Part shown: piece by piece, positions 1-64,000 of the stretch | How positions within the stretch are numbered: the first letter of the stretch is position 1 | Layout of the letters: each line of letters begins with the position of its first letter | Source of the DNA: Aureococcus anophagefferens | Lineage: Eukaryota > Sar > Pelagophyceae > Pelagomonadales > Pelagomonadaceae | Assembly: GCF_000186865.1 (NCBI RefSeq) | Contig: NW_008705588.1 | Span: forward strand, 70,646 to 134,645 | Reading direction: 5' to 3' | DNA: 64,000 nucleotides | Translations under genes and position numbers: made by a program | The notes under the pieces: generated by a model | What the model was told of the DNA's origin: nothing | The model's input: only the letters and a program-made list of their open reading frames with translations | Database searches by the model: none

Positions 1-2219
1 CGGACGACGGCCGCCAAAGCGCTCAACAGGCGCAGGCCCTCGGCGATGAGCTTGTACCAGTCCGCCGCGACGAGCGCCGCCACCCGCGGGATGAGCGACC
101 CCACGAGGCCGGAGACGCGCTCCGGCGCGGAGCCCTCGAGCGCCGCGCGCAGGAGCGTCGCCGCGTCGAGCCTGAGCGCCTGGGACCGCTCGCCGAAGCC
201 GTACAGCGCGGCCTTGACGACGTCCTCGGCCAGGGGCCCCAGGTCGTCGGACGCCGCCACGAGGCAGCGGAGCATGGCGAAGCACGCGGCCTTGGGCTTC
301 TCCGCGTCGCCGTGGCGCTTCGACACGACCTTGAGGCACGCGGCGACGGCGGCGGGCGCGACGGCCGCGAGGGGCCCGCGCCAGGCGCAGGCGTCCTCCA
401 TGTCCGCGTCGCCGTCGCCGGGCGCGCGCGCGCCGGGCCGCGCGCGCCGCGCGGCCTCCTTCGCGGACCTGTGTGGAAATCAACCACTGGTTTGGGGGGT
501 CCCCACCAAACTTCAGAACTCTCTATCTCGGTCAAATCGAAGTCGATTCGGCTGATTTTTGGACGAATCGATTGCTCTCGTCGAGTTCTCGAAGCACGGC
601 AGAAAACCTTGCGTCGAAACGGTCGCATACGCACACATTGAAGTCGGGTTGAAGATTTGATTTCCACACGGTCGCGGACGCGCGGAGCAGCGACGACACG
701 GCGTCGATGACGTCGACGCGCACGTTCTCCTCGCGCTCCTTGAAGCGGCCCACGAGCGTCGGCGCGAGGTGCTCGTAGAGCTGGGGCAGCAGCTCCGCGC
801 GCGACGACGCGACCGCGCGCTGCACGCGGACCGCCGCGCGGCGGACCTGGGCGGCAAAAGGGTGCGACATTCCCAACTTCAAAGGCTCCTCTCTCGGTCG
901 GTTTCCGCTCGTTTCGGCTGATTTTTGGACGAGCGATCATCTCTCGGAGCGCTCTCGAAGCGTGGGTGCTGTTTCCGAAACGCGCGCGCGCGGAACACTC
1001 ACGTTGAAGCGACGTTGCATCACCCTTGTGCCGCCCCGCGGCGGACCTTCCACGACGTGTCGTCGTCGTCGTCGTCGTCGCCGTAGTCGTCGTCGTCGAA
1101 GCCGCCGTCGTCGTCGTCGGCCTCGTCGGCCATGTCCTCGTCGTCGTCGTCGTCGTAGGCGTAGTTCGGGTCGAAGGCCGCGAACTTGGTACTGAGCGCG
1201 AGGAGGCGCTCGACGTGCGGCGCGATCTCGCGCGGGCACCGGAGCACGAACGATTCTAAGCCCTGGAAGCAGTTCTCCCGGAGCTCGTTGAGCTCCTCCG
1301 TGTTCGAGTCCTCGCCGTCGTCGTCGCCGACGTGCTCGACGAAGACGGGCACGACCGCGTCGAGGTGGCGGCCGAGGCGGCCGCCGACGGCGCGCGAGAT
1401 CGTGCCGATGGTCTGGATGAGCGTCCGCGCCCGGTCCACGTCGTCGCGGGCCTCCTGGATGCGCGCGAGGAGCGTGGAGAAGAGCTTCTCCAGCAGGTCC
1501 TCGGACGCGAAGAGCGCGAGCGCCGCGAGGCACCCGGCGGACCGCTTCCGGACGACGGGCTTGCCGTCCGCGAGCTGGTCCAGCACGACCTCGAGGATGG
1601 CGCCGTGGTCCCTCGACACCTCGGCGCCGAAGCGCTTGAGCAGGTCCGTCAGGTTCTCCAGCGCCTCGAGCTTGACCTCGACCTTGTCGCCCTGCGCGAC
1701 GCCCGAGAGCAGCCGCTTCGCGAGGCCGTCGCAGACCTTCGCGCCCATGGCCTGGGGCACGTCCTTGAGCAGCGTCTTGAGGCCGATGCTGTAGATGTCG
1801 CGGAGCTCGTCCTTGCCGTCGAGGATCAGCGAGCAGAGCTTGTCGCTGATCTCGCCGACCTGGGCCTGCTGCACCTTCTTGAGCAGAACGCCGAGGCACT
1901 TGACCGCGATGGACTGGACGTCGTTGGAGCTGCGCGGGCGGGGCGTCGGGGGCGCGCGCGGGGCGGGGGCGCGGGGCGACGCGCTGGTCGTCGAGCTGCT
2001 TGAGCACGGACGCGCAGATCCTGCGCGGAAGCGTCGGCGGTCGCGGGAAGCGCGCGCGCGGCGCGCCGCGGGGCCGGGCGGCGGCACGCACCGGCGCTCC
2101 ATGGTCGCGTCGATCTTGATGTCCTTCTGCAGCTCCGCGCAGAGGTCCGACGTCGCCATGTAGCGCTCGTCCTTGTCCCAGTGGCCCGTCTTTTCCAGCA
2201 GCGCATTCAGCGACGACAT
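1..2219 (-). CDS. CAND1: CAND1, cullin-associated NEDD8-dissociated protein (3' end off window)
   Basis: HEAT-repeat exchange factor for cullin-RING ubiquitin ligases, expected in cytosol and nucleus. The reading runs from the ATG at 2219 through five exons: 2219-2092, 2020-1985, 1929-1047, 846-680 and 468 to beyond base 1. Conserved stretches recalled from the family include KCLGVLLKK, SWKVRRAAVRVQ, GRFKEREENV and WYKLIAEGL. An acidic Asp-rich insert precedes SWKVRR, as in other CAND1 proteins. Two short ordinary introns (2091-2021, GT-AG; 1984-1930, apparently GC-AG) and two introner insertions (1046-847 and 679-469) interrupt it. All joins keep the frame. Exon 4, between the two introners, is only 167 bp. 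The C-terminal part lies outside the window. Confidence 0.93.
469..671 (-). mobile_element. Introner element A1 (family A, forms an intron in CAND1)
   Basis: A 203-bp element with terminal inverted repeats, read in gene sense as CCGTGTGGAAATC and GATTTCCACACAG. It is flanked by the 8-bp duplication GTCCGCGA (plus-strand copies at 461-468 and 672-679). The intron is 679-469: its GT comes from the upstream target copy and its AG from the element end. Splicing is in phase 2 and restores the codons for ALLRASAKEA-type CAND1 sequence. The element is AT-richer than the surrounding exons. It carries the core TCGTCCAAAAATCAGCCGAA in gene sense. Confidence 0.92.
847..1038 (-). mobile_element. Introner element B1 (family B, forms an intron in CAND1)
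   Basis: A 192-bp element whose ends, in gene sense, are CGGGGCGGCACAAGG and TTTTGCCGCCCAG. It is flanked by the 8-bp duplication GTCCGCCG (839-846 and 1039-1046). The intron spans 1046-847 with GT from the target and AG from the element, phase 0, and joins SWK to VRRAAVRVQ exactly as in CAND1. The core TCGTCCAAAAATCAGCCGAA is in gene sense here, unlike in B2-B4. Confidence 0.9.
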
Positions 2220-2450
2220 GGTTTCTCGAGAGCGCGCGGCGCGCGGTGGGTTCCGCGACCGCGGACGAGTGCTATCTTTTGAATTCGCGGCTTTTCGGCC
2301 ACCGGGCGTCGCTGGCCGTGGTCGAGCTTCGACGCGAGGCTGTCCGCGAGGCTCGACGAGTCGGAGGGGCTTTGGCGGACCCGCGCGAGGCCTCAGCGTC
2401 GACGGCCTCGTCCCGCGCGCGCCCCAGCCACGCGCGCCCAGCCGGTGCGC

Positions 2451-3617
2451 TTAGTAGGCGCCCTCGGCCCAGGCGATGACGGGCCGGCCGTCGAGCTGGG
2501 CCTGGAGGCCGGCGACCGCGCGCTGCTGGGCGACCTGCTCGACCGTCGCGGCGACGAAGGCCGCGGAGAGGAGGAAGAGGAGCGCGGCCCAGCCGTGGCG
2601 CGCGGCGGCGAGCGCCGCGCGGCGCCAGGCCGCGGCGAGCGTTGGCGGCGCCTTGCCCGCGAGCGCGGCGCCGAGGCGCCGCGTCGTCGCCGCCGCGGGC
2701 GCGTCGTCCGCGAGGCGCGCGGCGACGAGCGCGACGGCGCAGGTCTGGAGCGGCGTGCGCACGACGGCCTTGGCGGCGAAGACGGCGGCGAAGAACGACG
2801 AGAAGGGCACGGCCGTCGCGCCGCAGACGAGCGCGCAGAGGTCGAAGAGCGGGTTCGGGATGAGCGCGAGCACGAAGACCTTCCAGGCCGCGCCGCGCCG
2901 GAGCTGGTCCTCGAGGGCGCGCCGCGTCCTCGCGACGAGGATGGCCGGCGTCCACCGCCGCCGCCGCGCCTCGCGGTCGTCGTCGTCCGCGAGGATCGCG
3001 AAGGGGTCGTGGCCCGCGCGGACCATCGCGCGCGCGATGACAAAGGGCACGAGCTCGCCCACGGCGGAGCCCGCGCCGGACCAGAAGCCCGGCAGCGCCG
3101 CGTGGGCGAGGAGCCACGGCACCTCCCGCGGCCCCGCGCCCGCGCCGGCCCGCGCCGCGGCGGCGAACCACCGCTCGGCGCGGTGGCCCCCGAGCGCCGC
3201 GGCGCCGCGGCGCCGCCAGTCGGCCCCGAGCTTCGCGACGTGGGGGAAGAGGAAGAGCGCGCCCGTCTGGAGGCCCGTGCCGAGGCCCACCGTCGACAGC
3301 ACGCCGCAGACGAACCACCACGAGCAGTACGCCGCGAGCGCCTCGGCCGCGGCCGCGCGCGCGGCGGCCGCCGCGCCGTAGGCGCCGCGCCGCGCCTGCG
3401 TCTGCAGGAACGCGAGCGCGCAGACCGCGACCGCGGCGCCGACGTGCGCGGCGCCGACGCGCGGGCACTCGAGGCCGCCGACGCCCGCGACGACGGCCTC
3501 GCCAAAGTAGGCCAGCGTCGCTGCTGGCTTCGTCGTCAGCTTGAGCTCGCGCCGCAGCGCGTAGCGCCGCGCCGTGAAGTCCTTGGCGAGCACGGATCGC
3601 ACCGGTTCGAGGCCCAT
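2451..3617 (-). CDS. VMP1: VMP1-like vacuole membrane protein / ER scramblase
   Basis: Single-exon 388-residue protein from an ATG at 3617. It matches the VMP1 family (DedA/SNARE-associated superfamily, ER membrane; autophagosome formation and lipid scrambling). Diagnostic segments are STVGLGTGLQTGALF (about residues 108-122), SGAGSAVGELVPFVIARA (about 182-199) and LIPNPLFDLCALVCG (about 262-276), in the usual order among several hydrophobic segments. Length is close to plant and animal VMP1 (about 400). It is convergent with nothing and lies 231 bases upstream of CAND1's start on the same strand. The family assignment is secure; its role in this organism is inferred from the family. Confidence 0.87.
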   Translation of the reverse strand: MGLEPVRSVLAKDFTARRYALRRELKLTTKPAATLAYFGEAVVAGVGGLECPRVGAAHVGAAVAVCALAFLQTQARRGAYGAAAAARAAAAEALAAYCSWWFVCGVLSTVGLGTGLQTGALFLFPHVAKLGADWRRRGAAALGGHRAERWFAAAARAGAGAGPREVPWLLAHAALPGFWSGAGSAVGELVPFVIARAMVRAGHDPFAILADDDDREARRRRWTPAILVARTRRALEDQLRRGAAWKVFVLALIPNPLFDLCALVCGATAVPFSSFFAAVFAAKAVVRTPLQTCAVALVAARLADDAPAAATTRRLGAALAGKAPPTLAAAWRRAALAAARHGWAALLFLLSAAFVAATVEQVAQQRAVAGLQAQLDGRPVIAWAEGAY

Positions 3618-3712
3618 TGGTGCAGCAATCGAGAGATGCTACCGCGTCGCGTCCATAGGCCTGAGGTGCTGCACTTTTAGCGATGTTGCAGCAAACTTGC
3701 ACTTACGTCGCC

Positions 3713-5144
3713 CTACATGTCCGCGCAGGACCACGCGTAGCGGTCGTTCTTGCGGCCGACGGCCTCGGACTGGGCCTTGTAGAGCTTGTTCTCCCAGCCG
3801 TTGCCGCGGTCGATGCCGTCCCAGCGGTAGCCCGGCCGGATGCCGAAGCGGTTCGGCGGCGGCGTGGGCCCCTTGTAGCGGGGCTTCGCGTCCGGCGGCC
3901 GCGCGGCCTCCTCGGCCTCGTCGCGCCGCGCGGCGAAGTAGTCGGCCATGGGGTCGCCGTCGCGGATGGCACCGCGCCGCGACGCCTCGAGCGCCGGGTC
4001 CGCGGCGGTCCGCGCGAACGGCTCCGCGGCGACGGCCGCGAGCTCGTCGCGCGCGCGCGCCTCGTCGGCCTTCTGCTTCGTGCCGCGGCCCCACTCGAAC
4101 TGCTCCTTCGCCTCGCGGGCCGCGCCCGCGCGCTCGTCCTCGATGCGCATGAACTCGTTGAGCATGTCGAGCTTCCGGCCGCGCTTGTCGCGGTAGACCG
4201 TCGCCGCGCCCTTGCCCGACGCCTCCGGGTCCATGGCCGCGCGCTCGGCCGCGCGCCGCTCCCGGAGCTTCTCCTCGGCGACGCGGAACTCCTCGCCCGT
4301 GAGCACGCCGGCCGCGTGGCCGCTGCCCATCTTCGCGCGGCCGTCGGGCGCCGCCGCGGCCGCGCGCGCCGCGGGCGCGGCCGAGAAGTCGACGCGCCGC
4401 GGCGGGCTCGCGTCGCCGTCGGAGCCGGCGCGGCCGCGCCGCGGCGGGCTCGCGTCGCCGTCGGAGCCGGCGCGGCCGCGTCGCGGCGGGCTCGCGTCGC
4501 CGTCGCCGTCCGCGCGCGCCTTCTTGCGCCGCGGCGGGCTCGCGTCGCCGTCGCTGTCCGCGCGGCCGCGGCGCGGCGGGCTCGCGTCGCCGTCGCTGTC
4601 CGCGCGCGCCTTCTTGCGCCGCGGCGGGCTCGCGTCGCCGTCGCTGCCCGCGCGGCCGCGGCGCGGCGGGCTCGCGTCGCCGTCGCTGTCCGCGCGGCCG
4701 CGGCGCGGCGGGGCTCGCGCCGCTGTCGGCGCGGCCGCGCCGGGGAGGACTCGCGTCGCGGCCGTTGGCGGGGACCGTCGACCAGGTGCCGGCCCGCTTC
4801 GGCGCGACGTCCTCGGGCGAGACGTCATCGCCGTAGACGATCTGCGGCCGCTCGTCCTCGTCCGACTCCTCGGCCTGCGCCGCGCCGCCGCCGCCCCAGT
4901 CGTCGTCGTCGTCCACGAGCTTCATGCCGCAGGTCTTCTTCACCGGGCCGCCCTTCCTCGCCTTCTTCGCCTTTTTCTCCTTCTTCTTCTTCTTCTTGTC
5001 GTCGCCGCCGCTGAGGTAGCGCTGCAGGTACTCGCGCGACGCCTTCGTCGCGCGGTCGTCGGCGCGGGCGGCGTCGGTTGTGCGCACGGCCGGCGAGTAG
5101 GTGTCGGTCGGCGCTAACGCGCGCGCGCGGGGTCGGCGAGGCAC
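3713..5144 (-). CDS. BUD13: BUD13-like pre-mRNA splicing (RES complex) protein, frameshifted in a minisatellite
   Basis: The C-terminus carries the BUD13 signature: ATVYRDKRGRK, then a tail with YKGPTPPPNRFGIRPGYRWDG and a closing W-S-x-x-D-M. The N-terminus has SREYLQRYLSGG followed by a Lys-rich run, also typical of BUD13. BUD13 belongs to the retention-and-splicing complex of the spliceosome. The two halves lie in different frames. The switch falls in a run of about eight Pro/Arg-rich 42-45-bp repeats (4390-4740) where one copy has GGGG (plus strand 4710-4713) instead of GGG. This is either a sequencing error or a true break. No ATG was found for the N-terminal frame, which stays open to a GTG at 5144, so a short 5' exon is probably missed. 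Confidence 0.75.
4390..4740 (-). repeat. Coding minisatellite in BUD13 (42/45-bp unit)
   Basis: About eight tandem units, each starting on the plus strand with CGGCGGGCTCGCGTCGCCGTCG, encode S-D-G-D-A-S-P-P-R-R-G-R-A-D or a variant with R-K-K-A-R-A-D. The last unit on the 5' gene side is diverged and carries one extra G at 4710-4713, which shifts the frame. Confidence 0.9.
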
Positions 5145-5365
5145 GATTACGCGAGCAGCATTGCGACGCGCTCGATGGTGAAGTCGGTCGGCGCCTCAAG
5201 ATGTCCTCAACTAAGCTCCGAGGCGCCATCCGATCGGCCGAGAGTGAGGCTGCCCTTGGAAGCTCGTCGCGCGCGGGGCTGCTATCGGAGCGCACGCGAG
5301 CTCGTCGTCTGAGGCTGCCCCATCGGAGCGCTCGGCGAGCCGCGCGCGCGAGCGGACGAAGAACG

Positions 5366-6214
5366 ATGATGCGCACCGCTCTCTTCGTGCTCAGCCTCGC
5401 GCACGCAGCGGCGGCGCTCGTCGCGCCGTCGGCGCCGCGGCCGACGCCAAGAACGACGCTGCGCGCCGGGCGCATGGCCGAGGCGTCGCGGCGCGTCGGA
5501 CCCGTGCTGACCGCGGCGATCCACGAGGCGCGCCTGCGCGTCGCCGCGCGGCCGCTGGCCTGCGTCGCCGCGGCGTTCGTCGTCGGCGTCCTCGCGGGCG
5601 TGTCCCGCGCCGACGACGTCGCCGACGGCTTCGCGCGGTACCGCACCGTCGACGACGTGCCCGCGCGGCGCTTCCGGGGCCGCGCGCGGATCTCGGGCGT
5701 CGTCGTCAAGGTCGCCGACGGCGACACGTTTCGCGCGCGCCACACGCCGCTCCTGTCCTTCGCGCGGCCGCGCCGCACGACGAAGGCCGAGGGCGGCTCG
5801 CTGAAGCTCGCGGACGAGACGCTGCAGATCCGCCTCTACGCCGTCGACGCGCCGGAGACGGCCAAGTTCGGCAACGCGGGCGAGAAGTACGGCGCCGCGG
5901 CCACGGACTTCGTCGCCGACCGCGTCCGGGGCCGGCGCGTGCGGCTCCGGCTCCTCGCGCGGGACCAGTACGGCCGCGCGGTCGCCGCCGTGCGCTACGG
6001 CGGGTTCCTCGGCGCCTTCGAGAAGGACCTCGCCGAGGAGCTGCTCCGCGCGGGCCTCGCGACGGTCTACCGCCAGGGCGGCGCCGAGTACGACGGCCGG
6101 AGGGCCGCGTTCGAGAAGCTCGAGGCCGCGGCGAAGGCGAGGGGCGTCGGCGCCTGGGGCGACGGCGGCCTGGACCCGGCGGCCTACAAGAAGGCCCTCA
6201 AGGCCGCGCGCTAG
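5366..6214 (+). CDS. Staphylococcal-nuclease-fold (SNase-like) protein, secreted or plastid-targeted
   Basis: 282-residue protein from tandem ATGs at 5366 and 5369. The N-terminus has a hydrophobic signal-like segment (residues 3-20) and then an Arg/Pro-rich stretch and a second hydrophobic segment (about 65-80). This could be a bipartite plastid leader or a membrane anchor. The SNase domain covers about 108-265. Residues matching the catalytic set of staphylococcal nuclease are R156 and E164 in IRLYAVDAPET and R204 in DQYGRAVA, and the DGDT motif is at 118-121. Predicted activity is a Ca2+-dependent phosphodiesterase. It is divergent from BUD13 across about 220 bp and ends 3 bp past the stop of the convergent tRNA methyltransferase gene. 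Confidence 0.82.
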   Translation: MMRTALFVLSLAHAAAALVAPSAPRPTPRTTLRAGRMAEASRRVGPVLTAAIHEARLRVAARPLACVAAAFVVGVLAGVSRADDVADGFARYRTVDDVPARRFRGRARISGVVVKVADGDTFRARHTPLLSFARPRRTTKAEGGSLKLADETLQIRLYAVDAPETAKFGNAGEKYGAAATDFVADRVRGRRVRLRLLARDQYGRAVAAVRYGGFLGAFEKDLAEELLRAGLATVYRQGGAEYDGRRAAFEKLEAAAKARGVGAWGDGGLDPAAYKKALKAAR

Positions 6215-7539
6215 CTCTTACGCTCGAGGACGACGCCGGCCTCGAGGTGGTGCGTGTAGGGGAACTGGTCGAAGGCCGCGAGCCGCGACACGTCGTGCGT
6301 CGCCGCGAGGAGCGCGACGTCGCGCGCGAGCGTCTCCGGGTTGCAGGACACGTAGACGACGGTGGCGAAGCGCCGCGCGAGCTCGACGCACGTCGCGTCG
6401 AGCCCGGCCCGCGGCGGGTCGACGAAGAGCGTGTCCAGCGCGTCGAAGGCGAGCGTCTCCTCCGTCGCGGCCGCGGCCGCGCGCGTCCGGTTGCCGTTGC
6501 CCAGGTCGACGCCCGCGTCGAGGAGGCGCCCGAAGGTCCGCGCGCCGTCGAAGGCCTCGACGAACTCCTCCGCCGAGAGCTTGGCGACGCGCGCGTTGTC
6601 GTTGCCGTTCGCCGCGAGGTTCCGCCGCGCGAGCGCGACCGACGCCTTCGACAGCTCCGTCGCGACGACGCGGCGGAAGTTCGGCGCGAGGGCGACCGTG
6701 AAGCAGCCGTTGCCGCAGTAGAGCTCGCAGAGGTCGCCGTGTCCCCGGTTCGCGGTGGCGGCGACGGCCCAGCCGAGCATGGACCGGCAGACGTTCGCGT
6801 TCGGCTGCGTGAACGCGCCCTCGGTCTGCCAGTACGCGCACGTCCCGCGGCCGGGCACGTCGAGCACCTCGCGGACCTCGTCGGCGCCGACGGCGGTCTT
6901 GTACTTGCGCGACCGGCCGACGACCTTGACGTCGTGCGCGGCCGCGAAGTCCGCCGCGGCCGCGTCCCACGCGTCGTCGCCCGCGAGCGGCCGGTTGTAG
7001 GTCAGCGACAGGAGCGCGTCGCCCGCGAGCGTCGTGAGCAGGCGCGCGTCGTTGATCTTGTAGCCCAAAGTCTCGCCCTGGAGCGCCGCCGTCAGCGGCG
7101 GCAGGAGCGACCGGAGCCGATCCGAGCCCATGGGGAAGTCGAGGCACTCGACGGGGTTCCGGGCCTCGTCGCCGCGCTCGTACATGACGAGGTGCCGCGT
7201 CTGGTTGCCGTGGTCCAGCGACCCCTCGCGCCAGACCTGGAACGACGCGCGCATGCGGAAGCCCGACCGCTCGGACTCGAAGACCTCGGCGGCCGGCGGC
7301 GCGCCGCCGGCGGCCGCCGCGACCGCGGCCTCCAGGGACGCGACCTTGGCCGCGAGCAGCGACTCGTACCGCTCCGGGTGGCAGCGCGCGATCTCCGGCA
7401 CGCCGCCGTCGACGCGCTGCAGCACGCGCGGCGGCGGCCGCGGGCCCCGCGGCTTGCGCGACCGCCGGCCGCCGCTGAGGCAGGCGACGCGCACGAGAGC
7501 CAGCGACCAGCGTATTAGCGGCGTGTAGTGGGCGAGCAT
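6211..7539 (-). CDS. trmA: TrmA-type tRNA (uracil-5-)-methyltransferase
   Basis: 442 residues from an ATG at 7539. It resembles bacterial TrmA, which makes m5U54 in the T-loop of tRNA. Seen in order: FRMRASFQVWREG, CAYWQTEGAFTQPNANVC, the SAM-binding motif ELYCGNGCFTVALA, FVDPPRAGLD, the catalytic-Cys motif YVSCNPETLARD and the C-terminal DQFPYTHHLE with its conserved Glu. There is an N-terminal extension of about 45 residues over bacterial TrmA that could be an organelle leader. It lacks the longer N-terminal region of fungal Trm2 and animal TRMT2. It overlaps the nuclease gene by 4 bp at the 3' ends. A plastid or mitochondrial role is plausible but inferred. Confidence 0.88.
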   Translation of the reverse strand: MLAHYTPLIRWSLALVRVACLSGGRRSRKPRGPRPPPRVLQRVDGGVPEIARCHPERYESLLAAKVASLEAAVAAAAGGAPPAAEVFESERSGFRMRASFQVWREGSLDHGNQTRHLVMYERGDEARNPVECLDFPMGSDRLRSLLPPLTAALQGETLGYKINDARLLTTLAGDALLSLTYNRPLAGDDAWDAAAADFAAAHDVKVVGRSRKYKTAVGADEVREVLDVPGRGTCAYWQTEGAFTQPNANVCRSMLGWAVAATANRGHGDLCELYCGNGCFTVALAPNFRRVVATELSKASVALARRNLAANGNDNARVAKLSAEEFVEAFDGARTFGRLLDAGVDLGNGNRTRAAAAATEETLAFDALDTLFVDPPRAGLDATCVELARRFATVVYVSCNPETLARDVALLAATHDVSRLAAFDQFPYTHHLEAGVVLERKS

Positions 7540-7831
7540 CGTTTTTGGTGCAGTCCTGGCAGCGCTTTGCGGCTGGTTCAGTCGATCACGGGCGGCGCAT
7601 CGCTCCGCTCCGACGGCGCATCGCTGCTTGAACCATGCCTCCTCTCCGGCGAGTCGACGTTTCTGCCAGAGCTCTGGAGAGCAAGCGAGAGAGCATCGCC
7701 ACCGCCGACGTCGCCGTCCGTCGCCGTCTCACACGCGCGTTCACCGCGTGCGGGCGTCGCGGGACCACAGCCACGTCGAGCACGCACCACGCAGCCACCT
7801 CGAGCACCCTCCGCGCGCCGCAGAACAAACC

Positions 7832-9343
7832 ATGCAGTCCGCGTGGGGCGGCGACCGGTCCTTCTTCGACCTGCACGCCCACGACTTCGTGCGCGTGTCG
7901 ACGTGCGTGCCGCGCGTCTTCCTCGGCGACCCGCTGCGGAACGCGGCGGCCATCGGCGAGCTCTACGACCGCGCCGTCGCCGACGGGTCGAGCTGCTGCG
8001 TGTTCCCGGAGCTGTGCGTCTGCGGCTACGCGCTCGACGACCTGCTGCAGCAGGACGCGATCCTCCGCGAGACGCTCGAGGCGCTCGCGCTGCTCAAGGC
8101 GCGCACGGCGCCGGGCAAAGCCCTGCTCGTCGTCGGCGCGCCGCTCCGCGTCGACGGGCGGCTCTACAACTGCGCGGTCGTCCTCCACGGCGGGCGCGCG
8201 CTCGGCGTGATCCCCAAGAGCTACCTGCCCAACTTCCGCGAGTTCTACGAGGCGCGCCAGTTCGTCTCGGGCCGCGAAAGGTGCTGCGGCGACGTGCTGC
8301 CCGGCACCTTCCTCGGCGAGGCCGGCGTGCCGTTCCGCGCGGACGTCGTCTTCCGGTGCGCCGAGAACGCGGACTTTTGCGTCGGCGTCGAGGTCTGCCA
8401 GGACGTCTGGGTGCCCGTGCCGCCGTCGACGTTCCAGGCCTTCCGGGGCGCGACCGTGCTCTGCAACCTGAGCGCGTCGAACATCACCATCGACAAGAGC
8501 CGCTACCGCCACGCGCTCGTCGCGTCGATGTCGTCCAAAAACTACTGCGCGTACCTCTACACGTCCGCGGGCGCGGGCGAGTCGACGAACGACCTCGCCT
8601 GGGACGGCCAGGCCGTCATCTACGAGTGCGGCGACCTGCTCGGCGAGTCGGAGCGCTTCGCCGACGACGTCCGGGGCCAGGCGCTCCACGGCGACGTCGA
8701 CCTCGGGCGCGTCGCGCAGGACCGGAGCCGCGACATGACGTGGTCGCAGAACGGCCGCGACTTCAGGGATCTCGTGGAAAAGGTGCGCGTCGTCGACTTC
8801 TCGCTCGTGCCCGGCGGGTCGCACGGCCTCGGCTTCCGCCGGGTGGCGAAGCGGCCCTACGTGCCGAGCGACCCCGCGACGCTCGCGGAGCGGTGCTACG
8901 AGTGCTACAACATCCAGGTGTCGGGCCTCGCGCAGCGCATGCGCGCGTCGGGGCTGAAGAAGCTCGTCATCGGCGTGTCCGGGGGCCTCGACTCGACGCA
9001 CGCGCTCCTCGTCTGCTGCCAGGCGCTGGACAAGCTCGGCCTGCCGCGGTCCAACTGCCTCGCGTACACGATGCCCGGCTTCGCGACGACGGCGGCGACC
9101 AAGTCCTACGCGCTCGAGCTCATGCGGTGCCTCGGCGTGACCGCGGAGACGCTCGACATCACGCCGAGCTGCGAGGTCATGCTCGGGGACCTGGGCCACG
9201 CCTACGCGGCGGGCGAGCGGGGCCGGGCCGTCTACGACGTCACGTTCGAGAACGTGCAGGCGGGCGAGCGCACGAACCACCTCTTCCGCCTCGCGAACCA
9301 CAAAGGCGCCTTCGTCGTCGGCACGGGCGACCTGAGCGAGCTC

Positions 9344-9378
<35 letters not shown>

Positions 9379-10042
9379 CATGAGCCACTACTGCGTCAAC
9401 GCGTCCGTGCCCAAGTCGCTGATCCAGTGCGTCATCCAGTGGGTCATCTCGTCCGACTTCGTCGGCGCCGAGGCGAACGCCGTGCTCACGTCGATCCTCG
9501 CCGTGGAGATCTCGCCGGAGCTCGTGCCCCAGGAGGACGGCGAGGCCATGCAGTCGACGGAGGACGCGCTCGGGCCCTACGACCTCCACGACTTCCAGCT
9601 CTACTGCGCGACGCGCCGCGGCTTCGCGCCGGCCAAGGCGGCGTACCTCGCGATGCACGCCTGGGCCAGCGACTGCCCGGACACCTGGGAGCGGGCCCAC
9701 TTTGAGCGCGAGCCGCCGCCGACGCTCGCCGGCGCGGCGGCCGTGCTCGAGGACCGCGCGTTCCCGCTCGCCAAGGTCCTCGACTTCCAGCGCACGTTCC
9801 TCCGCCGCTTCTTCCTCACGTCCCAGTTCAAGCGCACCTGCGTCCCCAACGCGCCCAAGGTCGGCGACGGCGGCTCGTTGAGCCCCCGCGGCGACTGGCG
9901 CGCGCCGTCGGACTCGTCCTGGCAGCCCTGGCACCGCGGCTGGCAGGCGACGGTGAAGTGGGCGCGCGCGAGCGCCGCGGCGGACGGCCACGCGGAGCTG
10001 GCGCGCGACCTCGAGGCACTCATGAGCGTCTACGAGCTTTGA
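7832..10042 (+). CDS. nadE: Glutamine-dependent NAD+ synthetase, bacterial NadE type
   Basis: 736 residues from the ATG at 7832; the frame is open further upstream but without a better ATG. The N-terminal nitrilase-like glutaminase shows the Glu-Lys-Cys triad in VFPELCV, IPKSYLPN and GVEVCQD. The C-terminal ammonia-dependent synthetase shows the P-loop VSGGLDSTHA, GTGDLSELALGW and the tail LSPRGDWRAPSD. It converts nicotinate adenine dinucleotide to NAD+ using glutamine. By recalled comparison the sequence follows the actinobacterial-style glutamine-dependent enzyme (start FVRV, motif YNIQVSGL) more closely than the animal NADSYN1/yeast QNS1 type, which suggests a bacterial ancestry. No introns are seen. 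Confidence 0.92.
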
Positions 10043-10126
10043 TAACAGACAGGGTTGTTAGCGCGGCGGCGGAGCTGCGTCCGCGGCGCGGGGTTTGATT
10101 CGGCGGGGCGTGGTTCACGGTGACTT

Positions 10127-10813
10127 GTGGGCGACACAAAAGCGCGAGGGTGGCTGCAAAAGGGCGGCGAGGCGTACGCGACGGCGACGGCGGCGACGGC
10201 GACGACGGTGGATGACTGCAGCGCCGACGGCGGTGTGGGCGCGGCCCTGGCCTACGGCGACGACAGCGGCCACTTGGACAGCGGCAACTGCGACGACGAC
10301 GGCGGCGAGGCGAACGCGACGGCGAGCGGCAGCTTCGCCTACTACCGCGACGAGGTGAACCTGGTGATTGATTGTTCCGGCAAGGTGAACCCGACGGCGT
10401 CCTGGTCCTTCGAGATGCGCTACGCCCTGGCCGACGCGGTCGCGGGGTTGCCCGAGTGCGTTGGAAGCACCATGGAGGTCGTGCACATCATCTACGGGTC
10501 GTCGCGCGTGCTCAGCAAAGGCAAACACACGGTCGACTTCGCTATGCTCAGTGACGGCGTCTGCGCGCAGCTCCAGGCCTTCGTCAACTTGAAGAGCAAC
10601 TTGAATGTTTCGGGAAAGAAGAAGAAGAAAAAGAAAGGGAAAAAGGAGAGTGAGAAGGAAAGCAAAATCGAGAAGGAAAGTGACGACGAGCGGATGTGCA
10701 GCGACTTGAAAAAAAAACAAAAACTACTAGCTCTGCCGCTCGTCGAAAATTCGGACGCGAATACTGCACCCCTGATGTGCTCCTCCAAGACCAACCTACG
10801 CTGCGACGGTTAG
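10127..10813 (+). CDS. Orphan reading frame with Lys-rich tail, start unresolved
   Basis: Open frame of up to 228 residues beginning just after the NAD synthetase gene. The first in-frame ATG is well inside (about 10413), so either an upstream exon is missed or this is a fragment. The middle (about residues 60-155) looks protein-like, with segments such as AYYRDEVNLVIDCSGKVN and STMEVVHIIYGSSRVLS; a Lys/Glu-rich run follows. Base composition is less GC-rich than its neighbours near the 3' end. I recognise no family. Confidence 0.3.
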   Translation: MGDTKARGWLQKGGEAYATATAATATTVDDCSADGGVGAALAYGDDSGHLDSGNCDDDGGEANATASGSFAYYRDEVNLVIDCSGKVNPTASWSFEMRYALADAVAGLPECVGSTMEVVHIIYGSSRVLSKGKHTVDFAMLSDGVCAQLQAFVNLKSNLNVSGKKKKKKKGKKESEKESKIEKESDDERMCSDLKKKQKLLALPLVENSDANTAPLMCSSKTNLRCDG

Positions 10814-10881
10814 CTCAGCTAGCTCGGTTCGCCTAGGTACCCCCCTAGCCCTTGGGGATATAGCTATACAAAAGGGCAAAG

Positions 10882-12105
10882 TCAGAGGTGGGGCTCGATC
10901 GTCGCGCGGAGCTGGCGGATGCTCGAGCTCACGGTCTCGCTCGAGAGCTGGACGAGCCGTCGAAGGGCCGGTGANNNNNNNNNNNNNNNNNNNNNNNNNN
11001 NNNNNNNNNNNNNNNNNNNNNNNNGAAGACGACGAGCGCGCCGGCGACGCAGGAGAAGAGCACGCGGACGCCGATGGACGCGTCGAAGGCCCCGCCCTCG
11101 AAGCCGAAGGCCGTCGTCTCCGGGGCCGCGTCTAGCGTCAGGTACGCGTAGGCGAGGACGAGCGCGGCGGAGAGCGCCTTGAGCACGTCGTACTGCGTCT
11201 GCGGGACCGAGGAGTTCTCGAGGCTCAGGCGGCGGCCGCGCGCCTCGATGAGCTTCTCCGCCGAGGCCATGGCATCGCGGAGGTCGACGTCGTCGTTCGC
11301 CTGGTCGTAGGCGAGGAGGATCTCGAGGACTTCGACGAGCGCGTCGTCGCAGGCGCCGATGGCCTCGAGCTCGTAGGCGCGGCTCGACGAGATGAACAGG
11401 GACGCGTGGTCCCAGAGGCGGCCCGCGGCGTACTTGAAGACGGCGCCGTCGAGGCGCGCGGCCTCGAGGCGCTTCACGAGGGGCAAAAGCATGGACGACT
11501 CGTCGACGGCCGCCGCGCGGAGCGCCGACAGGCGCGTCGACGCGTCCGTGATCGTCGCCGCGGTCAGCGTCGCGTAGACGATGGAGATGAGCGAGAAGTA
11601 GTACTGGCCCTCGACGCTGTTCGGCGGCGGGAGGCGCGAGAGCACGTCGACGACGACCGGGTAGGCGAGATACGCCGCGGCGACGACGCCCGCGCGGAAC
11701 TGCGGCCGGTACCACTCCACGGCCTCGACGGGGCCCATGAGGACGCGGTGGACCCGGAGCGGGTTGCCGTCCGCGGCGCGCCAGAGGCTGCGCGCCTGGA
11801 GCCGCAGGAAGCGCGTGCGCCCGTAGATCGGGACCGCGCGCGGGCTTGCCCGCGGGCGCGCCGGCGGCTCGTCGTCGACGACGTAGGTCCGCGTCTCCTC
11901 CGCGTCGTCGCCTGCGGCGCGCGCGCGTTTGCGTTTGCGAACTTTTGTATTCGCGGAACGGGGGGGGGTCGAGGGTCGACACCGCGCGCTCGCGGTGGGG
12001 GGCGCGCCCGCTGACGGAAGACTTGAGCCGCGGATCGCTCGCGAGGAGGCCGTGCGCAAGATTTGAAACGATGGGAGCAAAAAGGAGTTTGGAGAGCGGC
12101 GCCAT
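10882..12105 (-). CDS. DUF4239-like (bestrophin-like) membrane protein, interrupted by an assembly gap
   Basis: The main conserved part, about 11030-11900, reads YYFSLISIVYATLTAATI followed by a stretch with R-L-S-A-L-R-A-A-A-V-D-E-S-S-M-L-L. That is the arrangement of DUF4239 proteins: a membrane segment, then an amphipathic region with conserved Glu/Ser. A possible start is the ATG at 12105 (MAPLSKLLFAPIVSNLAHGLL, signal-like). It is in a different frame from the conserved part, so a short intron or an indel in the nine-G run near 11961 must intervene. The 50-N gap at 10975-11024 breaks the last membrane segment. The tail after it probably reads RRLVQLSSETVSSSIRQLRA to a stop at 10882. Confidence 0.5.
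   Translation of the reverse strand: MAPLSKLLFAPIVSNLAHGLLASDPRLKSSVSGRAPHRERAVSTLDPPPFREYKSSQTQTRARRRRRRGGDADLRRRRRAAGAPAGKPARGPDLRAHALPAAPGAQPLARRGRQPAPGPPRPHGPRRGRGVVPAAVPRGRRRRGVSRLPGRRRRALAPPAAEQRRGPVLLLAHLHRLRDADRGDDHGRVDAPVGAPRGGRRRVVHAFAPREAPRGRAPRRRRLQVRRGPPLGPRVPVHLVEPRLRARGHRRLRRRARRSPRDPPRLRPGERRRRPPRCHGLGGEAHRGARPPPEPRELLGPADAVRRAQGALRRARPRLRVPDARRGPGDDGLRLRGRGLRRVHRRPRALLLRRRRARRLXXXXXXXXXXXXXXXXXSPALRRLVQLSSETVSSSIRQLRATIEPHL
10975..11024. other. Assembly gap, 50 N
   Basis: Exactly 50 N, probably a nominal gap size, so frames on the two sides cannot be compared. Confidence 0.99.
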
Positions 12106-12587
12106 GCTGTCAGGCGATGAAGCGGCGGGTGTGAAGCGAGCGTAAGGTGTTGTGACGACGACGTTGTTGTGCGTCGTTGTTCGGCAGAAAATCGATCAGC
12201 GGGAGACGAATCGCAGATGATTCCCTGAGGCCAACCGCGTCGACGTCGTCTGGCGAGTAATACGCCTAGTAATATTACTACGCCAGTAATTTCACGGGCC
12301 CCGGGCGGCCGAAAAGACCGCCTCGGACGCCCGCCCGCGACCTCTCTTAGAGGCACCGGTGCTAAGACAGCGACGCAAATTGCGCTGGAGTCCCTGTGCA
12401 CAGGCCGCGCCGGACGAATCGGACCCGCGGAGCCGCCGCGTGCGCGCGGTGACGTTGGTGGCGTTGGCGACGTTGGCGAGTCTATGGTCGCCCGGCGCCG
12501 CGCCCCGGGAACCCTCGTATGCACAGCGGATTAAACAACGGACGCGGAGCCTGGGGCCCCGCGCTGGGCGCGAACGCGGGTGCCACC
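12106..12587. other. Intergenic region, nothing recognised
   Basis: 482 bases between two minus-strand genes. It holds an AT-richer patch (about 12241-12295) and short GTTGGCGAC-type repeats near 12450-12480. No gene or RNA could be supported. Confidence 0.6.
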
Positions 12588-12992
12588 TCACAAGTAGTGG
12601 CTGGGAATGTGCAGGACCTGGTTCTTCCCCAGCGCGGAGAGCTCGGGAACCATGGAAACGACGCAGGTGTCGCTCGCCTCGACGAGGTTCGCGGGCGGCG
12701 CGGGCGCCGGCCGCCGCGCGGGCGCGGGCGCGGCGGCGGCGGCCCTCCGTCGGGTCGGCGGCGCCGCGTTCGGCAGGACGCCGCCGGTCGAGTCGCCGCC
12801 GCCGGAGAACAAAACCCCGACGAAGTTCATCATCGCGTTGTAGCGCAGCTCGTCGACGGAGCGTTTGAGCGAATGGAGGCCGGTCGAGCGCGCCGCCGGT
12901 GATGCTGACGCAGCCGCACGTGTCGGGGCGAACGCCGAAGCGGTGGAGGCCAGGACGGCGACGCAGAACGCGATGGCGCGCGAACGGACCAT
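12588..12992 (-). CDS. Small protein with bipartite plastid leader (ASAFAP motif)
   Basis: 134 residues from the ATG at 12992. The N-terminus is a signal peptide ending in ASAFAP (about residues 18-23) followed by an Ala/Ser/Arg-rich stretch, the classic cleavage and transit signature for import into four-membrane plastids in stramenopiles. The mature part has RSVDELRYNAMMNFVGVLFS, an Ala/Pro-rich linker and a C-terminus ending VLHIPSHYL. I do not recognise the family. The frame is open to 13274, but this ATG places the leader at the N-terminus. Confidence 0.6.
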   Translation of the reverse strand: MVRSRAIAFCVAVLASTASAFAPTRAAASASPAARSTGLHSLKRSVDELRYNAMMNFVGVLFSGGGDSTGGVLPNAAPPTRRRAAAAAPAPARRPAPAPPANLVEASDTCVVSMVPELSALGKNQVLHIPSHYL

Positions 12993-13286
12993 GATGAGAA
13001 CAGAGATTGTTGTAGAGGGCTGAGACGGGGATGAGTCAGGCGGCGGCGCGAACGACGGTGCCACGCTGAGTTCTTTGAGACGGCTGACAAGGGCTTCACT
13101 CCGTTTGTTGAGGCACGGGTCGTTGTTGAGGCAAAAGTCGCACACGTTGAAGTGAAGGGTGCGGTCCGAAGGCGTGGCCCTTTCCCGGAGGCCTAAGCTG
13201 AGGTGAGTGAAGTGCACAAGCCGCGCGGTCTCCTTTAGTCGCTCGCCAATCGCCCCGCGGGTCCGAAGCCGCACCTCTCGCGACCG

Positions 13287-13793
13287 TCACAGCGCCTTGT
13301 ACGTCGCGACGGTGAGGAGGATGCACGCGACGAAGCGCGGCAGCGCGCCCATCGGCGTGAAGATGAACTTGCCCGTGAGCACCTTGCCCCAGAAGTAGAT
13401 CGCGCCGCTCACGCCGGCCATCGTCGCCGCGTATGGGGCCTCGACGCCCTTCGTGTGCATGTAGAGGAGCAGCGCGACCATGAGGGGCGCGTATTCGGCC
13501 TCGTTGAGCTGCGCGTTGTGGACCTTCTCGTAGGTCGGCTGGAATTTCTCCTTCTCCTCGTCCGACATGCCCATCATCTTGGCCCGGATACCGAAGGACA
13601 TGTACAGCTTGGCCGAGACGGTCGTCGCGGCCACGGCCACGGCGGCTTGACCTGCGGAGAAGACGATCGAGCGACGCCACACAGCGCGCTGCGTGCAAAA
13701 ACAACGCACCACAGGAGAGCGGGAACATCGTGGCTGATGGGCGCGAGACGAGCTCGTTCTCGGATGGATGGAGGAAGCAGCCCGCGGCAACAT
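13287..13793 (-). CDS. MAPEG-family membrane protein (microsomal glutathione transferase-like)
   Basis: 168 residues from the ATG at 13793, close to the usual 140-160 of the family. The core motif VHNAQLNEAEYAPLMVALL followed by further hydrophobic segments is characteristic of MAPEG proteins, which are trimeric four-helix enzymes acting with glutathione on lipophilic substrates or lipid peroxides. The first about 50 residues are Arg/Ser-rich and could be a targeting leader or partly untranslated. The gene is divergent from the PEBP gene, with starts about 60 bp apart, so they probably share a promoter. Confidence 0.7.
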   Translation of the reverse strand: MLPRAASSIHPRTSSSRAHQPRCSRSPVVRCFCTQRAVWRRSIVFSAGQAAVAVAATTVSAKLYMSFGIRAKMMGMSDEEKEKFQPTYEKVHNAQLNEAEYAPLMVALLLYMHTKGVEAPYAATMAGVSGAIYFWGKVLTGKFIFTPMGALPRFVACILLTVATYKAL

Positions 13794-13855
13794 GGCGGCA
13801 CCGGCGGTTCAACAGGCCGCTGGTTGCCTGCATTCTCCTCGGTGGCTGCCCCGAA

Positions 13856-14461
13856 ATGGCACGCCGCTGCCAGCGCTTCACCGCCCTCGCCGCCCTGGTC
13901 CTCGGGGCCGAGGGCGCCCTCGACGTGAACTGCTCCGCGGCCCTCGACATCCGGTACGACATTCCGTACTACGCCTCGAAAGTCGACTGCGGGAACCTCT
14001 TCATCAAGTCCGACGTCGCCACCGTGCCGACCGTAACCTTCGCGCCGGCGAGCCCGGCCAAGGCCTACACGCTCGTCTACATCTCCACCTGCTCCCACTG
14101 CGACAAGAGCTTCCCGGACAACAGCGAGGAGGGCCTCGTCCACGTCCACTACGTCGCGGCCAACATCGACGCGGCGACGCTGTCGGGCGCCGGCGACGTC
14201 GCGAACGCGGACCAGTACTGGGCCGGCGACTTCCCGCGCCACGGGCCCGGACCGTCGCAAAGGTACAACTTCTATTTGTTTCAGCACGACGGCGCGACGC
14301 CCGCGGCGCTCAACGCGACGACGTGCTGGCCCGCGAACAACCAGTACTGCTCCCAGGCCGACTTCACGAGCGGCGTCGTCGACGCGCCCTTCTGGGACCT
14401 CGTCGCCGCCCAGTACCTCACGGGCCTCTACTACAACGACACGTTTCGCGGGGCGTTGTAA
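13856..14461 (+). CDS. Secreted PEBP-family protein
   Basis: 201 residues from the ATG at 13856, with a short signal peptide (about residues 1-21). The phosphatidylethanolamine-binding-protein fold is suggested by KAYTLVYISTCSHCD, VHVHYVAANIDAATLS and HGPGPSQRYNFYLFQH, which align with the ligand-pocket histidine and GPPxxxxHRY motifs of PEBPs. Several cysteines (CSHCD and others) are unusual for cytosolic PEBPs and fit a secreted form. The ligand is unknown. Confidence 0.72.
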   Translation: MARRCQRFTALAALVLGAEGALDVNCSAALDIRYDIPYYASKVDCGNLFIKSDVATVPTVTFAPASPAKAYTLVYISTCSHCDKSFPDNSEEGLVHVHYVAANIDAATLSGAGDVANADQYWAGDFPRHGPGPSQRYNFYLFQHDGATPAALNATTCWPANNQYCSQADFTSGVVDAPFWDLVAAQYLTGLYYNDTFRGAL

Positions 14462-14719
14462 GGAAAGTGGGCCTGATCACCACTGTTGCAGCATAGCATT
14501 CGAGGTCAGAGGACGAGGACGACTCGGAGGAGGCGGCGCTCGCCGACGGCGGCGGTGGGAACCCCTTAGTCGCGGAGATAAGGCCGTCCTGAGTACGCGA
14601 CGACCAGTGTACCTTTGGCCAATGTTGCCGTTCAAGCTCTCCAAAGTTGCAGCGCTCCGACTCGAGCAAGCCGCCTGCATCTGCGCGCCGTCGTCGTCGC
14701 GCGCCGCCACCACCCGCAC

Positions 14720-14806
14720 ATGATCCGGCCCGTGCAAGTCGCGGAGGCGATCATCGTGCTCGTCATCCTCTTCTCGCTCTTCAAGGTCGTCACCGTCGAG
14801 GGCTGA
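14720..14806 (+). CDS. Possible 28-residue single-helix peptide directly upstream of TERT
   Basis: An ATG at 14720 opens a 28-codon frame, MIRPVQVAEAIIVLVILFSL then a short tail, with one strongly hydrophobic segment. Its TGA ends one base before the telomerase ATG at 14808 (TGAGATG). It could be a true micro-protein, an upstream ORF controlling TERT translation, or chance. There is no other evidence of expression. Confidence 0.3.
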   Translation: MIRPVQVAEAIIVLVILFSLFKVVTVEG

Positions 14807-14807
14807 G

Positions 14808-17162
14808 ATGGAGCGCCAGCTGGGCGCGCTCGAGGCGCACGCCAAGGGCGCCAAGGTCGCCGGCGTCGGCGTCGTGCGCTGGGTCGGCCCGTACAAGGAC
14901 GTGCGCACGTGGACCGGCGCCGTCGTCGAGAAGCGCGAGGTCGAGCTCGTCGACGCCGCGCTCGCTCCTCGGACGCTCGCGGTCTGGGGCCGCGCGGCGT
15001 CGCGCGCGGCCGGCGCGCTCGAGCCGCCGGCCGTCGTCTCCTACGCCGCGCGCGTGTCCGACTACGGCGGCCGGTCGCTGAACGGCGACGCCGCGCCCGC
15101 GCCCGCGGCCAACGCGGCCCTCGCGCGGCTCTTCGCGGCGCCCGGCGTCGCGGCCGCCGCGCTCGCGGCGTCGAACGCGCGGCGCGACGCCGCGGGCCGC
15201 GGCGACGTCGCGCGGCCCCGCGACGCCGCGACCTTCTCGCCGCGGGACCTCGCGCGCGGCCCGCGCTTCGCCGCGACGTGGACCCGCGCCCTGCCGCCGG
15301 GCCACGTCCTGGAGTCGCGCGCCGGCGCCGCGCGCGGCGACGGCCGCGCCGTCGCGCGCGCGGTCTTCGGTTCGCGGGCGGACGACCGGCGGACGCGGCG
15401 GCGCCTCGCGGGCGCGCTGCCGCTCTTCGCCCGGCTCAAAGCCAACTACGCGCGCGCGCCCGTCGGCCGCGTCTTCGACGCGACCTGCGGCCCCGCGCGC
15501 CGCCGGGGCGACGCGGCGGCGGCGCGCGTCGACGCGGCGGTCGTCGCGCGCTTCGCGTGCCGCGTCGTGCGGCGCGTCGTGCCGGTGGCGCTCTGGGGCT
15601 CGGCGCGCAACGAGCGGGCCGCGCTCGGCGCGCTCGACGCGCTCTTCCGCCTCGGCGCGGGCGACGCTGTGACGCCGCGGCGGCTCCGCGAGGCGCTCCG
15701 CGAGTCCGACGTCGCGTGGCCGCGCGGCGCGCCGACGCGGCGCGCGCGGCCGCCGTCGGACCTGCGGCGGAGCCGGGAGCTGCTGGAGCGCTTCCTCGCC
15801 TGGGTCTTCTTCGACGTCGCCGCGGGGCTCGTCGCCGCGCGCTTCGTTGTGAAGTTCCCGCGGGGGCGCGTCGCGTACTACCGCCGCGCGGACTTTGACG
15901 CGGTCGAGGCCGCGGCGGTGCGCGCCTGCCCGGCCCTCGCGGCGGTGGACGATGCGCCGGCGGGGTGCGCGACCCTCGCGGCCGAGCCCAAGGACGGCGG
16001 CGGCGTCCGCGTCGTGCAGCGGCTCGGCGCGCGGCCGCGCGGCGCGCGGCCGCCGGGCGCGGCGTCGCTCCACGACTGCGCGCTGGCCCTCCGCCTCGAG
16101 GCGCGGCGGAACCCGGCGCTGCTGGGCTTCGGCGGGGCGCCCGACGCGCTCTGGCGCTGCCTCCGGGCCGCCAAGGACGCGGGGGACGCGGAGGGGCTCA
16201 CGCTCGACGCGGCGCGGTGCTTCGACGGCATCGACCAGGCCCGGCTCCTCGACGTCGCCGAGGGCGCGCTGGTCTGCGAGACCTACCGCATCCACGGCGG
16301 GAAGCGGGCGACGCCGGGCGCGCCGGGCGCGGCGCCCCGGACGCGGCTCGTGCGCCGCGACGCCGTCGTCGCGGAGCTCCGGCGCCACGTGTCGGGCCAC
16401 GCCGCGCGGCTCCGCGGCGCGTGCTTCCGCCAGGTCTCCGGCATCCCCCAGGGCTCCGTCGCCTCCGCCGTGCTCTGCGACCTCTACTACGGCGCCTTCG
16501 AGCGCGCGCGCGCGCCGCCGGGGTGCCGCGCCGCGCGCGTCGTCGACGACACGTTCGCCGTCGGGCCCCGCGGCGCGCTCGCCGCGCTCGCGGACGCCTA
16601 CGCGGTCCACGGGCCGCCCCTGGGCATCGTCGTCAACGCCGCCAAGGCGCGCGCGACCTTCGCCCGCGGCGAAACCCCCGCGGCGGCCGCGCTCTCGTTC
16701 TGCGGCGTCGACGTCGCGCTCTCCGGCGGCGCCGTCGCCGCGCGCGCGGCGCCGCGGCCGGCGCCGCCGCGGGGGCCGCCGGCGGGGCGCTTCGGCCGCG
16801 CGGCGCCGCGCGACGCGGCGCTCCTCGACAGGCTGCGTCGCGCGGTCCGCGCGCGCGCGCGGCCGCCGCTCCTCGACGCCGCGCTCCTCGGCAAGGAGGC
16901 CGCCGCGGCGAACCTCCGGGACCTCTTCGCCGCCGCCGCGGACGCCGCGGCGCCCGCCGTCGCGCACCTCCGGCCGTCGTCGAAGGCCCACGTGCGCCGC
17001 GCGCTCCACGCGGCTGCGACCTTCGCCTACGCGGTCCACGCGCGCGCGGTCCGCGCCGCGAACCGGAGCGAGGCGCGGCCCCGCCTGAGCCTCTTCGACT
17101 TCCTCGCCGCCGCGGACGACGCGTGGCGGGCGTGCCGGGCGCTGCGGGCCTACGTGCATTAG
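14808..17162 (+). CDS. TERT: Telomerase reverse transcriptase with N-terminal RPA70-like OB fold
   Basis: 784 residues, single exon; the ATG at 14808 is the only methionine codon in the frame. Residues 16-105 resemble RPA70 DNA-binding domain B: VAGVGVVRWVGPYKDV, EKREVELVDA, LAVWG and SYAARVSDYGGRSLN. The telomerase RNA-binding region follows, with the CP-like VPVALWGSARN (258-268) and motif T ERFLAWVFFDV to FPRGRVAYYRR (327-360). Reverse-transcriptase motifs are 1/2 around 391-405, A with LTLDAARCFDGID (D467), B' with FRQVSGIPQGSVASAVLCDL (540-559), C with ARVVDD (D580, D581), D at GIVVNAAKARATF, E at LSFCGVDVAL, then a C-terminal extension. No canonical TEN domain is evident, and the protein is short for TERT (often over 1000). 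Confidence 0.87.
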   Translation: MERQLGALEAHAKGAKVAGVGVVRWVGPYKDVRTWTGAVVEKREVELVDAALAPRTLAVWGRAASRAAGALEPPAVVSYAARVSDYGGRSLNGDAAPAPAANAALARLFAAPGVAAAALAASNARRDAAGRGDVARPRDAATFSPRDLARGPRFAATWTRALPPGHVLESRAGAARGDGRAVARAVFGSRADDRRTRRRLAGALPLFARLKANYARAPVGRVFDATCGPARRRGDAAAARVDAAVVARFACRVVRRVVPVALWGSARNERAALGALDALFRLGAGDAVTPRRLREALRESDVAWPRGAPTRRARPPSDLRRSRELLERFLAWVFFDVAAGLVAARFVVKFPRGRVAYYRRADFDAVEAAAVRACPALAAVDDAPAGCATLAAEPKDGGGVRVVQRLGARPRGARPPGAASLHDCALALRLEARRNPALLGFGGAPDALWRCLRAAKDAGDAEGLTLDAARCFDGIDQARLLDVAEGALVCETYRIHGGKRATPGAPGAAPRTRLVRRDAVVAELRRHVSGHAARLRGACFRQVSGIPQGSVASAVLCDLYYGAFERARAPPGCRAARVVDDTFAVGPRGALAALADAYAVHGPPLGIVVNAAKARATFARGETPAAAALSFCGVDVALSGGAVAARAAPRPAPPRGPPAGRFGRAAPRDAALLDRLRRAVRARARPPLLDAALLGKEAAAANLRDLFAAAADAAAPAVAHLRPSSKAHVRRALHAAATFAYAVHARAVRAANRSEARPRLSLFDFLAAADDAWRACRALRAYVH

Positions 17163-17781
17163 GGCGGCGCGTCGCCATCCGGGCGCCCGTCGCACACGGG
17201 GGGCTCGGACTCGGACGGCCGTCTTGACTCATGTTCGTACTACAAGGGCGTCGAGACGTGTGGGGGGCGCTGAGGGGCGTCGGGGGGGGGGGGGCGGATG
17301 GGCGCACCGGACGCTTGCAAGGTGGGTCGCTCGACCCACCCCTCGAGATTTTCATCAGCTTCAGCACATGAGGGTGCCTAGGTGGGTTCGCCGGGGGTGA
17401 CGCGCGCACGACGCGAAGGACGATGGTGCGGGACGCGTAGGCGGGCACTTGGAGCTTCCGAAACGGCCTCTTTCCTCGCATAACGAGCCCCACTCTCCCC
17501 GGCGATGCAGGGCACGTGCAGAGGGCACGCGCCGAGACGTCAGCGGTCGGCGCGCGGCATCTGAGGTTGTCGTGCTTCTTCGCCACCTCTTCCCGTCCAG
17601 TGCGACCTCCCCCCGCGCCCCTAGTCTCCCCTCCGAGGCCCCGGGCACGCGTCGGGGAAAAAAAAACCGGTCCCGCGAGCGCCCTCGACGCTCGAAACAT
17701 TCCCTCGGCTTCCGTCGAAGCCGACACCACTCCACCCACGTTCCAAAGCCCCCCGAGGGGCTTAAGAAACACGCCCAGACC
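17163..17781. other. Intergenic region between TERT and the iron permease
   Basis: About 620 bases with a run of about 13 G near 17282-17294 on the plus strand and no supported gene. The permease frame stays open upstream of its ATG to about 17449, but that part reads as low-complexity Arg/Ser sequence. Confidence 0.5.
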
Positions 17782-20139
17782 ATGGGCGTCCAGGACTTCA
17801 ACGACTGGTTCTGCATCCCCGCGTTCTTCGTGCTCTTCCGCGAGACGCTCGAGGCCGCGGTGCTCGTCGCGGTGCTCATCCAGTACCTCAACCGCGCGGA
17901 CGCCAAGCACCTGAAGCGCCAGGTCTGGCTCGGCGCCGCCGTCGGCGGCGCGGCATCCGTCGCCATCGGCGTCGTCATCCTCTCCATCTACTACACGCAG
18001 AAGTCGACGATGACGACGACGACGGCGTTCGTCGTCGAGGGCGGCATGCTCGGCTTCGCGTGCGTCGTCATCACCTACTTCCTCGTCACGCACCTCGCCC
18101 CGGGCATGAAGTCGTCCGGGAGTTGGCAGGTCAAGTGGGAGCGCAACATGGACGAGCTCGTGCAGGCGCAGATCGACAAGACGAACGAGTACGGCTTCTT
18201 TACGCTCTCGTTCACGTCCGTGCTCCGCGAGGGCTTCGAGGCGGCCATCTTCGTCGTCGGCTTCGGCGCGGCCTACAGGCCCGAGTCCATGCCCATCCCC
18301 ATCGTCACGGGCATCTTCGCGGGCGTCGCGTTCGGCGCGTCGATGTTCGTCGGCACGAACAAGATGGACCTGTCGCTCTTCTTCAAGTTCTCCGCGGGCT
18401 TCCTGGCCCTCATCGCCGCGGGCCTCGGGTCCCACGCGTCCTACGAGTTCCAGAAGGGCGAGGCCTTCGGGGCCTGGGCCTGCAAGCGCATCTGCGACGA
18501 CGTCTGGGTGCCCGCGAACCCGGCGCTCTTCGGCACGTACGCGTCCTACGCGCCCTACACGGACATCGCGCCCCACGCGGCCATCGACCTCGACGTGCTC
18601 GACTTCGAGGCCGCGCTCGAGGCGGGCGAATGGGACGCCGCGTGGGCCGTCTACGCCGACGGCGCGCACAGCGCCAAGGGCGACGGCCTGCGCACGCTCC
18701 GCGGCTTCTCCAAGGACCTGAGCGGCGAGAAGACCTTCGACGAGTACATGGCCTACCACCAGAACGCCAAGTACGCGGACGACTACGTCCGCGCGGCGCT
18801 CTGGGACCGCCTCTCGGACGACTCGTCGGCCAAGGTCGACCCGCGGCCGGCGCTCTTCGCGACGGCGACGCTCAGCGACGCCATGGCCGTCGAGCTCGCC
18901 CTCAAGGGCGCCCAGTACCAGCACACGTGGATCTACTCGACGCACGAGCTCTACAGCGCGCTCGGCAAGTGCGAGGCCGGCGACGTCGACGAGGCCGCGC
19001 CGCACGCGTGGGACGAGGGCTGGGCCTTCTACGCCGGCTCGACGACGGGCGCCGACGGCGACGAGCGCGGCGCCCTCGGCTACGGCCTCGGCGAGCGCCG
19101 CTGCGCCAACTTCGGCACGTGCGCGGACGACGGCCTACCGGCCTGGCGCTCCGAGGACGAGGGCGCGGCCGCGAACGCGAACGCCAAGCTCCTGCGCCTC
19201 TACGAGGCGGGCCTCAAGGACATCCAGGACGCGGACCGCTGCGGCGACGCGCGCGCCTACGTCGACGACATCGTCGCGCAGATGACCGTGCCCCTGGTCC
19301 AGGGCACGCTCCGCTACGCGTACCGGTCGTCGCCCGAGGGCACCGCGGAGGCCCTCGGCAGCGACGGCAAGGTCTGGGCCGAGTTCCACGCCTTCGGCTA
19401 CGCCCTACTCCCCCGCGTCCACGCCTGCGACGCGAGCGCCGGCGCCGCGCTCGCCGCGGCGCTCGAGGCTCCCGACGTCATCGACGAGGCCACGGCCGGC
19501 GACCTCGTGCCCGGCGGCTTCGCGGCCGTCAAGGCCGCCCTCGAGTCCACCTACGCCTGCCTGGGCATCACCTGCGCCGACGTCGGCGGCCTCCAGGCCG
19601 GCGACGGGTCGCCCATCGAGGGCATGGGCGCGTGCGCCGACGGCTCGTCGATCGACGACGGCGCGGCGTACTTCGACGCGCTCGAGGAGATCGGCGCGCG
19701 GCCCGACGGCGACTGGGAGGAGGAGAACTGCGACGACGACGAGGCCGACGCGTCGTGGCACTCCTACCGCCGCCTCGAGGCCGAGCCCTGGTACGACGCG
19801 CTCGTCGAGCAGGTGCCCGAGGCCTACGGCCGCAAGCTCGTCACCGAGCGCGCCAAGTCGTGCGACGGCAAGGGCCAGTCCATCGCCTGGCCCAACGAGG
19901 AGGTCTGGGACATCACGGGCTGCTGCGACACCAAGAACGGCTTCTTCTTCCTCATGATGGTCCTCTTCTGGTACCGCCCGGCGATCACGAACCTCGAGCT
20001 CATCATCTGGGTCATCTACTGGCCCATCATCGCCTTCTGGGGCTGGTACAAGGTCCGCGACATCACGGACTTCAACGCCGACCTCCAGGCCGCCGCGGAC
20101 GCCAAGGGCGAGGAGGACCTCAAGCCCGAGGCGGAGTGA
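17782..20139 (+). CDS. FTR1: FTR1-family iron permease fused to an FEA1-like module
   Basis: 785 residues from the ATG at 17782 in a good context (ACCATGG). FTR1 permeases carry paired REXXE iron-binding motifs in membrane helices. Here they are R20-E21-T-L-E24 (FVLFRETLEAAVLV) and R149-E150-G-F-E153 (VLREGFEAAIFVVG). After the N-terminal helices comes a long hydrophilic, Asp/Cys-rich region (about 230-715). Residues about 380-450 there (TWIYSTHELYSALGKCE, then DEGWAFYAGS and RRCANFGTC) look like the algal iron-assimilatory FEA1 domain. Final hydrophobic helices lie at about 715-755. The likely job is high-affinity iron uptake at the plasma membrane, with the FEA1-like part as an outside iron-binding module. 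No partner multicopper oxidase is in the window. Confidence 0.85.
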   Translation: MGVQDFNDWFCIPAFFVLFRETLEAAVLVAVLIQYLNRADAKHLKRQVWLGAAVGGAASVAIGVVILSIYYTQKSTMTTTTAFVVEGGMLGFACVVITYFLVTHLAPGMKSSGSWQVKWERNMDELVQAQIDKTNEYGFFTLSFTSVLREGFEAAIFVVGFGAAYRPESMPIPIVTGIFAGVAFGASMFVGTNKMDLSLFFKFSAGFLALIAAGLGSHASYEFQKGEAFGAWACKRICDDVWVPANPALFGTYASYAPYTDIAPHAAIDLDVLDFEAALEAGEWDAAWAVYADGAHSAKGDGLRTLRGFSKDLSGEKTFDEYMAYHQNAKYADDYVRAALWDRLSDDSSAKVDPRPALFATATLSDAMAVELALKGAQYQHTWIYSTHELYSALGKCEAGDVDEAAPHAWDEGWAFYAGSTTGADGDERGALGYGLGERRCANFGTCADDGLPAWRSEDEGAAANANAKLLRLYEAGLKDIQDADRCGDARAYVDDIVAQMTVPLVQGTLRYAYRSSPEGTAEALGSDGKVWAEFHAFGYALLPRVHACDASAGAALAAALEAPDVIDEATAGDLVPGGFAAVKAALESTYACLGITCADVGGLQAGDGSPIEGMGACADGSSIDDGAAYFDALEEIGARPDGDWEEENCDDDEADASWHSYRRLEAEPWYDALVEQVPEAYGRKLVTERAKSCDGKGQSIAWPNEEVWDITGCCDTKNGFFFLMMVLFWYRPAITNLELIIWVIYWPIIAFWGWYKVRDITDFNADLQAAADAKGEEDLKPEAE

Positions 20140-20291
20140 GCGCGCCCCGCGCGACCCCGCCCCCCCCCCGAGGCCGGCGCGGACGCGCCGAACCCCGAGC
20201 CCCGATCCCCGATCCCCAGCGCCGCGCGCCCGAGCGCCCGCCGCCGCCGCCAGCACCCACCCCCCCCCCTGTCTAAACACGTCTGTGTTCC

Positions 20292-20371
20292 TTACGTCGC
20301 GTCGGCGGAGGCGTCCGCGGCGTACCCGTAGGCCGCGAGCGCGGCGTCGCCCCCGCTGCCGCCGCCGCCGG

Positions 20372-20402
<31 letters not shown>

Positions 20403-20532
20403 CTTCTTCTTCTTGGGCGCCGCCGCCTCGGGGTTGCCGTAGCCGCCGTAGCCGTAGTCGTAGGCGTACTTGTAGTGCGACCGGGTTTTTGAGGAGTCGT
20501 CCTCGGCTAAGCCGAGGCGCGTAGGCGGGGTG
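20292..20532 (-). CDS. Possible terminal exon: Tyr/Gly-rich, poly-Lys protein
   Basis: On the minus strand an open frame ends with TAA at 20294-20292. It reads SHYKYAYDYGYGGYGNPEAA, then about 15 Lys from an (AAG)n microsatellite, then Gly/Ala/Tyr-rich sequence. Upstream, a pyrimidine-rich stretch ending in CTCTCTAG (about 20555-20545) could be a 3' splice site. There is no ATG in the frame. It may be the last exon of a small gene or a fragment. Confidence 0.25.
20370..20414. repeat. (TTC)n/(GAA)n microsatellite
   Basis: About 15 tandem TTC triplets on the plus strand; a poly-Lys run if read on the minus strand. Confidence 0.95.
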
Positions 20533-20768
20533 TGTCGCCTAATGCGCTAGAGAGAGAGTTCGGCAAGACGTTCGGCAACGTACCAGGCCAGCTCCGGCTG
20601 AGCCTGAGGCCGACTCCCCAGATCCTCCGACTCCCGCGGTTCCTCCTGGGCCCCCTACGTTTAGAGACGCGTCGAGGCAACGTGACCAGTTGGACGCAAA
20701 ATTAAGGACAAAGTAAAAATTTTACCCAATAAGGATATTTTACAACGACACAAAAAAACCCAACCGCG
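20533..20768. other. AT-richer intergenic stretch
   Basis: Downstream of the VPS13-like gene. About 20700-20760 is unusually AT-rich for this window and could hold that gene's 3' UTR and polyadenylation signals. No specific element is identified. Confidence 0.4.
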
Positions 20769-23700
20769 CTACTGCAGCCGCTCGCTCACGAAGTCGCTCA
20801 CGTGGGCCGCGAGCGCGGCGCCGGCGGCGTCGCCGTCGAAGCGGACGCGGTACCGCGCGGGCTCGTCGTCGCCCGGCGCGGGCCTGAGGAGGAGGAGCGC
20901 GGAGCCCGGGTCCGCCGCGTCGAGCTTGCAGCCGAGGAGCGCGTCCGGCGGCGCGAAGAGGTGGGGCCGCGGCGCGCCGGGCCCGAAGACCGCGAGGCCG
21001 CCGCGCGCGACGACGAGCTCGGTGCCGTTTTCGTCGAGCGGCGCGCGCGCGAGGAACGCGTCGAGGTCCGGCGGCTCGTAGGCCTCGCCCGCGGCCGCCG
21101 CGGCCCGGAGCGCCGCGGCGGCGCGCGCGTCCGCGTGGCTGAAGCGGCGGAGGTGGCGGAAGCGCCCGTAGAGCGCGCGGCTCGGCCGCTGCCGCGCGGG
21201 CGCGTCGTCGTCCTCGCCGTCCCCCCCCCGCAGGTCGCGGCTCGAGCCGCTCCGCGGGAGCGGCGCCTCGCCGGGCTCCTCCGGGGCCTGCGTCGTGTCG
21301 CGGATGCCGCGGAGCACGTCCGTCGCCGCGTCCGCGACGCCGACGACCTGCGTGGAAATCAACCACTGGTTTGGGGGGTCCCCACCAAACCTCAAACCTC
21401 TCTAGCTCGATCAAATCGAAGTCGATTCGGCTGATTTTTGGACGGATCGATTGCTCTCGTCGAGTTCTCGAAGCACGGCAGAAAGCCTCGCGTCGAAACG
21501 GTCGCATACGCGCACATTTAAGTCGGGTTGAAGATTTGATTTCCACGCGGCCGACGACGGGCTTCACCACCAACCCGAGCACGCCCGCGCCGACGCCGAC
21601 GATGCCCCCCACGACGCCGCCCTCCTCCACGCCGCGGATCGGCGCCTGGACGAGGCCCGTGACGCCGTCGACGACGCCGCCGACGGCGCTGTCGAAGCCG
21701 TTCGCCAGGCCGTCGAGGATCGGCGCGGGCTCGTCGCGCGCGCCGTCGCCGCGGCCCGCGTCCGCGCCGCGCCGCCGGTCCTCCTTGCGCTGCTGGCGCA
21801 CGCGGTACTCGTCGTCGAGGGCGAGGTGGCTCGCGGCCTTGGAGAAGTTGCCCGTGATCTGCGCGAGCGACGCCGCGGTGCCGCCGACGGCGTGCTTCGC
21901 GAGCGACCGCGCGCCGCGCTCGACGCCTGGGCAGCACAAGGGTGATTCAAGTTCGCTTCAACGTGAGTGTTCCGCGCGCGCGCGTTCCGGAAAAAAGCAT
22001 CCACGCGTCGAGGCCGTTCCAAGAGATGATCGCTCGTCCAAGAATCAGCCGAAACGAGTGGAAAACGGCCGAGAAAGGAGCCTTTGAAGTTGGGAATTTC
22101 GCTCTCTTTTGCTGCCCCGCTCGACGCCCAGCGCGAAGGCCTCCGGCGCGTCGTCGTCGATGGCCGCCAGCAGGCCCAGGAGCGGCTCGCGCACGGCGTC
22201 CTCCAGACCCCGGAGCACGCCCCGCGCGAGGCCGAGCGGGTTGCCGAGCGCGCGGAGCGACCCGGCGATCTCGAGCGCGTTCCGCGCGGCGCCGCGCTGG
22301 TAGTGGGCGCCGGCGAGGGCGCCGAGCGTCGCGACGTCGAGGCGCTCCTCGAGGTCCAGCGCCGGCAGCGTCACGCGCGACCGCTCGACGGCCGCGAAGA
22401 CGTCGAGGAGCTGCCGCGGGATCGACGGCGCGTCCGCGGCCGCGAGGTCCGGCGACGACGCCGACGGCGCGAGCTCGCCGGCGCGCTCCCGCGCCGCGCG
22501 CTCGCGCTCGCTCTCCTCGCTCGACCAGCGCACGGAGAGCCGCGCGCGGAGCTTGGACACGTGGACGCGGTCGAGCGCGACGCCCGCGGCGCGGGGCGCG
22601 GCCGCTCCCGGGGCAGCGAAGACGGCCGCGTAGGACCGCCAGAGCGCGAGCGCGCGGAGCGCCGCGGCCTCGTCGACGAAGAGGTCCAGGCTCCGGCCGA
22701 GGTCGACGTCGAGGTCCGCGACGGCGCCGCCGCGGAACGTCGCGGACGCGTCGAGCACGGGCCGCGGGGGCCCGTCGTCCTCGCCGCCCAGGACCTGGGC
22801 AGGACAAGAGAGATTCAACGTCGCTTCAACGTGAGTGTTCCGCGCGCGCGCGTTCCGAGAAAAGCACCCACGCTTCGAGACCGTTCCAAGAGATGATCGC
22901 TCGTCCAAAAATCAGCCAAAACGAGTGGGAAACGGCCGAGATATGAGCCTTTGAAGTTGGGAATTTCGCACCCTTTTGCTGCCCTGCCCAGGACCTCGGC
23001 GAGCTTCGCGCGCAGCGGCGTCGGGCGCAGGATCACGGGGAAGGACGAAGAGCGCAGGCCCCGGAAGTGCGCGTCGACCTGCGCGGACCGCAGGAAGACG
23101 GACGCGGTCGCCGCGGCGCCGCCGCCGTCGTAGCCGAGCTCGAGCCCGTCGAGCGACGCGACGAGGGCCTCGGCCTGGGGCGCGTCGTCGCCGCCCTCGA
23201 CGAGGGACACGCGCGCCGCGTCGACCTTGACGACGAGCCGCGCCGGCGACCCGCCCGGCGCCGCGGCCGCGGGCGCCGCGGCCGCGCGGACGGCGTCGGC
23301 GAGCGCCTTGGCGTTTCGGAGCAGCGCCGTCGACGCGTTGACGCGGACGCGGCCGCCGTCGCCGTCGCCGTCGAGCGGTGCGCCCGGCGGCGCGCCCGCG
23401 AGGGTCACGCGCGTCGCGCCGCCGCCGCAGTCGTAGGAGAGGGCGCAGGGCTCCAGGAGCGGCTCCCACGCGCCCGCGCGCCGCGCGTCGAAGCGACAGC
23501 CGACGACCGCGCCCGCCGTCGCGCCCGCGAAGGCGCGCGCGAGGCCGACGCGCCAGCGGCGGTCGCCGTCGGCGCCGCGCACCGTGAGCGCCGCGCCCCC
23601 GGCGACGACGAGGCGCCAGGCCGGGCCGTCCGCGGCCGCGGCCGCGGCGGGCGCCGCGCGAGTAAAGGTCACGGCGAGGGGCCGCGGCGCCCGGGCGACG

Positions 23701-26700
23701 CGCGCCGCGACGTCGGCGACGACCGCGTTTTCGGGGATGCCGTCGCCGCCGACCGCGGCGACGCGGTCGCCGACGGCGACGCCGAGCGCGGCCGTCGCGG
23801 CCGTCGCGTCGTCGACGTAGACGCCGCCGCCGCGCGCGCCGAGCACGAGGCCGAGCGTCCGCCCGGCGAAGGCGACCGTGCGCTCCGCCGGCGACATCGG
23901 CGGCGGCGCGGCGCTACTCAGGGCGCCGGCGACGGCGCCGAGCGCGGCGCACCACGCGCGCGCCGCGGCGTCGCGCGCCTCCGGTAGCCCCGCGGCGCCC
24001 GCGGCCTCGAGCCCCCCGGCGGCCAGCGCGCGCAGCGCCGCCGCCGCCGTCCGCAGGTCCGCCTCGGACCACTCGCAGTCGAGCGCGTCGCCGACGGAGA
24101 CCTCGCGCGCGCCGGCCGCGGCGCGAAAACGCGCGCGGCGCAGCGTCGGCAGGAGCGGCTCCCCGTCGAACGCGACCGCGACGCGCGACGCGTCCGCGTC
24201 GCAGGTCCAGGATTGGCCGCCGCCGGCGCGGTACGCGATGCGCGCGTCGACGTCGACCTCGAGGCCGCCGAGCCGCGCGCGCGCGGTAAACGCGGCGAGC
24301 GCCGCGACGGCCGCGGGCGCCGCGGGCGCCGCGGGCGCCGGCGCCGGCGCCGGCGCGGCGGGCCAGCGCGCGGCGAGGAGGCGGCCGACGTCGCAGCGCA
24401 GGCGCGCGGCGGGCAGCGCGCCGAAGCCGGCGAGCGGGTACGCCGACGGCTCGAGGACGGCGACGCCGTCGAGGACGGCGAGCCGCGCGTCCAGCGTCGC
24501 GCCGTCGCCGACGGTGCCGCTGATGACGACGCCGCAGGGCGCGGCGCCGGCGCCGCCGAGGGGCTCGAGGTCCAGCGCGGCGCCGCCGCCGGCGTCGACG
24601 GCCGGCGTCGACGCGACGGCCGCGAAGGCGCCGTCGCCGGCGCCGCGCGCGTAGGTCAGACCCGCGGGGCCAGNNNNNNNNNNNNNNNNNNNNNNNNNNN
24701 NNNNNNNNNNNNNNNNNNNNNNNNNNNNNNNNNNNNNNNNNNNNNNNNNNNNNNNNNNNNNNNNNNNNNNNNNNNNNNNNNNNNNNNNNNNNNNNNNNNN
24801 NNNNNNNNNNNNNNNNNNNNNNNNNNNNNNNNNNNNNNNNNNNNNNNNNNNNNNNNNNNNNNNNNNNNNNNNNNNNNNNNNNNNNNNNNNNNNNNNNNNN
24901 NNNNNNNNNNNNNNNNNNNNNNNNNNNNNNNNNNNNNNNNNNNNNNNNNNNNNNNNNNNNNNNNNNNNNNNNNNNNNNNNNNNNNNNNNNNNNNNNNNNN
25001 NNNNNNNNNNNNNNNNNNNNNNNNNNNNNNNNNNNNNNNNNNNNNNNNNNNNNNNNNNNNNNNNNNNNNNNNNNNNNNNNNNNNNNNNNNNNNNNNNNNN
25101 NNNNNNNNNNNNNNNNNNNNNNNNNNNNNNNNNNNNNNNNNNNNNNNNNNNNNNNNNNNNNNNNNNNNNNNNNNNNNNNNNNNNNNNNNNNNNNNNNNNN
25201 NNNNNNNNNNNNNNNNNNNNNNNNNNNNNNNNNNNNNNNNNNNNNNNNNNNNNNNNNNNNNNNNNNNNNNNNNNNNNNNNNNNNNNNNNNNNNNNNNNNN
25301 NNNNNNNNNNNNNNNNNNNNNNNNNNNNNNNNNNNNNNNNNNNNNNNNNNNNNNNNNNNNNNNNNNNNNNNNNNNNNNNNNNNNNNNNNNNNNNNNNNNN
25401 NNNNNNNNNNNNNNNNNNNNNNNNNNNNNNNNNNNNNNNNNNNNNNNNNNNNNNNNNNNNNNNNNNNNNNNNNNNNNNNNNNNNNNNNNNNNNNNNNNNN
25501 NNNNNNNNNNNNNNNNNNNNNNNNNNNNNNNNNNNNNNNNNNNNNNNNNNNNNNNNNNNNNNNNNNNNNNNNNNNNNNNNNNNNCCCGTCGGGCGCCGCC
25601 TCGCGGAGCGCGACGTCGGCGACGTCGAGCGTCGTCGCCCACGCGCCCCCCGTCGACCGCCGCGCGTAGCGCGCGCCCGCGACGGCGGCCTCGCGCCCGC
25701 CCGCGCGCGCCGCGATGCCGTCCAAGGTGACCTCGAAGGCCTCGAGCTTCGACGGCGGCGCGCCCGCCGGCGGCGCGTCGTCCCAGCCGAGCGCGCGCTT
25801 GACGCACGCCGCCGCGACGCCAAAGTCGCGGACGAGCGCGTCGCCCGTGGCGCAGGCGGCGACGGCGCCCGACGACTTGACGTGGAGGTAGCGCCGCGTC
25901 TCGTCCGGCGACGTCCAGAGCTCCGCGGATTCCAGACCCGCGACCGCGAGGCCGCCGCCGCCGGCGAGTACGGTCCCCGCGGCGTCGCCCAGAGCGGCGT
26001 CGACGGACCGCGCGAGCCAGCGGCCCCGGTGGCGCCGCCCGGCGTAGTCGTAGTCGTAGGCGACGTCGCCCCGGACGTCCAGCGCGAGCGCGGCGCCGCC
26101 GCCCGGCGCCGGGAGCGCGACGCGCGCGCGCGCGATCCGGAGCCCGAACGCGTAGTCGCCGTGTTCCGCCGGCGGCGCGTCCGGCGCGTCGAAGGCGCCG
26201 TCTTCTGTTCGCCGCTCGTGGTCGAAGCCGAACCAGTCCCGCAGGGGCCACCAGTGGCCGCCGTCCCAGACGAGCGCGGAGTCGGCGAGCGACAGCGTCG
26301 TCGCCGCGGGGCCGACACTGAGCTCGAAGGCCGGGCCGCCGCCGGCGCCGAGGGGCCGGGCGATGGCCGCGCCGTCGCGCGTCACCGTCGCCGTCGTCGC
26401 GGCCAGCGCGAAGGTCACGCCGCCCGCCGCGCGTCGGACGGAGCACGCGAGGCCCGCCGCGTCCAAATCGCCCGCGGCGGGCGCGCGGAGCCGCGCGGCG
26501 CCGCGGTCCGCCGCGATGCGGAGCGAGAAGGGCGGCCCCGGCGCCGCCGCCGGCGGCTCGTCGCCGCCGGCGACGTTGCGCCAGAGGGCCGTGCGCAGGA
26601 GCTCGTAGTCGCGGCGCGCGAGGTCGCCGCAGTCGAGCGCGTCGCAGCGCACGTCCGCGGCGACGCCGTCGTCGCCCGCGGCGACGCGCGCCTCGAGGGA

Positions 26701-29116
26701 CGCGCCGAGGGACGCGAGGGCCCGGAAACCGTTGCCGTGGGACGCCGAGAGCCGCGGCTCGCGCGCCGCCAGGGTCGCGGCGCCGCCGGCGAGCTCCGCG
26801 GCGACGTCGCGCGCGTCGAGCCGGAGGCGCCGCGGCGACGCCTCCGCCGCGGGCACGGTCACGGCGAGGGTCGCGACGCTGAGCGCGCCGGCGACCGGCG
26901 CGCCGCCGCCGCCGGGCGGCGGCGCGAGGCCCGCGGCGACGTCCGCGACGAACGACCACGCAGCCGAGACGTACGCGACGTCCGCGGCCGCGGCGTCGCA
27001 GGACGGCGCGCGCCCCGCGCCGCCGGCGACGGCGACGCCCGTCGCGACGACGAGGTCGCGCGCGCCGGCGCCGTCGCGCCAGGCCGCGCGCAGCGCCGCG
27101 CGCGCGGCGCCGCCGCGGTACGCGCCGCCGGCCGCCGCGTCGAATCGGACGTCCGCGCACTCGAGCGCCGCGCTCGTCGCGCCCCGGTGGAAGGCGGCGG
27201 CGACGCGCGCCGCGGAGCACCGCAGGGCCAGCGCCGGCGCCGGCGCCGCCGGCGCGGGCCGGAACGCGCGCGCCGCGCGCGCGAAGTCGGCCGCGGCCGC
27301 GGCGTCGCCCGCGAGCTCGACAACGCCCAGCGCGACGTCGAGGAGTTTTCCCGGCTCGTAGGACGCGACGAGGGCCGCGGGGTCGCCCGCGGGCCGCAGG
27401 GCCACGCACGGCGCGCCGGCCGCGGCCGCGCGCGGGCCCGACCTGTGTGGAATGCAACCGCCGGTTTGGGCGGTCCTGACCAAACTTCAGAATTCTCTAG
27501 CTCGGTCACATCGAAGTGGATTCGGCTGACTTTTGGACGAATCGATGGCTCTCGTCGAGTTCTCGAAGCACGGCCGAAGAGCGTGCGTCAAAACTGTCGC
27601 ATATGCGCACATTGAAGTCGGGTTGAAGATTTGAATTCCACGCGGGGCCCGACGCGCGCGCGTCCGCGTCGCGGACGCGGACCGTCGCGGGCCCGCCCGC
27701 GGTCCTCGCGACGTGGACGCCCCGGGCGGCGCCGGCGACGCAGAAGGCGGTCGCGTCGCCGTAGTCCGACCCGCCGAAGAGCGTGACGTCGACCGCGCCG
27801 ACGTCCGCGCGGAGCTCGACGGCGGCGCCGCCGCCGCCGCCGGCCGGCGCGATTTCCGCGAGCGTTTCCGAGAGCGCCGCGACGAGCTCCGGCGACGCCC
27901 GGACGTCGACGGCCTCGCAGCTCAGCTTGCCCCGCAGGCTCGCGGCGGCCTCGGCGTCGAGCTTGGCGTCGCGCGCGGCCACGACGGCCTCGCCGCCGAC
28001 TTCGACGGCGACGCGCGAGAACGCGAACGCGCCGCCGAACTTGCCGTCGACGTACTTGGCCTTGGCGCGGCTGCCCCGCTCGACGACGAGGGCGACGCCG
28101 CCGACGCCGAGGCGCAGGCCCGCCGCGCAGCGGACCGCGGCGTCGACGCGGTCGAAGGCGACGCGCGGCGGCGAAGAGCGCGCCGCGGGCCGCGCCCAGC
28201 CCCGCGCGAGGGCCGGCGGCAGTTCCTCGTCGACGTCGCCGAGGACCTGCGCGTCGACGTCGAGCCGCCGGTCTTTGAGGGTTGCCGTCGCCGCGAAGAC
28301 CGCGCCGTCGCCGCGGCGCCCGGAGCCGCGCGCTGCGACGGACGCGGCGCCCGATTTCAGCGCCCAGTCGTCGCCGCGCGACACGGCGCAGGCGAGGGAC
28401 GCGACGAGGCCGCCCACGCTCCGCTCGGCGTCGTCGTCGCCGGCGAGGACGCCGCAGCGCCGGCAGTCGAGCTCCGCGGCGACGGCGTCGTCCTCGCCGC
28501 CGCCGCCCGCCGCGTAGCGGACCGCGGCCGTCGCGACCTCGGCGCTCGCGCAGCGCGCGCCGAGGGCGACGGAGACGCCCCGCGCGCGGGCGTCGACGCG
28601 CGCGACGGCGCCCGCGCGGTCGCCCGCGGCGGCGGCGCCGAGGCGGTGGAACGTCGCCGCGGCGAGCCGCGCGCCCGGCGGCGGCTCGCGCGCGCGGCGC
28701 GCGCGCGGCGGCCGCAGCGACAGGTCCGCCGTCGCGTGCTCCACGGCCAGCGAGCCGACGCCCGCCGCGGCGAGGCGGCAGCGCCGCAGCGTCAGCCGGC
28801 AGTCGCGCGCGGCGACGGCGGCGGCCCACGCGAGCGCGTACGACGCGACGGCGACGAGCCGCTCGAGCCACTCGGCGCGCGGCGCCGGCGCCGACGGCGC
28901 CGGCGGTTTGTTGTCGAGCGACGCGTCCGCGGCGTCGAGCGACGCGTCGCTGACTTCGACCTCGAGGAACGGTCGCGTCGGTGAGAGCAGGGCGAGCCAG
29001 GAGAAGATGACGCGCAGCGCGCCGACGCGGCTCTTGCCGCGTTCCAGGTCGCGGACGGAGAGCTCGACGCCATCCGTGTTGACCGAGATGCGCGTGCGCT
29101 GCCAGAGAGACTGCAT
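20769..29116 (-). CDS. VPS13: VPS13-type bridge-like lipid transfer protein (gapped)
   Basis: Exons on the minus strand: 29116-27654, 27442-22995 (contains the 911-N gap), 22794-22128, 21926-21559 and 21347-20769. Known sequence would give roughly 2,500 residues if the gap size is real. The C-terminal third carries the VPS13/ATG2-type module: ARGVLRGLEDAVREPLLGLL, then GARSLAKHAVGGTAASLAQI, LALDDEYRVRQQRKE, and GVVDGVTGLVQAPIRGVEEG with VKPVVGVADAATDVLRGI. The N-terminus (SRVGALRVIFSWLALLSPTR, then VEVSDASLD) fits a chorein-like start, though shorter than in animal VPS13. Such proteins form hydrophobic grooves that move lipids between organelles at contact sites. Four introners (A2, A3, B2, B3) interrupt the gene. 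Other introns may hide in the gap. Confidence 0.85.
21348..21550 (-). mobile_element. Introner element A2 (family A, intron in VPS13)
   Basis: 203 bp, with terminal repeats GCGTGGAAATC/GATTTCCACGC. The 8-bp duplication GTCGTCGG (gene sense) lies at 21340-21347 and 21551-21558. The intron 21558-21348 is GT-AG, phase 0, and joins VKP to VVGVADAATDV. Both ends have G-C-G where A1 has G-T-G, so the two inverted repeats match each other within the copy. Confidence 0.92.
21927..22119 (+). mobile_element. Introner element B2 (family B, GC-AG intron in VPS13)
   Basis: 193 bp, with ends in gene sense CGGGGCAGC and GCTGCCCAG. The 8-bp duplication GCGTCGAG lies at 21919-21926 and 22120-22127. The intron 22127-21927 therefore begins with GC, not GT, and ends in AG; phase 1 inside a Gly codon. 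Splicing gives EAFALGVERGARSLAKHAVG, which matches the VPS13 family. The core is antisense to the gene. Confidence 0.9.
22795..22986 (+). mobile_element. Introner element B3 (family B, intron in VPS13)
   Basis: 192 bp, with ends in gene sense CAGGGCAGCAAAAGG and TTGTCCTGCCCAG. The duplication GTCCTGGG lies at 22787-22794 and 22987-22994. The intron 22994-22795 is GT-AG, phase 0, and joins RAKLAE to VLGGEDDG. The core is antisense to the gene. Confidence 0.9.
24674..25584. other. Assembly gap, 911 N
   Basis: Lies inside the long second exon of the VPS13-like gene. The frames on the two sides differ, so the gap size is approximate, or introns lie inside it. Confidence 0.99.
27443..27645 (-). 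mobile_element. Introner element A3 (family A, intron in VPS13)
   Basis: 203 bp with the duplication GTCGGGCC (27435-27442 and 27646-27653). The gene-sense ends are CCGCGTGGAATTC and GCATTCCACACAG. It has more internal mismatches than the other copies and imperfect inverted repeats (GCGTGG against CCACAC), so it is probably older. The intron 27653-27443 is GT-AG, phase 2, joining DADARA to SGPRAAAAG. Confidence 0.9.
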
Positions 29117-29304
29117 GCTAGTGCATTATTGATCGTGCGACAGACAACATGCTTGCTTGCTCCGATGAGCCCGAGAAGCAGCAAACTGCACCGTGTTGCA
29201 GTCTTGTTGCATCGCTATCGCCTTTGTTCAGCCCTCGGCGGTGTGGCTCACGCTCCGCACCAAATTGCAAGCAAAGCGGCCGCGCCACACCTCACCTCGC
29301 AACC

Positions 29305-30120
29305 ATGGTCTTTTTCGTGTGCGAGGACTGTAACGAGACGCTGAAGCGCTTGAAAGTCGCGGCGCACCTCTGCAAGTGCTCGTGCAGCGCCATCACCTGC
29401 GTCGACTGCAACAAGTCGTTCTACGACGACAGCTACCTGCAGCACTCGACGTGCATGAGCGAGGCGGAGCGCTACGAGGGCCACCTCTACCAGGCGCCGA
29501 AGAAGCGGAGCGCGCAGGACGCGTGGTCCGACGTCGTCGAGGGCTCCGCGGGCGACGGCGCCGCGCCGGCGGAGCTCGCGCCGCTGCTGCCGCGGCTCGC
29601 GGCGCTCGACAACGTGCCGCGCAACGAGAAGAAGTTCAAGAACTTCGTCGGCAACTCGCTGAACCTCCGCGACGCGGGCCTCGTCGCGCGGCTCTGGGCG
29701 TACCTCGCCGCGAAGCGCGACGCCGCCAAGGCCGCCTTCGACGCCGCGGCGGCGGCGGCGCCCGCGGCGGACGCGGCCGCGCCCGCGAAGGCATCCGAGC
29801 CCGAGAAGGAGGCGCCCGCGGCCGCTGCAGCCGCGCCGGAGAAGGCGCCCGCGCCCGAGAAGGCGTCCGAGGCCGACGCGAAGGCCGCGAAGAAGGCGAG
29901 AAAAGCCGCGAAGAAGGCCGCCAAGGAGGCGGCGGCCGCCGAGGAGGCGGCCGCGCCGGCCGAGAAGCGCGCGGCCGACGACGACGACGAGGCCACCGCG
30001 CGCGCGGAGAAAAAGGCGCGGAAGAAGGCGAGAAAGGCCGCGCGCGAGGCCGCGACGGATCCGCCGGGCTCGCCGCTCGAGAAGAAGAAGGCGAAGAAGG
30101 CGAAGCGGGAAGCCGCGTAA
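29305..30120 (+). CDS. LYAR: LYAR-type C2HC zinc-finger nucleolar protein
   Basis: 271 residues from the ATG at 29305 in a strong context (ACCATGG). The N-terminal zinc fingers (residues 6-50) show CEDCNETLKRLKVAAHLCKC then CVDCNKSFYDDSYLQHSTC, with the spacing of LYAR/Ubp-type nucleolar proteins. A following segment, SEAERYEGHLYQ, is also typical of LYAR. The C-terminal half is Lys/Ala/Glu-rich low-complexity sequence, consistent with nucleolar retention. The likely role is in ribosome biogenesis, by family. It is divergent from the VPS13-like gene and nearly abuts the stop of the convergent TTLL gene (8 bp apart). Confidence 0.88.
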   Translation: MVFFVCEDCNETLKRLKVAAHLCKCSCSAITCVDCNKSFYDDSYLQHSTCMSEAERYEGHLYQAPKKRSAQDAWSDVVEGSAGDGAAPAELAPLLPRLAALDNVPRNEKKFKNFVGNSLNLRDAGLVARLWAYLAAKRDAAKAAFDAAAAAAPAADAAAPAKASEPEKEAPAAAAAAPEKAPAPEKASEADAKAAKKARKAAKKAAKEAAAAEEAAAPAEKRAADDDDEATARAEKKARKKARKAAREAATDPPGSPLEKKKAKKAKREAA

Positions 30121-30127
30121 CGTGGCG

Positions 30128-31962
30128 CTACTCGCCCTCGTCCGCGCGCGCGATGTGGGAGAGGAGGCTCTCGAGTTTGTCGGCCGTCGACGGCTCGTCG
30201 GGGAACGCCTTCGCGGCGAGCGCGACGAGCGCGCGGGCGAAGGTCGAGTGGCGCATGAGCTTCTGGGCGGGCTGGTCCGAGCTCCAGAGCTGCTGGGCGC
30301 AGAGCTTGGCGTGCATGATCTCGAGGTCGGCCTTGAGGATGTTCCCCGGGAGGTCGAGGAGCCCCGCGTCGCGGCAGAAGCGGACCCACTGGCCGGATCC
30401 CATGCCCTTCTCCGGCTTGAGGAGCGCCGCGGCGTAGAGGCGGCGGCAGCGGTCGAGGAGCGTCAGGTCCCGCGGCGGCGCGGGCGCGCCGCCGCCGACG
30501 ATGGCCCGGAGCGCGGGGTCGCGCGCGCCCTCGGCGACGAGGACCATCATGTCCGAGAGCACGCGCGTCTTCACGTAGAGGTCCACGGGCGACTCCTCCT
30601 TGACCGTCTCGCCGTCGACCTCGACCTCCTGGTCGATGGCGAGCGACGGGTTCGAGTTGACCTCGATGAGCCGCGGCACGCCCCGCTTGTCGAGCATGAC
30701 GTCGAGCCCGAGCACGTGGAACGCGCGCCGCGCGTCGTCGCCGGGCTCGCCGTCGTCGCCGCGCGGCGCCGCCGCGGCGCCGAGCGTCTCCTTCGCCGCC
30801 GCCGGGAACGTCGACCGGTAGCGGAGCGCGAGCTCGGGCTGGAAGGCGAAGGCGACGAGCGCCGAGAGCCGCTCGATCTGCGCCCAGACCGTCGGCGCGT
30901 CGATGAGCCCCTTGGCGTCGAGCTCCTGGATCACGTAGGACGCGGGCCGCTTCGACGCGCCCGCGAAGGCCTCGCGGTCCGCCGCCGCCGCGACGTCCGT
31001 CGCGTTGACGTACGCGTCCGACCGCTTGTTGAGCGAGTAGTTCGTGAGGTGCGCGTAGGCCCGGTGCAGGTTGTCCGCCGTCGGCGGCGCGTAGGGCTCC
31101 GTGCAGAAGCGCGCGAGGCCCTCGCGGTGGAGGTAGACCTCGAGCGGGTCCACGGACCGCACGAGCGCGTAGAGCCGCAGGTCGAACTTGACGCCGTCGT
31201 AGAGCAGGGGGCTCACGTAGGTCTGCGCGACCGCGGGCTTCGCCGCGAGGTAGCCCGACGCCGACGGCAGCCGGCTCTCGTGCTGGATGAGGACGATGCC
31301 GTTGCCCTCGGAGCCCGCGGCGGGCTTGAAGATGACCGTCGGCGGCGCCGCGCCGCGCCGCTGCGCGGACGCGCGCCGCTTCTTCACGTGCTCGAAGAGC
31401 TCGTCGCGGGCCTCGGGCAGGAGCCAGGTCCGCGGGAAGAAGGACCCGGCGCCGGGCCCGAGGCCCGCGACGCCGGCCTCGCGGCACCGCGCGAGGCACC
31501 GCTCCGTCTCGGCCTTGTCCGCGAGCTCGCGCATGCCTGGGCAGCACAAGGGTGATTCAACGTCGCTTCAACGTGAGTGTTCCGCGCGCGCGCGTTACGG
31601 AAAACACATCCACGCTTCGAGACCGTTCCGAGAGATGATCGCTCGTCCAAAAATCAGCCGAAACGAGTGGAAAATGGCCGAGATCGGAGCCTTTGAAGTT
31701 GGGAATTTCGCTCTCTTGTGCTGCCCTGGCGCATGCCCTCGAAGCGGCTGATGATCTGCCGGGGCCCGAGGGTGCCGGCCACGGTCTCGAACTTGCCCGT
31801 GGCCCGGATGCTGTCGATGGCCTTGGACACCCAGACGATCTGGCAGCTCGCGCCGAACCTGGCCTCGGCGCGGGGCTCCTCGCGCCAGTCGGGCAGGCCG
31901 TCGATGCACCTGCGCACGAGGTCGACGTTGCCCGGGTGCTTCGCCGTCCAGACCTTGACCGT

Positions 31963-31994
<32 letters not shown>

Positions 31995-32340
31995 CGCGGC
32001 GCCGGCGCCGCGCGCGGCGCGGCACGTTGCCGGCGATGGACCACAGAGCGGACACGGCCGCGTCCGTCGGCGCCGGCGCGGACGACGCGCCCGCCGACGA
32101 CGCGTCGCTGCCGTCGTCGTCCTCGTCGCTCTCCTCCGACGCGTCGCCGGGGTCCGCCGCGGCCGCCGGCGCCGCGGCGGGCCGCGGCGACGCCGGCGGC
32201 GGCGGCTCGACGGCCTCGGGCAGCGACGCGGGCAGGAGCTTGGCCACCGCGGCGAGGGCCTCCGGCGACGCGGCGATGGCGTCGAAGATGGCGAGCTTCT
32301 CCCCATCGCCGAGGCTCGACGCCGAGGCGGCGGCGCCCAT
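30128..32340 (-). CDS. Tubulin tyrosine ligase-like (TTLL) protein
   Basis: 670 residues from two exons, 32340-31737 and 31536-30128. An ATP-grasp ligase of the TTL family that adds glutamate, glycine or tyrosine to tubulin. Visible motifs are GPRQIISRFEG then MRELADKAE across the splice, FFPRTWLLP, VIFKPAAGSEGNGIVLIQ (ATP-binding), YDGVKFDLRLYALVRS, HLTNYSLNKRS, LGLDVMLDKRGVPRLIEVNS and NPSLAID. This resembles polyglutamylases more than the single tyrosine ligase. The first about 110 residues are Ala/Pro/Asp-rich and poorly conserved. The C-terminal about 170 residues are helical and unassigned. Introner B4 forms the only intron. Confidence 0.88.
31537..31728 (+). mobile_element. Introner element B4 (family B, GC-AG intron in TTLL)
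   Basis: 192 bp, with ends in gene sense CAGGGCAGCACAAG and CTTGTGCTGCCCAG, near-perfect inverted repeats. The duplication GCATGCGC lies at 31529-31536 and 31729-31736. The intron 31736-31537 starts with GC and ends in AG; phase 1 inside a Gly codon. It joins SRFEG to MRELADKAE. No GT donor could give the same product. The core is antisense to the gene. Confidence 0.92.
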
Positions 32341-32507
32341 ACGAATGCGCTAGCGCGAGAGAGAAAGCACCATCATGCGCTAGCCCAAAAAAAAATCATC
32401 CGTTTTTGAAGGGCTAGTGCAGTGCAACTTTCCGAACTAGCTGCCCCGCACTCCGAAGGACCTGGGACACCTCGTCGGGGAGGAGCCGCCGCCCCCCGCG
32501 CGCCCCC

Positions 32508-34007
32508 ATGGACTGGGGCGCGTCGCCGTCGAGCTGGACCTGCGGCTTCTCCGAGTACACGTGCACGCCCGGCAACGGGGCGACGGACCTGCGGGACTGC
32601 CCGGCGATCTACGAGGACTCCATCGTCGTCGCGCCGCGGGAGATGCGGTCCGAGTCCGAGAAGCGCTTCGAGGCGCTCATGGGCGAGGGCGGCGGCGACG
32701 CCGCCGTGCCCGTCGCGGCCGTCGAGCACCTCGAGGTCGGCGACGCCGCGCCGCGCGCGACGGCGATCGCCGTGCCGGACGGTCCGCCGCCGCGCGCGGC
32801 GCCGCGCGGCGCCTTCTTCGCGAGCGTCGGCGCCATGGCCGAGGACGCCGCGGCCTTCCGGGCCTGGCGCGACGACCACTTCCCGCGCCAGGCCCGCGCG
32901 CCCGCCGTCGTCCCGCCCGATTTCGCCGCGTTCTGCCGCGGCCACGACTTCGCGACGCGCGGCGCCTACGACGCCTTCGTCGCCGCGGGCGGCTGGGCCG
33001 CCTACCCCGGCGCTGTCTGCGCCGCCGTGGAGCTCGACGATCTGTGGGAGGTCGACGGCGGCTTCCGAGTCGCGGGGCGCGTCGTCGTCTCGCACTACGA
33101 CGGCCGCGTCGCCGCGGAGCTCGACTCGCGCAAGCTGGACCGCGTCGCGCCCGCGGCGCCGCCGCGCCTGGCCCTCGCGAACGCGCGGCCGGCGGCCTGC
33201 GACCTCGCGGCGGCGCCGGGCGACGACGACGCGCGGTCGCCGGTCTTCGAGCGGGCCTACGCGCTCCCGGCCGGTCTCGAGCTCGCGGCGCCGGGCGACG
33301 GCGCCCAGTTCCCCTTCGACGTCGCGACGCCGGCGCTCCGCGTCGCCCTCGACGCGGACCGCGCGGCCGGCGCGGCCGCGTTCTGGCTGCCCGTGGGCGG
33401 GTCGCTCGCGCTCAACGCGCGGCTCCGCGGCTGGGACGTGCGCGCGCCGGCGCTGGCCGTGGCGGACAAGGTCGGCGACCGGCCCGTCCTGACGCTGCGC
33501 CTCGCGCTCTCGCGCCGCTGGCGGCCCCACGCGGCGGCGGCCGCGGCGCTCGCGGGCGCGTCCGCGCTCGCGCTCCTGCCCTACGCGGTCCGCCCCCACC
33601 GCGTCGCGCCGCGGCTCGTCGCCGGCTTCCTCGCGCTCCTCGCCGTCGCCGCCGCGCGCGCCGCGGCGGCCGCGAGGCGGCCGCCGGCGGCCGCGCGCGC
33701 GACGGCGCTCGACGCCTACGGCGCCGCGTGCCTCGCCTTCGCCGGCGCGACCTGCGTCTCCCACGTCGCCGTCCGCGCGCTCCCCGGCGGCGCGCGGGGC
33801 GCCGCGGACGCCGCGAGCCTCGCGGCCTTCGCCGCGGCCTGGGCGCTCGGCCACGCGGCCGTCGCGCTCCGCGCGCGGCGCCGCGCGGCGGCCGTCGCCG
33901 CGGCCTTCGGCCCCGCGTGGGACCAGGCCGAGCTCCTCGCGCCCGGCGCGGCGCCGCCGGACCACGTCGCCGCGCGCACGCGGCTCCCGCCCGTCTTCCC
34001 CGTCTAA
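32508..34007 (+). CDS. Four-helix membrane protein resembling pentameric ligand-gated channels (tentative)
   Basis: 499 residues from the ATG at 32508. The N-terminal about 330 residues are soluble. Around 170-215 (AAVELDDLWEVDGGFRVAG, RVVVSHYDGR) and at FPFD (268-271) they resemble the beta-sandwich of Cys-loop channels, where FPxD sits about 60 residues before the first helix. Here TLRLALSRRWRPH (329-341) leads into four hydrophobic segments at about 342-360, 369-388, 401-423 and 433-455. No Cys-loop cysteine pair is seen, as in prokaryotic members. The alternative is an unrelated four-helix membrane protein. The order of features fits, but identity is low. Confidence 0.45.
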   Translation: MDWGASPSSWTCGFSEYTCTPGNGATDLRDCPAIYEDSIVVAPREMRSESEKRFEALMGEGGGDAAVPVAAVEHLEVGDAAPRATAIAVPDGPPPRAAPRGAFFASVGAMAEDAAAFRAWRDDHFPRQARAPAVVPPDFAAFCRGHDFATRGAYDAFVAAGGWAAYPGAVCAAVELDDLWEVDGGFRVAGRVVVSHYDGRVAAELDSRKLDRVAPAAPPRLALANARPAACDLAAAPGDDDARSPVFERAYALPAGLELAAPGDGAQFPFDVATPALRVALDADRAAGAAAFWLPVGGSLALNARLRGWDVRAPALAVADKVGDRPVLTLRLALSRRWRPHAAAAAALAGASALALLPYAVRPHRVAPRLVAGFLALLAVAAARAAAAARRPPAAARATALDAYGAACLAFAGATCVSHVAVRALPGGARGAADAASLAAFAAAWALGHAAVALRARRRAAAVAAAFGPAWDQAELLAPGAAPPDHVAARTRLPPVFPV

Positions 34008-34029
34008 GGCCGGACGCGTCGGCGGTCGC

Positions 34030-34160
34030 GCGCGCCCCGGGCCGCCGCCGGCCGGCGGGATGCGCGCGGCGTCGTCGAGCTTTGCGCGCGCCCCTCGCCG
34101 CCGCTGGTCGGCGGGATGCGCGCGGCGTCGTCGAGGTCCGACGGCTCCGGGCGCGAGGCG
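34030..34160. repeat. Two decayed tandem copies of the MoaD 3' end
   Basis: Downstream of the MoaD stop, two segments (about 34041-34080 and 34098-34151) repeat its last codons. On the minus strand they read LDDAARIPPTSGG and LDDAARIPPAGGG, against LDDVALIPPISGG in the gene. The plus-strand anchor is GGCGGGATGCGCGCGGCGTC in both copies. Confidence 0.75.
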
Positions 34161-34219
34161 CGCGCGCGCCCCGTCGTCCCCGCCGCCGGGCGTGCGCCGC
34201 CCTTACGTGTCGCGCGCCC

Positions 34220-34543
34220 CTAGCCGCCGCTGATGGGCGGGATGAGCGCGACGTCGTCGAGGTCCGACAGCTCCGGGTCCTCGTCGTAGGGCACGTAGGC
34301 CTCGTTGATCGCCATCGGCGTGTCGAGCGCGCCCTCCCCCAGGAGCAGGAACTTGTCCTTGAGGTGCGCGCGGAGCGTCGACGTCCGCGCGCCGACGGGG
34401 AGCTCCGCGACGTACCTGTCGCAGCCCGCCATCTCGCGCGCCGACGCGAAGAAGAGCACCTTGACCTTGATGGTCGGGCCCGTGAGCGGCGGCGGCGTCG
34501 GCGCGTCCATGCGCGCCAGGGCGGCTTCGACGATGTCGGACAT
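34220..34543 (-). CDS. MOCS2A: Molybdopterin synthase small subunit (MoaD/MOCS2A)
   Basis: 107 residues from the ATG at 34543. A ubiquitin-fold sulfur carrier for molybdenum cofactor synthesis. IKVKVLFFASAREMAG begins the fold (about residue 25) and the chain ends DDVALIPPISGG, with the C-terminal Gly-Gly that is thiocarboxylated by the MOCS3-type activating enzyme. The length is slightly above bacterial MoaD (81), with about 24 extra residues at the N-terminus. The large subunit is not in the window. Two decayed copies of its 3' end lie just downstream. Confidence 0.9.
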   Translation of the reverse strand: MSDIVEAALARMDAPTPPPLTGPTIKVKVLFFASAREMAGCDRYVAELPVGARTSTLRAHLKDKFLLLGEGALDTPMAINEAYVPYDEDPELSDLDDVALIPPISGG

Positions 34544-35193
34544 GGCTGTGTTCGGCGTCGACCTGCAACCGCGTTGGTGCGGTTCGAGGCGCGCGCGCCT
34601 CGGAGAGCTCGACGCGCTACGGAGAGGCGCAGCAGGTCGAGAGGCTTTGCTTCACTTTAGGGCAATGGAGTTCAACAAAAACGGCAACCAGCGAGAAGTC
34701 TTCCGCGAGCGGCCTCCTGCGTGGGAGAGCGCGCGAGGTCCCGGGGCTGGCCCGGCAACGGGCAGCACTGGAAGCTCGCGCCGTTCCCGCCGTCGCGCGC
34801 GCGCGCGACGGCACGGCGCGGCGCGGCGCGCGAATCCGCGGTCTTCATGCACGCCGCCATCGACGGCGCTAGGTCGTTCGTTCGATCCCGGGCCCGACCC
34901 GTGCGTTGCGATTACGACGTGGTTCGAGCTATCGCTCCGCTCCGCGCGGCGGGCACCGGCGGCGCGTCGCTTTGCCGAGGCTTCGGGGCGCCGGCGCAAA
35001 CGCGAAGTCGCATCGCGAGGGGTCGCTGCGGGCACAGACGAGGTGGTCGCCGCGCGCGCCAGTGTACGCCGACGGCCGTGCGCGTCCCGCCGGTGCGAAG
35101 TGTCACCGCGCCTCCCGTCGGAGGCTTCGTCGGCTGCGCCGCGGCCCGCGTTTTTGTGTCTCCGCGGCGCGCCGAGCCGGCCGCGTTTTTGCC
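34544..35193. other. Intergenic region between MoaD and RPN8
   Basis: 650 bases between divergent starts; it must contain both promoters. No TATA-like or other known motif was recognised. Confidence 0.5.
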
Positions 35194-36252
35194 ATGGCGG
35201 ACCGCGAGGGCGCCATCACGACGTCGGAGGCGGTCGTGAGCGGCGAGGCGTCCGGCCCCAAGGTGACGGTCGTCGTGCACCCGCTCGTGCTGCTGTCCAC
35301 CGTGGACCACTACAACCGCGTCGCGCGCGACACGAAGAAGCGCGTCGTCGGCGTGCTGCTGGGCACGCGGTCGGGCGGCGACGTCGACGTGACGAACTCC
35401 TTCGCCGTGCCCTTCGAGGAGGACAGCAAGAACCCGGCGATCTGGTACCTGGACCACAACTACCTCGAGACCATGTACCGCATGTACAAGAAGGTCAACG
35501 CGCGCGAGGTCGTCGTCGGCTACTACTCGACGGGCCCGAAGATCAAGGAGAACGACATCAAGATCGACGCGCTGATGCAGGACTACTGCGCCCAGCCCGT
35601 CTTCGTCATCATCGACGTGCGGCCCGAGAACGACGCGATCCCGACGACGGCCTACGTGTCCGTCGAGGAGGTCGAGGCCGAGTCCGGCGCGGCGCGCAAG
35701 GAGATCCAGCGCACCTTCAAGCACGTGAGCTCCATGATCGGCGCCTACGAGGCCGAGGAGGTCGGCGTCGAGCACCTCCTGCGCGACGTCAACGACCCCA
35801 CCGTGTCGACGCTCGCGTCGCAGATCAAGCACAAGATGGCCGGTTTGGTCGCGCTCCGGTCCCGCCTCGCGGAGATGAAGGCCTACCTCGAGGCCGTGCT
35901 CGCCGGCAAGCTCCCGGCGAACAACCAGATCATGTACAACTGTCAAATGATCTTCAACCTCATGCCCAACCTCAACGTCGACGCGCTCGTGTCGTCGATG
36001 CTCGTGAAGACGAACGACTACCACCTCGCCATCTACTGCGCGGCCCTCGTCCGCTGCATCATCGCCCTCCACGAGCTCGTCAACAACAAGATCACGAACA
36101 AGCGCCTCGAGGAGGAGGCCGAGAACCCCAAGCCCAAGGACGACAAGAAGAAGGGCGACCCGGCCGACGGCGCCAAGGACGGCGCCAAGGAGAACGAGAA
36201 GCCCGACGCCAAGGCCGACGCCAAGGACGGCGCCGACGCGGCGAAGAAGTGA
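35194..36252 (+). CDS. RPN8: 26S proteasome regulatory subunit RPN8 (PSMD7)
   Basis: 352 residues from the ATG at 35194 (GCCATGG). An MPN-domain lid subunit that pairs with the deubiquitinase RPN11. Seen: VVVHPLVLLSTVDHYNR (about 24-40), RVVGVLLGTRSGGDVDVTNS, FEEDSKNPAIWYLDHNY, VVGYYSTGPKIKENDIKID and the C-terminal helical region with LANNKI-type LVNNKITNKRLEEE. As in other RPN8 proteins the JAMM zinc-binding residues are absent, so it is catalytically inactive. A Lys/Asp/Ala-rich tail of about 45 residues ends the protein. No introns. Confidence 0.96.
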   Translation: MADREGAITTSEAVVSGEASGPKVTVVVHPLVLLSTVDHYNRVARDTKKRVVGVLLGTRSGGDVDVTNSFAVPFEEDSKNPAIWYLDHNYLETMYRMYKKVNAREVVVGYYSTGPKIKENDIKIDALMQDYCAQPVFVIIDVRPENDAIPTTAYVSVEEVEAESGAARKEIQRTFKHVSSMIGAYEAEEVGVEHLLRDVNDPTVSTLASQIKHKMAGLVALRSRLAEMKAYLEAVLAGKLPANNQIMYNCQMIFNLMPNLNVDALVSSMLVKTNDYHLAIYCAALVRCIIALHELVNNKITNKRLEEEAENPKPKDDKKKGDPADGAKDGAKENEKPDAKADAKDGADAAKK

Positions 36253-36453
36253 GGCGCGCCTCGCACTAAACCCGTCGCGTCGTCGCCCGTGCCGGGTCCC
36301 GCGGCGGCTGGCTGCGTCCGCGGGTGCGCGCCCGTTCAGCTTGTCGTCAACATGACCCTGTCCGCGGCGTCACGCTTATGATGGGCCCACGCTGCGCCTG
36401 AAGCCCCCATCGCGCGTCGTCCGCGCTGCTGAGCCGTTTCGCCGCGCCGCGCC

Positions 36454-38028
36454 ATGGACAAGCAGGGCAGCCGGTGGATCGTCGTCGCCGGGTTCGTCGC
36501 GTGCTTCCTCATGGCCATGGCCATGGGCGCCAACGACGTCGCCAACGCCTTCGGCACGTCCGTGGGCGCGGGCGTCGTGACGCTGCGCCAGGCGCTGGTG
36601 CTCGCGGCGGTCTGCAACGTCGGCGGCGCCGTGCTCATGTCCGGCGCGGTCACGGAGACGATCCGCAAGGGCATCGTCGACGTCGAGCGGTTCTCCGGCG
36701 ACTCGGGCGACGGCGCGCCCGAGGAGCTCATGCTGCTCATGCTCTGCGCCATGGTCGGGTCCGTCGCCTACGTCGGCGGCGCGACGGCCCTCCGGCTGCC
36801 CGTGTCGACGACGCAGGCCGTGCTCGGCGGTCTGGTCGGCGCGATGATCTCGCGCGACCGCGGCGGCGGCCGCGGCGTCCGCTGGAGCGACGGCGCGCGC
36901 GTCTGCCGCTACTCGAAGAAGACGGGCCGCCTCTCCTGCGGCGGCGTCGCGGGCGTCGTGCTCCAGTGGTTCGTCGCGCCGCTGATCTCCATGGTCCTGG
37001 CCGTCGCGCTCTTCCGCCTCAGCCGCGTCGTCCTCCTCGACCGCGACAGGGCCGTCGCGCTCCGCCGCGCGCCGGCCTACATGGCCCTGCTCCTCGGGGG
37101 CGTCGCCTTCGCCCTCGCCTGGTTCGTCGTCGTCCAGCAGCAGTTCCACCCGCACACGCGCGGCTGGGACCCGCGGAACGCGAACGATCCCGTCAACCGA
37201 GCGACGGCGCTCGAGGTCGTCGCGTGCGCGCTCGTCGGCGTCGCCGGGGCCTGGGGCGCGCTCACGGTCTTCACGCTCTGGCCCGGCGCGCTCCGCTTCG
37301 CGCCCGCGGCGCCGGGGCCGCGGACGCTGGAGCTCGCGCCGGTGCCGGCGGGCGGCTCGCCGAAGCGGAACCCGCTGCGGCGCGACGACGAGCGGCCGCT
37401 GACGGACGGCGACGGCGGCGACGACGGCGCCGCGGCGCCCTCGCCCTTCGGCGGCGCCGACGGCGCGGCCACGGTGGCCGCGCACGGCGCCGCGCGGTCC
37501 TTCGACCCGGACGTCGAGGCCGTCTTCGGCGCCGCGCAGGTCGCGTCCGCGGCGCTCGCGGCGTTCGCCGCGGGCGCGAACGACGTCGCCAACGAGGTCG
37601 CGCCCGTCGCGGCGATCTGGCAGACCTGGGCCGACGGCGAGGTCCGATCCACCGCGCGCACGCCCAAGTGGCTCTTCCTCTACGCGGGCGCGGGCGTCGC
37701 CGCGGGCCTCGGCCTCTTCGGCGCGCGCGTCATGCGCACCGTGGGCCGCGACGCGACGAAGATGACGCCGGCCCGCGGCTTCAACATCGAGCTCGGCTAC
37801 TCGCTCGCGTCGCTCGTCGCGTCCGCCGAGGGCTGGCCCGTGTCGACGACGCAGCTCTGCGTCGGCGCCGTCGTCGGCGTCGGCCTCGCGTCCGGCGACG
37901 GCGCGCGCGCCTCCGACGCGGTCAACACGCGGCTCCTCGCGCGCATCTTCCTCTCCTGGGTCGCGACGCCCCTCGTCGCGGGCCTCGTCGCCGCGCTCGC
38001 GTACGCCTGCCTCCGACCCGCGCTGTGA
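36454..38028 (+). CDS. PiT/PHO4-family phosphate transporter
   Basis: 524 residues from the ATG at 36454. An SLC20/PHO4-type Na+- or H+-coupled inorganic phosphate transporter. The two inverted signature repeats are present: GANDVANAFGTSVGAG (about 26-41) and GANDVANEVAPVAAIW (about 373-388). Each is followed by helices with PVSTTQ (PVSTTQAVLGG and PVSTTQLCVGA). A hydrophilic loop of about 100 residues separates the halves, as usual. Plasma-membrane phosphate uptake is the likely role. Confidence 0.95.
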   Translation: MDKQGSRWIVVAGFVACFLMAMAMGANDVANAFGTSVGAGVVTLRQALVLAAVCNVGGAVLMSGAVTETIRKGIVDVERFSGDSGDGAPEELMLLMLCAMVGSVAYVGGATALRLPVSTTQAVLGGLVGAMISRDRGGGRGVRWSDGARVCRYSKKTGRLSCGGVAGVVLQWFVAPLISMVLAVALFRLSRVVLLDRDRAVALRRAPAYMALLLGGVAFALAWFVVVQQQFHPHTRGWDPRNANDPVNRATALEVVACALVGVAGAWGALTVFTLWPGALRFAPAAPGPRTLELAPVPAGGSPKRNPLRRDDERPLTDGDGGDDGAAAPSPFGGADGAATVAAHGAARSFDPDVEAVFGAAQVASAALAAFAAGANDVANEVAPVAAIWQTWADGEVRSTARTPKWLFLYAGAGVAAGLGLFGARVMRTVGRDATKMTPARGFNIELGYSLASLVASAEGWPVSTTQLCVGAVVGVGLASGDGARASDAVNTRLLARIFLSWVATPLVAGLVAALAYACLRPAL

Positions 38029-38647
38029 CGCCGCGTCGGGGTCGGTCGCGGGTACCGGTCGTAAGGCGCGTCGTGTGGCCCGGTCGCCGTTCGGACCACG
38101 CGGTGTCGACCGAAGTCGACCGACCTGCTCCGAGGTCGCGGAGGTCCGCCGCGACGCCCGCCTCGGCGAGAGTTCAGCGAGTTCCCCCCGCGTCCCCGAC
38201 GCCCGGCGCGCCGCGCGACCGCCCCTCGGCGTCGCAGGTACCTCCTCGGCAACAAGATGGAGGGCACGTTCCCGCTCGCCCTCTGCGACCTCAACTACTA
38301 CGAAGTACTCCCCCATCCCCGCCCCCGTCCAGCGCGCTCCCGCTCGTAAGCTTCTGCACGAACAGGTTCTACGAACAGGTAACGCTCGTCCCTTCTGCTT
38401 TCGCGTCGCGCGGTCTGTGCGATGTTGGGGGGCTCGGGGCGCGGACCCGTCCTCGTGCGGACGTACGTGCGGCTCGAGGAGGAGCCTGCCTGCTGCGAGG
38501 GCGGACCTGTCGAGAGGTGAGGCCCGGTCTGGGCCCAAGTCAGTGAATTCACGGTTCGCCCCGCGCGCGACGCGTCGTCGTGTCGCGCATGGCGTGACCC
38601 CCTCCCGCGAGTCCTCGGCACCACCCTCCGGGCCGCCGCACCGACCG
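38029..38647. other. Intergenic region upstream of tyrosinase 1
   Basis: About 620 bases; the tyrosinase frame stays open upstream to 38075 but reads as Arg/Ser-rich low-complexity sequence. No other gene is supported. Confidence 0.5.
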
Positions 38648-40838
38648 ATGCGGCGCCCAAACACCGTCGCCGCGGCCCTCGTCGCCGCCGGCGCCGTCTT
38701 CCTTGCCGTCGCCGCAGTCGCACTGCTCGCGCGCCCCGCGCGCGACGGCGCGGCGGCGCTGTCGACGACGGCGCTTGCGACCGACCCGGCGCCGTACGCG
38801 CCCCGCGACGACCCGGAGATCCCCCGGGACGTCGAAGATTTTCTCGCCGCCGAGATGGGCGCGGTCGCGTCCCCCGGCGACGCCGCGGCGGCGCAGCGCT
38901 ACGAGGGCCCCGGCTGCGGCGGCGCGCTCGGCGGCGCGCGCGTCGCCGCATCCAACGCCTACGGGCCCGGGTCGCGCGACGCGGCGGCGGCCGCGGCGGG
39001 CGAGGACTACCCGTTGCTCGAAGTCGCGGAGCCCTTCCGCGCGACGACGCTCCGCGTCGCGGGCTGGCCCGGCGACGCGGCCACCGCCTGGGCCGCGGCG
39101 TGGTCGGCGGGCGGCGCGCCGCTCTGGAGCTACGGCGCGTCCGCGGACGTCGCGTTCGCCGAGGTCGGCTGGGCGCGCCTCGCCGTCGTCGACGAAACGC
39201 GCGCGTGCTGGCTCGCGGCTCAAATCGCCGTGCGCTACGTGCGCCGCGAGGTGCGGTCGCTCAGCGACCGCGACCGCGAGGCCTTCCTCCAGGGCGTCAT
39301 GGCCATGCAGCGCCTGCCCGCGGACGTCGGGTCGCGGCTCTACGGGAGCGCCTACCGGAGCAAGGACCACTTCAACCGGCTCCACCTCTACTACGGCGGC
39401 CGCGCGGCCTGCGACCACTGGCACCAGGGCGCGGGCTTCGTCACGTCCCACGTCGCGCTGACCCTCGAGTACGAGCGGTCGCTCCAGGCGATCTACCCCT
39501 GGGCGACGGTGCCCTACTGGGACATCTCGCTCGAGTCGACGTTCTACGACGCGGCGGCCTGGCGGACCTCGGCCGTGTTCCGCGGCGACTGGTTCGGGGC
39601 CGCGGCGCCGGCCAACGGCCTGCGCGCGCTCGCCGCGGGCCGCTTCGCCTTCGCGCCGACGATGGCGAACGCGCGCCGCTTCTCGCGCGTCGCGAACTGT
39701 GTGGAAATCAAATCTTCAACCAGACTTCAATGTGAGCGTATGCGACCGTTTCGACGCGAGGTTTTCTGCTGTGCTTCGAGAACTCGATGAGAGCAATCGA
39801 TTCGTCCAAAAATCAGCCGAATCGACTTCGATTTGACGGAGCTAGAGAGTTCTGAAGTTTGGTCAGGACCCCCCAAACCAGTGGTTGGAATCCACGCAGG
39901 TCGCGAACGGCTACGGCCTCCTCCGCGCGCCCTGGAACGCGGACCCGACGCCCTTCCTCACGCGGAGCGGCCACGTCTACGGGTACCCGAACAACATGAA
40001 GCCCAGCGGCTGCGCCGAGTTCGCGCGCGCGGTCCGCGCGGCCGACTGGGCGTCGCTCGCGAGGCAGCTCAACAGCGCCGCGCACGGCCACGTCCACGAG
40101 ACGCTCGGCGGGTCCTGGCACCACGACCTCGGCGCGCCGGCGACGCCCGCGGTGCTCCTCTTCGCCCACTCGGTGCAGGCGCTGTCCAAGGACCTGTGGC
40201 GCGCGGGCGTGCTGGCCTGCGCGGCGGGCTGCGACCCCGGGGCGACGCCCGCGGCGGCCTGCGGCTGCGCCTGCGCGGCGAACGCGTCGGCGTCGCCCCA
40301 CGCCGTGCTCCGCGACGCCGGCGTGCTCGCGTCGCTCGCCTACTACGACGGCGACGGCCGGCCCCTGGGGGGCGCGCTCCGCGACGACGACCCGCTCTAC
40401 GGCGACGCGCTCCGCGCGCTCTGCGACCCGGGCCACATCGGCGACATGTTCCAGGCGTCGAGCACGAACGACCCGACCTTCTGGGTGCTCCACGGCAACA
40501 TCGACCGCGTCTGGCACCTCAAGCGCCTCGTCGCGGCCGCGCGCGGCGGCTACGACGAAGCCTGGCGCGCCGACCACGCGTGCTACGGCCACAACCCGGA
40601 CGACCTCCAGCCCTGGCGCGCGGGCGCGCTGTCCCCCGCGGGGGGGGCGCGGCGCCGGAGCGGCGGCGGCGCCTACCACACGAACCGCGAGCTCTACAAC
40701 CTCTTCCGCCCGGCGGACGCGGACCTCGGCTACGTCTACGACTCCTTCGACTGGCCCCACTGCGGCCTCGTGGGACTCGACATGGTCAAGGCCGCGCTCG
40801 CGGGGCTCCGAAACGGCGACGGCGACGGCGGCGCGTAA
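38648..40838 (+). CDS. Membrane-anchored tyrosinase-like type 3 copper protein (tyrosinase 1)
   Basis: 659 residues from exons 38648-39688 and 39900-40838. An N-terminal signal anchor (about residues 7-30) is followed by the di-copper domain. CuA shows H241, H246, H257 and the H-x8-H pair H259/H268 (HQGAGFVTSH), then TVPYWDIS. CuB shows H-x3-H in HGHVHETLGG and FWVLHGNIDRVWHLKR. Such enzymes oxidise phenols or act in pigment and wall chemistry. It is paralogous to tyrosinase 2 at 60897: both have RFA, then PYGLLRAPWN or GYGLLRAPWN. Introner A4 sits just before that shared motif; tyrosinase 2 has no intron there. Confidence 0.88.
39697..39899 (+). mobile_element. Introner element A4 (family A, intron in tyrosinase 1)
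   Basis: 203 bp starting CTGTGTGGAAATC and ending GGAATCCACGCAG. The duplication GTCGCGAA lies at 39689-39696 and 39900-39907. The intron 39689-39899 is GT-AG, phase 0, joining ARRFSR to VANGYGLLRAPWN. Its 5' terminus is CTG, so read from the other side this end too would supply a CAG. Confidence 0.93.
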
Positions 40839-41105
40839 CACCTCCGTCCGGGGCGCGCGTGGCGGGAGGCGCGCGCGAGGGGCCGAGGGCGAGCGGGAGC
40901 ACAAGTTTGTTGAACCTCAACAAAGAAGTCGAAGGCATGGCTGCCAGTGCGAGAGGGCGCTAGGGGCCGAGCTGTGGCCAATTGCTCTGTCGTCCGAAGC
41001 CGATCGCGCCGCAGCACAGCCGCAAAAAGCACACGCCGTGCCGTCCGCAGCCGTTCGCGCCGCAAGCACGCAGCAGCAGCGCGCGCAGCCGCAGCGCAAA
41101 GGACC

Positions 41106-42452
41106 ATGCGCCTCCCGCTCTTCTTCGCGGCGCCGCTCCTCGAGTGGGCCGCGGAGCAGGGCGCGACCATCGACGGCGGCATCGAGGTGTGCGAGGCGGC
41201 CGACCGCGGCCGGGGCCTCTACGCGACGGCGCCCATCGCCGCGGGCGCGCGCCTCGTGCGCATCCCCGGCCGCCTGCAGCTCGGCGTCGAGGCGCTCGCC
41301 GAGGGCGACGATCTGGAGCTCCAGGCCATGGTGCGGGACCTGCCCTGGCGCGACCTGCTGTCGACGGGGCTGACGTTCCTGCCCTGCGCGCTCGCGCTCC
41401 TCGGCGAGCGCCGCGCCGCGGAGAGCAGGTTCGGGCCCTACCTCGACGACCTGCCCCGGGCCTACAGCAACGCCGTCGCGCCCTGGGAGGGCGCGCCCGG
41501 CGAGGACTGCGGGCACCTCGCGGCCTACGCGCCGGCGACGGCGGCCAAGGTCCGCGCGCGCCGCGCGGGGCTCGCGGGCGTCCACGGCGCGCTCGCGCCG
41601 GACGGCGTCGGGTTGCGCGATTTATGCTGGGCGTCCGCGACGGTCTGCAGCCGCGCGCTCGTGCGCACGGCCGGGCCCGAAGTCAGCGACCTCGTCGTCG
41701 GCGCCGTCGCCGCGCGCGACCGCACGCGGCTCCTGCCGGTCATCGACCTCGTCAACCACGGCGCCGCCGCCGCGAACGCGGCCGTGCGGACGCCCGGCGG
41801 CGGCGCGGACCCCTTGGCGACGGTCCTCGTCGCGACGCGCGACCTGGCGGCCGGCGACGAGGTCCTCATCGACTACCGCGCGGACCGCGAGCGGCTCCTG
41901 CTCGACTACGGCTTCGCGGACGCGTCGTCGAACGCGGCCGCGTTCGTCGGCGTGCGCCTCAAAGAGGACCTCCTGCCGGCCATCGGCGGCCTGGGCCGGG
42001 AGCGCGCGGCCATGCGCGACGTGCCCGAGCGAGCGCTCGACGAACTCCGCGCGCTCATCGCCTTCTGCGTCGACGACGCGACGCGGGCGCAGGGCGGGTC
42101 GCCGCTGCTCTTCGAGGCCGCCTCGGGCGCGCCGACGACGCCGACGCTCGCGCTCGCGCTCGCCCTGAGCTGCCGGGGCCCCGACGACGTCGCGAACGTG
42201 CTCGCCACGGCCGGCGAGGCCGACGGCGCCGGCCTCGGCGCCGCGCTCGTCGCGCGCGCCGAGCCCGCGCAGGCGGACTTCGCGCGCGAGGCGCTCCGCG
42301 CGGCCGCGGCCGCGGCCCTCGACGAGCCGCCCGCGGACGCGGCCGCGGCCGCGTCGCCCTTCTCCCGGGTCGCCCGGGCCTTCATCTCCGCCGAGTACGG
42401 CACGTCGTCCGGCGCGGCCCTCCGGCGCGTCGCGGCGAAGGACGGGTCATAG
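41106..42452 (+). CDS. SET-domain protein methyltransferase (Rubisco LSMT/SETD-like)
   Basis: 448 residues from the ATG at 41106; an upstream in-frame extension begins with GTG and is not used. The SET domain is split as in the Rubisco large-subunit methyltransferase family: DRGRGLYATAPIAAGARLVR (SAM-binding GxG), then an inserted helical region, then LLPVIDLVNHG and DEVLIDYRADRERLLLDYGF. The C-terminal substrate-binding helices are alanine-rich. The likely activity is lysine (or histidine) methylation of a non-histone protein. The target cannot be told from sequence, and no plastid leader is clear. Confidence 0.85.
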   Translation: MRLPLFFAAPLLEWAAEQGATIDGGIEVCEAADRGRGLYATAPIAAGARLVRIPGRLQLGVEALAEGDDLELQAMVRDLPWRDLLSTGLTFLPCALALLGERRAAESRFGPYLDDLPRAYSNAVAPWEGAPGEDCGHLAAYAPATAAKVRARRAGLAGVHGALAPDGVGLRDLCWASATVCSRALVRTAGPEVSDLVVGAVAARDRTRLLPVIDLVNHGAAAANAAVRTPGGGADPLATVLVATRDLAAGDEVLIDYRADRERLLLDYGFADASSNAAAFVGVRLKEDLLPAIGGLGRERAAMRDVPERALDELRALIAFCVDDATRAQGGSPLLFEAASGAPTTPTLALALALSCRGPDDVANVLATAGEADGAGLGAALVARAEPAQADFAREALRAAAAAALDEPPADAAAAASPFSRVARAFISAEYGTSSGAALRRVAAKDGS

Positions 42453-42489
42453 CGTCCTTCGTACTAGTAGCGGGGGCCCGGGGGGGCGC

Positions 42490-43120
42490 CTAGGCCGTCG
42501 CGACCTTGGACGACGCGCGGAGGAACGACTTGCCGAGGCACGCGTCCTTGTCCGAGGAGGCGCCGATCGACGTGTCGACGTCCGTCTCCGTGTACGCGTA
42601 GTCGCTGCCCGCGGGCGTGCAGCCGTCCTGGGAGCCGCAGTAGAGGTTGTGCAGGTTGCAATAGTTCGTGCTAAAGTCGGCGACGGACGTGACCTGGCTC
42701 TCGGAGCACGCCTCGAGCTTGCACCCGCCCGACACCGTCGCGAAGGAGAAGGCGAACTTGTCCGTGTACTGGCCGTTGGCCGTCGTCCGCGTCCCCGCGA
42801 GGGCCGTCGCCGAAGACGACGCCACGGCGTATTTGCCCCCGTTGTGCGGGTCCGTCCAGGCGCCGGAGGCCGTGCCTATCAAGCGCGTCGGTCGGGAGTT
42901 TTCGTCGTTTCCCCGGTCAGAAGCTCTCAAAATCGTCGCGGCCGCAGGACGCTGGGCCGATACCCGCGATGCGGGCCTTCATCTCCGTCATGACGTCGGC
43001 GCAGGACGTCGACGTGAAGACGACCGTGTTCTCGCAGGACGCGTGGACCCAGGCGTCGCTGCCGGGGCACACGTCGGCAGCGGCGCCGTACGCGGCGAGG
43101 GCGAGGACGAGGCGCAGCAT
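42490..43120 (-). CDS. Cys-rich secreted protein of unknown function
   Basis: 180 residues from exons 43120-42964 and 42875-42490. The intron 42963-42876 is a normal GT-AG intron (88 bp, phase 1) without a target duplication. A signal peptide (MLRLVLALAAYGAAAD) precedes about ten cysteines, e.g. CENTVVFTSTSCADVM, GGCKLEACSES and NYCNLHNLYCGSQDGC, suggesting disulfides in an extracellular domain. I recognise no family. It is divergent from the nucleoside-hydrolase-like gene, about 120 bp away. Confidence 0.75.
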
Positions 43121-43242
43121 GTTCCGACGCCGTGGATGTCGTGGAGCCGCGCGGCGGGGCAGCCCAGAGATGATCAGGAAGTTGATCAGGCAGGAAGTTT
43201 AGAAGTTTGCACGGGCCGCATTCCGGGCTGCTATTAGCAAGC

Positions 43243-44459
43243 ATGGCGTCGATGGCAACGTCCTCCGAGATCGTCGTCTTCATCGACTGCCCGGACCCGG
43301 TGCGTGGCGCGCGGCCGCCCGCGTCGCGCGCGACCCGCGCGCGTCGCAGGACAACTTCATGCTCGCGGTCTGCGCGTCGCTGCTCCGCGGCGCGACGCAC
43401 GTCGTGCTCACGGGCCGGCCGGCGAACTTCGAGGCGCGAAAAATTTCCCCCGCCCCGCGCCGTCGCCACGCCCCCCCCCCCCAGGTACGGAGCCGGCCGT
43501 TCCACCCGCGGACCTGCGCGCGCGGCCCCGACGAGGTCGACGACGCGGGCGACAGCGCGCTCGCGCTGCGGTCCGCGGCCGCGCACCTGCGGCGCTTCGC
43601 CCGGGCCCACGGCTGCGGCCCGCTCCGGCTCTACGACGGCGGGTCGGCGCCGGCGGCGCCCGTGGCCCACGCGGAGCACGTCGCCGAGTACCTCTTCGGC
43701 CGCGCGGACCTCGCCGGCGGCGCGGTCGGCGCGGCCGTCGCGACCGCGGACTACCGCGGACTCCTCGCGGAGCTCGACGGGTCGGCGGACCGGCGCGGGA
43801 CCCTCGCGGCCTGGCTCGCGGCCGACGCCGACGACGGCGCCCTCGAGCCGCTGGCGAACGTGGCGGAGGCGACGCGCGGCGCGGCGTCGGTCGACGTGCT
43901 CGTCGGCGGGCCCATGACGGCGCTCGACGCGCTGGCGACGAGCGACCCGGACTTCGCGGGGAAGATCGCCCACGTGCGCGCCATGGCCGCGGCCTGGGAC
44001 TGCTCCACGGCGAACCTCTTCGCGAACCAGTTCAACTGCGCCGCGGACCTCGGCGCCGCGGCGGCCGTTTTAGGGCCCGGCGGCCCGCTCGGGGCCGCGC
44101 CCGTGACGCTCTACACGACGGAGTTCTGCAAGGGCGCGCTGAGCCTCTCGCCGGCCGAGGTCCGCGCGCACGCCGCGCCGCCGGTAGCCGCGCTCTACGA
44201 CCTGTGGCACGACCTCACGGGCGGCCGCGGCGCCGTGACGCTCTTCGACGTCGCGCCCCTCCTCGACCTCGTCGCGCCGCCCCTCGCGCCGACCGTGCCC
44301 GTGGCCTGCGCGCTCCGGAGCGACGGCGTCTTCGCCATCACGGAGGTCGCGGAGAGCCGCGTCCGCGCGACGCAGCGCGTCCTCTCCGCGGAGGACGCCG
44401 CCGCGGCCAAGGGCAAGCTCCTCGACCTCCTCGCCAACGCCGCCCTCGCCGCCCTCTGA
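43243..44459 (+). CDS. Nucleoside hydrolase-like protein
   Basis: Starts at the ATG at 43243. A 50-bp GT-AG intron (43300-43349, phase 0) separates MASMATSSEIVVFIDCPDP from DNFMLAVCASLLRGATHVVL. A second short GC-AG intron (43434-43484, ending in a long C run and CAG) is likely but cannot be proved by frame because it is a multiple of three. The core resembles inosine-uridine nucleoside hydrolases: an N-terminal Asp-rich start, a metal-type D-D pair near EVDDAGDSALAL, VDVLVGGPMTALDALATSDP, and NQFNCAADLGAAAAVL. The canonical DxDPGxDD motif is degenerate, so activity is uncertain. Confidence 0.6.
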
Positions 44460-44562
44460 GTAGGCGTCCCTCTGGGTGCCGGGGGCGTGGGAGGCGAGCT
44501 CCGGGGGTCGAGGCGTGCGTCGCGTCGCGCGCGGCGCGGCCTTTCTCGAGGTGGAAGTGGCA

Positions 44563-46039
44563 ATGGAGACCTCTGCGGGCGCCTCCCCGCGCATGCATCA
44601 AGCGCGCGCCTGGCCGCTGCGTGTCTGCGCACTACTGCTACTACCACACACAGCACGCGCCTCCTGCGCCGCGCCGCGCTTCGGCCAGCGCGACGGCGAG
44701 TTGGACATGCGGCGCTGGCGCGTGGCGTCGGATAGGGACGTCGGCGCGGCGCGCGGCGCCCGCGCCTTCGGCAGCTACACGTTCAACGTGAGCGACGGCC
44801 GCGAGACGTTCCCGCTCTGGTACGGCATGACCGAGGGCTACCCCTGGAGCCAGCCCGTGGACGGCGCGCGCTACGACGCGCTCCACGCGGGCGTCCGACT
44901 GCGGCCGCGCGACGTCACGGTCGCGAGCTACCCGAAGACGGGCACGACCTGGGTCGAGCAGATCGTGCTGCTGCTGCTCCACGGCAGCGGCGTCGCGCCG
45001 AAGCTCGACCCGGCGAGCCGCAACTCCTACGTGCCCGGGCGGCGCGACGTCGGCTGCGTATGGCTGGAGCCCACGGTCGCGTCGAAGCGCGGCGGCCGCT
45101 TCACGCTGGACCAGTTCGACGCCATCCCGGCGCCGCGCGTCATCAAGTCGCACGCGCCCTTCGACAGCCTCGTCGGCACGCGGTCCGTCCCCGGGAAGCG
45201 CGGCGTCGACGCGCTGACGGCGTCCGGGTCCCGGGTCGTCTACGTGTCGAGGAACCCCAAGGACGCCGCCGTGAGCCTCTACTTCCAGCGCGCGCCCGTG
45301 CCCGGCCCGGCGCGCCCTCGCGCGGCCGCCGGCGACGCGGCGCCGGCCCCTCGCCGCGGCGGACGCGGCGCGCGCGCCGGCGGCGCGGCGCCGGCCCCCC
45401 GCGGCCGGCGCGGCCGGCCGGCCGCGCGGCCGCCGCGACGCCGGGCGAAGGCCGGGCGAAGAGCGCGGCCGAGGCCGGCGCCTCGCGGCCGCGCGGCCGA
45501 CGCGGCGCATGCCCATGGACGCGTGGTGCGCCCTCTACACCAAGGGCTACATGGCCTCCGGGTCCTACTTCGAGCACGTCGCGCGCTGGCACGCCGCGTC
45601 GCGCGCGCCGGGGTCGCCCGTGCTCTTCCTCAAGTACGAGGCGCTCCGCGCGGACCCGAGGAAGCAGATCCGGCGCATCGCGGCCCACCTCGGCCTCGAG
45701 CGGGACGCCGCCGAGATCGACCGCGTCGCGGACCTGTCGTCCTTCGAGCGCATGAAGGCGTCCGCGGCCGCGGCCGACGCCGGCGCGAGGTCCGACGCGC
45801 GCAACCCCAAGTACGCCGTCGCGCCGGGCGGCAACGCGTCGAACCCGGCGCACACGACGGGCCACATCCGCGAGGGCGGCTCCGGCGGCTGGGTCCAGCA
45901 CTTCTCGAAGCTCCTCAGCGACCAGTTCGACGCGGAGTACCGGCGCCAGCTCGACGGCTACGCGGCGAAAGCCGCGGCGGACTTCGGCGTCGACGTGGAG
46001 GCGCCGACCTTCGACTTCGGGGGCGGGTGCGTGGCGTAA
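44563..46039 (+). CDS. PAPS-dependent sulfotransferase, secretory pathway
   Basis: From the ATG at 44563, with a signal or anchor segment (RVCALLLLPHTARASC). The 5' phosphosulfate loop is VASYPKTGTTWVEQIVLLLL and the 3' phosphate-binding motif is YVSRNPKDAAVSLYF. The frame then changes. The C-terminal part, reading GSYFEHVARWHAASRA, VLFLKYEALRADPRKQIRRI and GGWVQHFSKLLSDQFD, lies in another frame and ends at 46039. An intron of about 200 bp between roughly 45290 and 45500 is implied; that stretch is a GC-only low-complexity sequence and its splice sites could not be fixed. It transfers sulfate to a hydroxyl or amine; the acceptor is unknown. Confidence 0.8.
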
Positions 46040-46490
46040 TGACGTTGGCGTGCTTCGTCGTGCTTGGCCATGGACTTCCCCATCAGGAAACGCCAGCGTC
46101 GCGTGGGAAGCGCCGACCGTGGAGAAGGGTGCGACGCGGCGAGTGGCGAAGGCGCTGGGTTGCCCGAGAGGCGTCCAGTTCGCCGTCGCACGGTCCTGCA
46201 CGCCAGGGCGTACGCCAGGCCCACTGAGAGGCCGGCCCAAGCCCGTGAGACGACGTGGGTCCGGAACTCGTTTCTAGTGGTAAATCCCCCCACTGGCAAT
46301 TTTCGACGCACTAAATTTTCCTTACCACTCGTTCATCGACGTCGCCTCAGCTCGTCACACACTTGGGTACTTTTGTGTACGTCTGCTCTCCGCGTCGGCT
46401 TCGACGTCGCGCAGGCGCCTCCGTGCGCTGCCGTAGTTGCAGCGCCGCCACCCCAGCGAGTCGCAGCCGCCGCGGACTAGCACCGCAGCC
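46040..46490. other. Intergenic region, acetyl-CoA carboxylase promoter side
   Basis: About 450 bases with an AT-richer patch (46280-46330). No gene or recognised motif. Confidence 0.5.
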
Positions 46491-49400
46491 ATGGGCCCCC
46501 TCAAGCGCAGCCAGTCCATGGTGGGCATCGTCAACAAGAAGAAGATGCCCCTGAGCCCCCAGGGCATGGAGATGAAGGCGAAGATGGTGTCCTACGTCGA
46601 GGCCCACGGCGGCCACCGCCCCGTGCACACGATCCTCATCGCGAACAACGGCATGGCCGCGACCAAGGCGATGATCTCGATGCGCGAGTGGGCGTACGAC
46701 ACGCTCGGCGACGCCAAGGCCGTGACCTTCGTGGCCATGGCGAGCGCGCAGGACCTCGACGCCAACGCCGAGTTCGTGCGCCTCGCGGACCGCGTCGTCG
46801 AGGTGCCCAGCGGGTCGAACAAGAACAACTACGCGAACGTCGAGCTCATCATCGACATCGCGGTCAAGGAGTCCGTCGACGCGGTCTGGCCCGGCTGGGG
46901 CCACGCGTCGGAGAACCCGGAGCTGCCCGACGGCCTCGCGGCCCGGGGCATCGTCTTCATCGGCCCCGACGGCGGGCCCATGCGCGCGCTCGGCGACAAG
47001 ATCGCGGCGTCGATTTTGGCGCAGACGGCCGAGGTGCCGTCGATCCCCTGGTCCGGCGACGGCCTCACCGTGGACCCCAAGGTCGTCGCAGCCACGGGCG
47101 CCATCCCCCCGGACCTCTTCCGCAAGGCCATGGTCACGACGGAGGACGAGTGCCTGAAAGCCGCCGCGCGCATCGGCTACCCGGTCATGCTCAAGGCGTC
47201 CGAGGGCGGCGGCGGCAAGGGCATCCGCATGTCCCACTCCGAGGACGAGCTCAAGTCGAACTTCGTCCAGGTTAGCAACGAGGTGCCCGGGTCGCCCATG
47301 TTCATGATGCAGCTCTGCAGCAACGCGCGCCACCTCGAGGTGCAGATCGTCGGCGACAAGCACGGCCAGGCCGTCGCGCTCAACGGCCGCGACTGCTCCA
47401 CGCAGCGCCGCTTCCAGAAGATCTTCGAGGAGGCGCCGGCGGCCATCGCCAAGCCCGAGGTCTTCCGCGAGATGGAGAAGGCGGCCATGCGCCTCACGCA
47501 GTCCATCGGCTACTCGGGCGCGGGCACCGTCGAGTATTTGTACCACGCGGCGACGGACAAGTTCTACTTCCTCGAGCTCAACCCGCGCCTCCAGGTCGAG
47601 CACCCCTGCACGGAGGGCATCACCTTCATCAACATGCCCGCGACGCAGCTCCAGGTCGCCATGGGCATCCCCCTCCACCGCATCCCGCACGTCCGCCGCT
47701 TCTACGGCCTCGAGGACCTCGACGGGTCGTCGGCCATCGACTTCTTCGAGACGCCCTACCCCAAGGTCACGAACCACATCATCGCCGCGCGCATCACGGC
47801 CGAGAACCCCGACGAGGGTTTTAAACCGACTTCCGGCTCCATCCACCGCGTCAAGTTCCAGTCCACGAAGAACGTCTGGGGCTACTTCTCCGTCGGCGCG
47901 AACGGCGGCATCCACGAGTTCGCCGACTCCCAGTTCGGCCACCTCTTCGCGTCCGGCGCGACGCGCGAGATCGCGCGGCGCCACCTCGTGCTCGCGCTCA
48001 AGTCCGTGGAGATCCGCGGCGTCATCCGCAACCCCGTCGAGTACCTCGTGGAATTGCTCGAGACGGACGAGTTCAAGGAGAACCGCATCGACACGGGGTG
48101 GCTCGACGGCATCCTCAAGGCCAAGTCCGTGTCCGTGCCCATGAACACGCCGCGCCTCGTCCTCGCCGCCGTCATCTTCCGCGCGCACGCGGCGATCAAG
48201 GAGAAGACGGCCGAGCTCTGCGCGTCGATGGCCAAGGGCCAGCTCTCGACGGCGACGGTCAAGGATTTGGTGCGCTTCCCGTCGGTCATCACCTACGAGG
48301 GCCTCAAGTACGACTTCTCCATCGCCAAGTCCGGGCCCGAGACCTTTGCGCTCCAGATCAACGGCCAGACGGTCACGGCCAAGGTCCGCGAGCAGCCCGA
48401 CGGCACGCTCCTCGCGGCCTTTGGGGGCGCGACGCGCAAGGTCTTCGGCGCCGAGGAGCCCCTGGGCCTGCGCATCATCTGCGACGGCGTCACGTGCCTC
48501 ATGCCGACGATCTTCGACCCGTCGGAGTGCCGCACGGACGTCACGGGCAAGATCGTCCGCTACTGTGTGGAAATCAAATCTTCAACCCGACTTCAATGTG
48601 CGCGTATTCGAATGTTCGACGCAAGGCTTTTTGCTGTGCTTCGAGAACTCGATGAGAGCGATCGATTCGTCCAAAAATCAGCCGAATCGACTTCGATTTG
48701 ACCGAGCTAGAGATTTCTGAAGTTTGGCCCCGACGTCCCAGCTCACTGGTTGATTTCCACACAGGTCCGCTACCTCCAGGACGACGGCGCGCAGGTCAAC
48801 GCGGGCGAGCCCTACGTCGAGGTCGAGGCCATGAAGATGATCATGGCGCTGAAGACGGCGGAAAGCGGCGCCATCAAGCACGAGATGTCGCCCGGGTCCA
48901 TCATCTCCACGGGCGATTTGCTCGCGTCTTTGACGCTCAGCGACCCGTCGTCCGTCGTGAAGATCGAGCCCTTCACGGGCACCTTCGACGTCATCGACGC
49001 CATCGACGAGGATTTGACGGCCAAGGAGGCCTGCGCCCTCGTGCTCCAGGGCTACGAGTGCGACGACGTCAAGGGTTTGGCGTCGGAACTCTTCGACGAG
49101 AACCCGAACATCGCCGTCGCGGACGCCGCGGAGTTATTAGGCGCCTACCTGGTCGTCGAGGGCCGCTACGCGGGGCGCCCCCTCGACGGCGTCGTCCGCG
49201 ACCTCATCGCGGAGCACAAGGACGCCCTCGGCGGCGCCATCGCGGTCGCGCGCGCGCACCAGGCCGTCGCGCGGACGACGGATTTGTGCTTCCACATCTG
49301 CGAGCATCTGCTGGAAACTTATACGGACCGCCTCAAGAGCGGCGTCAAGGGCACGCCGCCGACGCTGGGCTCCGTCGTCGCCCAGCTCGCGGCGCTGCCG

Positions 49401-52127
49401 GGCGACAAGTACAGCGACCTGGCGCTCCTCGCGCTCCGCGTGTCGCTCGCGGCGTCGGACGACGAGCCGACGACGCCGCGGACGCTCGACACGAAGCTCT
49501 TCAACAAGTCGAAGCTCACCAAGGGCTACGCCTTGATGGAGCTCGAGACGGGCACGCCCTTCGGCACCGCGTTCCTCGGCAACAAGACCGTGGAGTCGTC
49601 CGCGCTCACGAAGCCCGGCCGCGGCGGCGAGCCGCCGGTGGTCTTCCTGCTCTACGCGTGCCAGAGCGACTTCGGCGGCGGCGTCGCCAAGGTCCAGGAG
49701 GCGTTGGAGACGGCCCTCGAGGCCCTGGCCATCGCGCGCAAGGACAGCAAGGTGCCCATGACGTCCGCGTCGTCCGTCGTCGTCCGCGTGCCCAAGGGCT
49801 TCGGCACCGTGTCGTCCGTCGTCGGCGCCGCGGCGCTGGATTTGGTCATGAAGAACCTGGCGGCGAAGCTCGCGGCGCTCCACGTCGATTCCTTCGCCGT
49901 CCGCGTCGGCGACGCGAACTTTGCGATGGCGTCGCCCGCGTCGACGTCGTGGCCCGCGCTCGAGGCCGTCGACGCCAAGGTCGCCGACGACTTCGTGCCG
50001 TCGCCCTTCGCGAAGCGCCGCGCGACGGCGCGCCGCGCCGGGTCCACGTTCTGCTACGACTTCGTCGGGCTGTTGGCGTGCGCGGCGAAGGGCGCCGAGG
50101 GCGGCTTCCCGGGTTCGCTCAAAGCCGACGAGCTCGTCTGGGCCGACGACGCCAAGACGGCGCTCAAACCGGCGCCGGGCACGCCGCCGGGCACGAACAA
50201 GGTCGGCATGGTCGCCTGGCACATGACGCTCAAGTCCGCGGAGTACCCGTCCGGCCGCGAGCTCGTCGTCATCGCGAACGACGTCACGTTCCAGAGCGGG
50301 TCCTTCGGCGTGCCCGAGGACGACGTCTACAAGGCGGCGTCGGTGTACGCGCGGGCCCGGGGCATCCCCCGCATCTACGTCGCCTGCAACAGCGGCGCGC
50401 GCATCGGCCTCGTCGAGGAGCTCAAGCCCAAGTTCAAGGTCAAGTGGAACAACGAGGCCAACCCGGGCCAGGGCTTCGAGTACGTCTACCTCGACCGCGC
50501 GGACTACGAGGCCCTGGAGCCGGGCACGGTGCTCGGGTCCTTCAAGGGCGACGACTTCGTCCTGTCGGCCATCGTCGGCACGACGCACGGCATCGGCGTC
50601 GAGAACCTGCGCGGCTCGGGCACCATCGCCGGCGAGACGTCCCGCGCCTACCAGGACGGCTTCACGCTGAGCTACGTGACGGGCCGGTCCGTGGGCATCG
50701 GCGCCTACCTCGTGCGCCTCGGCCAGCGCACGATCCAGATGAACGTCGGCCCGCTGATCCTCACGGGCTACGCGGCGCTCAACAAATTGCTGGGCCGCGA
50801 GGTCTACACGTCCCAGGACCAGCTCGGCGGGCCCCAGGTCATGCACCCCAACGGCGTGTCCCACATGACCGTGGACAACGACGTCGAGGGCGTCAAGGAG
50901 ATCCTCAAGTGGCTCTCGTTCGTGCCCGCGACGAAGTTCGACCAGCCCGCGGTGCTCGCGCCTACCGACCCCGTGGACCGCGACGTCGCCTTCCTCCCGA
51001 CGAAGGCGCCCTACGACCCGCGCCACATGCTCGCGGGCTGCGACGGGCCGTCGGGCTTCGTGTCCGGCTTCTTCGACGCGGGCTCGTTCACGGAGTACCT
51101 CGCGGGCTGGGGCAAGTCCGTCGTCGTGGGCCGGGGCCGCCTGGGCGGCATCGCCATGGGCGCCATCGCCGTGGAGACGCGCCTCAGTGAGCAGCGCGTG
51201 CCCGCGGACCCCGCGGACCCCGCGTCGAACGAGGCCATCCTCGCGCAGCCGGGCCAGGTCTGGTTCCCCGACAGCGCCTACAAGACGGCCCAGGCCATCC
51301 GCGACTTCTCCGGCGAGAACCTGCCCATCGTCATCTTCGCGAACTGGCGCGGCTTCTCCGGCGGCACGCGCGACATGTACGGCGAGATCCTGAAATTCGG
51401 CGCGATGATCGTCGACGCGCTCGTCGACTGCACGGCGCCCGTGTCCGTCTACATCCCGCCCAACGGCGAGCTCCGCGGCGGCGCCTGGGTCGTCGTCGAC
51501 CCGACGATCAACGCCGACGCCATGGAGATGTACGCGGACGAGCAGTCGCGCGGCGGCATCCTCGAGCCGCCGGGCATCTGCGAGGTCAAGTTCCGCGCGG
51601 CCGACCAGCTCAAGGCCATGCACCGCCTCGACCCGACGCTCCTCAAGCTTAGTCAGGACAAGGACGGCAACGCCGACGCCATCAAGGCGCGGGAGGACGC
51701 CCTCGCGCCGACCTACATGCAGGTCGCGCACGAGTTCGCGGATTTGCACGACCGCGCGGGCCGCATGAAGGCCAAGGGCGTCATCCGCGACGTCCTGTCC
51801 TGGCCCAAGTGCCGCACCTACCTCTACTGGCGCACGAAGCGGCGCCTCGCCGAGGACGCGCTCAAGGCCCGGTTCAAGGCCGCCGCGGGCGACGAGCTCT
51901 CCAAGGCCGAGGTCGCCGCGGCCGTCGCGGACCTCGCGGGAGCGGCGCACGGCGACGACAAGGCCTTCCTCGCCTGGGCCGAGTCGGCGCCGGCCAAGGC
52001 CGCCGTCGCCGCCAAGCTCGACGCCGTCAAGCTCGCGGCCGTCACGGGCGCGGTCGCCAAGCTCCTCGCGGGGCTCCCGGCGGACGCGCGCGCCAAGGCC
52101 CTCGCGAACCTCCCCGCGCCCCAATAG
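46491..52127 (+). CDS. ACC: Multidomain acetyl-CoA carboxylase
   Basis: 1808 residues from exons 46491-48554 and 48765-52127. It makes malonyl-CoA for fatty-acid synthesis. The start is ATG at 46491 (GCCATGG). Biotin carboxylase comes first: HTILIANNGMAATKAM, WPGWGHASENPELP, KASEGGGGKGIRM, ELNPRLQVEHP. The biotinyl domain has EAMKM with the biotinylated lysine at about K712. Then come a central region and the carboxyltransferase halves: VACNSGARIGLVEELK, FTLSYVTGRSVGIGAYLVRL, IFANWRGFSGGTRDMY and LRGGAWVVVDPTINAD. No plastid leader is evident, so this is probably the cytosolic enzyme. It is shorter than animal or yeast ACC (about 2,200-2,350), mainly in the central region. Introner A5 interrupts the biotinyl domain. 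Confidence 0.96.
48563..48764 (+). mobile_element. Introner element A5 (family A, intron in acetyl-CoA carboxylase)
   Basis: 202 bp, beginning CTGTGTGGAAATC and ending GATTTCCACACAG, which are perfect inverted repeats. The duplication GTCCGCTA lies at 48555-48562 and 48765-48772. The intron 48555-48764 is GT-AG, phase 0, joining DVTGKI to VRYLQDDG in the biotinyl domain. Confidence 0.94.
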
Positions 52128-52301
52128 AGGGCGCGGCCCGCTCGCGAGGCCCCCTCCCCCTCTCCCGAACACAAGCCCGCGCCCCCGTCGCCGCGCGCCG
52201 GGCCGACGCCCGTCGGCCCCGGCGCCGCGACCCCGCAGCGGATGCGACCCAGGCACCCTGTCCCATCTTTTAATAAAAATGCCGGGTACTACCCAGTCGA
52301 G

Positions 52302-54298
52302 CTAGGCGAGGCTCGCGAAGAGCTTCGTGGCCTTGGGGAGGCCGTTCTTCTGCCAGTCGTCCTCCGCGGCCGCGAGCGCGGTGGCGTCGCTCGGATCCGC
52401 GCGCACGGCCGCGCCGACGAGCTTGCTGCCCATGCCGCAGGCGCACGCGCCCGCGTCGAGCCACGCGGCCGCGTTGTCGGGCGTGATGCCGCCGCTCGGC
52501 AGGAAGCTCACGTGCTTGAAGTCGCCGACGGACCGCAGGTCCTTGAGCGCCGCCGGCGTCCAGAGCTGCGCCGGGAAGATCTTGATCAGCTTCGCGCCGG
52601 CGTTCCAGCAGGTGCGTATCTCCTGCGGCGTGAACGCCGCCGGAACGGGGAGCACGTTGTATTTCAGACAGGCCTCGATCATGCCTACCAAGACCGACAG
52701 GGTTGAGTGCTTCGGCTTTCTGGGCGTGAAATATGCGAAAAATACACTCCTGTCGCTGGACACTGGATCATGCCCGGCGGGTTGAAGGGGCTCAGCGCGA
52801 ACTTTGCGCCCAAAGCCGCGACGCGCGGCACGTCGGCCGCGTCCTGGACCGTGCCGACGCCGACGCAGCAGAAGTCGCCGACGCGCGCGACGAGCGTCGA
52901 GAGCACGCGCTCGAACTCGACGCTGTCGAGCGTGACCTCGAGCGCCGAGCAGCCGAGGTTCGCGAGCTCGACGCCCCGCGCGATGGCCGCGTCCGCGTTC
53001 TTGGCCCGGAGGATCGCGACGACCTTGCCCCGCGCCACGGTCGCGAGCGCGCCGTCGAGGGCCGCGTTGGATGCGGGCGCCGCCGCCGGCGGCGTCGGCG
53101 GCGGCGGCGGCGGCGCGGCGCCCGCGCCGAGCGAGGGGCAGGGCACGAGCCGCGGGCTCGTCGGCTCGCGCGCGTAGCGGCGCTCGTAGGCCTCGAGCGC
53201 CGCGCGCGGCACGTCGCTGTGGTCGCCCTGGGACTCCTGGCAGAGGGCCGCGAGGAGGTCCGCGCGCCGCAGGGCGTCGGCGTCGGCGAGGCCGTCGAGC
53301 CGCGCGTCCACGTAGCCCGCGGCCCACGCGGAGCCGCCGCCGCACTCGTCCTTGGGCGTGTGGAGCACGGGGCAGTCGAACGTCGTCGCCAGGCCCGTCG
53401 CCGACGCCAGCACGGACCAGCGCTTCTGCAGCCCCGTGGCCGCGTCGCGCGTCTTGAAGCAGCACGCGAGCTTGAGCTTTTCCGCGCCCGCGTACGTCGC
53501 CGCGAGCTTTTCGCGCGCGTCCGCGAGGAGCGTGGGCCAGCACGCGTCCGTCTCCGGGACGACGGCGCCGGCCGCGGCGCCGCCGCGGCCCAGCGCGCTG
53601 TGGCCGTCGCGCTGCTCGAAGGCCGACATGGCCTCGGGCACGTCCGCGACGCCGACGAGCTTCGCGACGAGGCGCAGCTGCGTCAGCGACACGACGAGCG
53701 TGTCGACGGCGCAGGCCTCGTCGCCCAGCGCCTTCGCGACGGCCGCGTGCCAGAGATCCTCGAGCGTGCCCAGGGCCGGCCGCCAGTTGAGGTCGAGGAA
53801 GACCTTGGTGCCCGCCAGGCCCCCGAGGTCCTTGAGCCAGGCCGCCCGCGCCGCGGCGCTCAGCAGCGGCGTGATGCCCGTCGCGTGGCGCCACGCGCAC
53901 GTCGCGCCGCCGACGCAGGCGAGGAGCGCGGCCTCGTCGGCCTTCGCGAACGCCGACCCGGCGCGCTCGTAGTGGACGCGGCGCTCGTCCGGCAGCACGT
54001 GGAAGCAGCCCATGAGCGCGCCCGGCGCGACGACGACCTTGGACGCGTCGACGCCCGCGTCTTCGGCGCACATGACGGGCACCGTGCCCGTGCGGCTCTC
54101 CGGAAGCACGCTGCTCCAGCCGCAGGACCGGCCGAGCCTCGCGAGGGCGACCATGACATTGAGTTCATCGCCGCCGACGGTGCGCAGCCAGAGGGACGCG
54201 CTCGAGGGCTTGGTCTCGCCGTCGAAGGGCGACGCCGTCGTCGGGGCGTAGCGCAGCATCGCCTCGCCCCAGCCGAAGGCCTCGAACGGAGAGCCCAT
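52302..54298 (-). CDS. Fused PfkB-type sugar kinase (KDG kinase-like) and KDPG aldolase
   Basis: 635 residues from exons 54298-52774 and 52684-52302. Residues about 1-390 are a PfkB/ribokinase-fold kinase similar to 2-keto-3-deoxygluconate kinase: GGDELNVMVALARLG near the start, VFLDLNWRP in the middle, and GGGSAWAAGYVDARL near the ATP/catalytic region. A Pro-rich linker follows. Residues about 425-635 are KDPG aldolase (Eda): KVVAILRAKNADAA, LEVTLDS, VGVGTVQDAADV, KFALSPFNPPG then the Schiff-base Lys motif AKLIKIFPAQLW and FLPSGGITPDN. One chain could turn keto-deoxygluconate into pyruvate and glyceraldehyde-3-phosphate, as in the Entner-Doudoroff and uronate pathways. A short GC-AG introner-like intron (type C) splits the aldolase. 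Confidence 0.88.
52685..52765 (-). mobile_element. Short introner-like element C (81 bp, GC-AG intron in the KDPG aldolase domain)
   Basis: An 81-bp AT-richer insert flanked by the exact duplication GCATGATC in gene sense (52677-52684 and 52766-52773). The intron 52773-52685 begins GC (target copy) and ends AG (element). It is phase 1 in a Gly codon and joins SPFNPPG to MIEACLKYN. The ends carry an inverted motif CGACAGG at the same offset (bases 11-17) from each terminus; the outermost bases do not match. It has no similarity I can see to families A or B. Confidence 0.75.
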
Positions 54299-54414
54299 TC
54301 TCTCACCTCGATTCGCCGAATAATGCCACAGGAAAGAAGTGACCTTGCAGTGGTGTTGCAGTGCCTCCGCGGTTCTACTCCGCGGTCACGCGCAGGCTTA
54401 TACCGAAAGGGTCG

Positions 54415-55866
54415 TCACCACCAGGGGTGCACGGCGACGTCGCGCGCGTCGATGCCGAGGTCCGCGAGGAGCTCGCCGTTCGTCGACGGCGCCGCGTCGA
54501 GCACGCCGAGCGTGGGCCGGTCGTTCTCGAAGACGACGACCGCGGCCTCGACGTCGAGGACCTTCCGCGTGCCCGCCGCGTCCCGGTAGTGGAACTTGCG
54601 GAGCGCCGCGCGCCGGTCCGGGATGGACGCGTGGGCGAGCGCGTCGACGAGCGGCGGGTTCGCGCCGTGCTCGGAGCAGTAGCGCCATTGCGGGCACGCG
54701 TCCTCCATGGAGCGGCACGACAGCGCGAGCTCCGGGTACCTGGCCGCCAGCTCCGCCGGCGTGGTCTGCTTCGCCTCGTTGTAGGTCAGGTCGCGCCAGA
54801 GCTCGCCGCCGTAGCGCACGCAGCCGCCGAGGTCCGCCTCCTCCAAAATGCTGTGCCAGAGGCTGTACTGGTCCTTGAAGGAGCAGCGGTTGCCGAACCA
54901 GCGCCGGAGGAAGGCGCGCGCGAAGGGCGCGTCCCGCGCGTAGAAGCGGCTCCCGTGGACGCGCCACCACGTCGTGAACGCGCCGCGCGCGTGCTCGAAG
55001 ACGACGTCGGAGCCGTTGACGTCGTGGACGCTCCGCTGGAAGGCCCGCCGCTTCTTCGACGCCGTCGTCGCGGCCCAGGGCCAGGCGGCCGCCGCGTCGA
55101 GGTCCACGTAGAAGAGGCCCGCCGTGTCCGGCCGCGCGAGCGCGGCGAGCGCCGCGGGCACCTTGATGTAGTGGTTCGACACGGACGTGGCGTCGTGGCG
55201 GATGGCCTTCTCGTCGCCGTCGTAGAAGGACTCGAGCGTCCGGCGCCGCGCCGACCGCGCCAGCGCGCTCGCGAGGCACGCGGGCCGCTCCGCGGTCGAC
55301 AGCTTCTTGGGCAGCTCGCCGATCCACACGAGCGGCCGCAGCTTCGAGTCCGACGCGTAGAGGAGGCGGCTCAGGAAGAGGGGCCAGAGCCGGAAGAGGT
55401 AGGCCGCCGAGTTGGCCACGCTCAGCAGCGCGACGTCCGCCGACGGCGGCGAGTTCGCGTACGCGCAGAGCGCGGGCCGCCGCCGGAACCGGTCGGCCGC
55501 GGCCGCGTCGCCGGCGGCGATTTCCACCACCTCGCCGGACGCGAGCGTGAGGACCAGCGTCGGCGGCCGCGGCGCCGTGCCGTTGGCCCGGAGGCCGAGC
55601 ACGACGTCGAAGGTGCAGCCCACGTCGATGGCGCCGAAGCCGGCGAGCCAGCCGCAGTCCGCCGCGCCCGCGTCGCCGCAGCGCGCGACGTTGCCGGGCG
55701 TCGCCCAGGCCGCGACGTAGGCGGCGTCGTCGGCGATGCGGCCGCCGAGCGCCGCGGTGGCGAGGAGGAGGACCAGGCAGCCCGAGGGCTGCCACATCGT
55801 GCGAATATTTTCGCTTGCTCCGACCTCGCTACCTCGCGTCGACGAGGCATCAACGACATCAAGCAT
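54415..55866 (-). CDS. Secretory glycosyltransferase-like protein
   Basis: 483 residues from the ATG at 55866; an in-frame ATG at 55797 would place the hydrophobic segment (MWQPSGCLVLLLATAALGG) right at the N-terminus and may be the true start. The central part has a D-x-D-like FYVDLDAAAAW and, later, RFYARDAPFARAFLRRWFGN with DQYSLWHSIL, an arrangement seen in nucleotide-sugar glycosyltransferases where the acceptor-side aromatic and DQ motifs follow the metal site. Identity to a named family is not secure. A Golgi or ER enzyme is inferred. Confidence 0.55.
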   Translation of the reverse strand: MLDVVDASSTRGSEVGASENIRTMWQPSGCLVLLLATAALGGRIADDAAYVAAWATPGNVARCGDAGAADCGWLAGFGAIDVGCTFDVVLGLRANGTAPRPPTLVLTLASGEVVEIAAGDAAAADRFRRRPALCAYANSPPSADVALLSVANSAAYLFRLWPLFLSRLLYASDSKLRPLVWIGELPKKLSTAERPACLASALARSARRRTLESFYDGDEKAIRHDATSVSNHYIKVPAALAALARPDTAGLFYVDLDAAAAWPWAATTASKKRRAFQRSVHDVNGSDVVFEHARGAFTTWWRVHGSRFYARDAPFARAFLRRWFGNRCSFKDQYSLWHSILEEADLGGCVRYGGELWRDLTYNEAKQTTPAELAARYPELALSCRSMEDACPQWRYCSEHGANPPLVDALAHASIPDRRAALRKFHYRDAAGTRKVLDVEAAVVVFENDRPTLGVLDAAPSTNGELLADLGIDARDVAVHPWW

Positions 55867-56025
55867 GGTTCAAGGGAGACCGAATTCGACGACCCCCATC
55901 CGAAACGAAAGTCAGGAGGACTCCTGAGGCAAAAGTAAGGGGGCAGTGTTCGCGCGCGCTCGGCGGCGCGGGCCCGGGGCGGCTCCGCGTCCCGGGAGCC
56001 TCGCGCCGCGGCCTCGGGGCCGGGC

Positions 56026-57291
56026 TCAGGCCGTCGCGAGGCGGAGCGCGGCGGCGCCCGCGCGGGGCGCGCCGCGGAAGATGAAGGCCGACGGTAGTTC
56101 GTCGGCCTCGTCGGTCTGGTTCCAGAGGGCGGCCCAGGTCGCGTTCGCGTCGGACGCGAGGAACTCCGGGATCTCCTGGAGGCTCCGGGGCTTCGGGAGC
56201 GCGTCCGTCGAGAAGGCGAGGACGAGGAGCACGGCGAGGCACGCGAGGAAGAAGAGGGCGGCGTAGCAGCCGAAGTTCGGCGGCGCCTCCGCGGCGACCG
56301 GGGGCGCGTCGATGGCCCCGCCCGCGACTTGCGCGTTGACGAGGCCGTTGATCTCGATTTCGCGCTCGCGCTGGATGAAGTGGGCGCCGTGGAGCACGTG
56401 GTAGTCGGCGACGGCGCAACCGGCGTCCTTGAAGGCGCGCCAGAGCGTCTCGCCCGCGGAGACGCCGGCGACGAAGTCGTGGCGGCCGTGCGCGACGACG
56501 ACGCGCGCGCCGGAGTCGCGGACGGCCGCGAGGTCCGCGGCCGTGACCCTGTGCTTGAAGACGGCGGCGAGGTGGCCGTCCTCGCCGGTCTTGGCGCGCT
56601 GGCGGCCCTCGTCGAAGCGTTTCTGGCTGTTGGAGAGGGTGACGTACTCGTCCATGAGGTCGTCGCGGTGCTCGGCGACGTACGCGTCCGTGTAGTGGCA
56701 GTCGAGGTCCGCGTCCGCGCGGCGGTGGGCCGTCGACGCCGTCGCGAGCTTGGGCAGCGTGCGGAAGAGCTTGGCCGTGATCGGCGGGATCATGTTGAAC
56801 CAGCCGCCGAGCGAGCCCGAGAGCAAGGTCAGCGACGCGAGGCGCTTCTCCGCGGCGAGGACGCCGGCGACCTTGCAGGAGATCATGGCGCCGAGGCTGT
56901 GGCCGACGACGTGGACGGCCGCGCCCGCGGGCACGACGTCGGCGACGACGGTCAGGACGTCCGCGGCCATGGCCTCGGTCGAGTAGCCGCCGGCCGGCAC
57001 GTCGCTGTCGCCGATGCCGCGGTTGTCGACGGTGACGGCGCCCGTCGTCGGCGCGAGGGCCGCGACCTGGCGGTCCCACATGCCCCGCGGGGCCGCGACG
57101 CCGGCGACGAAGACGACCCACGACGCCGCGGCGTCGCCGTTGTGGACCTCGTAGCCGATCTTGACGCTGCCGTGGAGGTCGTCGGCGCTCTCGCAGTGGC
57201 GGAGGGTCGGCATGGTGTGATGTTTTTGAGAGAGGTGCTCGAGATCGGGCGCGTCGATGCGGCGGCGCTTAGAGGCTGAAGGACTCTGCAT
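56026..57291 (-). CDS. Alpha/beta hydrolase with C-terminal membrane anchor
   Basis: 421 residues from the ATG at 57291; a second ATG at 57213 (MPTLRHCES) begins the conserved fold and could be the true start. The nucleophile elbow is VVGHSLGAM, with the oxyanion region SWVVFVAGVAAPRGMWD, the cap domain, then the acid in VVVAHGRHDFVAG and the His in VLHGAHFI. A hydrophobic helix (CYAALFFLACLAVLLVLAF) near residue 350 would anchor it. The tail after it is Ala/Arg-rich. An esterase or lipase is likely; the substrate is unknown. Confidence 0.82.
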   Translation of the reverse strand: MQSPSASKRRRIDAPDLEHLSQKHHTMPTLRHCESADDLHGSVKIGYEVHNGDAAASWVVFVAGVAAPRGMWDRQVAALAPTTGAVTVDNRGIGDSDVPAGGYSTEAMAADVLTVVADVVPAGAAVHVVGHSLGAMISCKVAGVLAAEKRLASLTLLSGSLGGWFNMIPPITAKLFRTLPKLATASTAHRRADADLDCHYTDAYVAEHRDDLMDEYVTLSNSQKRFDEGRQRAKTGEDGHLAAVFKHRVTAADLAAVRDSGARVVVAHGRHDFVAGVSAGETLWRAFKDAGCAVADYHVLHGAHFIQREREIEINGLVNAQVAGGAIDAPPVAAEAPPNFGCYAALFFLACLAVLLVLAFSTDALPKPRSLQEIPEFLASDANATWAALWNQTDEADELPSAFIFRGAPRAGAAALRLATA

Positions 57292-57624
57292 TGAGGGACG
57301 CGTTCGTGGCCCAGTGGGTCTTCGTGGCGAGGGACCAGTTGTCGCGGAGGTTGAGCATCATGGTGGTGGAGGACGGCGCGCGGGGCAGCGCGGAGGGGGT
57401 CTGTCTTGGTGTGCTGGGCAGCCGACGCGAATCCTGTTTCCAAGAACTGGTTGTTTTGTCGACGTCGACGACACGGGGCAGCCGTCCGCCAATTCGCCGT
57501 GATTGCATATCTAAGGCTCTAAGGCATCCGATGCTGAGGCTGATCGCGCTTTCTGCCACAAGTGTGTTGCGATGGATTGAGTGCTGCCTTGGCTTTGTGC
57601 TCTCTTGCTGCTCATAGCATAGCG
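57292..57624. other. Short intergenic region
   Basis: About 330 bases between divergent starts of the hydrolase and the Sel1-repeat gene; GC content is lower than average. No element recognised. Confidence 0.45.
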
Positions 57625-58494
57625 ATGCGACCGTGCACTGTCGCGCTACTGCCAGCGCTGGCGGCCGCTCATAGCATCGCGCGCCTCTCGCGCGCAGCCA
57701 TCGACGCGTGCCGCGGCCTCGATTGCTGGCCGGAGCCGGAGGACGCTGCGTTGGCGTGCTTCCACGCGATCGCAGCGCTCGACGACGACGACGACGACAC
57801 GACATGCCCGGTGCCGCCGCAGGGCGAGTTCGCCTTCGCTCCGGACGTCGCGTTCGACGACCGCTTCGCGGTCGCGGAACCGCTCGCCCGCGCCGGCGAC
57901 GGCGCCGCGATGCAGACGGTCGGCCTGCTGCGCTACTACGGCGTCGGCGGCCCCCCGAAGGACGACCGTGCGAGCGCGCGGTGGCACGCGGCGGCGGCCG
58001 CGCGCGGTAACTGCGACGGCCTCGCCGTGCTCGGCGGCTGCGTGCGCCGCGGCGTCGGCGCGGACCGGCTCGAGGACGCGGGCGTGTCCCTCGTCGAGGC
58101 CGCCGCGGCGGCGGGCAGCCCCGTGGGCCTCTGCAAGCTGGGCGTCCTCTATACCGACGGCGACTCCGGCCTGCCGCGGGACGCTACCCGTGCCTACGAT
58201 CTCTTCGATCGGGCCGCGGCGTCCGGCTCCGCGCTCGGCCTCTTCAACCACGGCTGGGCGCTCGTGCACGGCGTCGGCGCGCCCCGCGACGTCGACCGCG
58301 GTCTGGCCCAGTGGGCCGCGGCGGCGCGCCTCGCGCCCGACGACGGCGCGGAGGAGGCCTCGTTTTTTCTGTGGGCGGAGCGCGGCCGCATGGACCGGGA
58401 GCAGCGCGCGCGGTACCGGCCGGACGCGTGCCTCCGCCTCGCCGCGTCGCTCGGCTTCGAGCACGCTGTGGACGAGCTCGCCGCGGGTACGTAA
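57625..58494 (+). CDS. Secreted Sel1-like repeat protein
   Basis: 289 residues from the ATG at 57625. A signal peptide (MRPCTVALLPALAAAHS) precedes at least four Sel1-like repeats of about 36 residues: GAAMQTVGLLRYYGVGGPPK, then LAVLGGCVRRGVGADRLEDA, GLCKLGVLYTDGDSGLPRDA and GLFNHGWALVHGVGAPRDVD. Sel1 repeats are alpha-helical scaffolds, e.g. in ER-associated degradation. No transmembrane segment or catalytic domain is seen, so this is a binding or adaptor protein in the secretory route by inference. Confidence 0.8.
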   Translation: MRPCTVALLPALAAAHSIARLSRAAIDACRGLDCWPEPEDAALACFHAIAALDDDDDDTTCPVPPQGEFAFAPDVAFDDRFAVAEPLARAGDGAAMQTVGLLRYYGVGGPPKDDRASARWHAAAAARGNCDGLAVLGGCVRRGVGADRLEDAGVSLVEAAAAAGSPVGLCKLGVLYTDGDSGLPRDATRAYDLFDRAAASGSALGLFNHGWALVHGVGAPRDVDRGLAQWAAAARLAPDDGAEEASFFLWAERGRMDREQRARYRPDACLRLAASLGFEHAVDELAAGT

Positions 58495-58682
58495 GATCCG
58501 CACGACTGACGCTGTTGTGGCGTAGAACTCATTGACGCTAAGGTGAAGTGATGATGACGAGCTCGCTCGTTGACGCCAAAGTTGAAGGTGAACTCGGAGG
58601 CCTTTGACATGGCGTCTCGTCTCATGTGTCCCCAATGACCTGCGAACCATGACATCGAAGCAACGGTGATGGCAGCCGGGTG

Positions 58683-59792
58683 ATGGCAACCGCTAAGCTC
58701 CTCACAACACTGCTCGTCGCCGCGACCGCGCAGCGCGACTGCGCCTGCGATCCGTCGCTCGGTCTGGCCTGCGCCGAGGCGCGCATCGCGCCGTGGGAGC
58801 GCGACTGGCGCGACCTGCGCTGCGACCTGCGGTGCTGCGCGGAGGCCGCGACGCGCGCCCTGGGCTGGGACGTCGCGGCGAAGGGGCAGGCGGATCCCTA
58901 CGGCGCCCTCGTCGGCGGGCGGTCGCTGCGGCCGTTCTGCGACGGCGAGCTCGGCTGGGACCGGAAGCGACGGGCCTACGCCTACCGGCCGCTGTCGCCG
59001 CCGCCGCCGAATCGCGCCGCCGTCGTCGTCTACTTTCGCGGCATCGGACCCGGCTCCAGGGAGACGCGCGACGCGCGGTCGCCGCTCCTCGCCGCCGAAG
59101 CCGCCGCCCGCGCCCTGAACCGGTCCGCGGCTCTGTTGATCGTCGCCGGCGACGCGACGTTCCCGCCGCCGGGCACGGCGCCCGTCGCGGGCGTCGACGT
59201 CTGGGCCGCGAACCCGGGCCCCGGCGCGACGGCGCTGCCGCTGGGCGTGAGCGCGGGTCCGAACGCGCGGTACGCGCGCGTCGTCGACGGCCTGCTCGCG
59301 GCGCCGGCGCCGAGGCTCGCGGACCGGCCGCGGCGCCTGCTCTGCCGCGGCTACCGCGTCGACGACGCGCGCGCGGCGGCGCTCGCGCGCGTCGGCGAGT
59401 TCTTCGAGGGCTGCGGCCCGGGCCGGCTCGACCGCGACGCCTACTTCGCCGCGCTCCGAGAGAGCCGCTTCGTGCTCTGCCCGCGCGGCTTCGGCGACGC
59501 GACGTTCCGCTTCTACGAGGCGCTGCTCGCCGGCGCCGTGCCCGTCGTCGACACGGCCGGCGACCAGGGCCTCGCGGCGCTCTACGCGGACTTCCCCGTC
59601 GTCGAGCTCGCGTCCTTCGACGAGCTCTCGCCGGCGGTCCTCGACGCCGCGGAGCGCGACCTCGCGGCGCGGCGCCTCGACCTGCGGCGGGCGTTCCTGC
59701 CCTACTGGATAGGGAGGATCGCGCGCGACGCGCGGCCGCGCGAACGGCCGCGGCCGCGGCCGAAAGCGCCCCGCGAGCTCACCGCCCGCTAA
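58683..59792 (+). CDS. Exostosin-family (GT47-like) glycosyltransferase
   Basis: 369 residues from the ATG at 58683. A short hydrophobic signal (ATAKLLTTLLVAATAQ) is followed by a Cys-rich segment (CACDPSLGLACAEARI, CDLRCCAEA). The exostosin signature is near the C-terminus: ESRFVLCPRGFGDATFRFYE, ALLAGAVPVVDTAGD and a following region with LDAAERDLAARRLDLRRAF. These proteins build heparan- or pectin-like polysaccharides in the Golgi. The exact sugar is unknown. Confidence 0.78.
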   Translation: MATAKLLTTLLVAATAQRDCACDPSLGLACAEARIAPWERDWRDLRCDLRCCAEAATRALGWDVAAKGQADPYGALVGGRSLRPFCDGELGWDRKRRAYAYRPLSPPPPNRAAVVVYFRGIGPGSRETRDARSPLLAAEAAARALNRSAALLIVAGDATFPPPGTAPVAGVDVWAANPGPGATALPLGVSAGPNARYARVVDGLLAAPAPRLADRPRRLLCRGYRVDDARAAALARVGEFFEGCGPGRLDRDAYFAALRESRFVLCPRGFGDATFRFYEALLAGAVPVVDTAGDQGLAALYADFPVVELASFDELSPAVLDAAERDLAARRLDLRRAFLPYWIGRIARDARPRERPRPRPKAPRELTAR

Positions 59793-59852
59793 AGGTCGGC
59801 CTGGAGCTCGCGCCCTCAGTAAGAGCAGGTCGGCCTGTCAGTTAAGACCCCC

Positions 59853-60680
59853 TTACTCGCCCGCGATGCGCCGCGTCTTCGGCGCTGTGAGCTCGACGTC
59901 GTCGACGGCGACGGGCGCGTAGTCGGGCGCGGTTTGCGGCGCGCCGGGCTGTAGGAAGAGCTTGAGGTAGGCCAGCACGACCACGAGGGCGAGGCTGTGC
60001 CAGGCGAGGATGTAGGCGCCGACGTCGACGCGGCTCGCCGCGGCCGTGAGCGTGAGGCCCGTCTGGCCGCCGAAGAACGTGTAGGCCGCGAAGACGAAAC
60101 ACGCGCCGCTCTCGCGCGGGCTCGCGACCTGGACCCGGAGCCAGGCGGCGAGCGCGACCCAGGCCGCCGTCGCGCCGTGCATCGCGACGCCGAAGTCGTT
60201 CGGCTGCTTGTGCGCCCAGATGAACCAGCACCAGGAGAACGCGAACCAGACGTGGGGCGCGCGGCGCAGCTTCTCGCCGCTCGCCGGGTCGAGCCGCGGC
60301 GCGAGGAGGAAGCCCGCGCCGCACAGACCGATGACGACGCACATCCACGCGTGGAGGCCGTGCCGCATGTAGTGCATCGCGAAGCCGTCGAGGCCCTTGA
60401 CGAGCGCGCGGCTCAGCGCCTCGCCGGCGACGTAGGCGAAGGCGACGAAGATGGAGAGCCGGCCCTCGATCGCGCAGCGCTTGCGCCAGGGCCAGTCGTG
60501 GCACAGCGCCGTGACGCCGATGGCCGCAATGAAGATCGACGGGCCCAGGTGGCCGGGGAACTGCTCCGCGGTCTGCGGAGAGCGCCAGATGTCCGCGACG
60601 TGGCAGACGTAGGTGACGACGGCGACCTGCGCCGCGGCGAGCACCGCGTGGACCTTCGTCGCGGGCGTGAGCCAGGACAT
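59853..60680 (-). CDS. Multi-pass membrane protein of unknown function
   Basis: 275 residues from the ATG at 60680. About seven hydrophobic segments, e.g. VHAVLAAAQVAVVTYVCHV, SIFIAAIGVTALCHD, LSIFVAFAYVAGEAL, MCVVIGLCGAGFLLA, FAFSWCWFIWAH, MHGATAAWVALAAWL and AYILAWHSLALVVVLAYLKL. Paired His/Trp residues in membrane segments (LCHDWPWRKRC, HYMRHGLHAWM, FIWAHKQPNDF) recall metal- or haem-binding membrane proteins, but I cannot name a family. Confidence 0.7.
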   Translation of the reverse strand: MSWLTPATKVHAVLAAAQVAVVTYVCHVADIWRSPQTAEQFPGHLGPSIFIAAIGVTALCHDWPWRKRCAIEGRLSIFVAFAYVAGEALSRALVKGLDGFAMHYMRHGLHAWMCVVIGLCGAGFLLAPRLDPASGEKLRRAPHVWFAFSWCWFIWAHKQPNDFGVAMHGATAAWVALAAWLRVQVASPRESGACFVFAAYTFFGGQTGLTLTAAASRVDVGAYILAWHSLALVVVLAYLKLFLQPGAPQTAPDYAPVAVDDVELTAPKTRRIAGE

Positions 60681-60896
60681 CGCAAGCTAAGGACGCTTTG
60701 AGCGCCGCGAGGTCCGCGTCGTCGTCCTCGACGTCGTCGCGGGCGTCGAGCACGACCGCTGCGGCAATTCTGACCCCAATCCTCAACCACTTGTGTATCT
60801 GCGTGGGAGGCAGCCCAATTCGACGACGCGAGGTACCTCGTCTGTCGTCGGCGGCCACCCTCGTCGACGGCGGCCGCGTCTGGCCCGGAGCGAGGC

Positions 60897-63077
60897 ATGG
60901 CGGGCTACGGGTCCAGCGGCGCCGACGTGCCCGCGTGCCGGGACGACGGCGACCTCTTCCAGGCCGCGGCGGACGGCGCGCCCGCCGCGCCCGGCGGCGG
61001 CGCGCGGCGGCGGGGGCTCGTCGCGGGCGCCTGCGCGGCGGCCGTCGTGGTCCTCGCGTCGGCGTGGCGCGGGTCCGCGGCGGCGCCCCTCGGGTCGGCG
61101 TCCCTGGCCGCCGTCGCCGCGGCGGCGGCGGCGGACGCGGACGACGACCACCCGAACGCCGGCGAGGCTCCCGGCGTCATCATGGCCTACAACGCGTACC
61201 AGCTCCGGGGCGACGACTTCGCCGGCGAGGGCTACCCCTTCGTCGCCCGCGGCGCCGTCGTCGAGCCCCACCGGGAGACCGTGCTCTACGCGAAGCACCT
61301 CGGCGTCGCCTCCGCGCACGCGTGGACGCTCGCGGGCCCCGGCGGCGAGGCGCTCCTGAAAACGCAGAGCGCCGAGCGCCTCGACGGCGGCGCCGCGGGC
61401 GTCCAGCTCGCCCTGCGCCACACCTTCACGCAGCTCGGCGTGCACACCGCGCGGCTCGCCGTGAGCGGCGACGGCGCCGGCGCGCGCGAGCTGTTGGCAA
61501 CCGGCGTGCCCGGCGTCCACGGCCGGTCGAACTCGAGCCTGCTGACGAACGCGTCGAGCGCCCACAAGGCCTACGAGCGCGAGTTGTTGTCGACTTATGT
61601 GAGACGCAACATCTACACGACGTCGCGCGGCGACCGCGACCGGTTCCTCGACAGCTTCGTCAACCTGCAGGCGATGAGCGACGCCGAGGCCCAGACCTGG
61701 GGCCCGGACTGCCACCCCTTATCCTACTTCCTGTCCATCCACCTCGAGATGGCCGCGGGCCGCGTCTCCGACAAGTTCCACGACGGCATGGGCTTCCTGA
61801 CGCAGCACGCGTCGCTGACGAACGAGTTCGAGCTCGCGCTGCAGGCGCTCGACCCGACGGTGACCATCCCCTACTGGGACTACACGCGCGAGGGCGAGGC
61901 CGTCTTCGAGGCGGACACGCTCGCCGCCGCCTGGGACACGGAGCTCTGGAACGACACGTGGTTCGGCTCGTCCGGCGGGCCGTTGCACACCGTGACGACG
62001 GGGCGCTTCGCGTACCAGGTCATCGGGTCCGCGGGCAACGCGTCGCTGACGTCGAACCCCTACGGCCTCCTGCGCGCGCCCTGGAACGTGAACAAGTCGC
62101 CCTTCGTGAGCCGGCTCCACAAGTTCTGCAACTACTCCATGGGCTACTCGATCTGGCCCCGGTGCGAGACGCACTGGAATTTAACCTTCTCCGCGTCCTA
62201 CGATTCCTTCTACGACTGGATCTGGCAGGCGGGCTACGCGCCCCACGGGCCCGTCCACTACTACATCGGCGGCTACACGAACTGCGGCGACCTATTGGAC
62301 GAGCTCGAGTACGTCGCGGGCGCGGACTCGCGCGGCGCGATCGAGTCGTTCGCGCGGATGATGGTCGTCCTGCCCAAGCAGCTCTACCGCGCCTTCATGA
62401 CCAACTCGCCGACTTGCGCCATGGACGTGCCCCAGGAGGAGTGCCACATGATCTGCACGCAGTCCATGAAGAAGCCGGGCATGGTCGACGACTTCATGCG
62501 CGTCGTCACCGAGGTCGCGGAGGGCCTCAGCGGCACGGGCATCCCCGTGGACTACAAGTGGCTCCAGACCATGAACGAGTCCCAGGCGGAGCACCTGGCC
62601 AACGTCTTCTGCACGACGCCCTTCTCGCCGGGCGAGCAGATCGAGGCCGCGTCGCCCGTCGACGTGTCCTTCTGGCCCATCCACCCGACGGTCGAGCGCC
62701 TCCTCCAGTACAAGCGCCTCGTCCACGACTTCACGGACGTGACCTGGAACAACCCCGGCGAGATCGACGGCGAGACGACGTGGTACTGCCAGGAGGGCAT
62801 CACCGTCTACGCCGCGAACCTCCACGGCGAGACGGACAACTGCAAGGGCCACCACGCGACGGACATGACGCTCTTCAAGAGCCGCGTCAAGACGGAGCAG
62901 GGCTTCGACCGCCAGTTCCTCTCCAACATCGAGCTCCTATACGCCATCAGCCCGGAGACGTACCGCATGGGCTACATCTACGACAACTTCAAGTGGGACC
63001 ACTGCGCCGACAAGGGCTGGGACTTCCCGAAGCCCTCCTGGGTCATCGAGGCCGAGGGCGACGGCGGCGCCTTCTGA
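60897..63077 (+). CDS. Membrane-anchored tyrosinase-like type 3 copper protein (tyrosinase 2)
   Basis: 726 residues from the ATG at 60897, intronless. A signal-anchor segment (RGLVAGACAAAVVVLASAW, about 39-57) follows a cytoplasmic-type N-tail. CuA has the H-x8-H pair in KFHDGMGFLTQH followed by TIPYWDYT; CuB has the H-x3-H in PHGPVHYYIGG and FWPIHPTVERLLQYKRL. It shares PYGLLRAPWN and the general plan with tyrosinase 1 but is diverged. Several N-x-S/T sites suggest an extracellular glycoprotein. It ends about 110 bp before the convergent exchanger gene. Confidence 0.88.
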   Translation: MAGYGSSGADVPACRDDGDLFQAAADGAPAAPGGGARRRGLVAGACAAAVVVLASAWRGSAAAPLGSASLAAVAAAAAADADDDHPNAGEAPGVIMAYNAYQLRGDDFAGEGYPFVARGAVVEPHRETVLYAKHLGVASAHAWTLAGPGGEALLKTQSAERLDGGAAGVQLALRHTFTQLGVHTARLAVSGDGAGARELLATGVPGVHGRSNSSLLTNASSAHKAYERELLSTYVRRNIYTTSRGDRDRFLDSFVNLQAMSDAEAQTWGPDCHPLSYFLSIHLEMAAGRVSDKFHDGMGFLTQHASLTNEFELALQALDPTVTIPYWDYTREGEAVFEADTLAAAWDTELWNDTWFGSSGGPLHTVTTGRFAYQVIGSAGNASLTSNPYGLLRAPWNVNKSPFVSRLHKFCNYSMGYSIWPRCETHWNLTFSASYDSFYDWIWQAGYAPHGPVHYYIGGYTNCGDLLDELEYVAGADSRGAIESFARMMVVLPKQLYRAFMTNSPTCAMDVPQEECHMICTQSMKKPGMVDDFMRVVTEVAEGLSGTGIPVDYKWLQTMNESQAEHLANVFCTTPFSPGEQIEAASPVDVSFWPIHPTVERLLQYKRLVHDFTDVTWNNPGEIDGETTWYCQEGITVYAANLHGETDNCKGHHATDMTLFKSRVKTEQGFDRQFLSNIELLYAISPETYRMGYIYDNFKWDHCADKGWDFPKPSWVIEAEGDGGAF

Positions 63078-63099
63078 GCCCCGCCCCCCCCCCGCCGCG

Positions 63100-63261
63100 C
63101 GTAAGCACCGCGTCCTCTTAGTCCGCGGCCGAGCGCCGCGTCGACGAGCTCCTCCGCGGAGGGCGTGCGCGTAAGCACCGCGTCCTCTTAGTCCGCGGCC
63201 GGGCCCCAGTCGCTGTCGCGGCCGAGCGCCGCGTCGACGAGCTCCTCCGCGGAGGGCGTGC
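63100..63261. repeat. Tandem duplication of the exchanger 3' end
   Basis: A unit starting GCGTAAGCACCGCGTCCTCT and ending GGAGGGCGTGC occurs twice (about 63099-63169 and 63169-63261). The outer copy lacks 23 bp present in the gene copy, with GCGGCC on both sides of the deletion. The outer copy would still encode RTPSAEELVDAALGR. Confidence 0.9.
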
Positions 63262-64000
63262 GCTGGCGGCTCGAGAGCGGCGGCGGCTTCGGCGGCGCCG
63301 AAACCGCCGGGTCCGGCGCGGGCAGGAGTGGCGCGTTGAGGCGCGCCGCGTCGCCGGGCGGCGGCGCGCCGCGAAGCACGCCGGGGAGACATACGGGCGC
63401 GAGGCCGCCGAGCGCGAAGGTCGTGAACAAGACGACGGCGAGCGTCATGGCCTTCATCTCCCGGTCGAAGGCCGTGCCGCCGTCCGTCACGACGTCCTTG
63501 GGCGGGAGCGACGCCGCGAGGACCCACGAGGTGCAGCCGCGGATGCCGGCGAAGAAGAGCGCCGCGGACGTGGCGAAGACGCCCCGCGATGTCCGCGGCG
63601 CGCGCGGGGAAACGCCCGCGGCCCGCGCGCGCGACGCCTTGCGCCGCGCGGCCCAGCGGTCCGCGGCCGCGAACGCCGCGACGAGCGGCACCGTCGACGC
63701 GAGGCGCCCGAGGAGCGCGGCGGCGACGGCGAGCGCCGCGAGCTTCGCGTCCCATTTCACGGCGCCGGAGGTCTCGACGACGACGACGCCGAGGTAGCAG
63801 AACACGAGCGTCTCGTTGAGGAGCGCGACGGTCCGCGAGAGCTCGCGCGCGGCGCGCTCGCCCTCGCCGCCGAGGAGCGGCAGCGCGAACGCGTCGAGGA
63901 GCAGCGCGGCGACGACGAGGCCGAGCACGGACGAGATGTCGAGCGCGAGGCCCACGTAGTAGGGCACGAGGCAGAGGAAGAGGAAGAGCGCCGCGTCCGC
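63188..64000 (-). CDS. CPA1-family Na+/H+ exchanger, C-terminal part (5' end off window)
   Basis: The last about 270 residues of a cation:proton antiporter; the frame runs off the right edge. Diagnostic segments are LNETLVFCYLGVVVVE (the SETxxFxxLG helix), ALFFAGIRGCTSWVLAASLP (the wfaGxRG helix) and a later EMKAMTLAVVLFTTFALGGL. A hydrophilic tail (about 60 residues, ending SDWGPAAD) follows. It moves Na+ or K+ against H+ across a plasma or organelle membrane. A partial copy of its last codons lies just downstream. Confidence 0.85.
   Translation of the reverse strand, partial: ADAALFLFLCLVPYYVGLALDISSVLGLVVAALLLDAFALPLLGGEGERAARELSRTVALLNETLVFCYLGVVVVETSGAVKWDAKLAALAVAAALLGRLASTVPLVAAFAAADRWAARRKASRARAAGVSPRAPRTSRGVFATSAALFFAGIRGCTSWVLAASLPPKDVVTDGGTAFDREMKAMTLAVVLFTTFALGGLAPVCLPGVLRGAPPPGDAARLNAPLLPAPDPAVSAPPKPPPLSSRQRTPSAEELVDAALGRDSDWGPAAD

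Follow-up and report, generated by a model that had tools for sequence, protein, structure and literature searches.

Does this locus encode a telomerase reverse transcriptase (TERT) that carries an RPA-type OB domain on its own chain, and what would such a domain do there? The sequence-only reading of the window, by which we mean the whole stretch of 64,000 nucleotides analysed, had proposed that a block similar to DBD-B of RPA70 is built into TERT and stands in for the TEN domain.

The reading frame and its telomerase portion

By inspecting the frame at 14808-17162 of the forward strand, we found 784 codons plus a stop, with codon 1 as the sole in-frame ATG and both Pfam domains in frame (Table 1). 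This agrees with the earlier description of a 785-codon frame (stop included) that joins an OB block to TERT and has its only Met codon at residue 1. The 784-aa product is called P0001 hereafter. The reverse strand over the gene is likewise open (801 aa), so that openness by itself is no proof of a frame in such GC-rich DNA (73% GC of called bases in the window), and this counts in favour of an artefact, that is, an assembly joint or two adjacent genes read as one GC-rich frame. However, the reverse-strand frame gave no Pfam match with an E value of 0.01 or less. Third-position GC of the forward frame is 0.985 overall and 0.95-1.00 in each 180-bp window that lies entirely within the ORF, those in the linker among them, and it drops sharply at both ORF edges. 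Moreover, the same joint is present in six further protein clusters from ENA and JGI. Given these homologues and the uniform third-position GC across the joint, we rejected an assembly chimera or a chance open frame, and we regard an artefact of either kind as very improbable. The telomerase RNA-binding domain family PF12009 matches at a single place in the 49-Mb (49.05 Mb) genome, and the OB-TERT locus is the sole genomic match when the full-length relative P0006 is used as query. Together, the Pfam matches, the third-position GC, the single PF12009 match and the homologues, alike in start Met and architecture, indicate that the forward frame is real.

Table 1. Features of the OB-TERT locus (positions in the window)
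Feature	Position	Strand	Basis
OB-TERT fusion gene	14808..17162	+	one unbroken frame, 784 aa, both Pfam domains; single genomic place
OB domain, RPA70 DBD-B type, residues 12-94	14841..15089	+	Pfam, PDB sequence search, profile comparison
Linker, residues 95-190, Ala/Arg-rich, poorly conserved	15090..15377	+	P0001-P0006 alignment
Telomerase RNA-binding domain (TRBD), residues about 191-375	15378..15932	+	PF12009 at 246-371
Reverse transcriptase (RT), residues 376-640	15933..16727	+	alignment to human TERT, motifs
C-terminal extension (thumb), residues 641-784	16728..17159	+	human TERT profile match reaches its first part
Possible upstream short ORF, 28 aa, hydrophobic	14720..14806	+	translation

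Upstream of the start codon, an in-frame stop lies at 14721, and an upstream frame with a third-position GC of 0.92 terminates at 14461, which makes an upstream exon coding for TEN unlikely. The short ORF at 14720-14806, whose GC by codon position is 0.62/0.28/0.93, stops 1 base ahead of the TERT start codon and may either act as an upstream regulatory ORF or encode a tiny membrane protein. Downstream, one open frame at 17449-20139 (+) contains iron permease FTR1 and Fea1 low-iron-inducible domains, and its product is possibly a fused iron-uptake protein. Scanning the window with Rfam gave 0 matches at gathering scores. A dip in GC at 24001-26000 has no biological meaning, since it corresponds to a run of N (about 24675-25585; 961 N in the whole window).

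The TRBD of P0001 scores 53.7 bits with PF12009 (cut-off 25), and this family is over its cut-off in 6/6 related fusion proteins (P0003-P0008). RVT_1 stays under its cut-off of 29.6, with 10.8 bits in P0001 and 22.8 in P0006. A profile of six relatives nevertheless matches human TERT across TRBD and RT with an E value of 3.1e-27, and the RT part contains segments that we take to be motif 1/2 (PKDGGGVRVV at 394), motif A (D467), a shortened IFD, motif B' (GIPQGS at 545), motif C (D580-D581) and motif E (FCGV at 631). The catalytic residues D467, D580 and D581 assigned in the sequence-only reading align with the human TERT triad, D467 with D712 and D580/D581 with D868/D869 (human numbers taken by eye on the alignments). 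By homology, the 14808-17162 frame encodes the telomerase reverse transcriptase of a GC-rich eukaryote, probably an alga of pelagophyte type, and the enzyme is predicted to be active on a telomerase RNA template.

As for the telomeres, contig C1 opens with a 166-bp CCCTAA array (TTAGGG at the contig's very start), which suggests, from this one contig end, that they consist of TTAGGG repeats. The other exact matches to CCCTAA arrays are found on C26 and inside C4, where arrays of 458 bp (2394-2851) and 52 bp (near 2873818) lie at a distance from either end of this contig of 2,997,003 bp.

Identity and conservation of the OB domain

The N-terminal part of P0001 matches REPA_OB_2 over residues 7-92 with 36.5 bits, over the Pfam cut-off of 27, and TEN_TERT (PF11474) gives no match in P0001 at E up to 1. 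Three relatives also exceed this cut-off (P0003, 36.2 bits; P0005, 27.5; P0007, 27.1), whereas the three others fall 0.5 to 3.8 bits short of it (P0006, 26.5; P0004, 25.4; P0008, 23.2). REPA_OB_2 is found at 3 places in the 49-Mb genome, the OB-TERT gene and two distinct RPA1-like genes (contigs C15 and C22).

Several comparisons point to DBD-B as the closest RPA70 domain, as had been claimed from the letters. The N-terminal 134 aa of P0001 match RPA70 DBD-B (1fgu) with an E value of 2.6e-5 in a PDB sequence search, and the six-sequence profile matches 1jmc (RPA70 DBD-B) more weakly (E 9.3e-4), but with P0006 alone as query the PDB gave no match to an RPA chain at E up to 1. In local alignments, the P0001 OB reached z values of 12.4, 9.4 and 7.9 against three DBD-Bs, compared to values between -0.9 and 3.3 when aligned with two DBD-As, three DBD-Cs and one RPA-N. 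With hhalign, the seven OBs gave 92% for DBD-B, 3% for DBD-A and 0.1% for DBD-C. The P0006 OB scored z 7.8 and 4.4 against two of the DBD-Bs, but only 1.2 against DBD-B of the C15 RPA1 (1.5 for its DBD-C). The OB of the second lineage, to which P0006 belongs, thus appears to resemble RPA more weakly than that of P0001.

Aligning P0001 with 1fgu, we found that K42, W60 and Y86 correspond to K343, W361 and F386 of human RPA70 (human numbers assigned by spacing on this alignment). According to the available text of PMC4269926, all three human residues are crucial if RPA70 DBD-B is to bind DNA, and W361 and F386 are also named in the matched text of PMC10250233. K42 and W60 are kept in 7/7 fusion proteins, and position 86 is Y or W in 7/7. 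The AlphaFold2 models of P0001 and P0006 have low confidence, OB part included (mean pLDDT 39.8 and 38.1, respectively; 24-38 per block of ten in the first 100 residues). They were built on six-sequence alignments that omitted P0008, since its C-terminus departs from the others' frame, and P0009, since it is an RPA1. Judged from the sequence comparisons, P0001 presumably adopts an OB fold in this region.

Looking for the same fusion in other sequences, we searched with the OB region at E up to 10 and obtained 7 matches. Six are the TERT fusions P0003-P0008, and the remaining one is an RPA1 (P0009, EukProt, E 0.77). The six fusion clusters comprise 9, 5, 12, 8, 22 and 3 members. P0003 is 96% identical to P0001 throughout and is the sole relative among the 7,993 candidates scored in each of the full-length and TRBD-region protein searches, a number that Ala/Arg-rich words probably filled up. 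The five others (P0004-P0008) form the second lineage, with OBs 62-63% identical to that of P0001. Searches for the relatives' DNA in viral contigs and genome contigs found none. P0006 (788 aa) covers the full length, its longest contig measures 76 kb, and it shares 47% overall identity with P0001. P0004, P0005 and P0007 stop before motif A and P0008 departs from the alignment at the same place, a break that probably reflects an unspliced intron. Between P0001 and P0006, 51/82 positions are identical in the OB, 273/578 in the TERT core (191-784) and 27/88 in the linker, the difference between OB and core being significant (Fisher p 0.013). Eight segments were compared and none of the other seven is conserved as well as the OB, so the constraint on it seems at least as strong as that on the catalytic core. 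An RPA-type OB on the TERT chain, as first proposed, is present in 7/7 aligned proteins, and within the two lineages sampled the fusion looks real and conserved.

The missing TEN domain and the proposed role of the OB

Known TEN domains measure about 160-190 residues. Only about 95 residues separate the end of the OB (94) from the start of the TRBD (about 191), so that a TEN cannot fit between them. Searching the whole genome with PF11474 (TEN) and PF02765 (POT1) also gave no match, but the controls were silent too and absence is not inferred from these searches. Besides, motifs A and C lie 113 residues apart in P0001 and 124 in P0006, compared to 156 in human TERT (D712 to D868, numbered by eye; 43 more than in P0001) and 92 in Tribolium (D251, D343). 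In Tribolium tcTERT, TEN is missing and the IFD is truncated, according to the available text of PMC7274783, and hence a missing TEN does not bar P0001 from being a TERT. In the human enzyme, TEN and IFD-TRAP are described as working jointly and as keeping hold of the 5' portion of the DNA substrate while repeats are synthesised (matched text of PMC12920920), which makes their joint reduction in P0001 coherent. Thus, the short gap between OB and TRBD and the short IFD indirectly support the proposal that the OB stands in for TEN.

We infer that the fused OB binds single-stranded telomeric DNA and consider it quite probable that P0001 is a TERT that lacks TEN and carries its own RPA-type anchor for the telomeric overhang. 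Behind the active site, the OB would grip the single-stranded telomeric DNA and so take over the anchoring and repeat processivity that TEN and IFD-TRAP ensure in human TERT, and to which RPA or Teb1 contribute as separate subunits in other systems. The linker, presumably flexible, would let it stay on the DNA as the template moves back. We also lean towards the view that TEN was lost in these GC-rich, probably algal, eukaryotes and that an RPA70 DBD-B was captured to replace this DNA anchor, whereby RPA-type processivity would have become internal to TERT. RPA is reported to stimulate human telomerase and raise its processivity, and RPA-TERT contacts to matter in yeasts, in the text available from PMC13419711. 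The RPA-TERT contacts described there involve RPA1-W528 and RPA2 and not DBD-B, which counts against our reading. RPA1-W528 is assigned to DBD-C in the matched text of PMC10250233.

Two other roles deserve consideration. OB folds in telomerase biology are often protein-binding, and the domain might chiefly be a docking module, similar to TPP1- or Est3-type OB folds, that brings telomerase to RPA or an end-binding protein without itself holding DNA. Models described in the available text of PMC13419711, in which RPA tryptophans contact TERT in a manner precluding simultaneous DNA binding, speak for docking. However, the equivalents of the three DNA contacts of DBD-B are kept or aromatic in 7/7 fusion proteins, and the best match is DBD-B, a DNA-binding OB, rather than the one RPA-N compared, which leads us to see docking as unlikely. 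A second alternative is that the OB binds telomerase RNA near the template and helps to assemble the RNP or to position the template, given that human TEN also contacts RNA. RPA-type OB domains prefer DNA, and we find this role quite unlikely. In its favour, human TEN and IFD-TRAP are described in the matched text of PMC12920920 as touching DNA and template-flanking RNA alike.

Comparison with known telomerases and RPA factors

Like canonical TERT (human, Tetrahymena), P0001 has a TRBD, RT motifs with the catalytic triad and a C-terminal extension, but it differs from it by an N-terminal RPA-type OB and too little room for TEN. Missing TEN and truncated IFD are features shared with tcTERT, which to our knowledge has no added OB domain, whereas P0001 carries a fused and conserved one. 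With RPA70 DBD-B it has in common the OB pattern and the equivalents of K343, W361 and F386. In contrast to whole RPA1, with its tandem DBD-A, DBD-B and DBD-C, P0001 has a single OB match, without DBD-A, DBD-C or RPA-N, placed on one chain with TERT. RPA-type single-strand binding is likewise tied to telomerase by the processivity factors Tetrahymena Teb1 and human RPA. However, these are separate subunits, whereas the domain of P0001 belongs to the catalytic chain.

The sequence-only reading knew of no such fusion, and none between TERT and an RPA domain is described among the matches listed for literature on telomerase, its domains, RPA factors and algal TERT, a body of sources in which subscription journals are thinly covered. 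The precomputed Pfam labels of P0003-P0007 already display both domains, so the architecture itself was present in a database.

The sites and the manner in which RPA-type proteins act on telomerase are under active study, and a natural fusion of an RPA DNA-binding domain with TERT that is conserved between two lineages is evolutionary evidence that the pair act together. OB-TERT would offer a one-chain enzyme in which the anchor function can be tested through point mutations. If our reading is true, TEN would be replaceable by an unrelated fold.
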